A stretch of 62,360 nt of DNA, from contig JAILEY010000052.1 in the NCBI GenBank assembly GCA_024687165.1, forward strand, positions 1-62,360. The letters are read 5' to 3'. A model generated the notes under the pieces. It had not been told where the DNA came from and made no database searches. It saw only the letters and a list, made by a program, of their open reading frames with translations. This stretch comes from Treponema sp. (GTDB lineage Bacteria; Spirochaetota; Spirochaetia; Treponematales; Treponemataceae). The position numbers were made by a program, and so were the translations under genes. This document shows positions 1 through 62,360 of the stretch, piece by piece (the stretch's first letter is position 1; every line of letters begins with the position of its first letter).

Positions 1-374
1 GGCCATGGAAAATCAGGCTCAACTGAAAACTTATTTTTTATAAAGGCAAGATAATCATCATGCAAATCCTGCGATTCAAAACATTTTGCACGGATATCTT
101 CTATAATATTCTGAACTTCTTCCCTGAGGAATGCGACAAAAGCTCCATGTGCAGAGGGCATGTCAAAGAGGGCATATTTTTCACCTGTGGCAGAATCAAA
201 AATCTGGACAGTCAGGCTTAAGGTGGCAGGGGAGAGTATAAATTTTGCAGACAAGTCCCCATTTGAGACAGGCTGCTGCATGGAATAAATAGAATTTTCG
301 CCTATGGAAAATCCAGCGTCTTTTAGAGAGTCAATTTTAATTTTTGCCGAGCGGAAGATGTAGCTGTAATCCAT
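1..374 (-). CDS. MmcQ/YjbR-like protein, N-terminal part (3' end outside window)
   Basis: An open frame runs from an ATG at 374 on the minus strand off the left edge, giving about 124 residues. It begins MDYSYIFRSAKIKIDSLKDA and has a beta-rich middle with FDSATGEKYALF, then GAFVAFLREEV and IRAKCF. This pattern resembles the N-terminal domain of the longer MmcQ/YjbR-type (COG2315) proteins, which are small, possibly DNA-binding proteins of unproven function. The family call is from memory of the pattern, not an alignment. The gene diverges from the TfoX-domain gene at 470, and the 95 bp between them carry the promoter of the latter. No function can be assigned from the visible part. Confidence 0.55.
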   Translation of the reverse strand, partial: MDYSYIFRSAKIKIDSLKDAGFSIGENSIYSMQQPVSNGDLSAKFILSPATLSLTVQIFDSATGEKYALFDMPSAHGAFVAFLREEVQNIIEDIRAKCFESQDLHDDYLAFIKNKFSVEPDFPW

Positions 375-442
375 AATGCTTTCCTTATGAGGGTATTTTA
401 TCACGAAATATGGATTAAATCAGTGTTCTGAAGAATAATCTA

Positions 443-451
443 TGCTATAAT
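443..451 (+). promoter_or_regulatory. Extended -10 promoter of the tfoX-like/CPBP operon
   Basis: TGCTATAAT at 443-451 is an extended -10 (TG, one base, TATAAT). It puts the start of transcription near 458, a short leader before the ATG at 470, which has an AAGGA-like ribosome site. Confidence 0.6.
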
Positions 452-469
452 GCAGAAAAGGAAAAAATT

Positions 470-787
470 ATGGTGCATGAGTTTAATGAATATGTCCGCG
501 ACTGTTTTTCTGAAGCAGGCGATATTGTCATAAAATCTATGATGGGAGGATACCTTGTATATTTTAAGGGTAAGCTTATAGGTGACATTTGCGGCGATGA
601 GCTGTTCTTAAAGAGAACGCCCACCTCGGACAGACTGCTTGCAGATTCCGAACTGCGTTATCCCTATGAAGAATCTAAAACTCTGATGCATGTATTTGAT
701 AGTTTTGATGGTAAGGTTCTGATTCAGGAACTTCTGGAAGGTATGTATGCTGAACTTCCGGAAAAGAAAGCAAAGAAAGCCAGATGA
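470..787 (+). CDS. TfoX N-terminal domain protein
   Basis: The 105-residue product matches the stand-alone TfoX_N domain. It has an N-terminal helix, then IKSMMGGYLVYFKGKLIGDI (the typical GG-xxY-xxG core), DELFLKR, and a C-terminal helix ending in a basic KKAKKAR tail. Proteobacterial TfoX is a competence regulator, but single-domain TfoX_N proteins outside that group have no established role and usually no transcription function has been shown. The stop codon overlaps the start of the CPBP gene (ATGA at 784-787), so the two genes are likely translated from one mRNA. Confidence 0.8.
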   Translation: MVHEFNEYVRDCFSEAGDIVIKSMMGGYLVYFKGKLIGDICGDELFLKRTPTSDRLLADSELRYPYEESKTLMHVFDSFDGKVLIQELLEGMYAELPEKKAKKAR

Positions 788-1623
788 AAAAGAAAAATGT
801 CCTTTATTCTGTTCTGCTGATTTATTCTGTCTGTCTTCTGCTGCGCCTGTTTGAGTATTTTGTTCTGAGAACGGATCTGTCGGTAATAGGGGAGGCTCTC
901 TTTCATAAGCTTGCTGGAATCGCGATTCTGATTTTTTGTGCACGCTTATATAAATACCGGGCTGATGAAATTGGTTTTTCTCCTGAAAAAAGCGGAATAA
1001 AACTTTTTTGCGGCCTGCTGTTTGGACTTGTCTGTTTTGCAATCGCGTATTTTACGGAAGTCCTGATTCTAAAATCTTCCGGCACATATTCCGGCCTTGA
1101 GTTTTATGTTACAAGCTATTCGGTGAATGGAAACCTTGGAAATCAGACTGGACTTGCTTTCTTTGCCCTCTGCATTTTCGGCAATATCATAAATGTCATT
1201 ATGGAAGAAGGCGTTTTCCGCGGACTCTTCATCCGCCGGCTTCAGGAAAAATTTTCCTATTCTTCAGCTGCGATTTTGTCGGCCTTGCTTTTTGCTTTTT
1301 GGCATGGAGTTGCCCCGGTCAGAAGTTTTATTGACGGCGAAAGCTCTATTTTCGGCCTTTGTATGAACTGCCTGATTTTAATTTTTTCTTCGGCTGTAGT
1401 AGGTTATAAATACGGACTGATTACAAAAATCACGGGCTCTGGTTTTATGGCAATGGGCGACCACTTTGTAAACAATACTCTTGTTAATGTTATTCATGTA
1501 GTCTCAGAAAACGGCAGCGATAAACTTCAGATGGTCAGAATCAGCATTGCACAGACTCTTTCATTCATTCTTGTTTTGATTTATTTTTTTTACAGAAAAA
1601 AGGACCTGAAAAAAATATCTTAA
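784..1623 (+). CDS. CPBP family intramembrane metalloprotease
   Basis: This is a 279-residue, strongly hydrophobic protein with about seven or eight predicted membrane helices. It has the CPBP/Abi (PF02517) signature: EEGVFRG at residues 141-147, with the paired glutamates and arginine, and FWHG with His174 in the next helix. Known members include Rce1-type CAAX proteases and bacteriocin-immunity proteins, but most bacterial members have no known substrate. It overlaps the upstream TfoX_N gene by 4 bp. The sequence cannot show whether it serves envelope protein processing or bacteriocin self-immunity. The catalytic Glu and His are present, so an active protease is likely. Confidence 0.85.
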   Translation: MKKKNVLYSVLLIYSVCLLLRLFEYFVLRTDLSVIGEALFHKLAGIAILIFCARLYKYRADEIGFSPEKSGIKLFCGLLFGLVCFAIAYFTEVLILKSSGTYSGLEFYVTSYSVNGNLGNQTGLAFFALCIFGNIINVIMEEGVFRGLFIRRLQEKFSYSSAAILSALLFAFWHGVAPVRSFIDGESSIFGLCMNCLILIFSSAVVGYKYGLITKITGSGFMAMGDHFVNNTLVNVIHVVSENGSDKLQMVRISIAQTLSFILVLIYFFYRKKDLKKIS

Positions 1624-1694
1624 AATTATGAATATTTTAAAATCTCTCTTAATCGTGAATTTTATGACTTTATTAAAAAATATTTTAAATACAC

Positions 1695-1724
1695 TTGACA
1701 ATATTATATTGTATTCAATATAAT
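1695..1724 (+). promoter_or_regulatory. Consensus promoter with embedded palindromic operator (putative OhrR site) for gpx operon
   Basis: TTGACA at 1695-1700 and TATAAT at 1719-1724 are separated by 18 bp. Inside them lies a perfect 9-4-9 palindrome, ATTATATTG (1703-1711) and CAATATAAT (1716-1724), which covers the spacer and the -10 box. Repressors of the MarR/OhrR type bind AT-rich palindromes of this kind, and an OhrR gene is the last gene of the operon. Autoregulated repression by OhrR is therefore the simplest reading. Confidence 0.75.
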
Positions 1725-1754
1725 CTAATTAAATAGAACTACAGGAGGCTGACT

Positions 1755-2294
1755 ATGGCAATTTATGATTACAAGGTTCTGGACAGAAAAGGCAATGAAG
1801 TTTCAATGGCTGACTTTAAGGGCAAGGTTCTTCTGATTGTGAATACGGCTACAGGCTGCGGCTTTACTCCTCAGTACAAGGGTCTTGAAGAGTTGTGGCA
1901 GAAATACCATGAGCGCGGGCTTGAAATTCTTGATTTTCCATGTGATCAGTTCGGGCATCAGGCTCCCGGCGACGACGACGAAATCCACGAGTTCTGCCAG
2001 CTTAAATACAAGACAAGTTTCGACAACTTTAAGAAAATCGAAGTCAACGGCGAAAACGAACTTCCGCTTTACACATTCCTCAAAAGTCAGAAAGGCTTTG
2101 CGGGCTTCACAGGTGCAAAGGGCCTTTTCATGAGCGCTTTCATCGGAAAGACTGACCCGGACTACAAGAACACTCCGAGCATCAAATGGAATTTCACAAA
2201 GTTTCTTGTTGACCGCGAAGGCAATGTAATCGAGCGTTTTGAATCTACGGTTGAGCCGAAAAAAATCGAAGAACAAATTGAAGCTTTGTTGTAA
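1755..2294 (+). CDS. Glutathione peroxidase family thiol peroxidase
   Basis: The 179-residue protein has the GPx fold signature: peroxidatic Cys35 in TATGCGFTPQY, FPCDQFGHQ around residues 61-69, and WNFTKFLVDREG near the C-terminus. Selenocysteine is replaced by cysteine, and Cys81 (HEFCQLKYK) sits where the resolving cysteine of thioredoxin-dependent GPx enzymes lies. Reduction by a thioredoxin system rather than glutathione is therefore likely. The start has a strong AGGAGG site (1743-1748). The next genes encode a thioredoxin-reductase-like flavoprotein and OhrR, which fits detoxification of organic peroxides in an anaerobe. Confidence 0.9.
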   Translation: MAIYDYKVLDRKGNEVSMADFKGKVLLIVNTATGCGFTPQYKGLEELWQKYHERGLEILDFPCDQFGHQAPGDDDEIHEFCQLKYKTSFDNFKKIEVNGENELPLYTFLKSQKGFAGFTGAKGLFMSAFIGKTDPDYKNTPSIKWNFTKFLVDREGNVIERFESTVEPKKIEEQIEALL

Positions 2295-2313
2295 AATAGT
2301 ACGGAGAAAATTT

Positions 2314-3231
2314 ATGAATTACGATGTGATTATAATCGGGGCGGGACCAGCTGGAATTTCGGCTTCTCTTTACGCAAAAAGAGCAAACCTCAAGGTGGCT
2401 GTGATTTATTCAGGCGAAAGTCAGCTTGAAAAGGCTCATAAAATCGAAAACTACTACGGCTTTGCAGATGGAATCTCTGGAACTGAGCTTTACAAAAACG
2501 GCATCGAGCAGGCAAAAAATCTTGGCGTTGATGTATTAAATGCCGAAGTCACTCACATCGAGCTTCTTACTCCTCCGCCAAAAACTCTTTACACAATCAA
2601 AGCGGGCGAAAATGAATATTCTGCGCCAGGCATAATTCTTGCGACAGGAAATAAAAAGCTTCGTCCGCAGATTGAAGGTATTACAGAGTTTGAAGGAAAG
2701 GGCGTCAGCTATTGTGCCGTTTGCGACGGATTTTTTTACCGCAAAAAAAATGTGGCGGTAATCGGAAACGGAGCCTTTGCTGTTGAAGAGACGAGCCATC
2801 TTGCTCACATCGCAGAAAACGTTACGATTTTGACTGACGGAAAAGATGATTCTCAACTCAAAGCAGAGCTTTCAAAAAATCCTTCTGTTTCAGAAAAAGT
2901 TAAAATCGATAATCGCAAGGTTTCAAAAATTATTGCGAATGAAGAAAATACAAAAGTTGGCGGCGTGATTTTTTCTGATGAAGAAAAACTTTTGTTCGAC
3001 GGAATTTTTGTCGCTCTCGGAAGTGCTGGGGCTGCGGATTTCGCAAAAAAACTTGGCCTTTTGCTCAACGGAGACTCAATCAGCGTGAACGAAAAAATGG
3101 CAACAAACGCACCTGGAATTTTCAGCTGCGGAAATGCGAACGGCGGTTTGCTTCAGGTTTGCAAGGCTGTTTACGAAGGCGGTGTCGCAGGACTTTCAGC
3201 CGTTGACTATATCCGAAATCTAAGGAAGTGA
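2314..3231 (+). CDS. Thioredoxin reductase-like FAD-dependent oxidoreductase
   Basis: The protein has 305 residues from the ATG at 2314. That start is preferred to the longer open frame because it has an ACGGAG ribosome site and begins directly with the FAD motif DVIIIGAGPAG (residues 4-14). The redox-active pair is CAVC (Cys134/Cys137). The second dinucleotide motif is GNGAFAVEE, but the NADPH-recognition motif HRRxxxR found in ordinary TrxB is replaced by an unrelated TDGKDDS stretch. The electron donor may therefore not be NADPH. It lies between gpx and ohrR and probably supplies electrons, directly or through thioredoxin, to the peroxidase. Confidence 0.85.
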   Translation: MNYDVIIIGAGPAGISASLYAKRANLKVAVIYSGESQLEKAHKIENYYGFADGISGTELYKNGIEQAKNLGVDVLNAEVTHIELLTPPPKTLYTIKAGENEYSAPGIILATGNKKLRPQIEGITEFEGKGVSYCAVCDGFFYRKKNVAVIGNGAFAVEETSHLAHIAENVTILTDGKDDSQLKAELSKNPSVSEKVKIDNRKVSKIIANEENTKVGGVIFSDEEKLLFDGIFVALGSAGAADFAKKLGLLLNGDSISVNEKMATNAPGIFSCGNANGGLLQVCKAVYEGGVAGLSAVDYIRNLRK

Positions 3232-3236
3232 TGATT

Positions 3237-3665
3237 ATGAAAAAATACGATTGCCTTAAACTTGAAAATCAGCTTTGTTTTCCATTGTATGCAGCGAGTC
3301 GCGAAATCTTAAGGATGTACACTCCGCTCTTAAAAGAAATCGATTTGACCTACACGCAGTATATAGTGATGATGGTGATGTGGGAAAAGAAAACCGTGAC
3401 TGTCGGTGAAATCGGAAAAATGCTTTACCTGGACACAGGAACTCTTTCTCCGCTATTAAAATCGATGGAAAAAAAGTCGCTTATAAAAAGACAAAGAAAT
3501 TCTTTGGACGAGCGCATCGTTGAAATTTCAATCACAGAGGAAGGCGAAAAACTCAAAGAAAAAGCCGCATCAATTCCGCAAAAAATCGGATCGTGCATAA
3601 AGCTTTCAAAAGATCAGTCAGAATTTTTATACAAAACTTTATATGCACTTTTAAATGCGCAGTAA
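3237..3665 (+). CDS. ohrR: OhrR-type MarR family peroxide-sensing repressor
   Basis: The 142-residue winged-helix protein has the one-Cys OhrR sensor site. Cys14 (NQLCFPLYAASREI) corresponds to Cys15 of Bacillus OhrR, and Tyr28 and Tyr39 match the two tyrosines that hydrogen-bond the sensor thiol. The DNA-binding part includes the wing (RNSLDERIVEI). I chose the ATG at 3237 because AAGGAAG (3222-3228) is 8 bp upstream; ATG 3231 is too close to that site. OhrR repressors lose DNA binding when the cysteine is oxidised by organic hydroperoxides, and the palindrome at 1703-1724 is its likely operator. Confidence 0.88.
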   Translation: MKKYDCLKLENQLCFPLYAASREILRMYTPLLKEIDLTYTQYIVMMVMWEKKTVTVGEIGKMLYLDTGTLSPLLKSMEKKSLIKRQRNSLDERIVEISITEEGEKLKEKAASIPQKIGSCIKLSKDQSEFLYKTLYALLNAQ

Positions 3666-3789
3666 TTATTTAATAAGTGATATGCAAAAAAAAATAAATT
3701 AAAAAGCAGAGAAATTTGAGTTTATTATCTTTATTTATAAGAAAATATATTTTTTTTTACATTTTTTTTGCAAAAACATCTCTGTTATA

Positions 3790-3820
3790 TTGACATTTAT
3801 TGGGTGTGGGGGGATATAAT
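3790..3820 (+). promoter_or_regulatory. Promoter of the secreted protease operon
   Basis: TTGACA at 3790-3795 and TATAAT at 3815-3820 are separated by a longer than usual 19 bp. The spacer carries a striking G-rich run (GGGTGTGGGGGG) in otherwise AT-rich DNA. The 60-base leader ends at the ATG at 3882. Confidence 0.55.
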
Positions 3821-3881
3821 TCTTGGGATATTTTTTTTGATGTTTGGAATTTATTCTAGCATCTAAACAACAGGAATTAAT

Positions 3882-5639
3882 ATGAAAAAAATCAGGAATT
3901 TTATTTTATCAGCTGCAATGCTTTTTATTTTGGCTCCAGCTTTTTCTCAGATTCGTTCTTACGTCGGTATTGTGCGTCAGAAGTATTTTCCAGAGCACAT
4001 TAAGTATTTTGAAAAATACCGCGATGAGCTGAATGACGCTGGCTATACAACTTACGCAAAGTATATTGATGATTATCTTGCCGGCGGTTTTGGCTCTGGT
4101 TTTGTTTATGTAGCTCCGGATGGAACAAACTATATTATTACGAATCGTCATGTTGTTTCGCAGGCTGAATCTGCTTCAATTGAATTTGAAAAAGACAATA
4201 GCGATGAAACTGTTAAGTATGAAAATCTAAAAGTTCTTTTGACTGATGATGAAATTGACATTGCGATTTTGGGATTTTCAAACGGAGAAAAGCCTTTCAA
4301 AAAAGGACTTAAATTTTCTTCCACAAATGTTTCGGATGGACAGGAAGTCTGGTCTGCAGGATTCCCTGGTCTTGGTGCAGACCCTGTATGGCAGCTTGGC
4401 AAAGGAACTGTCACAAATTCAAGAGCAAAAATCAAGGGACTTCTTGATCCCTCAATTTCAACATTGATTCAGCATTCGGCTCAGGTAGATAGCGGAAACT
4501 CAGGTGGTCCGCTTATGATTGCTTCTGCAAAGTCAACTGCGGGTTATGAAGTTGTCGGAATTAACACATGGAAAGCAAGCTGGCGTGATTCAACAAATTT
4601 TTCTATTCCTGCAAGTCAGATTCAGAAAATGATTTCTGCTGTTCAGAAAAAATCTTCAGTTAACGATGTACAGAGTCTTGAAGATCGCTCAAAAAAAATT
4701 GCATTATCACTCAAGGATTTAGGAAACGATTTTACTGTAATAGTAAAATACATTTCATATGAAAGGGCTTCAACTTATGGTCAGAAGGATTTTGACAGTG
4801 TAATGCATTATGCACCTTCAAAAGTAAGAAGCACAGTTCTTGATGCGTTCAGTTATGATCCTGCTGAAGGTTTACGTTATGCATGTGCTTATCAGATTTG
4901 GAAAAGGTTCAGTGCAGAATCAAACGACGGTGCAGTTTACACTTCTGGAAAGGTTCATTTATCTGGCAGCAATGCAAGTGTTGATCTTATGAAAGAATCG
5001 AAAAATGCGGATGAAGAAAAAGTCAGCGTAACGACTACCTGGGTAAAGGAACATGGTCTCTGGCGTCTTTTTGAATTGAGTGATGAAGAAAAATTCGCGG
5101 AGAAAAAGGATTCTAAAAAGAAGTCAAAGGATTCAAAATCTGAAAGTTATTTTTCATCTCCGGAAATTGATTTCTATAATGCGTGTTTAATTACTGCCGG
5201 TGGAGATATAAGCCTTGGTGGTAATCCTTTTAATTTTAATATTGGTCTCGACTATTTTGGTAAGCACAGTGTATACGCTTATTCTATCTGCTATCATCGT
5301 GTAACTGCAGAAAACTTAAATGATGACGTGTCATTAAACCTTTTTAGTCTTGGATTAGCTTTGAGAATTCCTGTTAAAATTGGCACTTATGGTTTAACCC
5401 CTTATGCTCGTGCAACTGTAGGACTTGGGTATGGTAGTTCTCTATCTGCATTTGGATGGAATGCTGAGGCAGGACTTCAGGCTATGTTCAATACTGATGA
5501 AGATTTCCACTATGGATTTGGTGTGTCTTATAAAGTTTTAGGTTTGTCGGAATTTGAGAATACTGAAACTGGTGAAAAGGTTGGTTCCGGTGAATTCAAG
5601 AATAAATCAATTTCGATTTATGCAATATTGTCATTCTAA
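3882..5639 (+). CDS. Secreted trypsin-like serine protease with C-terminal beta-barrel-like domain
   Basis: The protein has 585 residues with a signal peptide ending near AFSQ. The N-terminal 250 residues form a trypsin-like (HtrA/S1C-type) domain with the triad His90 (TNRHVVS), Asp126 (EIDIAIL) and Ser207 (DSGNSGGPL). No PDZ domain is visible. The middle, about 260-410, resembles no family I recognise. From about residue 430 to the end the sequence alternates polar and hydrophobic residues with many Gly and Tyr, and it ends in ISIYAILSF with a terminal Phe, as outer-membrane barrel proteins do. It could be surface exposed. It is the first gene of an operon with a lipoprotein and a secreted protein. 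Confidence 0.75.
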   Translation: MKKIRNFILSAAMLFILAPAFSQIRSYVGIVRQKYFPEHIKYFEKYRDELNDAGYTTYAKYIDDYLAGGFGSGFVYVAPDGTNYIITNRHVVSQAESASIEFEKDNSDETVKYENLKVLLTDDEIDIAILGFSNGEKPFKKGLKFSSTNVSDGQEVWSAGFPGLGADPVWQLGKGTVTNSRAKIKGLLDPSISTLIQHSAQVDSGNSGGPLMIASAKSTAGYEVVGINTWKASWRDSTNFSIPASQIQKMISAVQKKSSVNDVQSLEDRSKKIALSLKDLGNDFTVIVKYISYERASTYGQKDFDSVMHYAPSKVRSTVLDAFSYDPAEGLRYACAYQIWKRFSAESNDGAVYTSGKVHLSGSNASVDLMKESKNADEEKVSVTTTWVKEHGLWRLFELSDEEKFAEKKDSKKKSKDSKSESYFSSPEIDFYNACLITAGGDISLGGNPFNFNIGLDYFGKHSVYAYSICYHRVTAENLNDDVSLNLFSLGLALRIPVKIGTYGLTPYARATVGLGYGSSLSAFGWNAEAGLQAMFNTDEDFHYGFGVSYKVLGLSEFENTETGEKVGSGEFKNKSISIYAILSF

Positions 5640-5658
5640 AAAAAAAGGAGATTAAGAT

Positions 5659-6216
5659 ATGAAAAAAATTATTTTTGCAGCAGCTGCGTTATGTCTGATT
5701 TTTGGTCTTGCAGCTTGTGTTTCAGTTGATACGAGTTCTAAAAAAGAATATCAGACAGCAACAGGAACTCCAAAGAATTCTGTAGTATTTTACGGATTTC
5801 TTTCATGCAATTCGCAGCAGTCTTTTGCACAGATGGATCCGAATTTTGCTCCTGACAATCAGAAAATGAAGAATTCGATTTTTATTTCTAAGCCTGTAGC
5901 TCCGGGATCAACGTATGCCCTTGAATATATTCAGGGGGCTTACAGATCAGGAAATGTAATCTGGAACTGGGATCAGTATCTTCCGTTGCAGACAGCAGGA
6001 AATCCGCTTATTGTACATGTTTCTAAAAAGCCCGGGCTTCAGTTCATCGGATTTATAGATTCCTACGAAATGCTCAGGGGCAGAACTGCAAGAATTGAAA
6101 AATATGATGAAGCCGGAGAAAGAACCTGCCTTGAGGGTGCGCTGGAACTTTACGAAGGCACGGAATGGGAAAGTGTTATTCGTGAAAGACTTGATGAACT
6201 TAATGGTAAAAAATAA
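5659..6216 (+). CDS. Putative lipoprotein of unknown function
   Basis: The 185-residue product starts with a lipoprotein signal peptide with lipobox LAAC (Cys20). The mature part contains FYGFLSCNSQQSF and YALEYIQGAYRSG, with mixed charge, and resembles no family I know. Spacing of 19 bp to the protease gene, with an AAAGGAG ribosome site, and 12 bp to the next gene implies one operon. It may help deliver or anchor the protease-barrel protein, but that is only inference from position. Confidence 0.7.
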   Translation: MKKIIFAAAALCLIFGLAACVSVDTSSKKEYQTATGTPKNSVVFYGFLSCNSQQSFAQMDPNFAPDNQKMKNSIFISKPVAPGSTYALEYIQGAYRSGNVIWNWDQYLPLQTAGNPLIVHVSKKPGLQFIGFIDSYEMLRGRTARIEKYDEAGERTCLEGALELYEGTEWESVIRERLDELNGKK

Positions 6217-6228
6217 GGGAGTGGAAAA

Positions 6229-6861
6229 ATGAAAAATAAGATAAAGTTTATATCAGCACTTCTTGCAGTTTTGATTGCAGGCCAGTCTTTTGCAAAGGAT
6301 TCTAAAGAAGTTGAGAAGATTAAAAAAGTCGGAAAGAACGAAGTAATCGTTGTCGGCCGCATTTCAGTAACTCCTGAGGAAGACATGGAGTTTTACGCAA
6401 AGACACGCGGCGTCAGGGAAGATGAAAAGAAAACTGACAGTTACAATGTTCCTTATTCAATGCTTGCCCTCAGCGACACGGATGAATATGTAGATTTCCT
6501 GGAGAAGAATCCAAAGATCTCTTTTGAGAAGGGAGAATTCTTTTACGCAGTCTATAAGTTCGACAAAAAAACTCGCAACATTCAGTTTGAAAGCGCAACG
6601 GAATATACTTTTTTTGGTTCTCTAAAGACATTCATTTATATTCCTTTTAATTACAACGTTGACATTCCATCGGACGTTAAGGCAATATATATCGGAAGTT
6701 TTTACTATAAGACGACAGGCAGCGACTTTACCTTAAAGAACTTCAGTCATGTTGACGAATATGAACTTGCACAGGAAGCCCTTGATAAAGTAACAAAAGA
6801 GCATTACCAGCTTTACCGCGCTGACTTAAAGGACAACGCTTCTGAAGAAAAGAAAAAGTAA
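6229..6861 (+). CDS. Exported protein of unknown function
   Basis: The 210-residue product has a cleavable signal peptide (ISALLAVLIAGQSFA, cleavage near residue 22). Its mature part has GKNEVIVVGRISVTPEEDME, a Tyr/Phe-rich centre and a very polar Lys-rich C-terminus (NASEEKKK). No known domain is evident to me. A repeated beta motif similar to the upstream lipoprotein (short VVF/VVG strands) hints that the two may be related, but I cannot show this. It is the last gene before a strong terminator. Confidence 0.65.
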   Translation: MKNKIKFISALLAVLIAGQSFAKDSKEVEKIKKVGKNEVIVVGRISVTPEEDMEFYAKTRGVREDEKKTDSYNVPYSMLALSDTDEYVDFLEKNPKISFEKGEFFYAVYKFDKKTRNIQFESATEYTFFGSLKTFIYIPFNYNVDIPSDVKAIYIGSFYYKTTGSDFTLKNFSHVDEYELAQEALDKVTKEHYQLYRADLKDNASEEKKK

Positions 6862-6940
6862 TCCGTTCAGTTATATATTTAAACAAGCGGGGACGCAAGG
6901 CAAATGAGCGACCGCCTCCGTTGAGTTTATTTTGTTAAAA

Positions 6941-6978
6941 CCCGCCTGGAGTTGGAAGCTGAGGGCGGGCTTTTTTTA
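6941..6978. terminator. Bidirectional intrinsic terminator between the protease operon and the toxin candidate
   Basis: CCCGCCT (6941-6947) pairs with GGGCGGG (6963-6969). It is followed by seven T on the plus strand and preceded by a run of A (T-rich on the minus strand). It can therefore end both the plus-strand transcript and the minus-strand toxin mRNA, as in type I toxin loci with convergent RNAs. Confidence 0.75.
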
Positions 6979-6989
6979 TGCTCTTTGTC

Positions 6990-7070
6990 CTATTTTATCA
7001 GGAAGGTGAGCAGGTCTATAACAATTGCGAATATTGCAATGGCAAGCATTACTTTTTCGTACTTTGTCAC
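6990..7070 (-). CDS. Putative holin-like hydrophobic toxin peptide (26 aa)
   Basis: On the minus strand a GTG at 7070 opens a 26-codon frame. The peptide begins VTKYEKVMLAIAIF (Met at position 1 in vivo), continues as one hydrophobic helix and ends LTFLIK before TAG at 6990-6992. This matches the layout of the Firmicute 'putative holin-like toxin' family: a short polar start with a Tyr-Glu pair, one membrane helix and a terminal Lys. An AAGGAAG site lies about 7 bases upstream, and an in-frame stop four codons before the GTG limits the start. The plus-strand transcript running into the shared terminator could act as antisense RNA. Too short for routine gene finding, so easily missed. Confidence 0.5.
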   Translation of the reverse strand: MTKYEKVMLAIAIFAIVIDLLTFLIK

Positions 7071-7180
7071 AGACGGCTTCCTTCATTCACAAGAAATCGG
7101 AGGCAAGCCGCCGCAATTCGCCAAACGTCCCCTATGAAATAATAGTACAAAAAAAGTACAAAGTCTGCCACTTTGAAACT

Positions 7181-7240
7181 AAAGGGCAGCTTGATGTAAT
7201 TTGAGCTACACCAGCTGCCCTTTGGTTTGATTATTTTTTT
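7181..7240. terminator. Intrinsic terminator downstream of the zinc-ribbon genes
   Basis: There is a perfect 11-bp stem: AAAGGGCAGCT (7181-7191) with AGCTGCCCTTT (7213-7223). The T-run (7231-7240) lies on the plus-strand side, eight bases after the stem. It probably serves both directions, including the minus-strand gene that ends at 7259. Confidence 0.6.
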
Positions 7241-7258
7241 TAATGTAAAATGTAAATA

Positions 7259-7915
7259 TTAATCCGCAAGACTGACTTCAATTTTATCATCTTCTGGGTA
7301 ATATGAAATGCATATATCAATTTCATTTCCATTGTCAAGATAAGCAGTTCCGTTATACAGATTGTTGCCAAGATTTTCATCAATTTTAACTTTTCTGCAT
7401 TTTGCTGCATTTGATCCGTACATATTATGTGCAATTTTGCTTACGAGTTCAACGGATTCTTTTTCCAAAGTCCATCTGACTGAATTATATCCCAATACTA
7501 TTCCTATTATGAAAAATGGAACATAAACTACAGATAACAAAACAGGCTTTTTTACCCGCAGCATCAATTCTTTCAGTTTTTGAGGAGCATTACGAGAAAG
7601 TAAATCCTTTACCATTTTTGGAACTGAACAAATGATTCCGATGTTTATGGCTATTCCTATCACGACATGAACATAACCAGTATGCGTAATTAAATTATAT
7701 GTAATCGCATACATGTTGTATGTAAAAATTGCAACGGAAAGAATGGCTTCCCACCAGTCAAAAGTAAATCCTTTTTTCCCTTTTTCTTCACTTTCTGTTT
7801 TTACTTCTTCAACCTTTACTACGCTTACTGTTTCTTCATTTTCAACAGTAGTGCCGCATTCAGGACAAACTGTAGCGCCATCTTCCAGCTGTTTTCCGCA
7901 TTTTCCACAAAACAT
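7259..7915 (-). CDS. Zinc-ribbon membrane protein
   Basis: The 218-residue protein starts with a four-cysteine zinc ribbon (CGKCGK ... CPECG, residues 3-21), followed by an acidic/basic linker and two to four membrane helices (roughly 55-80, 85-105, 125-150). It then has a soluble C-terminal beta domain with TAYLDNGNEIDI. Such N-terminal zinc_ribbon_2 plus membrane architectures are common in Firmicutes and spirochetes and have no defined role. It has an AGGGGG ribosome site and follows the zinc-ribbon DUF898-like gene by 18 bp, so the two are one operon. Confidence 0.7.
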   Translation of the reverse strand: MFCGKCGKQLEDGATVCPECGTTVENEETVSVVKVEEVKTESEEKGKKGFTFDWWEAILSVAIFTYNMYAITYNLITHTGYVHVVIGIAINIGIICSVPKMVKDLLSRNAPQKLKELMLRVKKPVLLSVVYVPFFIIGIVLGYNSVRWTLEKESVELVSKIAHNMYGSNAAKCRKVKIDENLGNNLYNGTAYLDNGNEIDICISYYPEDDKIEVSLAD

Positions 7916-7933
7916 TTTTTTTCCCCCTAAATA

Positions 7934-8662
7934 TTATTTTATTAAACGTGTTCCGCATCCTGTGCAGAATTCGGTTCCTTCTTTAATTTCTTTGCCGCAT
8001 TTTGTGCAGAATCTGTTTTTTTGAAATAATTTTTTTGCTGCGAAATGCGTATGTTTGGTAATGAATTTTCTGATAAGATTTAAAAACCAAACTCCATAAA
8101 TACCGAACGTTATTGCAGACAGAATTGAACCTAAAATCCATGTGCCATAGAACTGAGAGCCTGTAGCATCAAATCTTAATCCTAAAGAACCATATTTTTT
8201 ATGTTCCTGTTCATATTTTACAATCTGTTTGTGTGCATACGGCAGAAGCAGTCCGAACGTAATTCCTGCGAGCAGTCCATACAGAAACAGTACTTTGAAA
8301 TATGGCCAGAAATCTGAATCAAAGCGACCGACTGTGTTGTTGTCATCAGCGAATACTGTGTTTTCTGCGCACCATTTTTCAGTTTTCCACGGTATGCAGA
8401 TAGAATAGATTCCAAAGGTACAGATTATTAAAATCCATCTGATGATCCATGAATTGAACAGCGCTCCTGCAGTTCCCGTGAACTTAAGTCGTCTTCCGTC
8501 AATTACAGTATGATTGATTTCATAACCGTATACCCAGCAGACATAGAACGGATAGCAGATGCCAATCGTTATTGTTGTCAGAAGAATTCCCGCATACCTT
8601 AAAAAATAGTCAGGCAGTGCGTATCCGTCATAAAAACTTTCACTTTTTTGAGATTCACTCAT
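7934..8662 (-). CDS. DUF898/YjgN-like membrane protein with C-terminal zinc ribbon
   Basis: The 242-residue protein has two copies of a two-helix repeat. Each has a glycine-rich TITIGICYPF- or AITFGIYGVWF-type helix after a beta segment with FTGTAGALF or FDATGSQFYGTW, as in DUF898 (YjgN) proteins. The C-terminus is a zinc ribbon, CTKCGKEI ... CTGCG, like that at the N-terminus of the next gene's product. The shared ribbon suggests the two proteins work together at the membrane, though no function is known. Start from a GGAGGTGA site. It is transcribed away from the XRE regulator at 8830. Confidence 0.7.
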   Translation of the reverse strand: MSESQKSESFYDGYALPDYFLRYAGILLTTITIGICYPFYVCWVYGYEINHTVIDGRRLKFTGTAGALFNSWIIRWILIICTFGIYSICIPWKTEKWCAENTVFADDNNTVGRFDSDFWPYFKVLFLYGLLAGITFGLLLPYAHKQIVKYEQEHKKYGSLGLRFDATGSQFYGTWILGSILSAITFGIYGVWFLNLIRKFITKHTHFAAKKLFQKNRFCTKCGKEIKEGTEFCTGCGTRLIK

Positions 8663-8829
8663 TTTTTATTCACCTCCGAATTAATTAACCTCAAAAGTTA
8701 AATTAATAATATCTTAATCCATAAAAGGTGAATTTTCAACTAAAAAATAACATAAGGGGTAAATTATTTATTAAGATAATACATATAAGGTTATTATTTT
8801 TAGCTTTTATAAAGCATATTATTTAGGCA

Positions 8830-9153
8830 ATGAATATAAAGGCTGTTTTTGGTGAAAACCTTAAAAAATATAGAAAGAAAAAGAATCTGTCTCAGGAACA
8901 GTTTGCAGAGAAACTCGACATTACAAACAAGCATTTGAGTGAGCTTGAAACCGGGAAAAGTTTTGTATCTGCTGAATTGCTTGAAAGGATTTCTGAAGTA
9001 TTAAGTGTTTCTGCTTCTGCACTTTTTTATGCTCCGAATGAAAATCTTGCTGATGAAAACTCATGGTCGAAAATTGAAAATATTTTAAATGAGGAATCAG
9101 AAAGAGCCTTGAATGCAGTTAAATTCAAACTGCGTGATTTAGGGTATCTTTGA
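8830..9153 (+). CDS. XRE family transcriptional regulator
   Basis: The 107-residue protein has a classical helix-turn-helix at residues 5-60 (FGENLKKYRKKKNLSQEQFA, then NKHLSELETGKSFVSAELLE) and a short acidic C-terminal helix region, with no obvious ligand domain. It is divergent from the two zinc-ribbon membrane genes across 167 bp of very AT-rich DNA with imperfect inverted TTAATTAAC/GTTAAATTAA motifs (about 8679-8709), a reasonable place for its own operator. Regulation of the neighbouring membrane genes is inference from position. Confidence 0.85.
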   Translation: MNIKAVFGENLKKYRKKKNLSQEQFAEKLDITNKHLSELETGKSFVSAELLERISEVLSVSASALFYAPNENLADENSWSKIENILNEESERALNAVKFKLRDLGYL

Positions 9154-9202
9154 TAAAATCTTCTTTATTTTTTTCTGTCTGCACTTTTATGAACAACCTT
9201 TC

Positions 9203-9718
9203 CTACGAGTTTCCGTTTACTTCATCGAGGAGTGCAACGTAGAGTGTAAGAAGATCTTTGTTTGAACGTCTTAATGATGATGCAATGCGTTTTGAAATTC
9301 TGTACATTACGTAGTAACCGAGCATGTAGTTTTCTTCACAAAGAGATTGAAAATCTTTTCCTGTGATGTACATGGTTCTGCAGTCTGTTAAAGCATAAAC
9401 AGAAGCTGAGCGATTGTCCTTGTCAATGAGTGCAACCTCTCCGAAAAAAACGTTCTGCTCTGAAGTAAGGTTTACAACAGCAAACTGATCATTTCCCGGA
9501 GTGTTCTTTTTAATCTGTACAGTTCCTTCGTGAAGAATGTACAGCGAGTCTCCAATGGCACCCTCTTTTAAAATCAAATCACCGGCTTTGAAGTTTTTGA
9601 ACTTGAGCTTTGAAAAAACTTTTTTCATCAGTTCAGCATGTTCCGGATTAGACGGATTGAAGTCAGAAAATATTTCAAGCTTGCATAATTTTTCAATGTA
9701 TTCCGGTTTGAATTCCAT
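9203..9718 (-). CDS. Cyclic nucleotide-binding domain protein without DNA-binding domain
   Basis: The 171-residue protein is almost entirely one cNMP-binding beta-barrel (residues 20-145) with FKAGDLILKEGAIGDSLYIL and the phosphate-cassette region FFGEVALIDKDNRSASVYA (Gly-Glu followed by Arg-Ser-Ala). The C-terminal helix ends RRSNKDLLTLYVALLDE, and no helix-turn-helix follows, so this is not a Crp-type regulator by itself. It may signal by binding a partner. Such single-domain proteins are frequent in treponemes. It converges with the XRE gene. Confidence 0.85.
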   Translation of the reverse strand: MEFKPEYIEKLCKLEIFSDFNPSNPEHAELMKKVFSKLKFKNFKAGDLILKEGAIGDSLYILHEGTVQIKKNTPGNDQFAVVNLTSEQNVFFGEVALIDKDNRSASVYALTDCRTMYITGKDFQSLCEENYMLGYYVMYRISKRIASSLRRSNKDLLTLYVALLDEVNGNS

Positions 9719-9778
9719 AATGGTGTCCTTAAATCAAAATTAGGTTCATGTAAAGAGTAGCATATTTAATCATTTCTG

Positions 9779-10384
9779 TCATTTTTCCCCCACAACAAAC
9801 AGTTCACCATCTCTTTTAAAAATAAACTTTGTGTTTTCAAGGATGGCATTTATAAAAGTTTCAAGCAGTTCGTAAAAGAGATTGATGTCTCCTTTGAATC
9901 GGTTCCAGCTTTTTTCGTGCATGCTGTTTATGCTTTTCCAGACAATTTCTTTTTCGCTGCTGCTGATTATTTCTTTTGTTGTATCTTCAATGTTTCCTTC
10001 AAGAATTATATTTTCAAGGAAAGAAACAGCGTTCTTCGGTGAGGCGATTTTGTCACTTTGATTTTGTTTTCCGATGTCGCGGAGAAAACTGCAGATTGCT
10101 TTTTTACAGTTCGGGTGGAGCATTGAAATCTGGATTACTGTCATTGCAAATCTGTCGCATGAAATTTTTGTGTAGAGTGAAAGAAATTCAAGCGGGGAAG
10201 ATGGATCTATAATCTGGTCAATTTCTCCTTCAGGGACGGCACCGCAGTTCATATCAAGATCATCTGTAAAATTTTTTAGTCCGCACTGCACTCCGTATGC
10301 TGCGATTGAATCCGTTATGCTGTTTATGAATTTTATTTTGTTGAAGTGAATGTTGATTTGGTCATGTGTAATTGTTTTGTCCAT
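9779..10384 (-). CDS. Conserved-looking hypothetical protein
   Basis: The 201-residue protein is mostly helical, with few special residues (CGLKNFTDDLDMNCGAVPEG near residues 34-53, and a Trp-rich EIVWKSINSMHEKSWNRFKG near 150). There is no signal peptide and no membrane helix. I do not recognise a family. It is divergent from the ttcA-like gene, and an ATG at 10384 starts it. A diffuse negative charge and lack of catalytic-type motifs suggest a binding or adaptor role, which is only a guess. Confidence 0.6.
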   Translation of the reverse strand: MDKTITHDQINIHFNKIKFINSITDSIAAYGVQCGLKNFTDDLDMNCGAVPEGEIDQIIDPSSPLEFLSLYTKISCDRFAMTVIQISMLHPNCKKAICSFLRDIGKQNQSDKIASPKNAVSFLENIILEGNIEDTTKEIISSSEKEIVWKSINSMHEKSWNRFKGDINLFYELLETFINAILENTKFIFKRDGELFVVGEK

Positions 10385-10428
10385 TGTGATTTCATTTTCT
10401 ACCTAATGTATTTTTTTTTCAACTGCAA

Positions 10429-10437
10429 TGATATAAT
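10429..10437 (+). promoter_or_regulatory. Extended -10 promoter of the ttcA-like gene
   Basis: TGATATAAT at 10429-10437 is an extended -10 box. Its last bases form an apparent ATG at 10436, so that ATG lies upstream of the expected transcript start (about 10444) and cannot be the start codon. This supports the start at 10463. Confidence 0.65.
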
Positions 10438-10462
10438 GTCTGAACTTTCAGGAAAGGATGCG

Positions 10463-11173
10463 ATGAAACTTCAGAAACTTTACAGCTATACAAGGCAGGC
10501 AATTCAGGATTTTAGCATGATTGAAGAGGGCGATAAAATTGCAGTCGGAATTTCTGGAGGTAAAGATTCGCTTGCACTTCTTTATTCTCTTGCGGGATTA
10601 CGAAATTTTTATCCGAAGAAATTCAGTATCATTGCCGTAACTGTAGATCTTGGCTTTGGAAATTTTGATCTTACTGAAATTAAAAAATTATGTGCTGAAC
10701 TTGAAGTTGAATATCACATTGAAAAAACTCAGATTGCAGAAATTTTAAAACAGAAAATTTCAAAAGGAACATACTGCTCTCTATGTGCAAAACTTAGAAA
10801 AGGTGCGCTCAATTCTTTTGCGAAAAATGCCGGTTGTAACAAAGTTGCTTATGCTCATCACAAAGATGATATGGTTGAGACGATGATGCTTTCTCTAATT
10901 TATGAAGGTCAGTTTTTTTCTTTTGCTCCTGTGATGTATTATAAGGAAGCAGAACTGACTGTAATCCGCCCGCTGATTTATGCAACCGAATGTGAACTCA
11001 AATGTTTCAAGGAAAAATATAATCTTCCTGTTGTAAAAAATCCCTGTCCGAATGACGGTATAACACGACGAGAATATATTAAAAATCTTGTGAATAAAAT
11101 AAACAGAGAAAACCGCGGTGCAAAAGATAAAATGTTCAACGCAATTTTAAAAGGAAAGATTTACGAATATTAA
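10463..11173 (+). CDS. TtcA/TilS-family PP-loop tRNA thiolation ATPase
   Basis: The protein has 236 residues from the ATG at 10463, chosen because AGGAAAGG lies just upstream and the earlier ATG falls in the -10 box. The PP-loop SGGKDS is at residues 31-36. The iron-sulfur type cysteine pair CSLC is followed by AKLRKGAL, HHKDDMVETMM gives the second nucleotide-site motif, and a third cysteine occurs in NPCPND. These are hallmarks of TtcA, which makes 2-thiocytidine in tRNA. The length is shorter than E. coli TtcA, so it could be a related thiolase acting on another position. Confidence 0.8.
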   Translation: MKLQKLYSYTRQAIQDFSMIEEGDKIAVGISGGKDSLALLYSLAGLRNFYPKKFSIIAVTVDLGFGNFDLTEIKKLCAELEVEYHIEKTQIAEILKQKISKGTYCSLCAKLRKGALNSFAKNAGCNKVAYAHHKDDMVETMMLSLIYEGQFFSFAPVMYYKEAELTVIRPLIYATECELKCFKEKYNLPVVKNPCPNDGITRREYIKNLVNKINRENRGAKDKMFNAILKGKIYEY

Positions 11174-11910
11174 ACATTGAGTTTTCTAAGATTCATCTGG
11201 CGGAATTTTATCGGTGTGAGGCCTGTTGTTTTTCTGAAAACTTCCGTGAAATAACTCTGGCTTGGAAACGCAAGAATATTTGAAATTTCAATCGGTGAAT
11301 AATCTGAATACATAAGCATCCGTTTTGCCGTATCGATTTTTTTGTTGCGTATATAATCACTTACAGTCTGTCCTGTTTCTTCTTTAAATAAGCGTGAAAA
11401 ATAAGACGGATTTAAATCAACATAACCTGCAAGAAGTGGAACTGTAATTTTTGTGTGAAGGTTGTCGTAAATATAATCGAGAGCAAGTGCTATATGCCGC
11501 GAACAGATTTTCTTTTTTCTTAAGGCCTGCATTCGTTTTGTGTAATCGATGCACATAGTTGTGTGAAGTTTTGAAATCGTTTCCGGGTCAGCAGCAACAT
11601 CAGCTTTATTTATATAGAAGTCACTTAAGGTGTAAGCGGTTGTAGTTTCCATTCCGCCTTCAATGCAGTAGCGTGCAACCATCGCCGTGGTAATTATAAA
11701 ATGATATCTTATGTGACGCAGAAAATTTTTTGAAAGCTGACCGAGATCTTTTTTTTCAAGAAGTGAAGTTTTGCAAAGCTCAGTAACTTTTGCTGCGTCT
11801 CCAAGCTGAATCATCGAATAAAATTCCAGCTCCGGATCATAAGGCGCATGAAGAACTTCATTTTCCCTGTTTAGATATTCCTGATAGACGATTTCCTTCT
11901 GTAAATCCAT
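11170..11910 (-). CDS. AraC family transcriptional regulator
   Basis: The protein has 246 residues from the ATG at 11910 (GGAG 7 bases upstream); a longer frame to 12078 has no ribosome site and begins with unlikely hydrophobic sequence. The C-terminal 100 residues are the AraC double helix-turn-helix (ITVPLLAGYVDLNPSYFSRL, then IEISNILAFPSQSYFTEVFR and GLTPIKFR). The N-terminal part is an unfamiliar helical sensor domain. It is divergent from two GH94 phosphorylases and so probably controls their use of a beta-glucoside. It overlaps ttcA-like by 4 bp at the 3' ends. Confidence 0.85.
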   Translation of the reverse strand: MDLQKEIVYQEYLNRENEVLHAPYDPELEFYSMIQLGDAAKVTELCKTSLLEKKDLGQLSKNFLRHIRYHFIITTAMVARYCIEGGMETTTAYTLSDFYINKADVAADPETISKLHTTMCIDYTKRMQALRKKKICSRHIALALDYIYDNLHTKITVPLLAGYVDLNPSYFSRLFKEETGQTVSDYIRNKKIDTAKRMLMYSDYSPIEISNILAFPSQSYFTEVFRKTTGLTPIKFRQMNLRKLNV

Positions 11911-12052
11911 AAAAAATCTCCAAAATTTACGTAATTTTATCATAATAACGATAAAAAAGTAATAAAAAAGATATGTTTCTGCTGATTTGTGAGCCATTAT
12001 TATAGCAGGGTAAAAAGCCTGAAAATCAATTTTTTTTACAGAGGTAATGCAC

Positions 12053-14746
12053 ATGTCAGAAATTAAGATTGTTGACAATGAAGTTTTTACTTTGGAAAGA
12101 CCAGAAAATTACAGCGGCTTGTATCTTCCGGTTGCAAATGAAAAAGGACTTAAAAGTTCTTTGACTGCGAATTTTGGTGGAGATGCAAAACTTAATCAGA
12201 ATGCATTTCTTCTTGAACCTGTGAGTGAAATCAATTTGCACAATAACAGAGGTGTGCGAAATATCTGGATTAATGTTGATGGTAAAGGCGCCTGGTCAGC
12301 AGTTGGTGCTTCTGCAGAGGAAGAAAATAAAAAGTTTACTGATGATCAGGATAAGAGCAAAATCACTGCGGGATTCATGTGGCAGACTGTAACTCGAGAA
12401 TCTGAAAAATATGGACTTGAAGCTTCTGTTACAGATTTTTCTCCTGTTGAATCAGATGTTGAAATTCTTCATTTTAAAATTACAAATAAATCTTCTGATG
12501 TTCAGCTTATTACTCCTGTTGCAGCAATTCCAGTTTATGGAAGAAGCGCTGATAATATTCGTGATCACCGCCACGTTACTGCAATGCTTCATCGTATTTC
12601 AACTTTTAAAAATGGCCTTGTTGTTAAGCCGACACTTTCTTTTGATGAGCGCGGACACAAAAAAAATAATCTTTCATATTTTGTATGCGGTGTAAGCGGA
12701 AAAGGTGAAGCTCCAAAAGATTTTTATACTCTTGTTGATTCGTTTATTGGTGAAGGTGGAACTCTTATTCGTCCTTATGCTGTTGTAAAAAATATTACTG
12801 GCGTTAGTGCGGGAAGTACTGCTGAAGGAAAAGAAGCAATGGGCGGAATCAGATTTGAAACACGCACACTTCTTGCAGGTGAAAGTGCAGAGTACACAAT
12901 CATTATGGGAATTACTGATGATTCAAAAGTTCCTGAAAAAATGACTGCAATTTATGATTCAACGGAAAAAGTTGAAAAAGCTCTTGAAGATTTGAAATCA
13001 TACTGGCATGAAAAAGTTAATGTAAGCTGCAGCACCGGCAACAAAGAAATGGACAGCCTTATGAAGTGGGTAAGCTTCCAGCCGTTCCTTAGAAGAATTT
13101 ACGGATGTTCATTTTTACCTCATCATGATTATGGAAGAGGCGGAAGAGGTTGGCGTGACTTGTGGCAGGACTGTCTTTCACTTTTGATTATGGATCCGAA
13201 AGATGTCCGCAAGATGATTGTAGATAATTACGGCGGTGTCAGAATTGACGGAACAAACGCAACAATCATCGGTTCAAAGCCTGGTGAATTTATTGCAGAC
13301 AGAAATGGAATTGCACGCGTATGGATGGATCATGGTGTATGGCCGTTTATTACAACTCAGCTTTACATCAATCAGACAGGGGACGTTGATGTGCTTAAAG
13401 AAAAAGCTTCGTACTTCAAAGATGAACAGTGCATGCGCGGAACTGAACTTGATAAAGAATGGTCAGCAGATTACGGTGTAAAGCAGAAATCAGCAGATGA
13501 TAAAGTTTATGAAGGAACAATTTTTGAACATATTCTTCTTGAAAATCTCTGCGCATTTTATGAAGTTGGTGAGCATAATCATATGAGACTTCGCGGTGCA
13601 GACTGGAACGATGCTCTTGATATGGCTGCAGATCGCGGAGAAAGTGTTGCGTTTACTGCAGCATATGCAGGCAACCTTAGCCAGATTGCGTCTCTTCTTC
13701 TGAAGCTTAAAAATGAATATGGCTGGAAGGAAATCAATCTTCTTGAAAGTATTAAAAATCTTATTAGCGATAATATTGATTATGACAGCGTTGATGCAAA
13801 AAAAACTCAGCTTGTAAAATATTTAAATGAATGTAAGCACAAGGTTTCCGGAAAAGTTGCAGCCTTTGATCCTGAAGAAATTGCCGCAGACCTTAAAAAG
13901 AAATCTGAATGGATTATGAATCACATCAGAAAAACTGAATGGATCAGCGGAAAGGATGAAGGCTGGTTTAACAGTTACTACGACAACGATGGCCAGGCTG
14001 TTGAAGGTTACTTTGATTCTGGAGTCAGAATGATGCTTACAGGTCAGGTGTTTACAATCATGAGCGGCACTGCACTTGAAAATCAGGTTAAGGACATTTG
14101 TAAAAGCGCGGATAAATACCTTTATAAAAAAGACATCGGCGGTTACAGACTTAATACAAATTTCCACGAAGAAAAATATAACATGGGCCGCATGTTCGGT
14201 TTTGCATACGGTGAAAAAGAAAATGGTGCAGTCTTCTCTCACATGGCTGTAATGTATGCAAACGCTTTGTATCAGCGTGGATTTGCAGCAGAAGGTTTTA
14301 AGGCTCTTAATACTCTTGCTCAGGCAGCTTTGAATTTTGAAACAAGTCGTATCTATCCTGGAATCCCTGAATATTTTGATGCTAAGGGAAGGGGCTTGTA
14401 TCATTATCTTACAGGGGCTGCAAGCTGGTTCCTGTTGACTTATGTTACTGAAGTTTATGGTGTAAAAGGCGAATACGGAAAATTTACAGTTTCACCAAAG
14501 CTCATGAGTGAACAGTTTGATTCAAATGGTAAAGCTTCAATCAGTCTTTCATTCGGTGGTAAAAAGTTCTTTGTTACAATCAGTAATCCGAAGAAAAAAA
14601 CTTTTGGCGAATACAAAGTAAAAGCAGCATCTTGTGATGGAAAAAATATTTTTACTGTTGAAGATGGAAGCGCAAAAATGGATAAGACAACATTGAGTTC
14701 ACTTGATGAATCAAAAACTCACACTGTAGAAGTTGAAGTTGAATAA
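12053..14746 (+). CDS. GH94-type glycoside phosphorylase (large form)
   Basis: The protein has 897 residues. The ATG at 12053 is taken because the AGAGG site at 12040-12044 is 8 bases away, while the ATG at 12047 is too near. It has an N-terminal beta-sandwich, then an (alpha/alpha)6 barrel with WRDLWQDCLSL, a VWMDHGVWPF stretch, and the catalytic-type RGADWNDALDM (DWND at 517-520). It ends with a jelly-roll that includes YHYLTGAASW. GH94 enzymes cleave beta-glucosides with phosphate to give sugar-1-phosphate. The length near 900 resembles laminaribiose-type or other non-cellobiose members, but the substrate cannot be read from sequence alone. Confidence 0.8.
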   Translation: MSEIKIVDNEVFTLERPENYSGLYLPVANEKGLKSSLTANFGGDAKLNQNAFLLEPVSEINLHNNRGVRNIWINVDGKGAWSAVGASAEEENKKFTDDQDKSKITAGFMWQTVTRESEKYGLEASVTDFSPVESDVEILHFKITNKSSDVQLITPVAAIPVYGRSADNIRDHRHVTAMLHRISTFKNGLVVKPTLSFDERGHKKNNLSYFVCGVSGKGEAPKDFYTLVDSFIGEGGTLIRPYAVVKNITGVSAGSTAEGKEAMGGIRFETRTLLAGESAEYTIIMGITDDSKVPEKMTAIYDSTEKVEKALEDLKSYWHEKVNVSCSTGNKEMDSLMKWVSFQPFLRRIYGCSFLPHHDYGRGGRGWRDLWQDCLSLLIMDPKDVRKMIVDNYGGVRIDGTNATIIGSKPGEFIADRNGIARVWMDHGVWPFITTQLYINQTGDVDVLKEKASYFKDEQCMRGTELDKEWSADYGVKQKSADDKVYEGTIFEHILLENLCAFYEVGEHNHMRLRGADWNDALDMAADRGESVAFTAAYAGNLSQIASLLLKLKNEYGWKEINLLESIKNLISDNIDYDSVDAKKTQLVKYLNECKHKVSGKVAAFDPEEIAADLKKKSEWIMNHIRKTEWISGKDEGWFNSYYDNDGQAVEGYFDSGVRMMLTGQVFTIMSGTALENQVKDICKSADKYLYKKDIGGYRLNTNFHEEKYNMGRMFGFAYGEKENGAVFSHMAVMYANALYQRGFAAEGFKALNTLAQAALNFETSRIYPGIPEYFDAKGRGLYHYLTGAASWFLLTYVTEVYGVKGEYGKFTVSPKLMSEQFDSNGKASISLSFGGKKFFVTISNPKKKTFGEYKVKAASCDGKNIFTVEDGSAKMDKTTLSSLDESKTHTVEVEVE

Positions 14747-14767
14747 TTTTTATACAAGGAGCATAAA

Positions 14768-17173
14768 ATGAAATACGGTTATTTTGATGATGAGAAAAGA
14801 GAGTATGTGATTACAAATCCTGCTACTCCACGTCCATGGGTAAATTATCTTGGATCTCCGCTTTACGGTGCACTTATTTCGAATAATGCCGGCGGTTATA
14901 GTTTTGCAAAGTCTGGCGCTAACGGAAGAATCCTGCGTTATGTATTCAACAATTTTGATCAGCCTGGACGATATATTTATCTTCGTGATAATGATTCAAA
15001 AGATTACTGGTCAGCATCATGGCAGCCTGTTGGAAAAGATCTTAAGGATTACAAAAGCGAATGTCATCATGGTACGGCTTATACAAACATCATGGCAGAT
15101 TATTCTGGAATTCATTCTGAAGCACTTTTTTATGTTCCGCTTGACTGCGAGCATGAAGTCTGGAATTTTAAAGTAATAAACAAATCTGAAAAAAAGAGAA
15201 GCCTTACTGTAACAGGGTTTGCTGAATTTACAAACAACAGCAATTATGAAATGGATCAGGTAAATCTTCAGTATTCGCTTTTTATCGGAAGAACAAAATT
15301 TGTTGAAAACAGAATTGTTCATACGGTGCATGGAAATCTTGAAGGGCTTCCTGATGAAGTAGATCACAAAACTTCAACAGACAGAGTGTTTGCTCTTGCA
15401 GGTTCAAAGGTTTCTTCTTACTGCGGAGACAAAGAAGGCTTCCTTGGACTTTATCACAGCTACAAGGATCCAGTTGGAGTTTCTTCAGGGGATCTTGGAA
15501 ACATTACAAGCTATAATGAAAATTCCTGCGGTGCTTTGTCTACTGTTATTGAACTTGCTCCTGGTGAAACAAAAGAAATTGCGTTTATCCTTACAATGCA
15601 GCAGAACGATGCAGTTGAAAAGATTCTTGCAGGCTACAAGGATTTGAGTTCAACCTGTGAAAAAGAATATAAGGCTCTTGTTAAACAGTGGCACAGCCGC
15701 TTTGAACATTTCCAGGTTAAGACTCCGGATGAAAACTTTAACACAATGATTAATACATGGAATGCTTACAACTGTTTCATGACATTCACATGGTCTCGTG
15801 CTGCTTCGTACATTTACTGCGGACTTAGAAACGGTTACGGTTACCGCGATACGGTTCAGGATATTCAGGGAATCATTCACCTTGAACCGGAAATGGCTGC
15901 AGAAAAAATCCGCTTTATGCTTTCGGCACAGGTTGATAACGGCGGCGGACTTCCACTCGTAAAGTTTACTCACAATGCAGGCCACGAAGATACTCCTGAT
16001 GATGCTTCTTATGTTCAGGAAACAGGACATCCTGCATACAGAGCTGATGATGCACTCTGGCTTTTCCCGACTGTTTATAAATACATTGCTGAATCTGGAA
16101 ACGTTGCATTCCTTGATGAAGTTATTCCTTTTGCAAATAAGGATGAAGGAACTGTTTACGAGCATTTAAAGAGAGCAGTTGATTTTTCTATGAAGCATCT
16201 TGGTCCACATGGAATTCCTGCGGGCTTGTATGCTGACTGGAACGATTGTCTGCGTCTTGGTGCAAACGGTGAATCTTCATTTGTTGCACTTCAGTATTAT
16301 TACGCAATGACAATTCTCCGCGAATTTGCAGAAAATAAAAAAGATACAGAATATGTTGATTTTCTTAATAAGGCACAGAAAGAACTTGGCGACAAGATTC
16401 AGAAACTTTGCTGGAATGAAGACAGATTTATCCGCGGATTTACAGAACGTGGTGAAGTTATCGGTAACCGCAAAGATCCTGAAGCAAACATGTGGCTTAA
16501 TCCTCAGAGCTGGGCTGTAATTTCCGGACTTGCTACTGATGAACAGTCAGACGCTGCTCTTGAGAATGTAAACAAACTGCTGAATACAGATTTTGGTCTT
16601 GTGCTTATGGATCCTCCGTATCAGAAGCATGCCTTTGAAGGTGCTCTTGCAGTAATTTACAATCAGGGTGTAAAGGAAAATTCCGGAATTTTCTCTCAGT
16701 CTCAGGGATGGATTATTCTTGCAGAAGCACTTCGTGGACACGGGGATAGAGCTTTCCAGTACTTTATGGAAAATGCACCGTCTGCACAAAATGAAAAAGC
16801 AGATATCAGAAAACTTGAACCATATTGCTATGGTCAGTTTACAGAAGGAAAAGCAAGTCCACACTTTGGTCGCTCACATGTTCACTGGCTTACAGGAACT
16901 GCATCAACAGTAATGGTTGGTTGTGTTGAAGGAATTCTTGGAATGAGACCGGATCTTAACGGCCTTAAGCTTGCTCCTTCAATTCCTTCTTCATGGGATG
17001 GATTTACAGCTGAAAAAGATTTCAGAGGCTGCAGACTTAACATCACTGTTAAAAATCCTGATCATGTTCAGTCGGGATGTAAGGAACTTACTGTTAACGG
17101 AAAGAAGATGAGTGGAAATTTTATTCCTGCATCTGAGCTTACTGCAACAACAGAAGTTGTTCTTGTAATGTAA
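14768..17173 (+). CDS. GH94 cellobiose phosphorylase-type enzyme
   Basis: The 801-residue protein starts MKYGYFDDEKREYVITNP and continues with PWVNYLG, which is the classic beginning of cellobiose/diacetylchitobiose phosphorylases. Typical later blocks are YRDTVQDIQGI, ADWNDCLRLG (DWND at 490-493), WLNPQSWAVISG, SHVHWLTGTAS and the C-terminal SWDGFTAEKDFRG. Cellobiose phosphorylase splits cellobiose with phosphate into glucose-1-phosphate and glucose, saving ATP. Diacetylchitobiose phosphorylase has the same length and is the main alternative. It is 21 bp after the first GH94 gene, so both are co-expressed. No sugar transporter gene is nearby. Confidence 0.85.
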   Translation: MKYGYFDDEKREYVITNPATPRPWVNYLGSPLYGALISNNAGGYSFAKSGANGRILRYVFNNFDQPGRYIYLRDNDSKDYWSASWQPVGKDLKDYKSECHHGTAYTNIMADYSGIHSEALFYVPLDCEHEVWNFKVINKSEKKRSLTVTGFAEFTNNSNYEMDQVNLQYSLFIGRTKFVENRIVHTVHGNLEGLPDEVDHKTSTDRVFALAGSKVSSYCGDKEGFLGLYHSYKDPVGVSSGDLGNITSYNENSCGALSTVIELAPGETKEIAFILTMQQNDAVEKILAGYKDLSSTCEKEYKALVKQWHSRFEHFQVKTPDENFNTMINTWNAYNCFMTFTWSRAASYIYCGLRNGYGYRDTVQDIQGIIHLEPEMAAEKIRFMLSAQVDNGGGLPLVKFTHNAGHEDTPDDASYVQETGHPAYRADDALWLFPTVYKYIAESGNVAFLDEVIPFANKDEGTVYEHLKRAVDFSMKHLGPHGIPAGLYADWNDCLRLGANGESSFVALQYYYAMTILREFAENKKDTEYVDFLNKAQKELGDKIQKLCWNEDRFIRGFTERGEVIGNRKDPEANMWLNPQSWAVISGLATDEQSDAALENVNKLLNTDFGLVLMDPPYQKHAFEGALAVIYNQGVKENSGIFSQSQGWIILAEALRGHGDRAFQYFMENAPSAQNEKADIRKLEPYCYGQFTEGKASPHFGRSHVHWLTGTASTVMVGCVEGILGMRPDLNGLKLAPSIPSSWDGFTAEKDFRGCRLNITVKNPDHVQSGCKELTVNGKKMSGNFIPASELTATTEVVLVM

Positions 17174-17209
17174 TTTTTGGCGGATAAAAATTCGTCATCA
17201 TAAATTGTG

Positions 17210-17251
17210 AAATCCTCTGGGATGAATTTATATCTTCCTGGGGGATTTTTT
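17210..17251 (+). terminator. Intrinsic terminator of the GH94 operon
   Basis: AAATCCTCTGGGA (17210-17222) pairs, with a few G-U pairs, with TCCTGGGGGATTT (17236-17248), and T residues follow. It separates the phosphorylase operon from the esterase gene. Confidence 0.75.
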
Positions 17252-17307
17252 CATCTGAAAGTTAATTTTGATGTAAAAAAGGCAGAACTCTTTTATAATG
17301 AAATTAA

Positions 17308-18204
17308 ATGAAAGTAAAAATTTTCTGTGTTTTTTTATTTGTAATTTTTCTCACGTCCTGTAAAAAATCTGCAAACGAAAATCTAAAAAAAATAAAAAAT
17401 TATTCAAATAATTCTGCAGAATATATTTACACAAAAAATGGGTTTGATCGCGAATTTATTTTGTGCCTTCCTGATGATTTTGAAGCGGCTCAATCCGGTA
17501 TAACTCCTCTGATTTTTGTTCTGCACGGATACGGAAATACTGCGCGTGGATTTATGAATGAAATTCATCTTGAAAAAGCTGCGTGTCACAGGGGATTTGC
17601 TGTGTGTTATGTTAGCGGAAAATCAAATCCTTCGTCTTATAACAAAAGAAGCTGCTGGAGTTATGGTGAGGATGAATGGTCAAAAAAGGATATAGAAATT
17701 CTTGAAGATCTTGCAAAGTTTCTTCAGAAAACATTCGGCTTTTGTTCCAGTAAAACTTGTGTTGTTGGATTCAGCAACGGTGCAATAATGGCAAATAAAA
17801 TTGCTGTTGAAAAAAGTGAGACGTTTACTGCGGTTGTAAGTGTTGCAGGAATGATGAGCTTAAATGTCTGGACAAAAGTAACTGCAAAAAATAAAGAAAA
17901 AATCAGCGCTTATTTTCAGATTAACGGAACTGAAGATGAAGTTGTGCCGATGAGAATTTCAAAAAAATCAACTTATATTCCGCAGCCTCCCTTTGAAGAA
18001 GATGTACTTGAATTTATTTCAGGAACAAAAACAGCTGATGCAGAAATAGAAGTTTTAAGTGAAAGAACACAGCTTTACAAATTCAACAAAAAAGTCTGGT
18101 GGGCGCTCGTACAGGATGAAACACACGAATGGCCTTCTTTGCGCTGGTCAGGAATAAACACTTGCGAACTGATTGTTGATTTTTTAATGAATCAGTATGA
18201 ATGA
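17308..18204 (+). CDS. Lipoprotein esterase of the LpqC / polyhydroxybutyrate depolymerase-like family
   Basis: The 298-residue product begins with a signal peptide and lipobox FLTSC (Cys18). It then shows an alpha/beta-hydrolase fold: HGYGNTARGFM (oxyanion region), nucleophile motif GFSNGA, acid region NGTEDEVVP, and the histidine in DETHEWPS. LpqC-type esterases in gut bacteria often cleave feruloyl or acetyl groups from plant polysaccharides, which fits the neighbouring beta-glucan phosphorylases, but substrate is not determined. Its own leader follows the terminator at 17210-17251, so it is probably a separate unit. Confidence 0.78.
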   Translation: MKVKIFCVFLFVIFLTSCKKSANENLKKIKNYSNNSAEYIYTKNGFDREFILCLPDDFEAAQSGITPLIFVLHGYGNTARGFMNEIHLEKAACHRGFAVCYVSGKSNPSSYNKRSCWSYGEDEWSKKDIEILEDLAKFLQKTFGFCSSKTCVVGFSNGAIMANKIAVEKSETFTAVVSVAGMMSLNVWTKVTAKNKEKISAYFQINGTEDEVVPMRISKKSTYIPQPPFEEDVLEFISGTKTADAEIEVLSERTQLYKFNKKVWWALVQDETHEWPSLRWSGINTCELIVDFLMNQYE

Positions 18205-18252
18205 ATTATTAAAAAAAGGTAATTAGTCAAATTTTTGAGTTGTTTATATATA

Positions 18253-18403
18253 AAAATTGGCGCGAGGGATTATTGAGCGGAACGAAAACATTCTGTTTGT
18301 TGTTGTCGCGAAGCGATAAAGTGAATGGTTCCATTACAACAAACAGCATGTAGATGCGATAGCATCGGTTTTGTTACGCGCAAGATGACCGGAAGCCAAT
18401 TTT
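18253..18403 (+). repeat. MITE-like dispersed repeat, full copy 1
   Basis: The 151-bp element is bounded by AAAATTGGC and GCCAATTTT. Inside, CTGTTTGTTGT pairs with ACAACAAACAG around a CGCGAAGCG mini-hairpin, and GATGC..GCATC forms a second hairpin before CGGTTTTG. A second full copy lies inverted at 44520-44673, with partial copies at 24822 and 35723. It encodes nothing and lies between a gene end and the glnA promoter. Together with the promoter and leader it explains this 370-bp gap. Confidence 0.8.
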
Positions 18404-18453
18404 TTTATTTGATGAAACTTAAAGTGTTATTACTGCTTTATCTTGTTTACTTT

Positions 18454-18459
18454 TATAAT
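18454..18459 (+). promoter_or_regulatory. Likely glnA promoter (-10)
   Basis: TATAAT at 18454-18459 would start transcription near 18466. A clear -35 is not visible at the usual distance. The leader then carries an extra stem (AGATTAG with CTAATATCT) before the hexaloop attenuator. Confidence 0.45.
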
Positions 18460-18497
18460 TCATGATAGATTAGGCGTGTAAACCGCTAATATCTTTA

Positions 18498-18562
18498 CAG
18501 GCAAAGGCGCCTGGTTTAAGCAGACGTTTTGTCTATTTTAAACCGGTGCCTTTCTTTTTTTT
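18498..18562 (+). promoter_or_regulatory. ANTAR-type hexaloop attenuator of glnA
   Basis: Hairpin CAGGC-(AAAGGC)-GCCTG (18498-18513) has a six-base loop with A1 and G4. Its 3' half is also the 5' arm of the terminator GGCGCCTGGTTTAA (18506-18519) with TTAAACCGGTGCC (18538-18550), followed by a T-rich tract to 18562. The two folds exclude each other, so a protein that holds the hexaloop hairpin would allow read-through into glnA. Confidence 0.8.
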
Positions 18563-18573
18563 AAGGGGTATGT

Positions 18574-19776
18574 ATGAAATATACGAAAGAAGAAGTTCTG
18601 GAATATATTGAACAGGATGATGTTCGATTTATTCGTCTTGCGTTTTGTGATTTAAAAGGAAAGCAGAAAAATATTGCAATCCTTCCGTGTGAATTAAATC
18701 GTGCATTTGATGAAGGTATTTCTTTTGATGCCAGTGCTGTCGAAGGATTTACTGATGAAGTTCATTCAGATTTATTTTTGTTCCCGATTCCTTCAACTTT
18801 GACTGTTCTTCCGTGGAGAAGCATGCAGGGAAAAGTAGTTCGTATGTTTTGTGAAATCCGTCATCCTGATGGAAGTATTTTTTCAAAGGATTCGCGCTCA
18901 ATTTTGTGTAAGGCAGAAAAGCTCTTAAAAGAAAGAAATCTTTTGATTCAGATTGGAAGTGAACTTGAGTTTTACCTTTTTAAAACTGATGAAAAAGGTG
19001 AGCGTACAAAAATCCCTTATGATAATGCAGGTTATCTTGATGTTGCTCCTGAAGATAAAGGTGAAAATGTCCGCCGTGAAATCTGTCAGTACCTTGAGCA
19101 GATGGGAATTGTTCCGGAATCGTCACATCATGAGGAAGGTCCTGGGCAGAATGAAATTGACTTCAGATATTCTTCGCCTCTTAAAGCAGCAGATAATGTT
19201 TTGAATTTTAAAACTGTTGTTAAAGCTGTTGCAGATAAAAACGGTCTTTATGCGGATTTCTCTCCAAAGCCTCTTTTAACTGAAAGCGGAAACGGTTTCC
19301 ATATTAATATTTCTGTAAAAAATGAATCGATTAGTTCAGAAGAAAATTTTGAGATTCAGAAAAAATTTATGGCAGGAATAATGGCTCACATTGAAGAGAT
19401 AACTTATTATCTCAATCCAACTGAAGAATCTTATCTGCGTCTTGGAAAAAATAAGGCTCCAAAATATATTACCTGGTCAAAAGAAAACAGAAGTCAGCTT
19501 ATCCGCGTTCCAGCTGTAAATAATGAGGAACACAGAAGAATGGAATTGCGTTCTGCAGATCCTTCAGCAAATCCATATTTAGCTTTTGCACTTTTGATTT
19601 ATGCCGGACTTGATGGAATTGATAAAAATATGATCCGCCCTGAACCTGTAAATGTAAATCTGTACACAGCAGGAAGAGAAATAACAGACGGACTGAAAAA
19701 AATTCCTCAGAACCTTGAAGACGCAAAATTAGCCGCAGAAAAAAGCAATCTCGTTAGTTCGATTTTTGAAAAATGA
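18574..19776 (+). CDS. glnA: Glutamine synthetase type I
   Basis: The 400-residue GlnA makes glutamine from glutamate, ammonia and ATP. It shows the beta-grasp start (VRFIRLAFCDLKGKQKN), the active-site block QIGSELEFYLF, HHEEGPGQNEIDF, the ATP-site block NGFHINIS, and ELRSADPSANPYLAFALL. The Tyr of the adenylylation-type loop is kept (NVNLYTAG). It is shorter than typical 440-residue Firmicute GlnA and the difference lies in the insert regions. The start follows an AAGGGG site. The next gene, an ANTAR regulator, overlaps its stop (ATGA), so both respond to the attenuator in the leader. Confidence 0.92.
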   Translation: MKYTKEEVLEYIEQDDVRFIRLAFCDLKGKQKNIAILPCELNRAFDEGISFDASAVEGFTDEVHSDLFLFPIPSTLTVLPWRSMQGKVVRMFCEIRHPDGSIFSKDSRSILCKAEKLLKERNLLIQIGSELEFYLFKTDEKGERTKIPYDNAGYLDVAPEDKGENVRREICQYLEQMGIVPESSHHEEGPGQNEIDFRYSSPLKAADNVLNFKTVVKAVADKNGLYADFSPKPLLTESGNGFHINISVKNESISSEENFEIQKKFMAGIMAHIEEITYYLNPTEESYLRLGKNKAPKYITWSKENRSQLIRVPAVNNEEHRRMELRSADPSANPYLAFALLIYAGLDGIDKNMIRPEPVNVNLYTAGREITDGLKKIPQNLEDAKLAAEKSNLVSSIFEK

Positions 19777-20348
19777 AATTGCGAAGCCTGAAAAATGTTC
19801 TTGTAATTTCTGAAAACAAGACATTCTTTGACAGTATGAAATTAATTCTCCCGCCGGATGAATTTGCTGTTGAACATACGTGCAGTGGTGGTGAAGCAAG
19901 AAGACTGATTGTAAACAGACAGTTTGATATTCTTGTAATTAATGCACCGCTTCCGGATGAACACGGACTTTCCTTTGCAACGGATTATGTTGATTCAAGT
20001 ATGGGAATTCTTCTTGTTTGCCCTCCAGAAACGTACGATGCTCTTTCAGCAGATGGTGAAGAAAATGGAATTATCGTTCTTTCTTCAAGTAATCCGCCGG
20101 CTTTTGTTTATGTTGCAATTAAAATGATTTCCAGTATGGTGAAGCGTCTTGAGCGGCTTGAAAAAAAGAACAGGACTCTTCAGGAAAAAATGGAAGACAT
20201 CAGAATTGTTAACAAAGCAAAGTGGGCTCTCATTGATAAAAATAAAATGAATGAGGCTGAAGCACACAAGTACATTGAAAAAATGGCAATGGATAAACGG
20301 ATCAGCCGAAGGGAAGTTGCCGAGATGATTCTTGATATGCTTGATTAA
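19773..20348 (+). CDS. ANTAR-domain RNA-binding antiterminator with pseudo-receiver
   Basis: The 191-residue protein has a receiver-like domain (1-115), a coiled coil (about 118-142) and a C-terminal ANTAR domain (about 143-190) with VNKAKWALIDKNKMNEAEA, YIEKMAMDKRISRR and EVAEMILD. ANTAR proteins such as AmiR, NasR and EutV bind RNA hairpins and prevent terminator folding. The phosphoacceptor Asp of the receiver is Asn57 (DILVINAPLP), and the first acidic pair is Glu-Asn, so phosphorylation is unlikely. Eight hexaloop attenuators in this window are its probable targets, including that of its own operon. Confidence 0.9.
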   Translation: MKLRSLKNVLVISENKTFFDSMKLILPPDEFAVEHTCSGGEARRLIVNRQFDILVINAPLPDEHGLSFATDYVDSSMGILLVCPPETYDALSADGEENGIIVLSSSNPPAFVYVAIKMISSMVKRLERLEKKNRTLQEKMEDIRIVNKAKWALIDKNKMNEAEAHKYIEKMAMDKRISRREVAEMILDMLD

Positions 20349-20377
20349 AAAAAAATAAATTTATTTTTTAAATTTTA

Positions 20378-20406
20378 TTGACAAAAATATTTTGTAGTTG
20401 TATAAC
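20378..20406 (+). promoter_or_regulatory. glnN promoter
   Basis: TTGACA (20378-20383) and TATAAC (20401-20406) are 17 bp apart. The expected start near 20413 puts the first hexaloop hairpin at the very 5' end of the transcript. Confidence 0.8.
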
Positions 20407-20413
20407 GTAATCA

Positions 20414-20463
20414 GTTAACGACAAAGACGCCGTTGATTCCGAAAGGAGTCAACGGCTTTTTTT
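20414..20463 (+). promoter_or_regulatory. ANTAR-type hexaloop attenuator 1 of glnN
   Basis: GTTAACGAC (20414-20422) folds on GCCGTTGAT with loop AAAGAC (20423-20428) and a single A-C mismatch. The same GCCGTTGATTCC (20429-20440) is the 5' arm of a 12-bp, GAAA-looped terminator closed by GGAGTCAACGGC (20445-20456) and a T-run. This is a textbook mutually exclusive pair, directly at the transcript start. Confidence 0.85.
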
Positions 20464-20491
20464 GTTTAAACTTTAATTTTGTATTTATTTG

Positions 20492-20553
20492 AAAAGCGAC
20501 AATGGTGTCGTGTGCGGAAAAAATGTCTGCGCATGATTTTGTCGCTTTTTTTT
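20492..20553 (+). promoter_or_regulatory. ANTAR-type hexaloop attenuator 2 of glnN
   Basis: CGAC-(AATGGT)-GTCG at 20497-20510 has A1 and G4 in its loop. A terminator is formed by AAAAGCGACAA (20492-20502) with TTGTCGC (20539-20545) and a T-run, with a further 11-bp inner stem (TCGTGTGCGGA/TCTGCGCATGA). Here the hexaloop competes through its 5' arm, unlike the first attenuator. It is very similar to the second gltB attenuator. Confidence 0.8.
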
Positions 20554-20570
20554 ATTTTGGGGGTTAATTT

Positions 20571-22658
20571 ATGACAAACGTTCCAGAACTTTTTGGAAGC
20601 ATGGTTTTCAATCAGAAAACAATGAAAGATCGTCTTCCAAAAGAAACGTTCAAAGCTTTGAAAAAAACTTTGGACAATGGTGAGCCGCTTCAGCTTGATG
20701 TTGCAAATGTTGTTGCTCATGCAATGAAAGAATGGGCAATCGAAAAAGGTGCAACTCATTACACACACTGGTTCCAGCCACTTACAGGTATCACAGCAGA
20801 AAAACATGATTCATTCATTAATCCACAGGATGATGGAACTGTAATCATGTCGTTCTCTGGAAAAGAACTTGTAAAGGGTGAACCTGATGCTTCTTCTTTC
20901 CCAAGTGGTGGTCATCGTGCAACATTCGAAGCACGCGGATATACAGTCTGGGATCCGACATCATATCCTTTCATTAAGGAACATACACTTTGTATTCCAA
21001 CAGCTTTCTGTTCTTACACAGGTGAAGCTCTTGATAAGAAAACTCCACTTCTTCGTTCAATGGAAGCACTGGATACACAGGCAAAAAGAATTCTTAAACT
21101 TTTTGGAAAAGAAGTAAGCCATGTTTCAACAACAGTTGGCCCAGAACAGGAATATTTTATTGTTGATCATGATTTGTGGGCACAGCGCAAAGACCTCCGT
21201 ATGACAGGACGTACACTTTTTGGTGCAAAGCCTTCAAAGGGACAGGAAATGGATGACCAGTACTTTGCAGCTCTTAATCCACGCATCGTAAAGTACATGG
21301 AAGATCTTAACGACACTCTCTGGAAGTATGGAATTCTTTCAAAGACAGAACACAATGAAGTTGCTCCAGCTCAGCATGAAATGGCTCCAATCTTCAGCAC
21401 AACAAATCTTTCTGTTGATCAGAACCAGCTTACAATGGAAGTAATGAAGAAAGTTGCAAAGCGCCATGGACTTGAATGTCTTCTTCATGAAAAACCATTT
21501 GCAGGTTTGAACGGATCAGGAAAACACAACAACTGGTCTATGTCTACAAACTGTGGAGAAAACCTTCTTGAACCTGGAAAGACACCTGAATCAAATGCAC
21601 AGTTCCTTTTGTTCCTTACAGCAATTCTTAAAGCTGTTGATGAGAATCAGGATCTTCTTCGTATTTCAGTTGCTTCTGCAGGAAACGATCATCGTCTTGG
21701 AGCAAACGAAGCACCTCCAGCAATTATTTCTGTTTACCTTGGAGATGAACTTTACAAGGTTCTTGAAGCTCTTAAAGATGGAAAACCATATTCTCCGGAT
21801 AAAACAGAGACTATGACAATCGGTGCAGATGTTCTTCCACCAATTCCAAAGGATTCAACAGACCGCAACCGTACATCTCCATTTGCATTTACTGGTAACA
21901 AGTTTGAGTTCCGTTCAGCAGGATCTTCTGCTTCAATTGCAACTCCAAATACAACACTCGATGCTATTGTTGCAGATGTACTTAAAGTATTTGCTGATGA
22001 ACTTGAAAAAGCAGCAGACTTTGAAAAATCACTCAACGAGCTTATCGTTCGTGAAGTAAAAGCACACTGGAGAATCGTATTCAACGGAAACGGATATGAT
22101 GAATCATGGAAGATTGAAGCAAAGAAAAGAGGCCTTCTTGAATTAAGAACAACTCCTGATGCAGTTGAACATTACCTTGATGCAAAGAACGTAAAGCTCT
22201 TTACAGAACTTGGTGTTTATACAAAAGAAGAAATGGAAGCACACTATGACATTAAACTTGAAAAGTATTGTCAGCTTCTTAACATCGAAGTAAACACAAT
22301 GAAAGAAATGATCTACAAAGACATTCTTCCTGCTGTTTATAAATACATCGCTGATGTGTCAAAGACAGTCATCGACCTTAAGGCTGTAGTACCGGGTGCA
22401 AAAGCAAAAGCAGAAACTTCTGTTCTTGCAACACTCGACAGTCTTGCAGATGCACTTGTTGAAAAAACAGATGCTCTTACAAAAGCACATGAAGCAGCAA
22501 AATCTGCTGGTGGTGCTCTTGCAGAAGCAAAAGCTTACGCAGAAAAAGTTGTTCCTGCTATGGCTGAAGCACGCGCAGTTTATGATGAGATCGAACCACT
22601 TCTTGGTGAAGACTACAAGCCTTTCCCTTGCTACGAAGATCTTTTGTTCCGCGTGTAA
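20571..22658 (+). CDS. glnN: Glutamine synthetase type III
   Basis: The 695-residue protein is the large type III glutamine synthetase known from Bacteroides, rumen bacteria and treponemes. It shows the start [78 protein letters not shown] and an [17 protein letters not shown] block. The alanine-rich C-terminus (residues about 610-680) is helical. It has two tandem hexaloop attenuators. Having both GlnA and GlnN next to an ANTAR gene suggests the cell switches isoenzymes with nitrogen supply. Confidence 0.95.
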
Positions 22659-22697
22659 ACAAAACTGATTTAGTTCAGTAAAAAAAAATTAATTTAG

Positions 22698-22764
22698 GCA
22701 CAACGGCGTGCTGTTGAACAATAAATCCAAATACCCCTGGATGTTCAGCAGTACGCTTTTTTTT
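22698..22764 (+). promoter_or_regulatory. ANTAR-type hexaloop attenuator of amt
   Basis: GCAC-(AACGGC)-GTGC at 22698-22711 has loop A1 and G4. It overlaps the 5' arm of the terminator GCGTGCTGTTGAACA (22706-22720) with TGTTCAGCAGTACGC (22742-22756) and eight T. It lies only 40 bp after glnN, so it may also work as a processive control between glnN and amt. No strong separate promoter is evident. Confidence 0.8.
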
Positions 22765-22779
22765 ATCTGGAGGATAATT

Positions 22780-24498
22780 ATGGAAGATGTAATGTCTGTT
22801 ATGAGCAGCCAGCTTTTTGGTGTCTGGTTCCTCATTGGTGCTGCACTCGTATTCTGGATGCAGGCCGGATTCGCAATGGTTGAAACTGGATTTACCCGCG
22901 CAAAGAATGCCGGTAACATCATCATGAAGAACCTTATGGATTTCTGTATTGGTACAGTAACATTCATGCTTATTGGTTTCAGCCTTCTCCTTGGTGAAGA
23001 TGCTGCAGGTCTTATCGGAAAGCCTGGTTTTGATCTTTTTAAGTCATATGCAAACTTTGACTGGTCGAACTTTGTGTTCAACCTTGTATTCTGTGCAACA
23101 ACAGCAACAATCGTTTCTGGTGCAATGGCAGAACGTACAAAGTTCCTTTCATACTGCGTTTATTCAGCAATCATTTCTGGATTGATTTATCCTATTGAAG
23201 CTCACTGGATCTGGGGCGGCGGATGGCTTGCTCAGAAGGGATTCCATGACTTTGCAGGTTCTTGTGCAATTCATATGGTTGGTGGTATTTCTGCATTGAT
23301 CGGTGCAAAGTTCCTTGGCCCACGTCTTGGAAAGTTCTCTTATGATAAGAGAGGTAAGGTAACAAAGGTAAATGCATTCCCTGGACACAACCTTCCTATG
23401 GGTGCACTCGGATGTTTTATCCTCTGGTTCGGATGGTACGGATTTAACGGTGCTGCTGCAACTTCCCTTGATCAGCTTGCATCAATCTTCCTTACAACAA
23501 CTGTAGCTCCTGCAATTGCAACAGTTACATGTATGATTTTTACATGGATTAAGTATAAAAAGCCTGATGTTTCAATGTGTCTTAACGCTGCATTGGCAGG
23601 TCTTGTAGCAATCACAGCTCCTTGTGATGTAACAGACGCAACAGGTGCTGCAATCATCGGTATTGTTGCGGGTCTTCTTGTAATCTTCGGTGTATGGTTC
23701 CTTGATTATGTTCTTCACATCGATGACCCTGTAGGTGCTGTTGCAGTTCACTGTCTCAACGGTATCTGGGGAACAATCGCAACAGGTCTCTTTGCTAATC
23801 CAAAGGTTCCTGGTGCATCTGAAGTTGGTGCCGGTGTATTCTACGGTGGTGGATTTGCACAGCTCAAGATTCAGTTGATTGGATTTGGTTCTGTTGCACT
23901 TTATACAGCTGTAACAATGATTATCGTGTTTGCAATCATCAAGAAGATTTTCGGTCTTCGTGTAACTGCAGAAGAAGAAATCATCGGTCTTGATAAGCTT
24001 GAACATGGAATCCAGTCTTCTTATGCAGGTATTTCAGTTCTTTATTCTTCAGAAGAAGTTGCAGAAGCAGCAGAAGCCGGTATAACAATTGATCAGGCAG
24101 TTCCTGTAGTTGTACCTGCAACAACTCCAAGTTCTACAGAATCTGTATGTCACAAGGTTGTAATCATTACAAGACAGAACAAGTTTAGTGTACTTAAGAA
24201 GGCAATGAACAAGATCGGTGTAACTGGTATGACTGTTGTAAATGTTATGGGTTGCGGTATGCAGCATGGTGCAAACGAATACTATCGTGGTGTTCCAGTT
24301 GATATTCAGCTCCTTCCAAAGATCAAGGTTGAAATCGTAGTTGCAAAGGTTCCTGTAGAAACAGTTATTGAAGAAGCAAAGAAGGCTTTGTATACAGGTC
24401 ACATCGGCGACGGTAAGATCTTTGTATATCCTGTAGAAAACGTAATCAAGGTTCGCACTGGTGAATCAGGATACGACGCACTTCAGGATTCAGAATAG
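22780..24498 (+). CDS. amt: Ammonium transporter fused to a PII signalling domain
   Basis: The protein has 572 residues from the ATG at 22780, chosen for its GGAGG site; an upstream open frame is only leader. Residues 1-420 are an 11-helix Amt channel with a FWMQAGFAMVETGFTRAKNA helix, IWGGGWLA, and HMVGGISALIGA. Residues about 455-572 are a PII (GlnB/GlnK) domain with MTVVNVMGCGMQHG, YYRG, LPKIKVEIVV and GHIGDGKIFVYPVENVIKVR. The uridylylated tyrosine of E. coli GlnB (Tyr51) is Val507 here, although the preceding YRG is kept. The tethered PII can gate the channel directly. Amt-PII fusions are known in spirochetes. Confidence 0.93.
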   Translation: MEDVMSVMSSQLFGVWFLIGAALVFWMQAGFAMVETGFTRAKNAGNIIMKNLMDFCIGTVTFMLIGFSLLLGEDAAGLIGKPGFDLFKSYANFDWSNFVFNLVFCATTATIVSGAMAERTKFLSYCVYSAIISGLIYPIEAHWIWGGGWLAQKGFHDFAGSCAIHMVGGISALIGAKFLGPRLGKFSYDKRGKVTKVNAFPGHNLPMGALGCFILWFGWYGFNGAAATSLDQLASIFLTTTVAPAIATVTCMIFTWIKYKKPDVSMCLNAALAGLVAITAPCDVTDATGAAIIGIVAGLLVIFGVWFLDYVLHIDDPVGAVAVHCLNGIWGTIATGLFANPKVPGASEVGAGVFYGGGFAQLKIQLIGFGSVALYTAVTMIIVFAIIKKIFGLRVTAEEEIIGLDKLEHGIQSSYAGISVLYSSEEVAEAAEAGITIDQAVPVVVPATTPSSTESVCHKVVIITRQNKFSVLKKAMNKIGVTGMTVVNVMGCGMQHGANEYYRGVPVDIQLLPKIKVEIVVAKVPVETVIEEAKKALYTGHIGDGKIFVYPVENVIKVRTGESGYDALQDSE

Positions 24499-24507
24499 CA
24501 AAAGGTA

Positions 24508-24669
24508 TTTTCGAGTTTATATGATTTTGCGAAGTAAAACGGGCGCTGACTGCGACCGAACATAAACTTGTGAATAACTATGAAGTAGTTTTCGAGTTTA
24601 TATGATTTTGCGAAGCAAAACGGGCGCGGACTGCGACCGAATATAAACTCGAGAATAATTACGAAGTAA
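24508..24669 (+). repeat. Two tandem copies of an 81-bp structured repeat
   Basis: Copies start at 24508 and 24589 and differ at a few sites. Each has CGAGTTTATA paired with TATAAACTCG in the second copy (weaker in the first), an inner TTTTGC-GAA-GCAAAA mini-hairpin, and a second hairpin such as GAATAATTAC-GAA-GTAATTATTC. The GCGAAGC core is known as an unusually stable DNA mini-hairpin. The copies are contiguous, with no spacers. They lie directly after the amt stop. Confidence 0.85.
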
Positions 24670-24709
24670 TTATTCAGCTTCTTGGCAACGTTGGAAGCTC
24701 TATATATCT

Positions 24710-24751
24710 GAGGATCGGAATTAAGTACCCCAATTCCGGTCCTCTTTTTTT
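24710..24751 (+). terminator. Intrinsic terminator of amt
   Basis: GAGGATCGGAATT (24710-24722) pairs over 13 bp with AATTCCGGTCCTC (24732-24744), with one G-U, followed by seven T. The tandem repeat lies between the stop codon and this terminator, so it is transcribed. Confidence 0.85.
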
Positions 24752-24821
24752 GTTATTATAAAAATTTAAGTGAGAGAATATAGAGTTAAATACTTTTAAT
24801 TGTGAGTTATATTGATTTAAT

Positions 24822-24863
24822 AAAATTTGCGCGAAGGAGCATTGATGTGAACGAGATTTCGCT
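24822..24863 (+). repeat. Degenerate left end of the MITE-like repeat
   Basis: AAAATTTGCGCGAAGGAGC and the following bases to GAACGAGA match the left end of copies at 18253 and 44673 with several mismatches. It is a truncated copy, less certain than the others. The rest of the 24499-25032 gap holds the tandem repeat, the amt terminator and the asnB promoter and attenuator. Confidence 0.4.
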
Positions 24864-24907
24864 TAGAGCTGATTTCTTAAAATAGAAAAAAAGATATATA
24901 AAATCTC

Positions 24908-24936
24908 TTGAATTTTTTTCTTTATTCTACTAAATT
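24908..24936 (+). promoter_or_regulatory. asnB promoter
   Basis: TTGAAT (24908-24913) and TAAATT (24931-24936) are 17 bp apart. The expected start near 24943 places the hexaloop hairpin within the first two or three bases of the mRNA. Confidence 0.65.
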
Positions 24937-24943
24937 AAAACAA

Positions 24944-25002
24944 CAAGCAAAGGCGCTTGGTTTAAGAAGATTTATGTCTCTTTGAACCAGGCGCTTTTTT
25001 TT
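24944..25002 (+). promoter_or_regulatory. ANTAR-type hexaloop attenuator of asnB
   Basis: CAAGC-(AAAGGC)-GCTTG at 24944-24959 is a perfect 5-bp stem with A1/G4 loop. Its 3' half belongs to the terminator GCGCTTGGTTTAA with TTTGAACCAGGCGC and a run of eight T (24995-25002). The whole element is strikingly similar to the glnA attenuator, including the GGTTTAAG and inner AGA/TCT segments, which suggests duplication. Confidence 0.82.
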
Positions 25003-25032
25003 GTTTAAACGGGATTTTGGAGGAATAGTATT

Positions 25033-26772
25033 ATGTGTGGATTTGTCGGAGCATTTGATTTGGCAAGCGGCAGCAAACCTGTAGATGAGGGACTTAAAGA
25101 ACAGCTTCGATCTCAGGTTCTTGAAATGAGCAAAAAAATCCGTCATCGCGGTCCGGACTGGAGCGGCGTTTACACAGGCAATAATGCAATTCTTTCACAC
25201 GAACGTCTTGCAATTGTAGATCCGTTTTCAGGAAAACAGCCTTTAGTAAGTGACGATGGAAAAATCATTCTTGCAGTAAACGGGGAAATCTACAACCACA
25301 AAGAAATCCGCGCAAAGTATGCCGGAAAGTATGAGTTTAAAACTATGAGCGACTGTGAAGTAATTCTTCCGCTCTACAAAGAAAAGGGAACTCAGTTTCT
25401 TGAAGATATAAGCGGCATTTTTGCATTTGCACTTTATGACAGTGAAAAAGATGTTTATCTTATCGGACGTGATGAAATCGGTGTAGTTCCACTTTATCAG
25501 GGCTGGGACAAAGACGGTCATTACTATGTTGCTTCTGAACTTAAAGCTCTGGAAGGTCACTGTATCACAATTGAAGAATTTCCAAACGGACATTATTTTT
25601 ATTCCAAAGATGAAAAACCGGTAAAATGGTATAAGCGTGACTGGGAAGATTTTAAGAATGTTGAAAATGCAAAATGTGCAACTGATGAAAAGGGTGAGAT
25701 TATTGATGCATCTATAATTCAGAAAGTTCGTGACGGACTTGAAAGTGCAGTAAAGGCTCAGCTTATGTCTGATGTTCCTTATGGAGTTCTTTTGTCAGGC
25801 GGATTGGATTCAACTGTAATCGCTGCAATCACTCAGAAGTTTGCAAAGAAGCGTGTTGAAACTGGTTCTTTAAAAGATGCATGGTGGCCTCAGCTTCACA
25901 GTTTTGCAGTTGGCCTTGAAGGATCTCCGGATCTTGTTGCTGCAAAAAAAGCTGCTGACTTTATTGGAACTGTTCATCATGAAATTCATTTTACAATTCA
26001 GGAAGCACTTGATGCACTTGAAGATGTAATTTATCACATTGAAACATATGACATTACAACTGTCCGTGCATCTACTCCGATGTATCTTCTTGCACGTGCA
26101 ATTAAAGCAATGGGAATTAAGATGGTTCTTTCTGGTGAAGGAAGTGACGAGCTTTTTGGAGGATATCTGTACTTCCACAAGGCACCGGATGCAAAAGAAT
26201 TCCATGAAGAGCTTGTGCGTAAAATGAGTAAGCTTCATCTTTATGATTGTCTTCGTGCAAATAAATCACTTATGGCATGGGGAATTGAAGGTCGAGTTCC
26301 TTTCCTTCACAAAGAGTTTATTGATATTGCAATGGGACTTAACCCGAAAGATAAAATGAATATTAAACTTCCTGATGGTAAGCAGCGTATTGAAAAATGG
26401 ATTTTGCGCAAGGCATTTGAAGATATTCTCCCTCCAGAGATTTGCTGGAGACAGAAGGAACAGTTCTCTGATGGCGTAGGCTACAGTTGGATTGATACTC
26501 TTAAAGAAATGACAAATGCAAAAGTAAGCGATGCAGAATTTGCACAGCGAGAAAAGAGATTCCCTGTAAATACTCCTGCAACTAAAGAAGAATATTTCTA
26601 TCGTGAAATTTACGAAAAGCTTTTCCCAAGTCCAACAGCAGCTTTGTGTCCTCCTCATGAAGCAGGTGTTGCATGTTCAACAGCAAAAGCACTTGAATGG
26701 GACGAAGCATGGAAAAATGCAAATGAACCTTCAGGTCGTGTAATTGCCGCTGTCCACGAAAAAGCATATTAG
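25033..26772 (+). CDS. asnB: Asparagine synthase (glutamine-hydrolysing)
   Basis: The 579-residue protein has the class II glutaminase domain starting MCGFVGAF, so Cys2 becomes the N-terminal nucleophile after Met removal. RHRGPDWSG, AVNGEIYNH and GDD-type glutaminase blocks follow. The synthetase domain (from residue 230) has the PP-loop LLSGGLDSTV and the later SGEGSDELFGGY. It makes asparagine from aspartate, glutamine and ATP. Ribosome site GGAGG. Its leader attenuator ties it to nitrogen status. The 3' end overlaps the convergent SDR gene by 4 bp. Confidence 0.95.
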   Translation: MCGFVGAFDLASGSKPVDEGLKEQLRSQVLEMSKKIRHRGPDWSGVYTGNNAILSHERLAIVDPFSGKQPLVSDDGKIILAVNGEIYNHKEIRAKYAGKYEFKTMSDCEVILPLYKEKGTQFLEDISGIFAFALYDSEKDVYLIGRDEIGVVPLYQGWDKDGHYYVASELKALEGHCITIEEFPNGHYFYSKDEKPVKWYKRDWEDFKNVENAKCATDEKGEIIDASIIQKVRDGLESAVKAQLMSDVPYGVLLSGGLDSTVIAAITQKFAKKRVETGSLKDAWWPQLHSFAVGLEGSPDLVAAKKAADFIGTVHHEIHFTIQEALDALEDVIYHIETYDITTVRASTPMYLLARAIKAMGIKMVLSGEGSDELFGGYLYFHKAPDAKEFHEELVRKMSKLHLYDCLRANKSLMAWGIEGRVPFLHKEFIDIAMGLNPKDKMNIKLPDGKQRIEKWILRKAFEDILPPEICWRQKEQFSDGVGYSWIDTLKEMTNAKVSDAEFAQREKRFPVNTPATKEEYFYREIYEKLFPSPTAALCPPHEAGVACSTAKALEWDEAWKNANEPSGRVIAAVHEKAY

Positions 26773-27425
26773 TTTTCAGGCCAGATGAATTTGCTGCTAC
26801 AGGTATTTTCGCCGTTATCAATGATTACGTCGATGCCTGTAGCGCTTTTGTTTATGCAGGTAAGAAAATAAACCCACTGTGCAATTTCTTCAGGAGATGC
26901 CCATTTTTTCAGCGGGGTCAAATTCATAATCTGATTCCAGAGGTTTTTATCGCTCATTACAGGTTCATTAAGTTCTGTCGTAACACCTCCGGGACTAATG
27001 CTGTTGCACGTTGCTCCAAAGGCTGCAAGACGGATTGCAAGATTTTTTGTGTATGCAAGGATTCCGCCTTTTGATGCAGAGTATTCGGGAAATTCAGCTC
27101 CGTTATGTGCGCTTGTAGAACACATGTTGAGTACGGATTTTATAGAAGGTGAAATATATTTTTCACTGATGCTGATTGTTCCGCGAAGATTCACGTCGAT
27201 ATCATTGCAATTTTGAACGCCTGCATTGTTTACAATTATTTCAATACCATCAATTGAAGGAAATAAATCTTTTTTTGAAACATCAACAATGTAGTGAGTG
27301 TAAGATTCATTTTCTATTGAAGAAGGAAGAATATCAAATCCGATTACTTCATGACCTTTTTCAAGAAAATGCCGGCAGATTGTTTTTCCAATTCCACGTG
27401 ATGAACCTGTAACAAGAATTTTCAT
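26769..27425 (-). CDS. Short-chain dehydrogenase/reductase
   Basis: The 218-residue SDR has TGSSRGIG (nucleotide site, residues 6-13), NNAG, a catalytic Ser in CSTSAHNG, and YSASK (Tyr/Lys pair). The substrate is unknown. The gene lies 3 bp downstream of the queuosine-precursor transporter gene and is presumably co-transcribed with it, although nothing in its sequence points to queuosine metabolism. It converges on asnB. Confidence 0.88.
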   Translation of the reverse strand: MKILVTGSSRGIGKTICRHFLEKGHEVIGFDILPSSIENESYTHYIVDVSKKDLFPSIDGIEIIVNNAGVQNCNDIDVNLRGTISISEKYISPSIKSVLNMCSTSAHNGAEFPEYSASKGGILAYTKNLAIRLAAFGATCNSISPGGVTTELNEPVMSDKNLWNQIMNLTPLKKWASPEEIAQWVYFLTCINKSATGIDVIIDNGENTCSSKFIWPEN

Positions 27426-27428
27426 AGT

Positions 27429-28172
27429 CTATTTATTTTCCTCTATGAATTTTAAATATTCTTGGCCGACGTTCTGTTTTTCCCATGAACGTACAGCTTT
27501 ATAGGTGAATGGTGAGAAAATTACTTCCATCAAAAGTTCAGCTATTGCTCCTGTCATTGCACAGAAAATTGATTGAGTTACAGTCCAGCCGAAGAAATGA
27601 ACGCTTACAATGAATGCAAATGCAAGATTATCTACAAACTGTCCAAGGAAAGTTGAAATATATGATCTGAAGGCAAAGGCAAAAAAATTGTCTTTTTTTA
27701 ATGCTCGTCCGATTGTTGCGTTGAGGCAGTTGTTGAAAACTGTAGAAATAATAATTGCCATTGTGCTTCCAAAAACAACGTACCAGCTTCCACTGAAAAT
27801 CTGATTTACTGCGTTGTTTAATTCTGCAACAGACTGTCCGTTTTCATTGTAGCTTGTGCTCCATTCTCCGCTTAAAAGTGAAGCAAGAAAGAACATGAAT
27901 ACAACAAAAAGATTAATCAGAATTGCAACGAAGCTTAAAATGTTTGCGGCCCTTGCGTTGAATCTTTTGACTGTAATATCCATCAAAGCAAATGCAACCC
28001 AGGAAAAAATAAATCCTGCGTCAAGTGCAAGCCATGATGGGAGACCGCCGATTGATTTGTTTGCAAGAAGATTCATTGCAATGAGTGATGCCACAAAAAA
28101 AGCTGTGACCCAAGAAGGAATTGATCTGAGAAGTAGAGACACTTCTCTTGCGAGTAGTTTTGGACTTTTCAT
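27429..28172 (-). CDS. VUT/YhhQ family queuosine precursor transporter
   Basis: The protein has 247 residues with about six or seven membrane helices, matching the VUT (DUF165, YhhQ) family: PSWLALDAGFIFSWVAFALM, a long middle helix with GSTMAIIISTVFNNCLNA, and FLGQFVDNLAFAFI. Members import preQ0/preQ1 or queuine. The ATG at 28172 is preferred to GTG 28178 because AGGGGG is 5 bases upstream. A preQ1-I-like riboswitch directly upstream supports the substrate assignment, and a queD gene at 47827-48204 shows the cell also has part of the synthetic pathway. Confidence 0.88.
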   Translation of the reverse strand: MKSPKLLAREVSLLLRSIPSWVTAFFVASLIAMNLLANKSIGGLPSWLALDAGFIFSWVAFALMDITVKRFNARAANILSFVAILINLFVVFMFFLASLLSGEWSTSYNENGQSVAELNNAVNQIFSGSWYVVFGSTMAIIISTVFNNCLNATIGRALKKDNFFAFAFRSYISTFLGQFVDNLAFAFIVSVHFFGWTVTQSIFCAMTGAIAELLMEVIFSPFTYKAVRSWEKQNVGQEYLKFIEENK

Positions 28173-28178
28173 GTCCAC

Positions 28179-28227
28179 CCCCTAGTTTTGATTTTTTATT
28201 TGCAGGATGGTAGGAACGAACTGCAAA
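28179..28227 (-). promoter_or_regulatory. preQ1-I riboswitch candidate
   Basis: Read on the minus strand, TTTGCAG pairs with CTGCAAA around a 15-base loop that starts TTCG and contains CCTACC. An A-rich tail (AATAAAAAATCAAAA) follows, and then ACTAGGGGG. The loop CCTA can pair with TAGG of the tail, giving the pseudoknot typical of preQ1-I. The TAGGGGG also contains the ribosome site, so ligand binding should block translation of the transporter. Confidence 0.72.
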
Positions 28228-28371
28228 AAAATTGATATCTGAAAATACCATAAAAAATTACTTAAAGCAATCAAAATAAATGTTTTCATACTTTTCTTTC
28301 CGTCGACACATTTTTTTATCAATGTATAAATCAGAGTATATTTTTTTATATTCCTTTGATATTATGATTTT

Positions 28372-29400
28372 ATGAATGCCGCTGAGGTTTTGTTTGAAGA
28401 GAAAAATCTTATCGATGAAGAATTTTTGAAACTTTTGAAAACTGACGAATTTGATGAACAGCTTTTTCATTATGCGGATTTACGGCGGCGGGAATTTTAT
28501 GGTACTGATGTTTATTCGCGCGGACTCATCGAGTTTACAAATCACTGTAAAAACAACTGCCTTTACTGCGGAATAAGACGTGAAAATAAAAATGCTTCAA
28601 GATACAGAATGACACCACAGGAAATTCTTGAGTGTTGTACAAACGGATATAATCTTGGGTTACGTACATTTGTTCTGCAGGGCGGTGAAGATCCTTTTTT
28701 TACTGATGAAAAAATCTGCAGCATCGTTTCTCAAATTAAAAATAAATTTCCAGACTGTGCCGTAACTCTTTCAATCGGTGAAAAAAATAAAAAAAGCTAT
28801 CAGTCATATTTTGATGCTGGTGCAAGCCGATATTTACTTCGTCATGAAACTGCATGTGATTCTCATTATAAAAAACTTCATCCTGCAGAAATGAGTCTTG
28901 AAAACCGTAAGCGATGTCTTTTTGATTTAAAGGAAATCGGTTTCCAGATTGGAGCTGGATTTATGGTCGGCTCTCCCTTTCAGACTTTGGAAAACATTGT
29001 TGAGGATTTTCGCTTTTTGCAGAAGCTGGAGCCTGATATGATTGGAATCGGACCGTTTATTTCTCATCGTGATACTCCTTTTGCAGAATTTAAAAACGGC
29101 ACATTGGGGCTGACATTAAGACTGATTTCTGTTTTGAGACTGATGTTTCCTTATGCGCTTATTCCTGCAACTACAGCTTTAGGAACGATTCACTCTGAAG
29201 GCAGGGAACTTGGATTAAAAGCCGGCGCAAATGTTGTGATGCCGAATATTTCAACTGCTGAAGCAAGAAAAAATTATGTCCTTTATGATAATAAAATCTG
29301 TATTGGTGAAGATGCCGTAAAATGTCATGGTTGTATCAGTGCAAGAATCGAAAGTGCCGGATATCATCTTGTTACTGATATTGGTGATGTAAAAAAATGA
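28372..29400 (+). CDS. hydE: [FeFe]-hydrogenase maturation radical SAM enzyme HydE
   Basis: The 342-residue protein has the radical SAM motif CKNNCLYC (Cys59, Cys63, Cys66). Other HydE-like blocks are FVLQGGEDPFFTD, RYLLRHETA, LHPAEMS, GAGFMVGSPFQT and GIGPFISHRDTPF. HydE helps build the dithiolate bridging ligand/diiron precursor of [FeFe]-hydrogenase. HydF, HydG and the hydrogenase are not in the window. It suggests an H2-producing or -using anaerobe. It reads in the same direction as gltB but a separate promoter and attenuators intervene. Confidence 0.9.
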   Translation: MNAAEVLFEEKNLIDEEFLKLLKTDEFDEQLFHYADLRRREFYGTDVYSRGLIEFTNHCKNNCLYCGIRRENKNASRYRMTPQEILECCTNGYNLGLRTFVLQGGEDPFFTDEKICSIVSQIKNKFPDCAVTLSIGEKNKKSYQSYFDAGASRYLLRHETACDSHYKKLHPAEMSLENRKRCLFDLKEIGFQIGAGFMVGSPFQTLENIVEDFRFLQKLEPDMIGIGPFISHRDTPFAEFKNGTLGLTLRLISVLRLMFPYALIPATTALGTIHSEGRELGLKAGANVVMPNISTAEARKNYVLYDNKICIGEDAVKCHGCISARIESAGYHLVTDIGDVKK

Positions 29401-29442
29401 TTTTAATAAAAGTAAAAAAAGTTTAAAAAGAATAAATTTCAC

Positions 29443-29474
29443 TTGAATATATCGTTTTATTTCGATAATATAAT
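29443..29474 (+). promoter_or_regulatory. gltB promoter region
   Basis: TTGAAT (29443-29448) is followed by overlapping -10 candidates, TAATAT (29466-29471, 17-bp spacing) and TATAAT (29469-29474, 20-bp spacing). Both start transcription near the first hexaloop hairpin at 29476. Confidence 0.6.
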
Positions 29475-29475
29475 G

Positions 29476-29540
29476 CAAAACAGAGACGTTTTGTGAGAAA
29501 GCAGATATTGTCTGTATTCTCATGAAGCGTCTTTTTTTTT
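29476..29540 (+). promoter_or_regulatory. ANTAR-type hexaloop attenuator 1 of gltB
   Basis: CAAAAC-(AGAGAC)-GTTTTG at 29476-29493 is a perfect 6-bp hairpin with loop A1/G4. The loop and 3' half form part of a 16-bp terminator, AGACGTTTTGTGAGAA with TTCTCATGAAGCGTCT (to 29532), followed by a run of nine T. The start of transcription is expected at the foot of the hairpin. Confidence 0.82.
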
Positions 29541-29549
29541 AACTTTTTG

Positions 29550-29621
29550 AGCGACAATGGGGTCGTCCTGGAAGTAACTGTGCCTGCACGGAATTTCCGG
29601 ATGTCTGTTGTCGCTTTTTTT
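29550..29621 (+). promoter_or_regulatory. ANTAR-type hexaloop attenuator 2 of gltB
   Basis: GCGAC-(AATGGG)-GTCGT at 29551-29566 (last pair G-U) has loop A1/G4. The terminator is AGCGACAA (29550-29557) with TTGTCGCT (29608-29615) and a run of seven T. It resembles the second glnN attenuator in sequence and topology, giving gltB the same two-step layout. Confidence 0.78.
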
Positions 29622-29634
29622 ATGGGGTAAAATA

Positions 29635-32600
29635 ATGAAAACACTTTATGAGCCACAGTTTGAACACGATGCATGCGGTATCGGTGCTGTCGTAAACATT
29701 GACGGAAAGCAGACTCACAAAATTGTTGATAGTGCGCTTTCTATTGTTGAAAAACTTGAACATCGAGCGGGTAAAGATGCCACTGGTGAAACCGGTGACG
29801 GTGTTGGTATTCTTGTTCAGATTGCCCACAAATTTTTTAAGAAAGAAGCAGAAAAAATCGGAATAAAACTTGGGGATGAAAGAGATTATGGAATCGGTAT
29901 GTTCTTCTTCCCTCAGGATAAATTCATTCGTGCACAGGCTCAGAAAATGCTTGAGACTCTCTGTGAAAAAGAAGGTCTTGAATTTCTGGGATGGCGTGAA
30001 GTTCCTGTTCGCCAGGATGTACTTGGAAAAACAGCACGCGACTGTATGCCTGCAATCTGGCAGTGTTTCATTAAGCGTCCTGAAAATGTAGAAAAAGGAT
30101 TGGCTTTTGACCGCAAGCTTTATATTGTTCGCCGTCAGTTTGAACACACAAGCTTTGATACTTACGTTTGTTCAATGAGCAGTCGTACAATCGTTTACAA
30201 AGGAATGTTCCTCGTTCAGCAGCTTAGAACTTTCTACAATGACCTTCAGTCTGCTGAATATGTTTCTTCTCTTGCTCTTGTTCACTCAAGATTTTCTACA
30301 AACACACAGCCTTCATGGAAACGTGCTCATCCAAACAGATTTATTGCACACAATGGTGAAATCAATACAATCCGCGGTAACGTTGACAGAATGCTTGCCC
30401 GCGAAGAGACAATCAGTTCTCCTGTTTTCAGCGAAGAAAAAATCCGCGAGATTCTTCCTGCTGTAGATGCAAGTGGATCAGATTCAGCAATGCTTGATAA
30501 TACTCTTGAATTCCTTGTAATGAATGGAATGCCTCTTCCTCTTGCAGTTATGATCTGTATTCCTGAACCTTGGAAACATGATGACAGTATGGATACAGCA
30601 AAAAAAGATTTCTATCATTACTGGGCAACAATGATGGAACCTTGGGATGGCCCTGCTGCAATTCTCTTCTCTGATGGTGATGTAGTTGGTGCAACTCTTG
30701 ACCGTAATGGTCTTCGTCCAAGCCGTTATTACATTACAAAAGACAACGAACTTATTCTTTCTTCTGAAGTTGGTGTTCTTGATATTCCTGAAAGTCAGAT
30801 TGTAAAGAAAAGCCGCCTTATGCCTGGTCGTATTCTTCTTGTTGATACAAAACAGAAAAAACTTATCAGTGACTTTGATGCAAAAAAAGAATACATCGAT
30901 CTTTATCCATACGGTGAATGGCTCAGCTTGAATTTAAAGCATTTGAGCGATCTTAAAATTCCAAATAAAAAGATTCCAGTTTACACACAGGATGAACGCA
31001 ATATCATGTATCGTGCATTCGGCTGGAACTATGAAGATGTAAATGAAATGATTCTTCCTCTTGCACAGAACGGTGTTGAGCCTACTGGTGCAATGGGCGT
31101 AGATACTCCGCTTGCTGTAATGAGTGATAAACATCCTGCTTTGTTCAGTTACTTCAAGCAGCTTTTTGCTCAGGTTACAAATCCTCCGATCGACAGTCTT
31201 CGTGAAAAAATTGTTACAGATACAACTGTTTACGTTGGAAGCGACGGTAACCTTCTTGAACCGAAATCAAAAAACTGTACCGTGCTTGAAATCAACAATC
31301 CGATTCTTACCGGTACAGATATTATGAAAATTAAGTCTTTGAATTCTAACGGACTTAAGACTTCTGTAGTTTCACTTTTGTACTATAAGAACACAGATTT
31401 AAAAGAAGCAATCGATAATCTTTTTGTAAGCATTGAACGTGAATACAGAAACGGAAGCAATATCATCGTGTTGAGTGACCGTGGTGTTGATGAAAACCAT
31501 GTTGCAATTCCTTCACTTCTTGCAGTCAGCGGTGTTGAACAGTATCTTGTACGCACAAGAAAAAGAACTGCAATTTCAATCATTCTTGAATCAGCAGAAG
31601 TACGCAATGTTCATCAGAGTGCAATGCTTCTTGGTTATGGAGCACGTGCAATCAATCCGTATCTTGCACATGAAGCAATTGCTGAACTCATTGATCAGAA
31701 GCTTCTTGATAAAGATTACCACACTGCAATCGATGATTATAATAAGGGAATCATCGGTGGAATTGTAAAGATTGCTGCAAAGATGGGAATCAGCACAATC
31801 CAGTCATATCAGTCTGCACAGATTTTTGAAGCAGTCGGAATTTCAAAAGAAGTTATAGATCTTTATTTTACAAATACAGTTTCACGCGTTGGCGGAATCG
31901 GTCTTAAGGAAATTGCAGAAGATATTAACTTCCATCACAACAAGGCATTCGATCCTCTTGGACTTACAGTTAATACTCATCTTGATTCAGTTGGTGTGCA
32001 TAAATATCGCCGTGGTCCAACTTGTGAAGATCATTTGTATTCTCCGGAAATTATCATCAGTCTTCAGGAAGCAACAAGAACTGGAAGCTACGAAAGGTTT
32101 AAGGAGTATACGTCTCTTGTTGATGATAATGCTCATCCTCATACACTCCGCGCAATGTTGAAATTTAATTTTGATGATGCAAAAGAAATTCCTCTTGATG
32201 ACGTTGAGAGTGTTGAAGAAATTGTAAAGAGATTTAAAACCGGTGCAATGAGTTACGGTTCAATTTCTGAAGAAGCTCACAAATGCATGGCTCTTGCAAT
32301 GAATCACCTCCACGGAAAATCAAACTCTGGTGAAGGTGGAGAAAAACCAGAGCGTCTTGGAACTGAATATAACTCTGCAATTAAACAGGTAGCATCAGGA
32401 CGCTTTGGTGTTACAGAAGAATATCTTCTGAGCGCAAAAGAAATCCAGATTAAAATGGCACAGGGAGCTAAGCCTGGAGAAGGTGGACATCTTCCTGGTA
32501 AAAAAGTTTATCCGTGGATTGCAAAAACTCGTTACGCAACTCCAGGTGTAAGTTTGATTTCGCCGCCACCACACCACGATATTTATTCTATTGAAGATCT

Positions 32601-34176
32601 TGCACAGCTTATTTACGATTTGAAAAATGCTAACCGCGCTGCACGTATTTCTGTAAAACTTGTTAGTGAAGCAGGTGTTGGAACAATCGCAGCTGGTGTT
32701 GCAAAAGCAGGTGCACAGGTAATTTTGATTTCAGGTCATGACGGTGGAACTGGAGCCGCTCCATTGAGCAGTATTCATCACGCAGGTCTTCCATGGGAAC
32801 TTGGTCTTGCTGAAACACATCAGACTCTTATTCAGAACGGACTTCGCGGACGTGTTGTAATTGAAACAGACGGTAAGCTTATGAGCGGTCGTGATGTTGC
32901 AATTGCATGTCTTCTTGGTGCAGAAGAATTCGGATTTGCAACTGCACCACTTATCACAATGGGTTGTGCAATGATGAGAGTTTGTAATCTTGATACATGT
33001 CCGTTTGGTGTTGCAACTCAGAACAGTGAACTTAGAAAGAGATTTACTGGAAAGCCTGAATACGTTGAAAACTTTATGAAGTTTATTGCACAGGAACTTC
33101 GAGAAATTATGGCAAAGCTTGGTTTCCATAGTGTTGATGAAATGTGTGGTCATTCAGAAATTTTGAGTCTTAAGGAAAAAGGCGCATTTGAAAGAGCAAA
33201 TCTGGTTGATATGTCACGCATTCTTGCAAACGGTGAATCAGAAATCAGTAGTGGCGAATGGAAAAAAGACAGAAGCCTTTATGACTTCAAACTTGCTTCT
33301 ACAATTGATGTAAGTAAACTTCTGCCTGAATTTGAAAAGGCTGTTTCAAAAATCAAGGGTACTCCTTCTAAGCAGTTCATGATTCCGGAAGCTTCATTAC
33401 AGGTTGAAAGTACAGACCGCACAGTCGGAACAATTTTAGGAAGTGAGATTCAAAAGAAATTTGGAAATACACTTTGCGAAGATGCATTTACCGTAAGTGC
33501 AACAGGTGGCGGTGGTCAGAGCTTTGGTGCATTTATTCCAAAGGGACTTACACTCCGTCTTACAGGGGATGCAAACGACGGTCTTGGAAAGGGGTTGAGT
33601 GGAGGAAAGATTGTCCTCAAGTGTCCTTCTGATGCAGCTTATAAAGCAGAAGAAAATATCATCGCAGGTAATGTTGCATGCTTTGGTGCAACCAGCGGAC
33701 AGGCATTCATCAACGGTATTGCAGGTGAAAGATTCTGCGTAAGAAATTCAGGAGCAACAGTTGTTTCTGAAGGATGTGGTGATCACGGTCTTGAATATAT
33801 GACAGGTGGTGTTGTTGTAATTCTTGGACCAACAGGAAGAAACCTTGCGGCCGGAATGAGCGGTGGTGTGGCATATGTTCTTGACAGCAAGCACAATCTT
33901 TATCAGCGTCTCAACAAAGAACTTGTTACAATGACAGAACTTTCTGAACATCATGATATTGAAACTGTAAAAGCTCTTGTACAAAAACATGTTGAAGAAA
34001 CAGGAAGTGAACGTGGAAAGGAAATTCTTGCTGACTGGGATTCAAGTGTAAAGTGCTTCAAGAAAATCATTCCAAATGATTATGCAAAAATGCTCAGTCT
34101 TATTGCAGCGGAAGAATCTGCAGGTGCAGCTCATGATGATGCTGTATTGAATGCATTCAAAAAATTTACAGCTTAA
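29635..34176 (+). CDS. gltB: Glutamate synthase large subunit
   Basis: The protein has 1513 residues from the ATG at 29635 (the longer frame starts inside the terminator). The class II glutaminase domain has Cys14 in HDACGIGAV; in related enzymes the preceding residues are removed. The central and FMN domains follow (SISEEAHKCMALAMNHLHG, SGHDGGTGAAPL), then the 3Fe-4S cysteines in CAMMRVCNLDTCPFG, and the C-terminal beta-helix (GGGQSFGAFIPKGLTL, GGVVVILGPTGRNLAAGMSG). It converts 2-oxoglutarate and glutamine into two glutamates. Tandem attenuators control it, and gltD follows. Confidence 0.95.
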   Translation: MKTLYEPQFEHDACGIGAVVNIDGKQTHKIVDSALSIVEKLEHRAGKDATGETGDGVGILVQIAHKFFKKEAEKIGIKLGDERDYGIGMFFFPQDKFIRAQAQKMLETLCEKEGLEFLGWREVPVRQDVLGKTARDCMPAIWQCFIKRPENVEKGLAFDRKLYIVRRQFEHTSFDTYVCSMSSRTIVYKGMFLVQQLRTFYNDLQSAEYVSSLALVHSRFSTNTQPSWKRAHPNRFIAHNGEINTIRGNVDRMLAREETISSPVFSEEKIREILPAVDASGSDSAMLDNTLEFLVMNGMPLPLAVMICIPEPWKHDDSMDTAKKDFYHYWATMMEPWDGPAAILFSDGDVVGATLDRNGLRPSRYYITKDNELILSSEVGVLDIPESQIVKKSRLMPGRILLVDTKQKKLISDFDAKKEYIDLYPYGEWLSLNLKHLSDLKIPNKKIPVYTQDERNIMYRAFGWNYEDVNEMILPLAQNGVEPTGAMGVDTPLAVMSDKHPALFSYFKQLFAQVTNPPIDSLREKIVTDTTVYVGSDGNLLEPKSKNCTVLEINNPILTGTDIMKIKSLNSNGLKTSVVSLLYYKNTDLKEAIDNLFVSIEREYRNGSNIIVLSDRGVDENHVAIPSLLAVSGVEQYLVRTRKRTAISIILESAEVRNVHQSAMLLGYGARAINPYLAHEAIAELIDQKLLDKDYHTAIDDYNKGIIGGIVKIAAKMGISTIQSYQSAQIFEAVGISKEVIDLYFTNTVSRVGGIGLKEIAEDINFHHNKAFDPLGLTVNTHLDSVGVHKYRRGPTCEDHLYSPEIIISLQEATRTGSYERFKEYTSLVDDNAHPHTLRAMLKFNFDDAKEIPLDDVESVEEIVKRFKTGAMSYGSISEEAHKCMALAMNHLHGKSNSGEGGEKPERLGTEYNSAIKQVASGRFGVTEEYLLSAKEIQIKMAQGAKPGEGGHLPGKKVYPWIAKTRYATPGVSLISPPPHHDIYSIEDLAQLIYDLKNANRAARISVKLVSEAGVGTIAAGVAKAGAQVILISGHDGGTGAAPLSSIHHAGLPWELGLAETHQTLIQNGLRGRVVIETDGKLMSGRDVAIACLLGAEEFGFATAPLITMGCAMMRVCNLDTCPFGVATQNSELRKRFTGKPEYVENFMKFIAQELREIMAKLGFHSVDEMCGHSEILSLKEKGAFERANLVDMSRILANGESEISSGEWKKDRSLYDFKLASTIDVSKLLPEFEKAVSKIKGTPSKQFMIPEASLQVESTDRTVGTILGSEIQKKFGNTLCEDAFTVSATGGGGQSFGAFIPKGLTLRLTGDANDGLGKGLSGGKIVLKCPSDAAYKAEENIIAGNVACFGATSGQAFINGIAGERFCVRNSGATVVSEGCGDHGLEYMTGGVVVILGPTGRNLAAGMSGGVAYVLDSKHNLYQRLNKELVTMTELSEHHDIETVKALVQKHVEETGSERGKEILADWDSSVKCFKKIIPNDYAKMLSLIAAEESAGAAHDDAVLNAFKKFTA

Positions 34177-34206
34177 AACTGAGTTGCCAGTTAAGGGAGA
34201 TTAAAA

Positions 34207-35715
34207 ATGGGTAAGCCAAATGGATTTATGTTATATACAAGAGTTGAGAATGATTTTATAGAGCCAAAGGTACGCATTCAGAATTTCAATGAAATGCATC
34301 TGATTCTGGATGATGAAGAACGTCGTAAACAGGCAAGCCGATGTATGAACTGCGGCGTTCCAATGTGCCAGAGTGCAATCAAGCTTGCAGGAATGGTAAC
34401 AGGTTGTCCTCTTCACAATTTTATTCCGGAATGGAACGATGCTCTTTACAAGGGACAGTATGATATGGCTGCATGGAGACTTTTGAAGACTTCAAGTTTC
34501 CCTGAGTTCACAGGCAGCGTTTGTCCTGCACTTTGTGAAAAAGCATGTAACTGTGTTTCCATGGAAAAGGATTACAGCGACGGAAAAGATATTAAAGATC
34601 CTGTTTCAATTCATGACAATGAACTTTATATAATTGAAAAGGCTTTTGAATCAGGATACATGAAGCCTCAGATTCCAAAAGTAAGAAGTGGAAAAAAGAT
34701 TGCGGTTGTAGGTTCTGGTCCTGCAGGTCTTGCTGTTGCAGATCTTTTAAATCGCCGTGGACACAATGTTACTGTTTTTGAACGTGAAGATCATGTTGGT
34801 GGACTTTTGATGTACGGTATTCCAAATATGAAGCTGGACAAAAAAATCATTGATCGCCGTGTAGATCTTATGAAAGCAGAAGGCGTTGAATTTGTTGTTA
34901 ATGCAAATATCGGTGCTGATAAAAACGCAGAGGATCTTCTTAAGGATTTTGATGCGGTTGCCCTTTGCTGTGGTGCAAAAAAAGCACGTAAGTTGAATGT
35001 CGCAGGAGAAGATGCAATCGGAATTTATCCTGCTGTTGATTTTTTAACTGCTGTTACAAAGGAAGTTGTAAAAGGAAAACAGCCGTTTGCTCTTGGTGAT
35101 ATGGATCCTCAGGGGAAAAATGTAATCATCGTTGGCGGCGGTGATACAGGAAATGACTGTACAGGTTCTTGTGTTCGCCTTGGTGCAAAAAATATCGTTG
35201 CTCTTGAAATGATGCCTCAGCCTCCAAAAGAAAGAGCTGCAAATAATCCATGGCCACAGTGGCCGAAAGTCCTCAAGACAGATTACGGTCAGCAGGAAGT
35301 AATTGCAACTCAGGGTGAAGATCCTCGTGTTTATAAAACAACAATCAAAGAAATTCACCAGAAGGACGGTCACGTAACAGGCGTAAAAACTGTTCAGGTT
35401 GAATTTAAAAATGTTGATGGTCAGAGAAAACTTTGTGAAATTGAAGGCAGTGAAAAAGAACTTCCTGCAGACCTTATTCTTGTTGCAGCGGGATTCCTTG
35501 GTGCAGAAGAATATACAGCAAAAGCATTCGGTGTTGATTTGAATCAGCGTGGTGTAGTTGCAACGGAAGCAGGAAAATACGCAACAAATGTTGAAAAAGT
35601 TTTCTCATGTGGAGACATGCACAGAGGTCAGAGCCTTGTTGTATGGGCAATCTCTGAAGGACGTGAATGTGCCCGAGAAATCGACAGATCCCTCATGGGC
35701 TACACAAATCTTTAA
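34207..35715 (+). CDS. gltD: Glutamate synthase small subunit
   Basis: The 502-residue protein has the N-terminal iron-sulfur region (CMNCGVPMC, GCPLHNFIPEWNDALY, CPALCEKACNC) and the FAD motif GSGPAGLAVADLL. The NAD(P)H motif follows as IIVGGGDTGNDC, with the final FAD block EKVFSCGDMHRGQSLVVWAI. It passes electrons from NAD(P)H to GltB. It is 30 bp after gltB with a GGGAG ribosome site. The transcript runs straight into a fragment of the MITE-like repeat. Confidence 0.95.
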   Translation: MGKPNGFMLYTRVENDFIEPKVRIQNFNEMHLILDDEERRKQASRCMNCGVPMCQSAIKLAGMVTGCPLHNFIPEWNDALYKGQYDMAAWRLLKTSSFPEFTGSVCPALCEKACNCVSMEKDYSDGKDIKDPVSIHDNELYIIEKAFESGYMKPQIPKVRSGKKIAVVGSGPAGLAVADLLNRRGHNVTVFEREDHVGGLLMYGIPNMKLDKKIIDRRVDLMKAEGVEFVVNANIGADKNAEDLLKDFDAVALCCGAKKARKLNVAGEDAIGIYPAVDFLTAVTKEVVKGKQPFALGDMDPQGKNVIIVGGGDTGNDCTGSCVRLGAKNIVALEMMPQPPKERAANNPWPQWPKVLKTDYGQQEVIATQGEDPRVYKTTIKEIHQKDGHVTGVKTVQVEFKNVDGQRKLCEIEGSEKELPADLILVAAGFLGAEEYTAKAFGVDLNQRGVVATEAGKYATNVEKVFSCGDMHRGQSLVVWAISEGRECAREIDRSLMGYTNL

Positions 35716-35722
35716 GGATTTT

Positions 35723-35764
35723 TTCGGTTTTGGACTGCTCGACACGACTGGGAGCCAATTTTAA
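35723..35764 (+). repeat. Right-end fragment of the MITE-like repeat
   Basis: TCGGTTTTGGACTGCTC and the following bases to GGAGCCAATTTT match the right end of the inverted copy at 44520 almost perfectly, but the rest of the element is missing. It starts 8 bp after the gltD stop codon. Confidence 0.75.
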
Positions 35765-35820
35765 TAGTTTTTTAGAAAAACTCGAAATTGAGGCTACTTT
35801 TCAAAGATTTAAAAAAGTAG

Positions 35821-35826
35821 TATTAT
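35821..35826 (+). promoter_or_regulatory. Likely pyrG promoter (-10)
   Basis: TATTAT at 35821-35826 places the start near 35833. The transcript then opens with GTTAAACGACAAAGAGG, almost the same as the glnN transcript start GTTAACGACAAAGACG. The -35 is weak. Confidence 0.5.
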
Positions 35827-35839
35827 AGCGTTCGTTAAA

Positions 35840-35907
35840 CGACAAAGAGGTCGCAAACAGAATTTCTTTTGAAATCAAAGGAGATTTTGTCTGCGGCCTC
35901 TTTTTTT
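35840..35907 (+). promoter_or_regulatory. ANTAR-type hexaloop attenuator of pyrG operon
   Basis: CGAC-(AAAGAG)-GTCG at 35840-35853 has loop A1/G4. Its 3' side is within the terminator 5' arm GAGGTCGCAAACAGAAT, which pairs over 17 positions with ATTTTGTCTGCGGCCTC (ending 35900; one mismatch), followed by a run of seven T. It would control the whole pyrG-purF-carA-carB operon. Confidence 0.8.
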
Positions 35908-35922
35908 ATATCCGGGGGTAAT

Positions 35923-37521
35923 ATGAAAGAGACTAAATATATTTTTGTAACCGGCGGTGTTGTTTCCGGTCTTGGAAAAGGAATTACGGCAGCAAGCCTT
36001 GGTCGTCTCTTAAAATCGCGCGGGCTTAAAGTTGCTTCCCAGAAGCTTGATCCGTACATCAATGTTGACCCTGGAACAATGAGCCCGTATCAGCATGGTG
36101 AAGTTTATGTTACTGAAGACGGTGCAGAAACAGACCTTGATCTTGGTCACTATGAAAGATTTATTGATGAAGATCTGAACAAATATTCAAATCTTACAAG
36201 CGGAAAAGTTTACTGGAATGTTCTTAATAAGGAACGTCGCGGTGAATATCTTGGAGAAACAGTTCAGGTAATTCCGCACATTACAAATGAAATTAAAAGC
36301 TTCATCTATAACGTTGGAAAAACTTCAGAAGCAGATGTTGTAATTACAGAAGTTGGTGGAACAACAGGTGATATTGAAAGTCAGCCTTTCATTGAAGCAA
36401 TTCGTCAGGTTGGACTTGAAGTTGGTAAAGAAAATGCAATTTACATTCACGTAACACTTCTGCCATTTTTGAGTGGAAGTGACGAGCATAAAACAAAACC
36501 GACTCAGCACAGTGTAAAGGAACTTCAGGGAATGGGAATCAAGCCTGATATCATCGTTCTCCGCTGTGATGAAAAACTTGAGCCTTCAATTTTCAAAAAG
36601 ATTGCAATGTTCTGTAATGTAAGTGAAGACTGTGTAATAGAAAATCTCACTCTGCCGGATCTTTATCAGGTTCCTGTTATGCTTAAAAAGCAGAAGATGT
36701 GTGACACGGTTTGCCGTCTGCTTAATATCAATTGTCCTGAAACAGATCTCACTGAATGGAATGAGATGCTTGAAAAAATTCAGAATCGAAACAAGAAAGT
36801 TACAATCGGTCTTGTAGGAAAATATGTTCAGCTTCACGATGCGTATCTTTCTGTTGCAGAAGCTTTACGTCATGCAGGCTATGAGCTTGGTGCAGTTGTA
36901 AATATAAAATGGATCGACAGTGAAACAATAAATGATTCAACAATTGTCAGCATTCTTTCTGATGTTGATGGAGTTATTGTTCCAGGCGGATTTGGAGATC
37001 GTGGTGTTGAAGGCATGATTCTTGCAGCAAATTACTGTAGAAAAAATAATGTGCCTTATCTTGGAATTTGTCTTGGAATGCAGATTGCCGTAATCAGTTT
37101 TGCGCGTTATGTTGCAGGACTTAAAAATGCAAACAGTGGTGAATTTGATGCAGATAATCAGTATAAGGTTATTGATTTCCTTCCTGATCAGAACGATAAT
37201 GTTGCAAAAGGTGGAACTTTAAGGCTTGGTGCTTATCCTTGTAAAATCAAGGCTGGTACAAAAATGGCTGAATGTTACGGTTGTGAAAAAATTAGCGAAA
37301 GACACCGTCACAGATATGAGTTTAACAATGATTTTCGTGAGGTTCTTGAAAATGCCGGTCTTACAATCAGCGGAACAAGTCCTGACGATTATATTGTAGA
37401 AACTATAGAAATTTCTGCAAATAAGTTCTATGTTGGTGTACAGTTCCATCCGGAATTTAAGAGCCGCCCGAATAAAGCACATCCTCTTTTCGTCGGTTTT
37501 GTAAAAGCATCACTAAAATAA
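35923..37521 (+). CDS. pyrG: CTP synthase
   Basis: The protein has 532 residues from the ATG at 35923 (GGGGG site); upstream in-frame codons lie in the terminator. The amidoligase domain starts [20 protein letters not shown]. The class I glutaminase domain has the nucleophile in YLGICLGMQ and the His-Glu pair in GVQFHPEF. It makes CTP from UTP with glutamine. It is first in an operon of glutamine-amide-using enzymes, 15 bp before purF. Attenuation of pyrG by a nitrogen regulator would be unusual; in Firmicutes pyrG is CTP-attenuated instead. Confidence 0.95.
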
Positions 37522-37536
37522 ATTAAGGACAGATTT

Positions 37537-38892
37537 ATGTTACATGAAGAATGCGGTGTTTTTGGAGTTTGGTCAGACAAGAAAGAAGATCTTGCAGGCA
37601 AAGTTTATCTGGGACTTTTTTCCCTTCAGCACCGCGGACAGGAAAGCTGTGGAATTGTAGTAAACAATGACGGAGAATTTTCTTCATGCAAGGATCTGGG
37701 ACTTGTAGGCGATGTATTCTCCAGAGAAAAACTTTCAGCTCTTGGTCAGGGAACAATGGCAGTCGGTCATGTAAGATACGGAACAACCGGCGCAAACACT
37801 TATGCAAATGTTCAGCCGATAGAAGTTCACAGACTGAATGGAAATCTTGCAGTTGCTCATAACGGAAACCTCACGAATTCCCAGAGCCTTAGAGAGCAGC
37901 TTGAACTTCAGGGAAGTATTTTTCATTCAACAAGCGATACAGAAACAATCGCCTATCTTCTTACAAAAGAGAGACTTACCTGTTCAAATATTGAAAGTGC
38001 AATAAGTTCAACAATGGAAAAAATTGAAGGTGCATATTCGCTTGTAATTATGACCGGAGATAAATTGATTGCAGTTCGTGATCCAAAAGGCTACAGACCT
38101 CTCTGCTACGGAAAGATGCCGGACGGTGAGTATGTAATCGCTTCTGAAACCTGTGCGCTCGATGTTGTTTGTGCTGAATTTATCCGTGACATTGAACCTG
38201 GAGAAATTCTTGTTTTCAGTAAAGACGGAATCAAATCGATTAAAACACATTGTAATAAAGAAAAAAAATCGCTGTGTGTATTTGAATATATTTATTTTGC
38301 ACGCCCGGATTCTGTGATAGACGGAATTAGTGTTCATGACAGCCGTGTAAAAGCAGGAAAGATTCTGGCAAAAGAACATCCTGTTGAAGCTGATGTTGTA
38401 ATCGGTGTGCCTGACAGTGGTCTTGATGCAGCCGTTGGGTTTGCTGAAGAAAGTAAAATTCCTTATGCAATCGGTTTTGTAAAAAACAAGTACATTGGAA
38501 GAACGTTTATAAATCCTGGGCAGAGTGAAAGAATCAATAAAGTAAAAATCAAGCTTAATCCAATTGCATCTGCTGTTAAAGGAAAAAGAGTTGTACTTAT
38601 AGATGATTCTATTGTGCGCGGAACAACAAGCGGCCATATTGTTCAGCTTGTACGGGATGCCGGTGCAAAAGAAGTTCATGTTCGTATTTCTTCGCCACCA
38701 TTTGTTGCTCCATGTTATTACGGTACTGATGTTCCAGATTGCAAAAATTTGATAGCATGCAATAACAGCCTTGAAGAAATTGCAAAAATTATCGGGGCAG
38801 ACAGCCTTGGATATTTGAGCATGGAAGGGGCTATGAGTCTTGGTGCAGATGACGGCTTGTGTACATTCTGTTTTTGTAAGAAAGATAATTAA
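37537..38892 (+). CDS. purF: Amidophosphoribosyltransferase
   Basis: The 451-residue protein has a short propeptide, MLHEE, then Cys6 (CGVFGVW) as nucleophile of the class II glutaminase, with LQHRGQESCGI and VAHNGNLTN. The PRPP site is VVLIDDSIVRGTT. C-terminal cysteines (CTFCFC) and others suggest the iron-sulfur type enzyme of the Bacillus group. It transfers the glutamine amide to PRPP, the first step of purine synthesis. It is within the pyrG-car operon with 15- and 13-bp gaps. Confidence 0.95.
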   Translation: MLHEECGVFGVWSDKKEDLAGKVYLGLFSLQHRGQESCGIVVNNDGEFSSCKDLGLVGDVFSREKLSALGQGTMAVGHVRYGTTGANTYANVQPIEVHRLNGNLAVAHNGNLTNSQSLREQLELQGSIFHSTSDTETIAYLLTKERLTCSNIESAISSTMEKIEGAYSLVIMTGDKLIAVRDPKGYRPLCYGKMPDGEYVIASETCALDVVCAEFIRDIEPGEILVFSKDGIKSIKTHCNKEKKSLCVFEYIYFARPDSVIDGISVHDSRVKAGKILAKEHPVEADVVIGVPDSGLDAAVGFAEESKIPYAIGFVKNKYIGRTFINPGQSERINKVKIKLNPIASAVKGKRVVLIDDSIVRGTTSGHIVQLVRDAGAKEVHVRISSPPFVAPCYYGTDVPDCKNLIACNNSLEEIAKIIGADSLGYLSMEGAMSLGADDGLCTFCFCKKDN

Positions 38893-38905
38893 AGGGGTAT
38901 TATAG

Positions 38906-40006
38906 ATGAAACGATATTTGCTTCTTGAAAACGGTTCAAGATTTGAGGGAGAGGGCTTTGGCGCAGAATGTCCTAAAGAAGGCGTAATCTGTGAAGTTGT
39001 TTTTACAAGTGCAATGGTTGGATTTCTTGAAACTCTTACAGACAAGAGTTATTTTGGTCAGGCTGTAATTCAGACTTTCCCGCTGATTGGAAATTACGGA
39101 GTTAACCTGGAAGATGCAGAAAGTGAAAGAACCGGCTGCTGTGCATATATTGTCCGTGAATACTGTGAGCATCCAAGCAACTTCCGCTCAAAGATGACAC
39201 TTGATGAATTCCTTAAGAAAAATAATGTTCCAGGCCTTTGTGGAATCGACACAAGAGCACTTACAAAAACTTTGTGCAATGCAGGAACAATGAACGGCAT
39301 CATAACAGATAATCCAGATTCTGTTGATATGGAAAAAGTAAAAGCATACAGAGTTGAAAATGCCGTAAAATCAATGACAGGGAATTCGCGCGAAGTACCT
39401 GAAACAAATAAAGCTGCCTCTGTAAACGGCAAAGAATATCATGTTGTTCTTCTTGATTTTGGTGTAAAAGAAAATATTGTTCGTTCTCTTGCAGAAAGAG
39501 GATGCAATGTTACGGTTGTTAATGCATACACAAAACCTGAAGATATTTTGAAATTGAATCCAGATGGAATTATGCTTTCAAATGGTCCTGGAGATCCAAA
39601 AGAAAACACAGAGATTATTGAAAATATTCAGAAGCTTATTCAGTTAAAAATTCCACTTATGGGAATCTGTCTTGGACATCAGCTTCTTGCACTTGCTAAC
39701 GGCTTTGATACTGAAAAACTTAAGTTTGGACATCGCGGTGCAAATCAGCCTGTAAAAGATCTGTTCACAAATAAAGTTTACATTTCAACACAGAATCACG
39801 GTTATGCAGTAAAACCATCAAGCATTGATCCATCAAAGGCAGATACATTCTTTATAAATGTAAATGATAATTCTAATGAAGGTTTGAAGTATAAAAAAAT
39901 TCCTGCTTTCAGCGTTCAGTTTCATCCGGAAGCATGTGCCGGTCCAAAAGACACAGGTTATTTGTTCGATGATTTTGTTAAGCTCATGGAAAAGAAAGGG
40001 GAATAG
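38906..40006 (+). CDS. carA: Carbamoyl-phosphate synthase small subunit
   Basis: The 366-residue protein has the N-terminal CarA domain (RYLLLENGSRFEGEGFGAE, VFTSAMVGFLETLTDKSY) and a class I glutaminase with LMGICLGHQLLAL and SVQFHPEA. It provides ammonia from glutamine to CarB. It has an AAAGGGG ribosome site. The gap to carB is only 3 bp, so the two subunits are made together. Confidence 0.95.
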   Translation: MKRYLLLENGSRFEGEGFGAECPKEGVICEVVFTSAMVGFLETLTDKSYFGQAVIQTFPLIGNYGVNLEDAESERTGCCAYIVREYCEHPSNFRSKMTLDEFLKKNNVPGLCGIDTRALTKTLCNAGTMNGIITDNPDSVDMEKVKAYRVENAVKSMTGNSREVPETNKAASVNGKEYHVVLLDFGVKENIVRSLAERGCNVTVVNAYTKPEDILKLNPDGIMLSNGPGDPKENTEIIENIQKLIQLKIPLMGICLGHQLLALANGFDTEKLKFGHRGANQPVKDLFTNKVYISTQNHGYAVKPSSIDPSKADTFFINVNDNSNEGLKYKKIPAFSVQFHPEACAGPKDTGYLFDDFVKLMEKKGE

Positions 40007-40009
40007 AAA

Positions 40010-43000
40010 ATGCCAAAGAATGAAAAAATAAAGAAGGTAATGGTAATCGGGTCTGGTCCAATCATCATCGGTCAGGCTGCAGAATTTGACTACGCTGGTG
40101 TTCAGGCATGTCGTGCACTTCATGAAGAAGGCGTTTCGATTGTTCTTGTAAATTCAAATCCTGCAACAATCATGACTGACCAGGTTATGGCAGATAAGAT
40201 TTATATCGAACCTCTTACACTTCCTGTAATCAAAAGAATCATCAAAAAGGAAAAGCCGGATGGAATTCTTTCTGGTCTCGGCGGACAGACTGCTTTGACG
40301 CTGTGTATGCAGCTTGCAAAATCTGGATTTTTGAAAGAACAGAATGTACTTCTTCTTGGTTCTTCACCGGAAGTAATTGACCGTGCAGAAGACCGTCAGC
40401 TTTTCAAAGACACAATGGAAGAAATTAATCAGCCTTGTGTTCCTTCAAAAGTTGTTACTACTGTAGAAGATGCTTTAAGTTTTGCAAAAGAAATTTCTTA
40501 TCCAGTAATCGTTCGTCCTGCATTTACTCTTGGCGGTACAGGCGGCGGAATTGCAAAAGATGAAACTGAATTAAAAGAGATTGCACATAACGGAATTTAT
40601 CTTTCACCTATCAATCAGATTCTTGTTGAACGCTGTATTGCAGGATGGAAGGAAATTGAATTTGAAGTAATGAGAGACAGAAACGACAACACAATCACTG
40701 TCTGTTCAATGGAAAACTTTGACCCGGTTGGAGTTCACACTGGAGACAGTATCGTTATTGCTCCGACTGTAACTTTGGGTGATAAAGAATTCCAGATGCT
40801 TCGTTCTGCAGCTTTGAATATTATTTCTGCACTTAAGATTGAAGGCGGCTGTAACTGTCAGTTTGCACTTAATCCTGAAAGTTTTGAATATGCCGTAATC
40901 GAAGTTAACCCTCGTGTTTCGCGCTCTTCTGCTCTTGCTTCAAAAGCAACAGGTTATCCGATTGCAAAGGTTGCAACAAAAATTGCACTTGGTTATACAC
41001 TCGACGAAATTAAAAATGCCGTAACTGGAACTACATATGCAGCCTTTGAACCAAGCATTGACTATGTTGCTGTAAAATTTCCTAAATGGCCTTTTGATAA
41101 ATTCTTCTATGCAAAACGTTCACTCGGTACACAGATGAAGGCTACTGGTGAAGTTATGGCAATTGATGACAGCTTTGAAGAAGCACTTCTTAAGGCTGTA
41201 CGCGGCTGTGAAATTCATCAGAAGGACTTGAACTTTGCACCTGCAGCAGAAATGTCAAACGAAGCACTTCTTGAAAATATCAAGACTGCAACAGACCTCA
41301 GACTTTTCTTCATTTATGAACTTTTGAAGCGCGGAATTTCTGTAGATAAAATTCACGAGCTTACAATGATTGATGAATGGTTCTTGTGGAAGCTTGTAAA
41401 TATCGTTGAAGGAAAAATTGCAGAATCTCATGACAATGTAACTTACAAAATGGTTGATACCTGTTCAGGAGAATTTGAAGCACTTACACCATATTTTTAT
41501 GCAAGCAGAAATACTTTAGCTTCAGGTGGTGTAAATGAAGCTGCTCTTGATCCTGATGAAAAGCGAAAGACAGTTGTTGTAATAGGTTCTGGTCCAATCC
41601 GTATTGGTCAGGGAATTGAATTTGATTATGCAAGCGTTCACTGTGTCATGATTCTGCGAAAACTCGGGTACAGGGTTGTAATCATCAACAACAATCCTGA
41701 AACAGTTTCTACTGATTTTGATATTGCAGACAGACTTTACTTTGAGCCTCTTTGTGAAAAAGATGTTCTTTCTATTCTTGAAAATGAAAAGCCTTATGGT
41801 GTTGTAGTTGCATTCGGTGGTCAGACTGCAATTAAACTTGCAAAGACTCTTGATAAAAAAGGCTACAATCTTCTTGGAACTTCTGCAGATGCAATTGATC
41901 TTGCAGAAGACCGTGAGCGTTTTGAAGAACTTTGTGAAGAACTTAAGATTAAGCGTCCGCGCGGAATGACTGTATTTACTGAAGAAGAAGCTCTCAGTGC
42001 AGCAGAAAAAATCGGTTATCCTGTTTTGATTCGTCCAAGTTATGTTCTTGGTGGTCAGAATATGATCATTGCTTTTGATAAGAGCGAAATCCATGAATAC
42101 ATGACTGTTATTCTTTCACAGGGAATTGAAAATCCTGTTTTGATTGATAAATACATGATGGGCGTTGAGCTTGAAGTTGATGCAATCTGTGATGGTGAAG
42201 ACGTTCTTATTCCTGGAATTATGGAGCATATTGAACGAACCGGTATTCACTCTGGAGACAGTATTGCAGTTTATCCTGCATGGAATCTCAATGACATCAT
42301 CCGTGATAAAATCATAAAGCAGTCACGAGAACTTGCACTTGCACTAAAAACAAAAGGTCTTGTGAATATTCAGTATCTCATTTACCAGAATGATCTTTAC
42401 ATCATCGAAGTAAACCCGCGCTCAAGCCGTACAGTTCCTTATATTTCAAAAGTTACAGGTGTGCCGATGGTAGATCTTGCCGTTCGTGCAATGCTTGGTG
42501 AAAAACTCAAAAACATGAATTTTGGAACAGGACTTTACCGTATCCCTCCATATTTTGCAGTTAAAGTTCCGGTATTCAGTTTTGCAAAACTCATCGACGT
42601 TGATACTCATCTTGGACCGGAAATGAAATCAACAGGAGAAGTTCTTGGTATTGCTTCAACAATGGAAGAAGCTGTTTACAAGGGACTTATTGCTGCAGGA
42701 TACAATATGAAAAAATCCGGCGGTGTTTTGTTCAGCGTAAGAAAAACAGACAGATATGAAATTCCTGATCTTGCAAGAAAATTCTATGACATGGGATTTA
42801 AGCTTTATGCAACTGAAGGAAATGCAGAAACTTTGCGCGACTTTGGAATGGAAGTTACTGTTGTAAATAAGATTCATGAAAATGCAGAAGATAATCTTTT
42901 GACACTTCTTGATTCTGGAAAAATTGATTATGTAATTTCTACTTCAGCAAAAGGAAGAAACCCTCTTGCAGACAGCGTAAAGATGAGGCGTCATGCGGTT

Positions 43001-43936
43001 GAAAGAGGCATTCCTTGTCTTACTGCAATCGATACTGCAAATGCTCTTGCTGCATGTCTGCTTTCAAAGTTTACAGAAGAAAATGTTGAACTTGTTGATA
43101 TTAATAATCTTCGCGAATCTAAGCAGACTGTTCACTTTACAAAAATGGCTTCTACAGGAAATGATTTTATCGTCATCAACGCAATGGAAGAAAAAATTGA
43201 AAATCCTGCAGAACTTACTGTAAGATTGTGCGACCGCTCTCACGGTGGAATTGGAGCAGACAGTCTCGTTCTTATTGAATCCTCTGAAAAAGCAGATGCA
43301 AAAATGAGATTCTTTAATATGGACGGTAGTGAAGGTAAAATGGCAGGAAACGCAATCCGCTGTGTTGGAAAATATCTTCATGATAAAAACATTTCAGGCC
43401 TTCAGTCTAAAGATGAGATTCTGGTTGAAACTGCAGCTGGTATCAAGCATCTTGAATTGTTTAAGCGTAATGGAAAAGTTACAAGCGTAAGAGTTGCAAT
43501 GGGAGATGTTACATTTGGTGGTGCTCAGCAGATAAAAACATCAGCAGGTCAGCTTGAAGGTTATTGCGTTGATACAGGAAATCCACACTGCGTAATTTTC
43601 AGTCAGTTTGTTGATAAGGAAAATGTTGCAGTTCTTGGTCCTGAGATTGAAAATAATTCTCTGTTTCCTAACAGAACAAATGTTGAGTTTATCCGCGTTG
43701 TAAGTCCAGCAGAAATTAAGATGCGTGCCTGGGAACGTGGAAACGGTGAAACACCTGCCTGTGGTACTGGTGCTTGTGCTGCTGTTGTAACTGCCTGTGA
43801 AAAAGGTCTTTGTACAAAAGATCTTGATGTAACGGTAAAAGTTCGCGGCGGAATTCTTCAGGTTCGTTATGACGGAAAACAGGTATGGCTTGGTGGAAAC
43901 ACTGACATTTGTTTTGAAGGAACTGTTGAACTTTAA
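40010..43936 (+). CDS. carB: Carbamoyl-phosphate synthase large subunit fused to diaminopimelate epimerase
   Basis: The continuous 1308-residue frame has two parts. Residues 1 to about 1030 are a full CarB: two ATP-grasp halves (KKVMVIGSGPIIIGQAAEFD and its repeat KTVVVIGSGPIRIGQGIEFD) plus the C-terminal MGS-like regulatory domain (LYATEGNAETLRDFGMEV). Residues about 1040-1308 are a full DapF, with KMASTGNDFIVINAM, Cys1118 in AGNAIRCVGKY and Cys1251 in GNGETPACGTGACAA, the two catalytic thiols. The short linker is VDINNLRESKQ. CarB makes carbamoyl phosphate; DapF converts LL- to meso-diaminopimelate. I know of no metabolic reason for the join, so it may be a fusion by operon compaction. Confidence 0.92.
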   Translation: MPKNEKIKKVMVIGSGPIIIGQAAEFDYAGVQACRALHEEGVSIVLVNSNPATIMTDQVMADKIYIEPLTLPVIKRIIKKEKPDGILSGLGGQTALTLCMQLAKSGFLKEQNVLLLGSSPEVIDRAEDRQLFKDTMEEINQPCVPSKVVTTVEDALSFAKEISYPVIVRPAFTLGGTGGGIAKDETELKEIAHNGIYLSPINQILVERCIAGWKEIEFEVMRDRNDNTITVCSMENFDPVGVHTGDSIVIAPTVTLGDKEFQMLRSAALNIISALKIEGGCNCQFALNPESFEYAVIEVNPRVSRSSALASKATGYPIAKVATKIALGYTLDEIKNAVTGTTYAAFEPSIDYVAVKFPKWPFDKFFYAKRSLGTQMKATGEVMAIDDSFEEALLKAVRGCEIHQKDLNFAPAAEMSNEALLENIKTATDLRLFFIYELLKRGISVDKIHELTMIDEWFLWKLVNIVEGKIAESHDNVTYKMVDTCSGEFEALTPYFYASRNTLASGGVNEAALDPDEKRKTVVVIGSGPIRIGQGIEFDYASVHCVMILRKLGYRVVIINNNPETVSTDFDIADRLYFEPLCEKDVLSILENEKPYGVVVAFGGQTAIKLAKTLDKKGYNLLGTSADAIDLAEDRERFEELCEELKIKRPRGMTVFTEEEALSAAEKIGYPVLIRPSYVLGGQNMIIAFDKSEIHEYMTVILSQGIENPVLIDKYMMGVELEVDAICDGEDVLIPGIMEHIERTGIHSGDSIAVYPAWNLNDIIRDKIIKQSRELALALKTKGLVNIQYLIYQNDLYIIEVNPRSSRTVPYISKVTGVPMVDLAVRAMLGEKLKNMNFGTGLYRIPPYFAVKVPVFSFAKLIDVDTHLGPEMKSTGEVLGIASTMEEAVYKGLIAAGYNMKKSGGVLFSVRKTDRYEIPDLARKFYDMGFKLYATEGNAETLRDFGMEVTVVNKIHENAEDNLLTLLDSGKIDYVISTSAKGRNPLADSVKMRRHAVERGIPCLTAIDTANALAACLLSKFTEENVELVDINNLRESKQTVHFTKMASTGNDFIVINAMEEKIENPAELTVRLCDRSHGGIGADSLVLIESSEKADAKMRFFNMDGSEGKMAGNAIRCVGKYLHDKNISGLQSKDEILVETAAGIKHLELFKRNGKVTSVRVAMGDVTFGGAQQIKTSAGQLEGYCVDTGNPHCVIFSQFVDKENVAVLGPEIENNSLFPNRTNVEFIRVVSPAEIKMRAWERGNGETPACGTGACAAVVTACEKGLCTKDLDVTVKVRGGILQVRYDGKQVWLGGNTDICFEGTVEL

Positions 43937-43942
43937 TAAGCT

Positions 43943-44443
43943 ATGGCAAAAACAGAAAAGATTCAAAAGACAAATGCAATAAGAATTCTTGAAGGAAAGA
44001 ACATTCAGTTTGAAGCTTCAGTTTATGAGGATAATCCTGATCATAAGTTGGAGCTTGGAGCTGCAGAACGTACTGCAGAAAAACTTGGAGTTGAGCCAGA
44101 GTGTGTCTTTAAGACGATTGTAATGATGTCTGATAAAAAAGAAGTTCTTGTTTTCTGCCAGAGTGCCGTTTCAGAAATCAATCTGAAAAAAGCGCGTAAA
44201 CTTGCGGGCGTAGCAGATGTTTCTCCTGTAAAACCTGATGATCTTCTAAAGCTTACAGGTTACGTCCGCGGAGGTTGCAGTCCGATCGGCATGAAAAAAC
44301 AGTACAGAACTTTCATCGATGAAATGGTAACTCTCTGTGATAAGGTTTACATCTCTGCCGGTGTGCGGGGAATGCAGCTTTGCCTTTCACCGGAAGATCT
44401 TATAAAAGTTACCGGTGCAGTCGTCGGAGATTTGTCGTTATAA
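43943..44443 (+). CDS. ybaK: YbaK/EbsC-type Cys-tRNA(Pro) deacylase
   Basis: The 166-residue protein shows the YbaK pattern: LGAAERTAEKLGVEPECVFKT, SAVSEINLKKARKLAG, YVRGGCSPIGMKKQYRTFID and ISAGVRGMQLCLSPEDL. The family removes cysteine misloaded onto tRNA-Pro. It starts 6 bp after the carB stop without a strong ribosome site, so translation may depend on coupling to carB. No link of its function to the operon is apparent. Confidence 0.92.
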   Translation: MAKTEKIQKTNAIRILEGKNIQFEASVYEDNPDHKLELGAAERTAEKLGVEPECVFKTIVMMSDKKEVLVFCQSAVSEINLKKARKLAGVADVSPVKPDDLLKLTGYVRGGCSPIGMKKQYRTFIDEMVTLCDKVYISAGVRGMQLCLSPEDLIKVTGAVVGDLSL

Positions 44444-44519
44444 AGTTTATTTATTCTTTATTGTATTTTGTTGAAAGTTGATTTTATTAGACTTAGTTTA
44501 TAATTACTATTGATAAAAT

Positions 44520-44673
44520 AAAATTGGCTTCCAGTCGAGTTGAGCAGTCCAAAACCGATGCTGTACAGCATCTATATACTGTTTGTTTCAAAGTAACTAT
44601 TTATTATGTCGCTTTCGCGATAGCAACAAACAGAATATTTTCGTCCTGCTCAACACTTCTTCGCGCCAATTTT
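44520..44673 (-). repeat. MITE-like dispersed repeat, full copy 2 (inverted)
   Basis: This 154-bp element, read on the minus strand, runs from AAAATTGGC to GCCAATTTT and aligns along its length with the copy at 18253-18403. CTGTTTGTT pairs with AACAAACAG around a TCGCGAAAGCGA hairpin, and GATGCTGTACAGCATC forms another. Base changes between the copies often keep pairing. It lies between two convergent transcripts (ybaK and the lipoprotein gene). Confidence 0.85.
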
Positions 44674-44705
44674 ATAATTTTATAACAATTTAAAATTGGG
44701 GCTTT

Positions 44706-45245
44706 TTAATAGATTTTAACTTTTGAATTACAATTGAGCTGTGTAAATTCAATTCCGTCTTCTTCAAGAATTTCAAAGACTCCTGTTACTTCAACATCAA
44801 GTCCGTCTTCAGGATATTCTGCTCCTTCTGGAAGAACATAGCTTAACCCCTGTGCACAGCAGGCAGTTGCATCTTTTACGATTACAGTATAGAAAGTTTT
44901 ATTTAACGGTTCGTAAAAAGTTGAATAACTTTCTCCGCGGATTCTGATTGTCTTTCCTGAATACTGTTCCGGCTCAAAAATCATGTTGTAAACGATTGAG
45001 TAAATCATGTTTGTGTCCAATTCAGAAAAATCTATGTCTACTTTCTGTGTTGATTTTTTATCCGTTTCATCTGATGCGTCTGATTTTTTCTGTCCGGCTT
45101 TTTTTACTTTTGGTCCATTTTCGTATTCTGCAAATACATCCGAGACATTCATTGAACTTTTTGAAAGTTCCTTTTCTTCTTTTAAAGGTTTGCATGAGGA
45201 AATAAAAAAAATACAAAGTGTAAAAAGAATAATCAGCTTTTTCAT
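44706..45245 (-). CDS. Lipoprotein with DUF1980/YcgQ-like domain, last gene of metal ABC operon
   Basis: The 179-residue product has lipobox ISSC (Cys18), a charged low-complexity linker (residues 22-70) and a C-terminal domain with YSIVYNMIFEPEQYSGKTIR, VIVKDATACCAQGLSYVL and GLDVEVTGVFEI. This resembles the C-terminal OB-like domain of YcgQ/DUF1980 proteins, which belong to zinc-repressed gene groups. The Cys-Cys pair may bind metal. Its start overlaps the znuB stop (ATGA), so it is translationally coupled to the transporter. The family match is from memory and moderate. Confidence 0.65.
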   Translation of the reverse strand: MKKLIILFTLCIFFISSCKPLKEEKELSKSSMNVSDVFAEYENGPKVKKAGQKKSDASDETDKKSTQKVDIDFSELDTNMIYSIVYNMIFEPEQYSGKTIRIRGESYSTFYEPLNKTFYTVIVKDATACCAQGLSYVLPEGAEYPEDGLDVEVTGVFEILEEDGIEFTQLNCNSKVKIY

Positions 45246-46069
45246 TTTAAAATCCTTCCGGTTATGCAGGATAAAATAAAGACGAAAATATCAACCGCTA
45301 CAATTGTTGCTCCGACTGGAGTTGACCGTAAAATTGAAACAAGAATCCCTAGTGACGCACTTGTTACAGAAATTATTCCGCTGCAGATTATTACGGATTT
45401 AAAATTTTTGAAAATCCTCATGGCAGAAAGGGCTGGAAAAACAACAAGCGCAGAAATTAAAAGAGAACCTACAAGATTCATTGCAAGCACAATTATCATC
45501 GATGTGATTACTGCTATTACAAGATTGTAGAATTTTACGTTGACTCCGGCACTCTGAGCAAAAGTTTCATCGAATGTTACGGCAAAAATTTTATTGTAAA
45601 AAACAAGGAATAGAACTATTACTGCGATTGAAAGAATGATGCAGAGAGTTACTTCAGCTCCTTTCAGCGTAAGAATTGAAGTTGAGCCGAATAATGTTGA
45701 ACATACATCGCCTGTTATGTTTGCTGAAGTTGAAAAAATATTCATTATCAGATAACCGATCGCGAGTGAACTTACAGAAATCATCGCAAGTACAGCGTCC
45801 CCTTTTATTTTTTTCCCGCCAAGAAGAATTATGATTGCGACAATAGTTGTAATCGGCAGAACTACAAGAAGATTGTTGTTTACTTTTAAAATTGTCCCGA
45901 TTGCCATTGCACCGAATGCAACGTGTGAAAGTCCGTCTCCGATGAAGCTGAATCTTTTTAAAACAAGAGTAACTCCAAGCAGGGATGAGCAGAGTGCAAT
46001 TAGAACTCCGACTATCATTGCGTATCTTACAAATGGAAATTGAAAATATAAAGTAAGTTTTTCTAACAT
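45242..46069 (-). CDS. znuB: Metal ABC transporter permease
   Basis: The 275-residue membrane protein of the ABC-3 family has about eight or nine helices and the typical segments ALCSSLLGVTLVLKRFSFIG, DGLSHVAFGAMAIG and VNVKFYNLVIAVITSMIIVL. It forms the channel for zinc or manganese with ZnuC. Its start overlaps the ATP-binding gene by 7 bp. The metal cannot be read from the permease. Confidence 0.9.
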   Translation of the reverse strand: MLEKLTLYFQFPFVRYAMIVGVLIALCSSLLGVTLVLKRFSFIGDGLSHVAFGAMAIGTILKVNNNLLVVLPITTIVAIIILLGGKKIKGDAVLAMISVSSLAIGYLIMNIFSTSANITGDVCSTLFGSTSILTLKGAEVTLCIILSIAVIVLFLVFYNKIFAVTFDETFAQSAGVNVKFYNLVIAVITSMIIVLAMNLVGSLLISALVVFPALSAMRIFKNFKSVIICSGIISVTSASLGILVSILRSTPVGATIVAVDIFVFILSCITGRILK

Positions 46070-46755
46070 GTCAGTTTTTTTCCTATTTCAGATTTTAAGA
46101 AATTTTCTGTTGAACTCCAGAATGAATTTTCTGCGTTAATGTGCAGAATATGTTTTGCATTTTTTACTGCAGATCGGATATCGTGAATTACCATGATGAC
46201 TGTAACTTTATCTTCTTCATTAATTTTTTTAATGATGTTAAAAAGTTCCTGAGTAATTTTTTGATCAAGACCAGTTGTCGGTTCATCAAGAAGAATTATT
46301 TTTTCTGTTGCACACAAAGCTCTTGCAAGAAGAACTCTCTGCTGCTGTCCGCCGCTTAATTCTCTGTAGCATCTTTTTCTAAGGTGAGAGATTTCAAGTC
46401 GCTGCATGATTTTTAAAGCTTTTCTGACTTCGCTTACAGAATACCACGGTCTGATTATTGATTTGTTTACAAAGCCAGAAAGAATAATTTCCCACACTGA
46501 TGCAGGAAAATCTTTCTGTACGATTGTCTGCTGCGGAAGATAGCCGATTTCATTTTTCTTTAAGCCGTTCTCAAAATCGATGGACCCTTTGAGCGGATTT
46601 TTTAATCTTAGAATTGTTTTTATCAGAGTACTTTTGCCGGCTCCATTTTCACCGATGATGCAAAGATAATCTCCCTCTTCAACTTCAAAATTGATGTTTT
46701 TTGAGATTGGCTTTGTGTATCCGATATCAACATTTTTGCAGGAAATTAAATTCAT
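46063..46755 (-). CDS. znuC: Metal ABC transporter ATP-binding protein
   Basis: The 230-residue ATPase has Walker A GENGAGKST, the Q-loop in GYLPQQ, signature LSGGQQQRVLLARAL, Walker B IILLDEPTTGLD and the switch His in MVIHD. It powers the ZnuB permease. The ATG shares one base with the znuA stop (TAATG), showing tight coupling. Confidence 0.93.
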   Translation of the reverse strand: MNLISCKNVDIGYTKPISKNINFEVEEGDYLCIIGENGAGKSTLIKTILRLKNPLKGSIDFENGLKKNEIGYLPQQTIVQKDFPASVWEIILSGFVNKSIIRPWYSVSEVRKALKIMQRLEISHLRKRCYRELSGGQQQRVLLARALCATEKIILLDEPTTGLDQKITQELFNIIKKINEEDKVTVIMVIHDIRSAVKNAKHILHINAENSFWSSTENFLKSEIGKKLTC

Positions 46756-47714
46756 TATTTTACAGCCTTTAATAAAGTTTCAATATTTTTTTTCATGATG
46801 CCGATGTATGTAGCTCCATTCTTTATATCTTTTTCACTTACAGACTGCATTGAATCAAGTACTTCGATTTTTAAATTCTTTTTTGAAGCTTTGCTGATTG
46901 TCTGTGCGATTTTTTTATCTGAAGATTCTGTTACGAATAATGTGTTGATGTTGTGCTTTTTAACTTTTTCAGTAAGGTCGATGATTGTTTCAAAGCTTGC
47001 TTCTGTTTCTGCAGAACATCCGTCAAATGCTGCAAAAACTTCCATGAGAAAATCTCTTGCAAGATAAACAAAAGGATTCCTGTCTGCAACTACAATTTTA
47101 ACCGGATTTTTTCTTCGTAAATTAAGTCCGCTTAATTTAAGTTTAAAAAGCTCTTCCGCGTAATTTTCAATATTTGTTTTAAGAATAATTCTGCTATCGT
47201 CAGAAATTTTCCGGCTTTCACAAATATTTCTTTCAATAATCGTAGCTGAAATTTGAGCCAGTTCAAGAGAAAGCCAGATGTGCTCATCATTATTTTTTTC
47301 AATCTGGTAGTTACCGGCTATATCATAAAGAAATGGATCAACATCTTCTCTAATCAGTTTGTTCTGAGTAAGGTTTTTCATCATGTTGATTGAAACAAGA
47401 TTTTTGTTTGGAGAATTTTTAAGGACATCTTTAATCCACTCTTCTGATTCTCCGCCGTTGTAAATAAAAATATCACTTTCAGAAATTTTTACAATGTCTT
47501 CTACACTTGGCTGAAAATTGTGAATGTCTGTGCCTTTGGTCATTAAAAGTGAAACTTCAGCTTCCGGAATATTTTTTGTTATATTAAGAGTCCAGTCATA
47601 AATTGGAAAAGTTGTACAGAGGATTTTTAATTTATCTGATTTTTTTTGTTTACTGCAACCGGAAAGTGATGTAATCATTAGTGCAAATGCGCACAGTTTG
47701 AAGAGTTTATTCAT
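46755..47714 (-). CDS. znuA: Metal-binding lipoprotein of the ZnuA/cluster A-I family
   Basis: The 319-residue protein has lipobox LSGC (Cys20) and the cluster A-I fold: TFPIYDWTLNI, the first ligand in KGTDIHNFQPS, the second in DEHIWLSLE, and the last acidic ligand in EVLDSMQSVS. The third position, usually His in HxAFxYFA, is ADRNPFVYLA here, so one canonical His ligand is missing. There is no His-rich loop. Zinc, manganese or iron are all possible. It is first in a four-gene operon. Confidence 0.88.
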   Translation of the reverse strand: MNKLFKLCAFALMITSLSGCSKQKKSDKLKILCTTFPIYDWTLNITKNIPEAEVSLLMTKGTDIHNFQPSVEDIVKISESDIFIYNGGESEEWIKDVLKNSPNKNLVSINMMKNLTQNKLIREDVDPFLYDIAGNYQIEKNNDEHIWLSLELAQISATIIERNICESRKISDDSRIILKTNIENYAEELFKLKLSGLNLRRKNPVKIVVADRNPFVYLARDFLMEVFAAFDGCSAETEASFETIIDLTEKVKKHNINTLFVTESSDKKIAQTISKASKKNLKIEVLDSMQSVSEKDIKNGATYIGIMKKNIETLLKAVK

Positions 47715-47794
47715 GATGCTAGAGTATAGAATTTTGTTTTTGTTTGTGCAAGAATTACTATACAGATTAACAGTTTAACATATAATCATATAAT

Positions 47795-47812
47795 AATTCA
47801 CTTATGTGAATT
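47795..47812. promoter_or_regulatory. Palindrome upstream of znuA, possible metal-regulator site
   Basis: AATTCAC-TTAT-GTGAATT is a perfect 7-4-7 inverted repeat 81 bp before the znuA start, between queD and znuA. It has no T-run, so it is not a terminator. A Fur/Zur/DtxR-type operator is possible, but no consensus match can be claimed. Confidence 0.4.
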
Positions 47813-47826
47813 TCAGCTGCGATTTT

Positions 47827-48204
47827 TTACAGAATGTATCTTGCGCGGGATGTATCAGTTTCAAAAACATCAACTGCATAAAGATGAGTTTTGCTTTTGT
47901 CTTTAAGTTCCGGAAGCTGCTCAAGAATTTTTTCAGCAATAAAAGTTGCAATTCGTTCTGCACTTGGATTTTGCATAAAGTAATCAAAGTCGTTTAAATT
48001 TTTATGATCAAGAAGGGCGCATGTATCGCGCAGAGTTTTTTTGATCTCAGTAAAATCAAGAAGCATTCCGCCTTCATCAAGCTGTTCTCCCTGAACATGT
48101 GCATAAACCTTATAATTATGTCCGTGCAGATTTTCGCACTTCCCGTGATAATCTTTCAAAAAATGTGCCGCAGCAAAATCAGCCTCTACTCTTACCTGAT
48201 ACAT
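47827..48204 (-). CDS. queD: 6-carboxytetrahydropterin synthase QueD
   Basis: The protein has 125 residues from the ATG at 48204 (a TTG at 48222 lengthens it by six codons). It has the zinc ligands and motif FAAAHFLKDYHGKCENLHGHNY and LDHKNLND, with the catalytic Cys in KCENLHGH. It acts in preQ0/queuosine synthesis from GTP. TATAAT (48211-48216) sits only six bases before the ATG, which suggests a leaderless or nearly leaderless mRNA. The preQ1-linked transporter gene at 27429 belongs to the same pathway. Confidence 0.9.
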   Translation of the reverse strand: MYQVRVEADFAAAHFLKDYHGKCENLHGHNYKVYAHVQGEQLDEGGMLLDFTEIKKTLRDTCALLDHKNLNDFDYFMQNPSAERIATFIAEKILEQLPELKDKSKTHLYAVDVFETDTSRARYIL

Positions 48205-48299
48205 GAGACGATTATATTTCAAATATCAAAAAGTAAAAAGTGGGGTATTCTTATGTATATCTCAAGAAGTTTTCATAATCTTAAAATTTAATAAATGAT

Positions 48300-48401
48300 T
48301 TATTTCTGATTTGTGGGACGCAGGGGAAAAATTAAGGAGGGTTCCCTATGGGAAGTTACCTTGATTTTTTCCCGTTGCTGGGCCCCGCAAATCAGAAATA
48401 A
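48300..48401. repeat. 102-bp nearly self-complementary element upstream of murE
   Basis: TTATTTCTGATTTGTGGG (48300-48317) pairs over 18 positions (one wobble) with the reverse-complementary end at 48384-48401. Inside, GGGGAAAAA pairs with TTTTTTCCC, AAGG with CCTT, and TTCCC with GGGAA around a TAT loop. The arms make one long interrupted hairpin. It contains no gene and no terminal T-run. It could be a mobile-element remnant (terminal inverted repeats), a DNA cruciform or a structured RNA in the leader of the mur operon. Confidence 0.75.
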
Positions 48402-48442
48402 TTTCAATTGCTTACTTTATTTTAAAAGTTTATAATAACTCC

Positions 48443-50023
48443 ATGAAAAAATTGATATCTCAGGTGCTTCCGTCACTCACAGAACATGGAGCTTCTTATA
48501 AAATCTTAAGTTCAAAAAAAGATGCAGAAATCGAAGGCCTTGAATTTGACAGCCGTGCAGTAAAAAAGAATACGCTGTTTTTTGCATTGCCTGGAACACA
48601 CACTACAGGAAATAAATTTATTGCGGGGGCCGTAAAAAATGGTGCTTCTGCCGTAATCTTTCAGGATGAACTTTCACAGCAGGAAATTGATTCTTATCCT
48701 GATGTAGTTTTCGTAAAAGTTGATTCAAGTCGTTTTGCTATGTCTCCTGTCGCTTCTTCTTTTTATGATAATCCTTCAAAAAAGCTTGTTGTATACGGCG
48801 TAACGGGAACAGAAGGCAAAAGCTCAACCGTAAGTTTCTTGTGGCAGCTTTTACGTTTTTCAGGTTACAAAGCAGGATTTATTTCTACCGTAGAATATTC
48901 ACTTGGTGGAGATGCCGTTGCAAATCCTGAGCATCAGACTACACCTGAAGCAACAATCGTTCAGCGTGAGCTTTATGAAATGGTTTGTAACGGATGTACT
49001 CATGCTGTTGTGGAAAGTTCTTCACATGGATTAAGCGGCAAACTCAACAGGCTTGGAGACGTTCTTTTTGACTGTGGAATCTTTATGAATGTAACTCTTG
49101 AGCATCTTGAATTCCACGGAACCTATGAGCAGTATAAAGATGATAAAGCAAATCTTTTCCGTGCGCTTGATAAACATGATCATGTAAAAATTATTGACGG
49201 AAAGGAAACAAAAGTTCCATGCTGCGGAATTGTAAATCTTGAAGATAAAGCCGCTCCTTTCTTTGCTGATTGTACAAAAGAAAAAGTTTACGGCTTTACA
49301 ACTGACGAAGAAAAATCAAAGAATAATGAACGAGCTAAAATCCAGACTGTAAAAATCGAAAATGTTATTTCAACAAAAGACGAAATTAATTTTTCACTTG
49401 GCGAAGTAAATGTAAAGGCAAATCTACCAGGAGCATTTAATTCGTATAATGTAACAGCTGCTCTTTTAGCAGTTTCTCATACAACAGGAATTTCTATTGC
49501 ACAGCTTTCTTCAAAGACAGAAAAAATTCTTCCTGTAAAAGGCCGCATGACTGTAATCAATGAGGGGCAAGATTTTGAACTGATTGTTGATTACGCACAT
49601 ACTCCTTCAAGCTTTGAAACTATTTTCCCTCCGATCAGAAAACGCTGCAGTGGAAAAATGATCTGCGTATTTGGAAGCGGTGGCGAGAGAGATTTAACAA
49701 AGAGACCTTTGCAGGGAGAAATTGCAGCAAAATATTGTGACGTTGTAATTCTTGCTGATGAAGATCCAAGAAATGAAGATCCTGAAACACTTTTGCGAAT
49801 GATTGCAGACGGATGTTTTAAAGCAGGAAAAAAAGAAGGTGAAAATCTTTTTATAATCTGTGACAGACCAAAAGCAATCAGAAAAGCATTTTCGCTTGCA
49901 GGTAAAAATGATATTGTTCTTCTTTTGGGAAAAGCCCATGAGAATTCAATCATATACAAAGACAGAGTAATGAAGTACGACGAAATTGCAGAAGCAAAAG
50001 CCGCACTTTCAGAATTGAAATGA
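48443..50023 (+). CDS. murE: UDP-N-acetylmuramoyl-tripeptide synthetase MurE
   Basis: The 526-residue Mur ligase has P-loop YGVTGTEGKSSTVSF, substrate region NPEHQTTPEATIVQREL, VVESSSHGL, and the C-terminal DYAHTPSSFE and FGSGGERDLTKRP. It adds the third amino acid of the peptidoglycan stem. The specificity motif is DEDPRNED, keeping the Pro-Arg found in meso-diaminopimelate enzymes, with an extra Glu-Asp before it. This fits the DapF domain at 43130 but not the ornithine reported for some treponemes. First gene of murE-ddl-murD. Confidence 0.93.
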   Translation: MKKLISQVLPSLTEHGASYKILSSKKDAEIEGLEFDSRAVKKNTLFFALPGTHTTGNKFIAGAVKNGASAVIFQDELSQQEIDSYPDVVFVKVDSSRFAMSPVASSFYDNPSKKLVVYGVTGTEGKSSTVSFLWQLLRFSGYKAGFISTVEYSLGGDAVANPEHQTTPEATIVQRELYEMVCNGCTHAVVESSSHGLSGKLNRLGDVLFDCGIFMNVTLEHLEFHGTYEQYKDDKANLFRALDKHDHVKIIDGKETKVPCCGIVNLEDKAAPFFADCTKEKVYGFTTDEEKSKNNERAKIQTVKIENVISTKDEINFSLGEVNVKANLPGAFNSYNVTAALLAVSHTTGISIAQLSSKTEKILPVKGRMTVINEGQDFELIVDYAHTPSSFETIFPPIRKRCSGKMICVFGSGGERDLTKRPLQGEIAAKYCDVVILADEDPRNEDPETLLRMIADGCFKAGKKEGENLFIICDRPKAIRKAFSLAGKNDIVLLLGKAHENSIIYKDRVMKYDEIAEAKAALSELK

Positions 50024-50036
50024 ACGGGAGAAAAAA

Positions 50037-51164
50037 ATGAATGTAATTTTAATGTGTGGTGGCCGCTCCGGTGAGCATGAAGTTTCGCTTGTATCATGTG
50101 CAAGTATTGCAAGAAATATTTCATCAAAGCATAACGTCAGCCTGATTACAGTTGCTAAAAACGGAAAGTTTTATCTTGCAGATTCTTCAGTAATTGAAAA
50201 CCTTAAGAAAAATCCTGATGCAAAAATAGAAGTAAATGCAGATGAATCAAAACGTGTAACTGTTCTTCCTGGTGCCGGTAAAGAAGCTTTTACATGCGCA
50301 GGAAAAATAATTCCTTGTGATGCAGTTTTCTCAATCATCCACGGAACTTATGGTGAAGACGGAACAATGCAGGGACTTTTTGAAATTGCAGGAGTTCCTT
50401 ACGTTGGATGTAACACACTTTCTTCTGCATGCACAATGGACAAAGACACAACAAAAATTATGTGGGCATCTGCAGGACTTCCTGTAGTTCCTGGAATCTG
50501 CATTACACGCGCAGAAGTTAACGATTCAAAAAAATACGATGAAATTGTAAAGCAGTGTATCGACACTTTGGGATTTCCTCTTTTTGTAAAGCCATGTTCA
50601 GCAGGTTCAAGCGACGGTGCAAATAAAGCAAATAATCCAAAAGAATTTTCATTCGCACTTATGGAAGCCTTCAGCTGGGATAACAAAGTTCTTGTAGAAA
50701 AAGCAATCAATGCCCGTGAAGTTGAATGTTCTGTTACAGGAAACAGCATTACTTCAAGCAGCTCAATTCCGTGCACAATGCTTAAAGCTTATGGTCCTGG
50801 TGAAATCGTTCCAAAGCATACCTTCTACGATTATGACGCAAAGTACAATGATCCTGATGGAGCTGAACTTAAAATCCCTGCACTTCTTCCTGAAGAAAAA
50901 CTTGAGTACATCCGTGAGACTGCAAAAAAAGCATACAAGGTTGTAAATGCAGGCGGCCTCAGTCGTGTTGATTTCTTTATTGACCGCGACACCGATGAAA
51001 TTTATCTCAACGAAATAAATACTCTCCCTGGCTTTACAAGTATCAGTATGTTCCCGAAAATGTGTGATGCATTCGGATTAAAATATGCAGATTTAATCGA
51101 TCTGTTACTTGATGAAGCTGTTGCAGAATTCGACGCAAAAAATCAGCTTTGTACATCTCGCTAA
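50037..51164 (+). CDS. ddl: D-alanine-D-alanine ligase
   Basis: The 375-residue ATP-grasp enzyme starts MNVILMCGGRSGEHEVSLVS and has HGTYGEDGTMQGLFEIAGVP, KPCSAGSSDGANKA, LSRVDFFID and LNEINTLPGFT. It joins two D-alanines for the peptidoglycan stem. It follows murE by 13 bp with a GGGAG ribosome site and precedes murD by 12 bp. Confidence 0.95.
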   Translation: MNVILMCGGRSGEHEVSLVSCASIARNISSKHNVSLITVAKNGKFYLADSSVIENLKKNPDAKIEVNADESKRVTVLPGAGKEAFTCAGKIIPCDAVFSIIHGTYGEDGTMQGLFEIAGVPYVGCNTLSSACTMDKDTTKIMWASAGLPVVPGICITRAEVNDSKKYDEIVKQCIDTLGFPLFVKPCSAGSSDGANKANNPKEFSFALMEAFSWDNKVLVEKAINAREVECSVTGNSITSSSSIPCTMLKAYGPGEIVPKHTFYDYDAKYNDPDGAELKIPALLPEEKLEYIRETAKKAYKVVNAGGLSRVDFFIDRDTDEIYLNEINTLPGFTSISMFPKMCDAFGLKYADLIDLLLDEAVAEFDAKNQLCTSR

Positions 51165-51176
51165 GGAAGTAAAATT

Positions 51177-52790
51177 ATGCCACATGTTTATCCAGAAGGA
51201 TGCGTATTCAATTCTCTTGAAGATATTAAAAATAAACACATCACTGTTATGGGACTTGGACTCAACGGCGGTGGTGAAGCTTGTGTAAGATTTTTTCTTA
51301 AGCACGGTGCATATGTTACAGTTACCGACATGAAGAGTGCGGAACAGCTTGCACCTACAATCAATTCTTTAAGCAATGATGCAGCATTAGATCACTCAAG
51401 ACTGACTTATGTACTTGGTGAGCATCGAATTGAAGATTTTGAAAATGCAGATTGTGTCATTAAAAATCCTGGTGTAAAAATTCAGGGAAATAAATTTCTT
51501 GAAAAAGCAAAAGCAATTGAAACTGACATAAGTATTTTTCTTCATTTTACAAAAGCTCCGATTATTGCAGTTACAGGCAGTAAGGGAAAATCAAGTACAG
51601 TAAGTTCTATTGAATACGGTTTGAATCAGGCTGGATTTAAATGCTTTCTTGGTGGAAACATTACTGTAAGTCCGTTGACATTCCTTCATAAAACAGACGG
51701 AACTACTCCGGTAGTGCTTGAACTTTCCAGCTGGCAGCTTGCAGATTTACGCGGAAGAAAAGCTCTTAAACCGAAGATTGCGGTGATTACAAAAATTGTT
51801 CCTGATCATCAGAACTGGTACGGAAACATGGATGATTATGTTGAAGATAAAAAACTCATCTATGCAGATCAGGATGAAAATGATTTTTCTATTTTTGATT
51901 TTGACGAGGATGATTATCTTAAAGACTGTGCATCTCCAAAATCAGGCTGTAAATGCTGGGGCGATCTTTTTGCTTCTGAAACAAAAGGCCAGGTGTTACG
52001 CTATACGACAAAAAGCTTACCTGCTGATATTTTCGGCGTTTTTCAGAACAGAATAAATAATTCAACTTTTACTCCTGCAGAAGGATTTGTAAGACTCCCT
52101 GAAAATTACATGAGCGGTTATGCGAAAAATCATGAGCTTGAAACTGAACAGATTATGAACGGCCTTTCAGTTCCGGGACAGCACATGAGAATCAATGTTC
52201 TTAATGCAGCACTTGTAATGTATCTGATGGGGTGTGCAGCTGAACAGATCTGCGAAATCTTAGGCGGTTGGAAAGGAATTCCACATCGTCTTGAAAAATT
52301 CCATGAATGGGTAAATCCTGTTGACGGCAGAAAAGTTGCATTCTATAACGACAGCTGTTCAACAGTTCCTGAAGCTGCAGCTGCGGCAAGTCAGGCTTTT
52401 GAGAGACGTGCTGTTGTAATTTCCGGTGGAACAGATAAAATCCTTGATTTCCTTCCTTATGCAAAAACTCTCAGCGGGGAAGACGGAAGTAAATACAAGC
52501 CTCTTGAACTGTATCTTCTTGCTGGAACCGGCACAAAAAAGCTTACACCGCTTCTTGAAGAAAGAAAAATCAAGTATCAGGGACCGTTTGATTCCCTTAA
52601 GGTTCTTTTGCAAATTTTAAAAACTCAGCTTATGAGTGAAAAGGCAGAAAAAATCTACGGGCATGTTTTTGAAGAAGATGTTCTTCCTGTTGTGTTTACA
52701 CCGGGTGCAACTTCCTTTGAAATGTTCACAAACGAGTTTGACCGCGGAAATAAATTTAAAGAATTTGCAAGAAATATCTTCACGAATTGA
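51177..52790 (+). CDS. murD: UDP-N-acetylmuramoyl-L-alanine--D-glutamate ligase MurD
   Basis: The 537-residue Mur ligase has the N-terminal MGLGLNGGGEACVRFFLKHG domain, P-loop AVTGSKGKSSTVSSI, VLELSSWQLADLRG, DHQNWYGNMDDYV and the late YNDSCSTVPEA and VVISGGTDK. It adds D-glutamate to UDP-MurNAc-L-Ala. At 537 residues it is about 80 longer than most MurD, with insertions around 220-310 (CASPKSGCKCWG) and 430-500. It is the third gene of the mur operon. Confidence 0.93.
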   Translation: MPHVYPEGCVFNSLEDIKNKHITVMGLGLNGGGEACVRFFLKHGAYVTVTDMKSAEQLAPTINSLSNDAALDHSRLTYVLGEHRIEDFENADCVIKNPGVKIQGNKFLEKAKAIETDISIFLHFTKAPIIAVTGSKGKSSTVSSIEYGLNQAGFKCFLGGNITVSPLTFLHKTDGTTPVVLELSSWQLADLRGRKALKPKIAVITKIVPDHQNWYGNMDDYVEDKKLIYADQDENDFSIFDFDEDDYLKDCASPKSGCKCWGDLFASETKGQVLRYTTKSLPADIFGVFQNRINNSTFTPAEGFVRLPENYMSGYAKNHELETEQIMNGLSVPGQHMRINVLNAALVMYLMGCAAEQICEILGGWKGIPHRLEKFHEWVNPVDGRKVAFYNDSCSTVPEAAAAASQAFERRAVVISGGTDKILDFLPYAKTLSGEDGSKYKPLELYLLAGTGTKKLTPLLEERKIKYQGPFDSLKVLLQILKTQLMSEKAEKIYGHVFEEDVLPVVFTPGATSFEMFTNEFDRGNKFKEFARNIFTN

Positions 52791-52835
52791 ATTTTTTGAA
52801 GGGTTTTCGGTTAATAAATGTATAAGAGGTGTCTT

Positions 52836-53909
52836 ATGCATTTAAACTTTATTATAATCAAAAGATTTTGTTTAAAATCACTGGCACCTGCAGCATTGAT
52901 TGTTGCGGGTGTTCTTTTTTTCGTTCGTCCAGTCAGCTGTAAATCGTCTGTGGAAGGACTTTCAATTCTTGAGGGAGATTTTACAGTCCCCCAGATTGAA
53001 TCATTCACTGTTGATGATTCTAAGTCTGTTTCCATGAAGTTTTCAAAGTCTGTTGAACTTAATTCAGTTTCTCTTTTGTGTCCCTGTGAAGATCCGCTTT
53101 TTGGAAAGGAGCTGGAGCTTGAATATCAGGAGGAAAATAAAAGCGTCTGTGTGATTTTTCCGCTTTCTTCTGTTACAGGAAATTCTTATGTTCTTGAAGG
53201 AAGCCTTGCCGACTCCAACGGGAATACACTTTCGTTCAGCATTCCTTTTACGGGGTACAATGATCATCCTGCTCTTGTGAAGCTTTCGGAAGTGCGAAAC
53301 AGTTATGCAAAGGTTTCCCGCGGACATAAATGTGAGTTCGTTGAACTTTATGTTGAAAAAAGCGGTAATCTCTGCGGCCTTGAAATTGAAACAGCGAGCG
53401 ACGGTGAAAAAGAAAAATTTGTTCTTCCTGCAATTGAAGTTTCCCGCGGTGAATTTATAGTCTGTCATATGAGAAAAGCCATGGATAATTCAAAAGAAGA
53501 GGAAGGGCAGGTGAGTGAAACCGTTTTAGATTTAGATCTTGCAGAACATATTGATTCATGCGCCGGCTCAAGAGATCTATGGAACGAAAATACATCTTCT
53601 GTAATTTCTGACAAAATAGATGCAATTGTTGTAAGAAATTCCTTTTCTGCGCAGATTATTGATGCTGTTATTTTTGCAAAGGATATAGATCAGTCATTTT
53701 CTGCTTCCTGCAGACTTTTCCTTGAAAAAATTGAAGAAAGCGGAGTTTGGGGAAAATGTGATATTGAAAACACTTTTGTAAGCTCAAAATTTGGAACAGG
53801 AGCAGGTTACAGCTTAAGCCGAATTGATTACACCAGAAATGGAAAATCAGCGTGGATTGTTGCAAAAAAAGCAACTCCGGGGCTTCCTAACTGCACAGAA
53901 AGCCGCTGA
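52836..53909 (+). CDS. Exported protein with lamin-tail-like domain
   Basis: The protein has 357 residues from the ATG at 52836, chosen for AGAGG 7 bases upstream. An N-terminal hydrophobic stretch (LAPAALIVAGVLFFVRP) is a signal peptide or anchor. An Ig-like part (PQIESFTVDDSKSVSMKF, about 50-130) is followed by a lamin-tail-like domain: KLSEVRNSYAKVSRGHKCEF, then VELYVEKSGNLCGLEIE and a C-terminal KKATPGLPN as usual for LTD proteins. Role unknown; perhaps envelope or surface adhesion. It follows murD by 45 bp. Confidence 0.7.
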   Translation: MHLNFIIIKRFCLKSLAPAALIVAGVLFFVRPVSCKSSVEGLSILEGDFTVPQIESFTVDDSKSVSMKFSKSVELNSVSLLCPCEDPLFGKELELEYQEENKSVCVIFPLSSVTGNSYVLEGSLADSNGNTLSFSIPFTGYNDHPALVKLSEVRNSYAKVSRGHKCEFVELYVEKSGNLCGLEIETASDGEKEKFVLPAIEVSRGEFIVCHMRKAMDNSKEEEGQVSETVLDLDLAEHIDSCAGSRDLWNENTSSVISDKIDAIVVRNSFSAQIIDAVIFAKDIDQSFSASCRLFLEKIEESGVWGKCDIENTFVSSKFGTGAGYSLSRIDYTRNGKSAWIVAKKATPGLPNCTESR

Positions 53910-53925
53910 GAGTGTAAAAATTAAT

Positions 53926-54651
53926 TTACCCGAGGTAATCAGGGATTTCCTTAAGCTTTGTGTATTTCCAGTCTTTCCCGTGAGAATTAGGAATAAGACC
54001 GTTGATTCTGTCATTTTCTTTCTGGAGCTGGAATTTAATCATTGCCTTGAAGGTGTCCATCAGAGGCTCGGGATCTGCTTTTGGATTTGCAATACCTGCT
54101 TCCTGAAGTTCTTTGATCAGATAATAGCAGGTTTCAATTGTTGAAACACAGTACTCGTAAGGTTCCTGCTTGAAGGTAAAAATGCTTTTGTATGAGCCGT
54201 TGAATGAAAATTTTGGAAGACTTGTAACATTCGGACTCATTTTAAGCATTTTCTTTGAGCAGAACCATGTACTGTCAATCAATATTGCAAGAAGAGTTTT
54301 GCCGTTAAGTACGTCCTTAAAGCCTTCTTTTTTTGCATTCCAGGCATCATCTCCGGGATAAAGAAAAACAGGATAATACTGCGGGTCACTCAAAATCTCG
54401 TTCAGCCGCTTGCTCTTTGTAAAATCAATTCCCATGATTATTTCGCTTCCTGGAAGACAAAGGGCTGCAAGACGACCTGTTCCTGTGCGCTGTTTTTTAG
54501 CTTCTTTAGGATGCATCAAAAAAACGAATTTTATTTTACAGTCTACAGGCTTTGTGTATTTACAAAAACAGTTTGATTTTGGCCGCATGCATTTGAAGCA
54601 AAGATCGCGGTAGTGTTCTTCATTTTCTGTAGTTTCCTGAATTTCTCTCAT
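53926..54651 (-). CDS. DTW domain protein (tRNA-uridine aminocarboxypropyltransferase type)
   Basis: The 241-residue protein has the N-terminal zinc-type cysteines CFKCMRPKSNCFC, the MHPKEAKKQRTGTGRLA block and the name-giving motif as DSTW (LAILIDSTWFCSKKML), where most members have D-G/A-T-W. DTW proteins such as TapT modify uridine in tRNA with the aminocarboxypropyl group of SAM. It converges with the lamin-tail gene and lies downstream of the chemoreceptor gene, from which a terminator separates it. Confidence 0.85.
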   Translation of the reverse strand: MREIQETTENEEHYRDLCFKCMRPKSNCFCKYTKPVDCKIKFVFLMHPKEAKKQRTGTGRLAALCLPGSEIIMGIDFTKSKRLNEILSDPQYYPVFLYPGDDAWNAKKEGFKDVLNGKTLLAILIDSTWFCSKKMLKMSPNVTSLPKFSFNGSYKSIFTFKQEPYEYCVSTIETCYYLIKELQEAGIANPKADPEPLMDTFKAMIKFQLQKENDRINGLIPNSHGKDWKYTKLKEIPDYLG

Positions 54652-54680
54652 AATGAAGAAACTATATATTAAATTTGTAC

Positions 54681-54710
54681 AAAAAAAAAGGGACCGCCTC
54701 AGCGATCCCT
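54681..54710 (-). terminator. Intrinsic terminator of the chemoreceptor gene
   Basis: On the minus strand AGGGATCGC-TGAG-GCGGTCCCT forms a 9-bp hairpin (one G-U) followed by nine T. Confidence 0.88.
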
Positions 54711-54732
54711 GTGTATTTTTCAGCTGTAACTA

Positions 54733-56820
54733 TCAAACCTTAAAGAGGTTGATCTGTTCACCGATTTCCTTAATAGAAGAATCCATCTGGCTTGACATGT
54801 CAGAAAGGGCTGCACCAGTTTCGTTGATTTTGCGTGCACCGATAGACATTTCATCCATACCAGTCTTCATGCTGAATGTTGCTTCCTGGAGGTTCTTAAC
54901 TTCTTCAAGAATAGCCTTGTTTCCTTCTGCCATTTCTTCAGAAGCATTTTTAACCTGTGCAGTACTGTCGTTCATGTTTGTAAGTGCATCAGTAATCTGG
55001 ATTGAACCTTCTTTCTGTTCTTCCATTGCACCCTTGATTTCCTGAACAAGATTGTTTGTATTGTTCATTCCTGTAGATACAAGAGCGAATGAATCAGCAG
55101 CTTCTTTTGATGCCCTAACGATTTCTTCAATTCCTTCTGTAATCTTTTTGAGCTGTTCACCGATTGTGTTTGACTGCTCAGAAGATGTTTCTGAAAGCTT
55201 ACGGATTTCGTCTGCAACAACTGAGAATCCCTTACCTGCTTCACCAGCGTGTGCTGCTTCGATTGCGGCATTCATGGCAAGAAGGTTTGTCTGTTCTGCA
55301 ATAGAAGAAATAACGGCATTTGCTTCCTGAAGTGATTCAGATTCGCTTGCAATCATATCAATTCTTGAATTAACTTCTTCCTGTTTCTGAACACCGTCAA
55401 TAGCCTTAGATTCAAGATCCTTGAAAGATTCAGCCATTTTTGTAACTGAAGCATTTACAGAGTTGATGTTTCCGATCATCTCTTCAACTGCTGCAGAAGC
55501 CTGAGTAACGCTTGTACCCTGACTTTCAATCATGTGGTTAAGAGATTCAATATTTGATGCAATTTCGTTAACGGCACCGGCTGTTTCGTGAACACTGTTA
55601 GACTGGTTGTTGATATTTGTTCCCATGCTTTCAATGTTTGCGATGATCTGTGTAATTGCCGAGCTTGTATCTTCTGTACTTGCAGTAAGATTCTGTCCTG
55701 TTCTGTCGAGTACAGCTTTAGATTTCTTCATTGTAGAAATGATTTCCTGCATTTTCTCAGAGAACTTGTTGAAGCCTGTAACAACGCGGCCAATTTCATT
55801 ATTGTTTGCACCCTTGAGTTCAATGCGTTTTGTAAGGTCTGCATTTCCGGTTGCAATATCATTGATTGCCTTTTCAACAATTCCAAGAGGTTTAACTGCG
55901 CTACCGATTGTGATAGAGAAGAGAATTATAAGAACTACTGCAGAAATTGAAATGAATGCTGTAATAAGCTTTGTAGTTGTATTTGCTGTTTCAAAAACTT
56001 CATTTTCAGCCATAACAAATGTGAGGTACCAGTTTGTGTTTTCAATAGGTGAATAAATCATCATCATGCTATTTGAACCGAATTTTGAATAGAATACACT
56101 TGTTTTCTTATTGAAAGATTCAATTCTTTTTCTGAAAGTTTCTGTTTCATCCTTATTCTGCATTGATTTTGTGATGTTGTTCATATCACCGGATGTTGCA
56201 ATTGGTTCGTGAACTGAAGAATACAAAGTACCGATACCCGTTTTTCCAATATGGATTCCGTCAACAACGTGTGAAATGTGGTCTGCAAGAATTACTGCAC
56301 AGAAAAAACCGATTCTTTCGCCTCTTACATCTACAGGGCGGCAGATATGAACTACAGATTTTCCAGTTGTCTTTGATTTTACAGGATTATCAATGTAGAA
56401 ATTCTTTCCCTGCTTCATGATTGCCTGGAAATAATCGCGGTCTGAAATCATTGTGTGCGACTTAATGTCAGAGTCAAAGTTTCCGTCTTTGTCAACGAAA
56501 GCAACATAGTCGAAATCTTCCGGGCGGATATCAGCATTGCTCTGAAGCCATTTAACAATCTGAGCAGGATCTTTTGTATTTACAATATGATTTTTTGTGT
56601 AAGATGCAAGCTCTGCATAATATTTTCCAATTTTAGAAGTAACTGAAGAACTGAACTGGTTTGTTAAAATTGTGTAGTCTCTTTCAGCAGATTCTCTCAT
56701 CTTTGATTTTGTAAAAGACGAAATTACAATAATCTGTATGATACTGAGTACTAAGTATGCTCCAGCTATGACTAAAATCAGTTTTGTAAGTAATTTTCCT
56801 TTTTTTTCTCTCACTTCCAT
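54733..56820 (-). CDS. Methyl-accepting chemotaxis protein
   Basis: The protein has 695 residues from the ATG at 56820, with AGGAGG eight bases upstream. It has a membrane helix at about 12-32, a periplasmic dCache-type sensor (about 40-290, with DFDYVAFVDKDGNFDSDIKS and FFCAVILADHISHVVDG), and a second helix at about 292-315. A HAMP domain and the cytoplasmic signalling hairpin follow, the latter with the highly conserved tip QTNLLAMNAAIEAAHAGEAG. The ligand is unknown. It lacks the C-terminal CheR-binding pentapeptide (ends EQINLFKV). Confidence 0.93.
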   Translation of the reverse strand: MEVREKKGKLLTKLILVIAGAYLVLSIIQIIVISSFTKSKMRESAERDYTILTNQFSSSVTSKIGKYYAELASYTKNHIVNTKDPAQIVKWLQSNADIRPEDFDYVAFVDKDGNFDSDIKSHTMISDRDYFQAIMKQGKNFYIDNPVKSKTTGKSVVHICRPVDVRGERIGFFCAVILADHISHVVDGIHIGKTGIGTLYSSVHEPIATSGDMNNITKSMQNKDETETFRKRIESFNKKTSVFYSKFGSNSMMMIYSPIENTNWYLTFVMAENEVFETANTTTKLITAFISISAVVLIILFSITIGSAVKPLGIVEKAINDIATGNADLTKRIELKGANNNEIGRVVTGFNKFSEKMQEIISTMKKSKAVLDRTGQNLTASTEDTSSAITQIIANIESMGTNINNQSNSVHETAGAVNEIASNIESLNHMIESQGTSVTQASAAVEEMIGNINSVNASVTKMAESFKDLESKAIDGVQKQEEVNSRIDMIASESESLQEANAVISSIAEQTNLLAMNAAIEAAHAGEAGKGFSVVADEIRKLSETSSEQSNTIGEQLKKITEGIEEIVRASKEAADSFALVSTGMNNTNNLVQEIKGAMEEQKEGSIQITDALTNMNDSTAQVKNASEEMAEGNKAILEEVKNLQEATFSMKTGMDEMSIGARKINETGAALSDMSSQMDSSIKEIGEQINLFKV

Positions 56821-56976
56821 TAATAAATCCTCCTGAAGTAACATTTTAAAAATGGATATACATTTAATTATCGGTTATTTTACGATTTTTTCAAGTTTTT
56901 CAGTTTTTTTTGCCTGATTTTTTTGAATTTTATTATAAAATTTAGTATCTTCTATAATAAAGAGGTTAAATCGACT

Positions 56977-58281
56977 ATGTCTAATAAGAAAATTCCAATT
57001 ACACTTTTGTGCGGTTATCTTGGAGCCGGCAAAACAACTCTCATGAACAAGGTTCTTTCAAATCAGGAAGGATATAAAATAGCTGTTATTGTAAATGATA
57101 TTGGCGAAGTAAACGTTGATGCAAAATTGATTGCTGACGGTGCAAAAATCACAGATACTTCAAGCATCGTTCCTATGACAAACGGATGTCTCTGCTGTAC
57201 CTTGAAGACTGATATGGTAAAAAACATCGAAAATATCATTAAAAGCGGAAAGTTTGATTACATAATGATTGAAGCAAGTGGTGTCTGTGAGCCTATGCCT
57301 ATTGCTCAGGAGCTCGTGCAGATTAAAAACGGCGTTCTTGATAATGTTGTCGGTGTTGTTGATGCAGCACGTCTTGTTGATGAATTTGCAGGCGGAGATA
57401 AGCTTCTTGCAAAAGACAAAATCGGAGAAGAAGATATTGAAAGTCTTCTTGTTCAGCAGATTGAATTCTGTTCAACTTTGATTATCAATAAAAAAGACCT
57501 TGTTACAGAAGATGAATTTAAGAAGGTTCGCAAGGTAATTGAAGTTCTTCACCCTGGAGTTAAAATCATTGAAACAAGCCATGGAGACGTTCCTGTAAGT
57601 GAAGTTATGGCTACAGGAAATTTTGATTTTGAAAAGGTCTATACAAGTGCCGGCTGGTGTAAGCATCTTGAAGAAGATGAAATTGAGGATGAACACGATC
57701 ATGAGCATGAACATAATCACGACCATGAGCATGAAGATCACGAGCACGAACATCATCATGACCACGATCATGAAGAATGTGATCATGATCATCATCATGA
57801 CCACGATGACGACGATGATGAACACAATCCTCCACACGGGGAAGAAGGTCACAAGTGCGGATGTCACTGCAAGCATCATCACCATGAACACAAGCATGAA
57901 GGTGAAAGCGAAGATGAATATGGAATTGGAACTTTCATATATTATAGAAGAAAACCATTTAACCGTCAGAAGCTTGATGAATTTGCAAATATCTGGCCGA
58001 AGAATATCATCCGTTGTAAGGGCTTGATGTGGTTTGATGACGAACCTGAAATGGCATGGGTTTTTGAAACTTCAGGCCGCCAGATTTCAGCAGGATACAG
58101 TGGACAGTGGCTTGCTACATGCCCTAAAAAAGATCAGGAAGAAGTTCTTGCAAAAAATCCTAAGATAAAAGAAGAATGGGATGAAAAGGTCGGTGACAGA
58201 ATGATTAAACTCTGCATCATCGGTCAGAATCTTGATAAAAAGATGATTTCAGCAGAATTAGACAATTGTCTTGCTGACTAA
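56977..58281 (+). CDS. CobW-family GTPase with His-rich metal-binding insert
   Basis: The protein has 434 residues from the ATG at 56977. It has P-loop GYLGAGKTT, the CxCC metal motif in NGCLCCTLKTD, IEASGVCEP and LIINKKDLV. Between about residues 230 and 310 there is a very His/Asp/Glu-rich stretch (for example HDHEHEHNHDHEHED) ending in CGCHCKHHHHEH. The C-terminal CobW_C domain has RPFNRQKLDEF-like sequence. Related COG0523 proteins are metallochaperones for zinc or other metals. TATAAT at 56953-56958 puts the transcript start after the AGAGG, so the leader may be very short. Confidence 0.9.
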   Translation: MSNKKIPITLLCGYLGAGKTTLMNKVLSNQEGYKIAVIVNDIGEVNVDAKLIADGAKITDTSSIVPMTNGCLCCTLKTDMVKNIENIIKSGKFDYIMIEASGVCEPMPIAQELVQIKNGVLDNVVGVVDAARLVDEFAGGDKLLAKDKIGEEDIESLLVQQIEFCSTLIINKKDLVTEDEFKKVRKVIEVLHPGVKIIETSHGDVPVSEVMATGNFDFEKVYTSAGWCKHLEEDEIEDEHDHEHEHNHDHEHEDHEHEHHHDHDHEECDHDHHHDHDDDDDEHNPPHGEEGHKCGCHCKHHHHEHKHEGESEDEYGIGTFIYYRRKPFNRQKLDEFANIWPKNIIRCKGLMWFDDEPEMAWVFETSGRQISAGYSGQWLATCPKKDQEEVLAKNPKIKEEWDEKVGDRMIKLCIIGQNLDKKMISAELDNCLAD

Positions 58282-58290
58282 AACTCAATG

Positions 58291-58318
58291 GCTGCCTGGG
58301 TAACGGGCAGCTTTTTTT
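58291..58318 (+). terminator. Intrinsic terminator of the CobW gene
   Basis: GCTGCC (58291-58296) pairs with GGCAGC (58306-58311), followed by seven T. Confidence 0.85.
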
Positions 58319-58403
58319 TATGATTTATACATATTGTTTTGATAAAAATGCGTAAATACGCAAAAATATCGACTGAAATGTGATTTTTTATATTTATTTT
58401 CGT

Positions 58404-58438
58404 AAAAAAAAGCGGAAGCCCCACATAGGAACTTCCGC
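58404..58438 (-). terminator. Intrinsic terminator of the HU-like gene
   Basis: On the minus strand GCGGAAG pairs with CTTCCGC and is followed by a run of eight T (the A-run at 58404-58411). Confidence 0.85.
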
Positions 58439-58463
58439 CAGCATTTAGTTCACGCTAAGATTA

Positions 58464-58835
58464 TTATATTCTTGTGAACGAAGCTTTTTCAATTTCACTT
58501 TTAAGCTCAGGGCTTGGTGTGAAAATAATTCGCTTGCTTGTGATGCATGAAGAATCAACGTTTTCTTCTTTGTCGTAGCCTTTTGAAGAGAAAGACATTT
58601 TTACGCGGCCAAAGTTTCCAAGCTGGATTTTGAAACCGTTTTTCAGATACATCGGAAGCTTTCTAACAAGAGAAGTAAGAACTGCTTCAACATCTGTAAC
58701 GTTCAAGGTACATGCGTCACTGATGTCTTTTGCCAGATCCATTACAGTAAGTTCTTCCATATACTGTGGAGCAGCGTAGAATTTTGATTCATTTTTATCA
58801 AGGGGATTGATTCGTTTTGCGATACGATATTTCAT
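58464..58835 (-). CDS. HU-related DNA-binding protein
   Basis: The 123-residue protein matches the HU-related family (TIGR01201 type) rather than classical HU. It has an N-terminal extension (YRIAKRINPLDKNESKFYAA), the helical dimer part with VEAVLTSLVRKLPMYLKNG and the beta-arm start GFKIQLGNFGRVKMSFSSKG. These are nucleoid-associated or phage-like DNA-bending proteins. It has its own AAGGA site and overlaps a small upstream frame that starts at 58896. Confidence 0.85.
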   Translation of the reverse strand: MKYRIAKRINPLDKNESKFYAAPQYMEELTVMDLAKDISDACTLNVTDVEAVLTSLVRKLPMYLKNGFKIQLGNFGRVKMSFSSKGYDKEENVDSSCITSKRIIFTPSPELKSEIEKASFTRI

Positions 58836-58896
58836 AAAGTTTTTCCTTGCACTTCTTTAAGGTTTGTGCGACCTGTTCAAGGTATTTCGCTTTCAT
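58798..58896 (-). CDS. Small upstream ORF (32 aa) overlapping the HU-like gene
   Basis: The ATG at 58896 has a good AAGGAG site six bases upstream and opens a 32-codon frame (MKAKYLEQVAQTLKKCKEKL, then YEISYRKTNQSP). It runs into the start of the HU-like gene in another frame. A strong site with a Lys-rich amphipathic product suggests real translation, either a small protein or a leader that couples translation to HU. Confidence 0.45.
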   Translation of the reverse strand: MKAKYLEQVAQTLKKCKEKLYEISYRKTNQSP

Positions 58897-58926
58897 AGGC
58901 GACTCCTTGCATAAAATTAATTTTGA

Positions 58927-58962
58927 TTCTGAAACCTTTAGGCAACGCCTGTCTTTTCAGAA
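58927..58962 (-). promoter_or_regulatory. Nested hairpin in the leader of the HU-like gene
   Basis: TTCTGAAA (58927-58934) and TTTCAGAA (58955-58962) form a perfect 8-bp stem, and AGGC-AAC-GCCT sits inside it. It lies just upstream of the small ORF and may be a transcript leader structure or operator. Confidence 0.4.
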
Positions 58963-58964
58963 CC

Positions 58965-59078
58965 TTGTAAAATTTTGGAAAAACCATTACTATTGTTTTG
59001 ATGTTCGGTAACGGTTTTTCTGTTGCTGTTTAGAGACTTTTTAATTGACTGCAATCAATTAAAAGGTCTTTTTTTTAT
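58965..59078 (+). ncRNA. Candidate small RNA with promoter and terminator
   Basis: TTGTAA (58965-58970) and TACTAT (58988-58993) are 17 bp apart on the plus strand. The expected transcript (about 59000-59078) contains no frame and ends in a perfect 15-bp stem, AGACTTTTTAATTGA with TCAATTAAAAGGTCT (59034-59069), and eight T. Both neighbouring genes lie on the minus strand, so this orphan terminator needs another transcript. The hairpin may alternatively end the XRE gene transcript on the minus strand. Confidence 0.4.
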
Positions 59079-59102
59079 GCTCAATTTTTACCTCCCCGCA
59101 GA

Positions 59103-59492
59103 TTATTCTTCCATGTTCAGAATGTTTTCAATCTGCTCTTTGTCCTTTTCATTTATTTTGCCCATTGCCTTTGCAAGAGCAACAATTCCGATAACTGCTG
59201 TCGCTGTAAGAGCTGTTCCTGCAAGAATTGCTCCCCAGTTTACGCCTTTATCCTGATTAACAGGTGCTTTTGCTTCCTGCTGATCCTTTCCTAAAAGATA
59301 GTCAGGAGTTGTTTCTAATAATTCTGCAATTTTCTGTAAAGTCTGAACACTTGGATTTCTTCCGTTTGCTCCGTCAGTCATCCAGCGGCTTACAGTTACT
59401 TCGCTTACTCCAAGCTTATCTGCAAGCTGCCTCTGTGTCATTCCTTTTGATTTTAAGAGCATTTCTACTCTATTTTTGAAGTTTGCATCCAT
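59103..59492 (-). CDS. XRE family regulator with C-terminal membrane helix
   Basis: The 129-residue protein has a strong helix-turn-helix (residues 8-65: MLLKSKGMTQRQLADKLGVS, VSRWMTDG, PSVQTLQKIAELL) with TPDYLLG. A short linker and one hydrophobic helix (GAILAGTALTATAVIGIVAL) follow, then a charged tail. A membrane-tethered repressor is therefore possible. It is divergent from the defence-type cassette at 59799, with a palindrome array in between. Confidence 0.85.
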   Translation of the reverse strand: MDANFKNRVEMLLKSKGMTQRQLADKLGVSEVTVSRWMTDGANGRNPSVQTLQKIAELLETTPDYLLGKDQQEAKAPVNQDKGVNWGAILAGTALTATAVIGIVALAKAMGKINEKDKEQIENILNMEE

Positions 59493-59616
59493 TTGAAACC
59501 TCCGTTCTTAACCAATCTTTTGTTTTATCTGGTTATAAATTATAATAATTTAACCGATATGTCAAGTAAAATAATAAAATAATTTATCTATTTGGTTAAA
59601 AATCAGTTTATTTTGA

Positions 59617-59721
59617 AAATTCTCGCCGAGAATTTGGTAAATACACGCCGAGAATTTTTAAAAACTCGGCGAGAATTTTTTAAAACACGCCGAGAATTTT
59701 CAAAAACTCGGCGAGAATTTT
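59617..59721. repeat. Array of five 21-22 bp palindromic repeats
   Basis: The core CGAGAATTT recurs at 59627, 59649, 59670, 59691 and 59712, i.e. spacings of 22, 21, 21 and 21 bp (two helical turns). Unit 1 is a perfect 9-1-9 palindrome (AAATTCTCG, C, CGAGAATTT). Units 3 and 5 carry CTCGGCGAG, units 2 and 4 CACGCCGAG. The units are contiguous with AT-rich joins. They look like multiple operator or iteron sites between the XRE gene and the methyltransferase. An open frame across them only translates the repeats. The rest of the 59493-59798 gap is AT-rich promoter DNA. Confidence 0.85.
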
Positions 59722-59781
59722 GTGGAGATGTTCAAAATATTTTGATTTTTCGTGAATTTTTACCCTTTTTTAATGTTTTCG

Positions 59782-59790
59782 TGATACAAT
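59782..59790 (+). promoter_or_regulatory. Extended -10 promoter of the methyltransferase/helicase genes
   Basis: TGATACAAT at 59782-59790 is an extended -10. It lies so close to the ATG at 59799 that the mRNA would start at or within about two bases of it. No ribosome site precedes the ATG. Confidence 0.55.
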
Positions 59791-59798
59791 AGACATCT

Positions 59799-60425
59799 AT
59801 GGATGTAGATTATTCAAAACTGTGGGAAAAGGTAAACGTGAATAATACAATTTCATACTACAACACTAATACCTCCACATTCGTTGAATCTACCCAGTTA
59901 GTCCAGATGACAGAAGCCTGGTCTCGATTTACCTCAAAACTAGCGCTTTCTTCCATAATATTAGACTTTGGCTGTGGCTCCGGTCGCGATACAAAATATT
60001 TCCTTGAACACGGCTATAAGGTAGAAGCTATCGATGGTTCTGAAGAATTGTGCAAAGTAGCCAGTGCATATACTGGAATCAGTGTAAAGAATCAGCTTTT
60101 TACAGACTTATCAGAAGTCCAGAAATATGACGCAGTTTGGGCCTGTTCTTCAATTCTTCATGCAAGTTCGGAAGACTTGGTAATTATCATAAAAAAGATA
60201 TGTACAGCTCTTAAATCACACGGGCTTTTCTACACATCATTTAAATATGGTGAGTTTGAAGGTGAGCGTAACGGCCGCTATTTTACTGATTTTACAGAAG
60301 AATCCTTTGCAGCCTTGCTTAAAAAATCTGCTGATTTTGATATACTCGAAACATGGATTACGGGAGATGTAAGACCTGGTCGGGAAGATGAGAAATGGCT
60401 GAATATAATCTTACAAAAGAAATAG
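59799..60425 (+). CDS. Class I SAM-dependent methyltransferase
   Basis: The 208-residue protein has the SAM motif I IILDFGCGSGRDTKYFLEHG, the acidic motif VEAIDGSEEL and the motif IV region DAVWACSSILHA. It resembles small-molecule or TehB-type methyltransferases rather than DNA ones (no NPPY/DPPY). It overlaps the following nuclease-helicase gene by 31 bp, so the two genes are tightly linked. As methyltransferases are common partners in defence islands, it may be part of a two-gene system, but the target is unknown. Confidence 0.85.
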   Translation: MDVDYSKLWEKVNVNNTISYYNTNTSTFVESTQLVQMTEAWSRFTSKLALSSIILDFGCGSGRDTKYFLEHGYKVEAIDGSEELCKVASAYTGISVKNQLFTDLSEVQKYDAVWACSSILHASSEDLVIIIKKICTALKSHGLFYTSFKYGEFEGERNGRYFTDFTEESFAALLKKSADFDILETWITGDVRPGREDEKWLNIILQKK

Positions 60426-62360
60426 GACCGATAAACTCTATTACCGGGAATACAAATAGAAGTAAGTATCTCTACTATCAGCTGAAAGATGATTTTAAGT
60501 CAGCTGAATCTATTGATTTCATAGTTTCATTTCTTATGGAATCTGGTGTAAAAATGATTCTACCTGATTTGCGTGAAGCAATTAATCGTGGAGTTAGAGT
60601 TAGAATTCTGACCGGTAAATATCTAGGGATTACACAGCCAACGGCTTTATATCTTTTAAAAAGTGAATTTGGTGATAAAATAGATTTACGCTTTTATTAC
60701 ACCTCGACAGAACAATCTTTCCATCCAAAGGCTTATTTCTTTCACAAAAAAAATGGTAGCGACGTATTTGTTGGTTCTTCCAACATTTCACGGAGCGCAT
60801 TAACCAGCGGGATAGAATGGAATTACAGATTAAACAGCAATCAGAATCAAACTGATTTTAATGACTTCTATAACACATTCGAAAATCTGTTTAATCATCA
60901 TTCTGTTATTATTGATGATGAACAATTAAAGGCTTATGCAAAATCCTGGCATAGACCGGCAGTTGCAAAAGACTTAGATAAGTTTGAGTCGTTTGCAGAG
61001 GATGACACTTTAGTTTTCAAAAACTGTGAACCGCGCGGTGCCCATATAGAAGCTCTTTATGCACTGGAACAATCTCGAAAGGAAGGTGCAGACAGAGGCC
61101 TTGTACAGGCTGCTACTGGAGTTGGAAAAACATATCTTGCAGCATTTGATTCAAAGAACTATAAGCATGTTTTATTTGTGGCTCATCGGGAAGAAATATT
61201 AAATCAGGCAGCGGCTTCATTTTGTAATGTGCGTTGCAGTAACGATTACGGCTTTTTCAATGGAACAGTTCATGATACAAATAAGGCTGTTATTTTTGCT
61301 TCTGTTGCTTCTCTTGGTAAAGATGAATATCTTAATGGCAATTATTTTAATTTGGATTATTTTGACTACATTGTTGTGGATGAATTTCATCATGCCGTTA
61401 ATAATCAGTATAAAAAGATAATCGATTATTTTAAGCCAAAATTCTTGCTTGGTCTTACTGCCACTCCGGAACGTACAGATGGTAGAAGCATCTATGAACT
61501 TTGCGATTACAATGTTCCATACGAAATCAATTTATATCAGGCTATTAATCGAGGAATGCTTGTTCCTTTCCATTATTACGGAATCTATGACCAGACTGAT
61601 TACTCAGGTTTGAAGTTTGTAAAAGGTGATTATCTTGAGTCCGAATTGAACGTGACATATTTGAATAATGCAATTCGTGACAACCTCATTTACAAGCATT
61701 ACTTAAAGTATCATTCAAAACGAGCTCTTGGCTTCTGCTGTTCCCGTGTTCATGCTGAATACATGGCAAAGGTTTTTACACAGAGAAAAATCCCTGCCGT
61801 AGCAGTTTATAGTAATTCAGATGGTGAGTATTCAGAAAATCGAGCTCAGGCAATAAAGATGCTGGAAGAGGGTAAAATAAAAGTAATATTCAGCGTGGAT
61901 ATGTTCAATGAGGGTGTTGATATTCCCGAGGTTGATACTGTAATGTTCCTTCGACCAACACAATCTGGAATAGTGTTCTTACAGCAGCTTGGCCGTGGCC
62001 TCCGTACATCAAAGGGAAAAGAATATCTCAACGTTCTTGATTTCATCGGTAACTATAAATTTGCCGGAAAGAACATAAGCCTTCTTTCTGAGCAAAAGAG
62101 ACCTGGTTCATTAAATAGTTTGAATACAGAAGTTCAATATCCGGATGGTTGTCTCGTTGATTTTGATATGGAATTGATTGACTTGTTCGAAGAAATGAAT
62201 AAGAGAAAGCTTTCCATTCATGAAACTATTCAAAATGAGTTTTTAAGAATCAAAGACCTGCTTGATGATAAGGTTCCAACACGTATGGAGCTCTTTACAC
62301 ATATGGATTCAGAAATTTATAGTCTCTGTTTATCTAATGCAAAAGAAAATCCTTTTAAGG
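60395..62360 (+). CDS. PLD-nuclease / superfamily 2 helicase fusion (3' end outside window)
   Basis: The ATG at 60395 lies inside the methyltransferase gene and opens a frame that runs off the right edge (655 residues seen). The N-terminal 190 residues are a phospholipase D-type nuclease with one HKD motif, SFHPKAYFF ... VGSSNIS. An SF2 helicase follows with Walker A ATGVGKTYLAA, DEFHH box (VVDEFHHAV), motif III TATPER, and late motifs FNEGVDIPEVDTV and QQLGRGLRTSKG. This matches the DUF3427-type PLD-helicase proteins found in phage-defence islands. The C-terminal part is not visible. Confidence 0.88.
   Translation, partial: MAEYNLTKEIGPINSITGNTNRSKYLYYQLKDDFKSAESIDFIVSFLMESGVKMILPDLREAINRGVRVRILTGKYLGITQPTALYLLKSEFGDKIDLRFYYTSTEQSFHPKAYFFHKKNGSDVFVGSSNISRSALTSGIEWNYRLNSNQNQTDFNDFYNTFENLFNHHSVIIDDEQLKAYAKSWHRPAVAKDLDKFESFAEDDTLVFKNCEPRGAHIEALYALEQSRKEGADRGLVQAATGVGKTYLAAFDSKNYKHVLFVAHREEILNQAAASFCNVRCSNDYGFFNGTVHDTNKAVIFASVASLGKDEYLNGNYFNLDYFDYIVVDEFHHAVNNQYKKIIDYFKPKFLLGLTATPERTDGRSIYELCDYNVPYEINLYQAINRGMLVPFHYYGIYDQTDYSGLKFVKGDYLESELNVTYLNNAIRDNLIYKHYLKYHSKRALGFCCSRVHAEYMAKVFTQRKIPAVAVYSNSDGEYSENRAQAIKMLEEGKIKVIFSVDMFNEGVDIPEVDTVMFLRPTQSGIVFLQQLGRGLRTSKGKEYLNVLDFIGNYKFAGKNISLLSEQKRPGSLNSLNTEVQYPDGCLVDFDMELIDLFEEMNKRKLSIHETIQNEFLRIKDLLDDKVPTRMELFTHMDSEIYSLCLSNAKENPFK

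Follow-up and report, generated by a model that had tools for sequence, protein, structure and literature searches.

SauUSI (PDB 7clg; 953 aa) is composed of a nuclease, an SF2 ATPase, a helical coupler (residues 618–805) and an SRA target-recognition domain (residues 806–953) (PMC7913695). A related nuclease-helicase is encoded at the locus described here, directly behind and partly overlapping a methyltransferase (MTase) gene. Comparison of this locus with its relatives shows that the two genes form a conserved, co-inherited and overlapping unit which recurs in patchily distributed loci.

The window, that is, the whole stretch of 62,360 nt that was analysed, is an entire contig (C78) of the 2.38-Mb assembly of a gut/rumen spirochaete (Treponema sp.). 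The pair is located at its right end, and the contig stops at position 62360 with no sequence further rightward. The first gene (59799–60425, + strand) encodes a class I SAM-dependent MTase of 208 aa, as assigned by Pfam, AlphaFold2 and synteny. The second (60395–62360, + strand; ORF and Pfam) encodes a PLD nuclease/SF2 (DExH) helicase, of which the contig end leaves the first 655 codons. The ORF coordinates give an overlap of 31 nt (60395–60425, + strand), the length already reported in the preliminary description. Left of the pair, Pfam recognises CobW, HU-HIG and XRE genes in the window. The CobW-family GTPase (56980–58281) carries a long His/Asp/Glu-rich stretch, presumably metal-binding, and the HU-HIG domain protein (58464–58835, minus strand; E=3e-27) adjoins the XRE gene. 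The sites listed by a sigma-70-type scan include no promoter-like one ahead of the MTase on the forward strand.

The preliminary description had included five ordered palindromes and a membrane-anchored XRE repressor in the cassette. There are indeed five repeat units, spaced 21–22 nt apart (59611–59721), but only some of them are perfect palindromes, the CACGCCGAG units being imperfect. The motif WCGSCGAGAATT, with at most one mismatch, has seven matches in the window versus 0.8 expected, and it is also found at G000:C47:285-303 and G000:C58:22690-22751, beside unrelated genes. The array is a dispersed Treponema intergenic repeat and, because it is scattered through the genus and stands next to unrelated genes, it was placed outside the cassette. 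A role as an operator or cassette part was rejected on its dispersal and on its absence upstream of the MTase of the closest spirochaete relative (locus L051), where neither array nor XRE gene lies within the 113 bases before the gene. Intergenic arrays with a period of 21 nt (about two helical turns), units CTCGGCGAG/CACGCCGAG and AT-rich spacers were seen across the genus (L230-L242), and the array of the window reads as an ORF of KTRREF repeats.

The XRE-family protein itself is as described, with an HTH_3 domain (59492–59103, minus strand; E=2e-15) and a hydrophobic C-terminal stretch in its translation. Its membership in the cassette did not hold. Among 58 relatives, homologues are found only in G028 (77% identity) and G035 (34%), both genomes without the MTase, and no consistent linkage of an XRE gene to the pair appears across the other loci; a role as the cassette regulator is not supported. 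The homologue in G028 has repeat copies nearby.

The fusion of a PLD nuclease with an SF2 helicase was confirmed by Pfam. In detail, a PLD-like nuclease domain (60494–60871, + strand; PLDc_2, E=3e-12) is followed by a ResIII/DExH ATPase domain with a Walker A GxGKT and a DEFH box (61025–61474, + strand; E=6e-36) and by a helicase C-terminal domain with the motif VI QQLGRGLR (61694–62008, + strand; Helicase_C, E=4e-12). In an alignment of 28 relatives, the PLD motifs are conserved as HxK and GSxN, and His110/Lys112 of HxK (60722–60730) and Asn130 of GSSN (60782) are invariant. The same alignment shows conservation of Walker A, DExH and motif VI, the last without exception, and the catalytic motifs of the window protein are intact in sequence. 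The closest full-length relative is that of L051 (uncultured Spirochaetaceae RUG11787; 849 aa, 87% identity), from which a full length of about 850 aa is expected for the window helicase. Between these two spirochaetes dN is 0.07 for the helicase and 0.13 for the MTase with dS saturated in both, and the low dN indicates that both genes are kept by purifying selection in Treponema.

The assignment of this helicase to the DUF3427 type had to be withdrawn. Three intact relatives (849 and 831 aa among them) gave no DUF3427 match at E≤0.001, whereas three other Treponema helicases matched the domain at E = 9e-58 to 1e-86 in the same scan; for the window protein, whose C-terminus is cut off, the absence is read from L051 and the other intact relatives. 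In a profile comparison of the C-terminal region with DUF3427 proteins, only the first half of the latter aligns (E=1.6e-5, probability 79), spanning columns 6–238 of 417 in the DUF3427 C-terminal alignment. The best PDB sequence match is SauUSI (7clg, E=2e-95). SauUSI is also the best fold match of the L051 protein model, aligned up to residue 799, before the target-recognition domain at 806, with the AlphaFold model of the helicase being mediocre (pLDDT 67, pTM 0.36) and its fold matches taken as support only; no new fold is claimed for the C-terminal part. By these comparisons, the window nuclease looks like the nuclease, motor and coupler of SauUSI minus the DNA-reading domain.

The helicase was scanned against 84,980 species genomes, from which the 80 best relatives were taken. 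One is the spirochaete at 87% identity, and nearly all others come from Lachnospiraceae and neighbouring Firmicutes at 59–66%. An MTase homologue is on the contig in 76 of the 80 loci and directly upstream in 72; one of the four contigs without it starts within the helicase. The flanks are otherwise unrelated, the next commonest neighbour family occurring in only 6 of the 80 loci. Across 59 loci, the distances among MTases correlate with those among helicases (Mantel r=0.84, 0 of 2000 permutations as high), a correlation that in part reflects shared host phylogeny. At a cut-off of about 700 bits, this helicase type is present in about 18 of 299 Lachnospiraceae genomes (about 6%); about 65 have other helicases, mostly of DUF3427 length.

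Other helicases of the superfamily within the genus are only 37–48% identical to that of the window, and 97 further genomes of the order lack the MTase. Since the relatives are mostly Lachnospiraceae at 59–66%, these identity levels indicate that the cassette was apparently acquired horizontally across phyla, from gut Firmicutes. As far as the distribution can be tested with a contig that ends in the helicase, the pair is patchy and is not a core gene, and the broad conservation named in the preliminary description as grounds for refutation was not observed. A broken helicase relic with in-frame stops (G005:C177:57002-57437, L034; 72–82% identity, near a contig end) indicates, from its sequence, gain and decay of the helicase within the genus. 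No plasmid match extended over 80% of the helicase, those found being DUF3427-type or other helicases at 30–41%. Viral contigs gave only eight relatives of the MTase, two of them close, and phage records include two gut contigs with the MTase and an HNH or SF2B partner (see below).

At the junction of the two genes, the helicase start codon is nested in the Lys-Trp codons of a C-terminal (E/D)(K/R)WLN motif of the MTase. Among the 80 best relatives, the overlap was measured in 70 loci, and 56 of these have exactly 31 nt. The partner starts at the conserved Lys/Arg-Trp codons in 71 of 74 PLD loci, and likewise in 12 of 15 loci with an HNH partner and in all three with the third partner type (SF2B). 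That a start triplet is available there follows from the codons themselves; the non-trivial part, read from the aligned junctions, is its use as the start by three unrelated nuclease families. Two loci have the pair split by an insertion of ~1.5–1.7 kb (L063:4281-5956 and L085:1669-3162), and L063 has a copy of the final ~41 MTase codons on each side of the insertion.

The MTase matches Methyltransf_25 (E=2e-12) and Methyltransf_11, and its Pfam matches are exclusively of the Methyltransf_11/12/23/25/31 type. The AlphaFold2 model of the MTase of the pair (METHYLTRANSFERASE) is confident (pLDDT 92). Its best fold match is RPA2492 of Rhodopseudomonas palustris (PDB 3e23; E=1e-21, 31% identity, TM 0.83), an uncharacterised MTase and the closest solved one, after which come small-molecule, protein, tRNA/RNA-type or uncharacterised enzymes. 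The motif IV of DNA MTases, [DNS]PP[YFW], was found in 0 of 121 family members, in agreement with the earlier remark that a DNA-methylase motif is lacking. Distant homologues (about 40–47% identity) have no nuclease and either stand by themselves or adjoin transporter-like or other genes, and for this reason the family is taken, from gene context, to have roles outside the cassette.

A search led by the MTase found it in 86 of the 299 Lachnospiraceae genomes. In the 44 loci that were read, overlaps of 28–40 nt also occur with partners which are not of the PLD type. The second partner type is a protein of roughly 395 aa with an HNH-type motif (VDHFIPWS...N...K) and a weak match to the HNH of Cas9. 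The third, SF2B, is an SF2 helicase of 841–854 aa whose N-terminal part is unlike the PLD type and, judged by eye, may be a PD-(D/E)XK-type nuclease. Partner types are intermingled across the MTase tree, with 10 changes among loci with a known partner versus 2 that would suffice; the well-supported branches force only 2–3 exchanges at least. The loci thus compared show that the nuclease partner is exchangeable, being PLD-SF2, HNH, or an SF2 helicase with a putative nuclease domain. The HNH-type protein carries the sequence YYNxLDIEGFSxMMKDPSYCYKFYWLEAIV... and has no clear PADLOC family; an example is L139:8320-9504, and others are in L201, L192, L194, L196, L200, L203-L205, L207, L208, L210 and L214. 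SF2B partners are located in L140:7947-10508, L190 and L193.

The exchange of partners bears on what the MTase does. It may not mark self at all, and instead act on the effector, or make or remove a small-molecule signal gating a toxic nuclease (abortive-infection logic). One MTase serving three unrelated nucleases is easily explained if they share a signal, the fold is of the small-molecule/protein/RNA kind without the DNA-MTase motif, and the nuclease of the window type lacks a DNA target-recognition domain. Nevertheless, a signal-sensing domain was not found in the partners (HNH and SF2B by PADLOC and PDB sequence; PLD also by Pfam), and the fixed MTase-nuclease order fits self-protection as well. 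A signalling or effector-modifying MTase is the main rival to restriction-type logic, and we consider it rather unlikely, at perhaps one chance in a handful or slightly better.

The surroundings of the pair are rich in defence genes. When 149 proteins encoded close to the pair (no more than two genes away on each side) were scanned against PADLOC at E≤1e-15, matches were found to AbiLi, AriA, LmuA, BrxP, BrxL, JetC, JetD, PtuA, Avs1a and NsnB, as well as to DRT-system reverse transcriptases. In a control set of 127 proteins, drawn from nine unselected regions in four of these genomes, the matches were mainly to mad3, PDC-S02 and PD-T4-6; the neighbours were counted by family, with redundancy, and with so small a control the comparison is qualitative. 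The pair has both traits expected of a defence-island gene, a patchy distribution and, as judged against this small control, an enrichment of defence genes around it. The claim of a defence cassette is consequently retained for the MTase-helicase pair, which is conserved, mobile and near defence genes, and was given up for the array and the XRE gene. Judged from sequence and context, a defence function of one kind or another is probable.

This distribution also bears on an ordinary DNA-repair or housekeeping operon, consisting of a RadD/XPB-like helicase and a metabolic MTase. The motor is similar in sequence to RadD and XPB, but such an operon would hardly be patchy, absent from nearly all relatives, set in variable and defence-rich flanks and likely transferred across phyla; this explanation was already disfavoured and is now very improbable.

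A DUF3427-type helicase lies within the flank, in tandem with the pair's helicase, in 5 of the 80 loci, and the nuclease-motor core matches the PADLOC Type IV model (mREase_IV) at 1e-105. Both are what would be expected if the pair were a stripped-down, SauUSI-like modification-dependent (Type IV) enzyme, in which the MTase is an accessory and the coupler-only helicase reads modified DNA through an uncharacterised surface. On the contrary, the DUF3427/SRA part is missing, and the MTase adjoins the helicase in 72 of the 80 loci and stands next to HNH nucleases as well, which leaves this a distinctly unlikely reading. As a separate observation, a coupler-only helicase occurs near a DUF3427-type PLD helicase at L117, L121, L127, L097, L077 and L110, which thus hold two related motors; at L110, the C-terminal end of a DUF3427-type helicase and a NUDIX gene lie upstream. 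All nine DUF3427-type PLD helicases of same-genus relatives (L035-L043) have a NUDIX hydrolase gene close behind, often overlapping, and the same DUF3427 helicase and NUDIX pair is seen in Lachnospiraceae (L139, L201, L225).

On balance, we lean towards a defence cassette of two genes that was acquired horizontally and follows restriction-type logic. The order of the genes, MTase before nuclease, would then correspond to an M gene ahead of an R gene, and their overlap would couple translation, so that synthesis of the nuclease could not precede that of the MTase. The MTase would most likely methylate a host target, either a nucleic acid or a nucleic-acid-linked group, and in this way protect the cell, whereas invading DNA would be cut by a PLD nuclease dimer powered by the DExH motor. 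The self/non-self decision, which the SRA domain makes in cis in SauUSI, would be supplied by the MTase; with the SRA domain missing, the MTase or its product would seem to have taken it over. Counting against restriction logic are an MTase without motif IV, its solved relatives of small-molecule, protein and RNA types, and its nuclease-free distant homologues. The more specific proposal, a new restriction-type immunity in which a constant, non-canonical MTase marks self by something other than a recognised DNA-base methylase and is joined at one fixed start-codon junction to interchangeable nucleases, is put forward tentatively, as a possibility with a little over a third of our confidence.

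If the favoured restriction-type reading is true, a modular defence with one MTase and unrelated nucleases exists undescribed in gut bacteria, and the question becomes which MTase modification satisfies three nuclease chemistries. A SauUSI-type restriction motor could then operate with no DNA-reading domain of its own, and a function would be given to widespread, unnamed helicase and MTase genes in Lachnospiraceae.

Among described systems, no model of PADLOC 2.0.0 describes the MTase/helicase pair, and no prior description of it was found in open-access full texts. Mokosh helicases belong to another superfamily. The MkoB model matches the PLD part only (E=1e-5, residues 37–147), the motor is an SF2 ResIII one and the Mokosh helicase model is absent among the matches listed; identity with Mokosh was rejected, as the combination of a Mokosh-type helicase with a PLD domain was not found. 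As for MADS, the MTase partly matches the mad2 model (E=6e-14, about 125 of 492 positions) and weak similarity to mad1 was seen as well, but other MADS genes were not seen, the genes on the left side being those for CobW, HU-HIG and XRE. PADLOC models of PbeA, from the archaeal Dnd-Pbe phosphorothioation system, match the nuclease and motor parts with a score far under that of the Type IV models.

The pair also resembles SauUSI and two-gene restriction-modification systems. With SauUSI, the best PDB match by both sequence and fold, the pair shares the N-terminal PLD HxK nuclease, the SF2 DExH ATPase and the helical coupler, and it differs in that its helicase relatives, of about 830–850 aa, are without DUF3427/SRA and have an obligate-looking MTase partner. 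With restriction-modification systems it shares an MTase gene that comes first and overlaps the nuclease gene, and the exchange of nuclease types; unlike in those systems, its MTase is without motif IV, a target-recognition domain was not found and DNA methylation is putative. The combination of a constant MTase, a fixed start-codon junction and different nucleases, as recognised in the loci compared, is newly found here.
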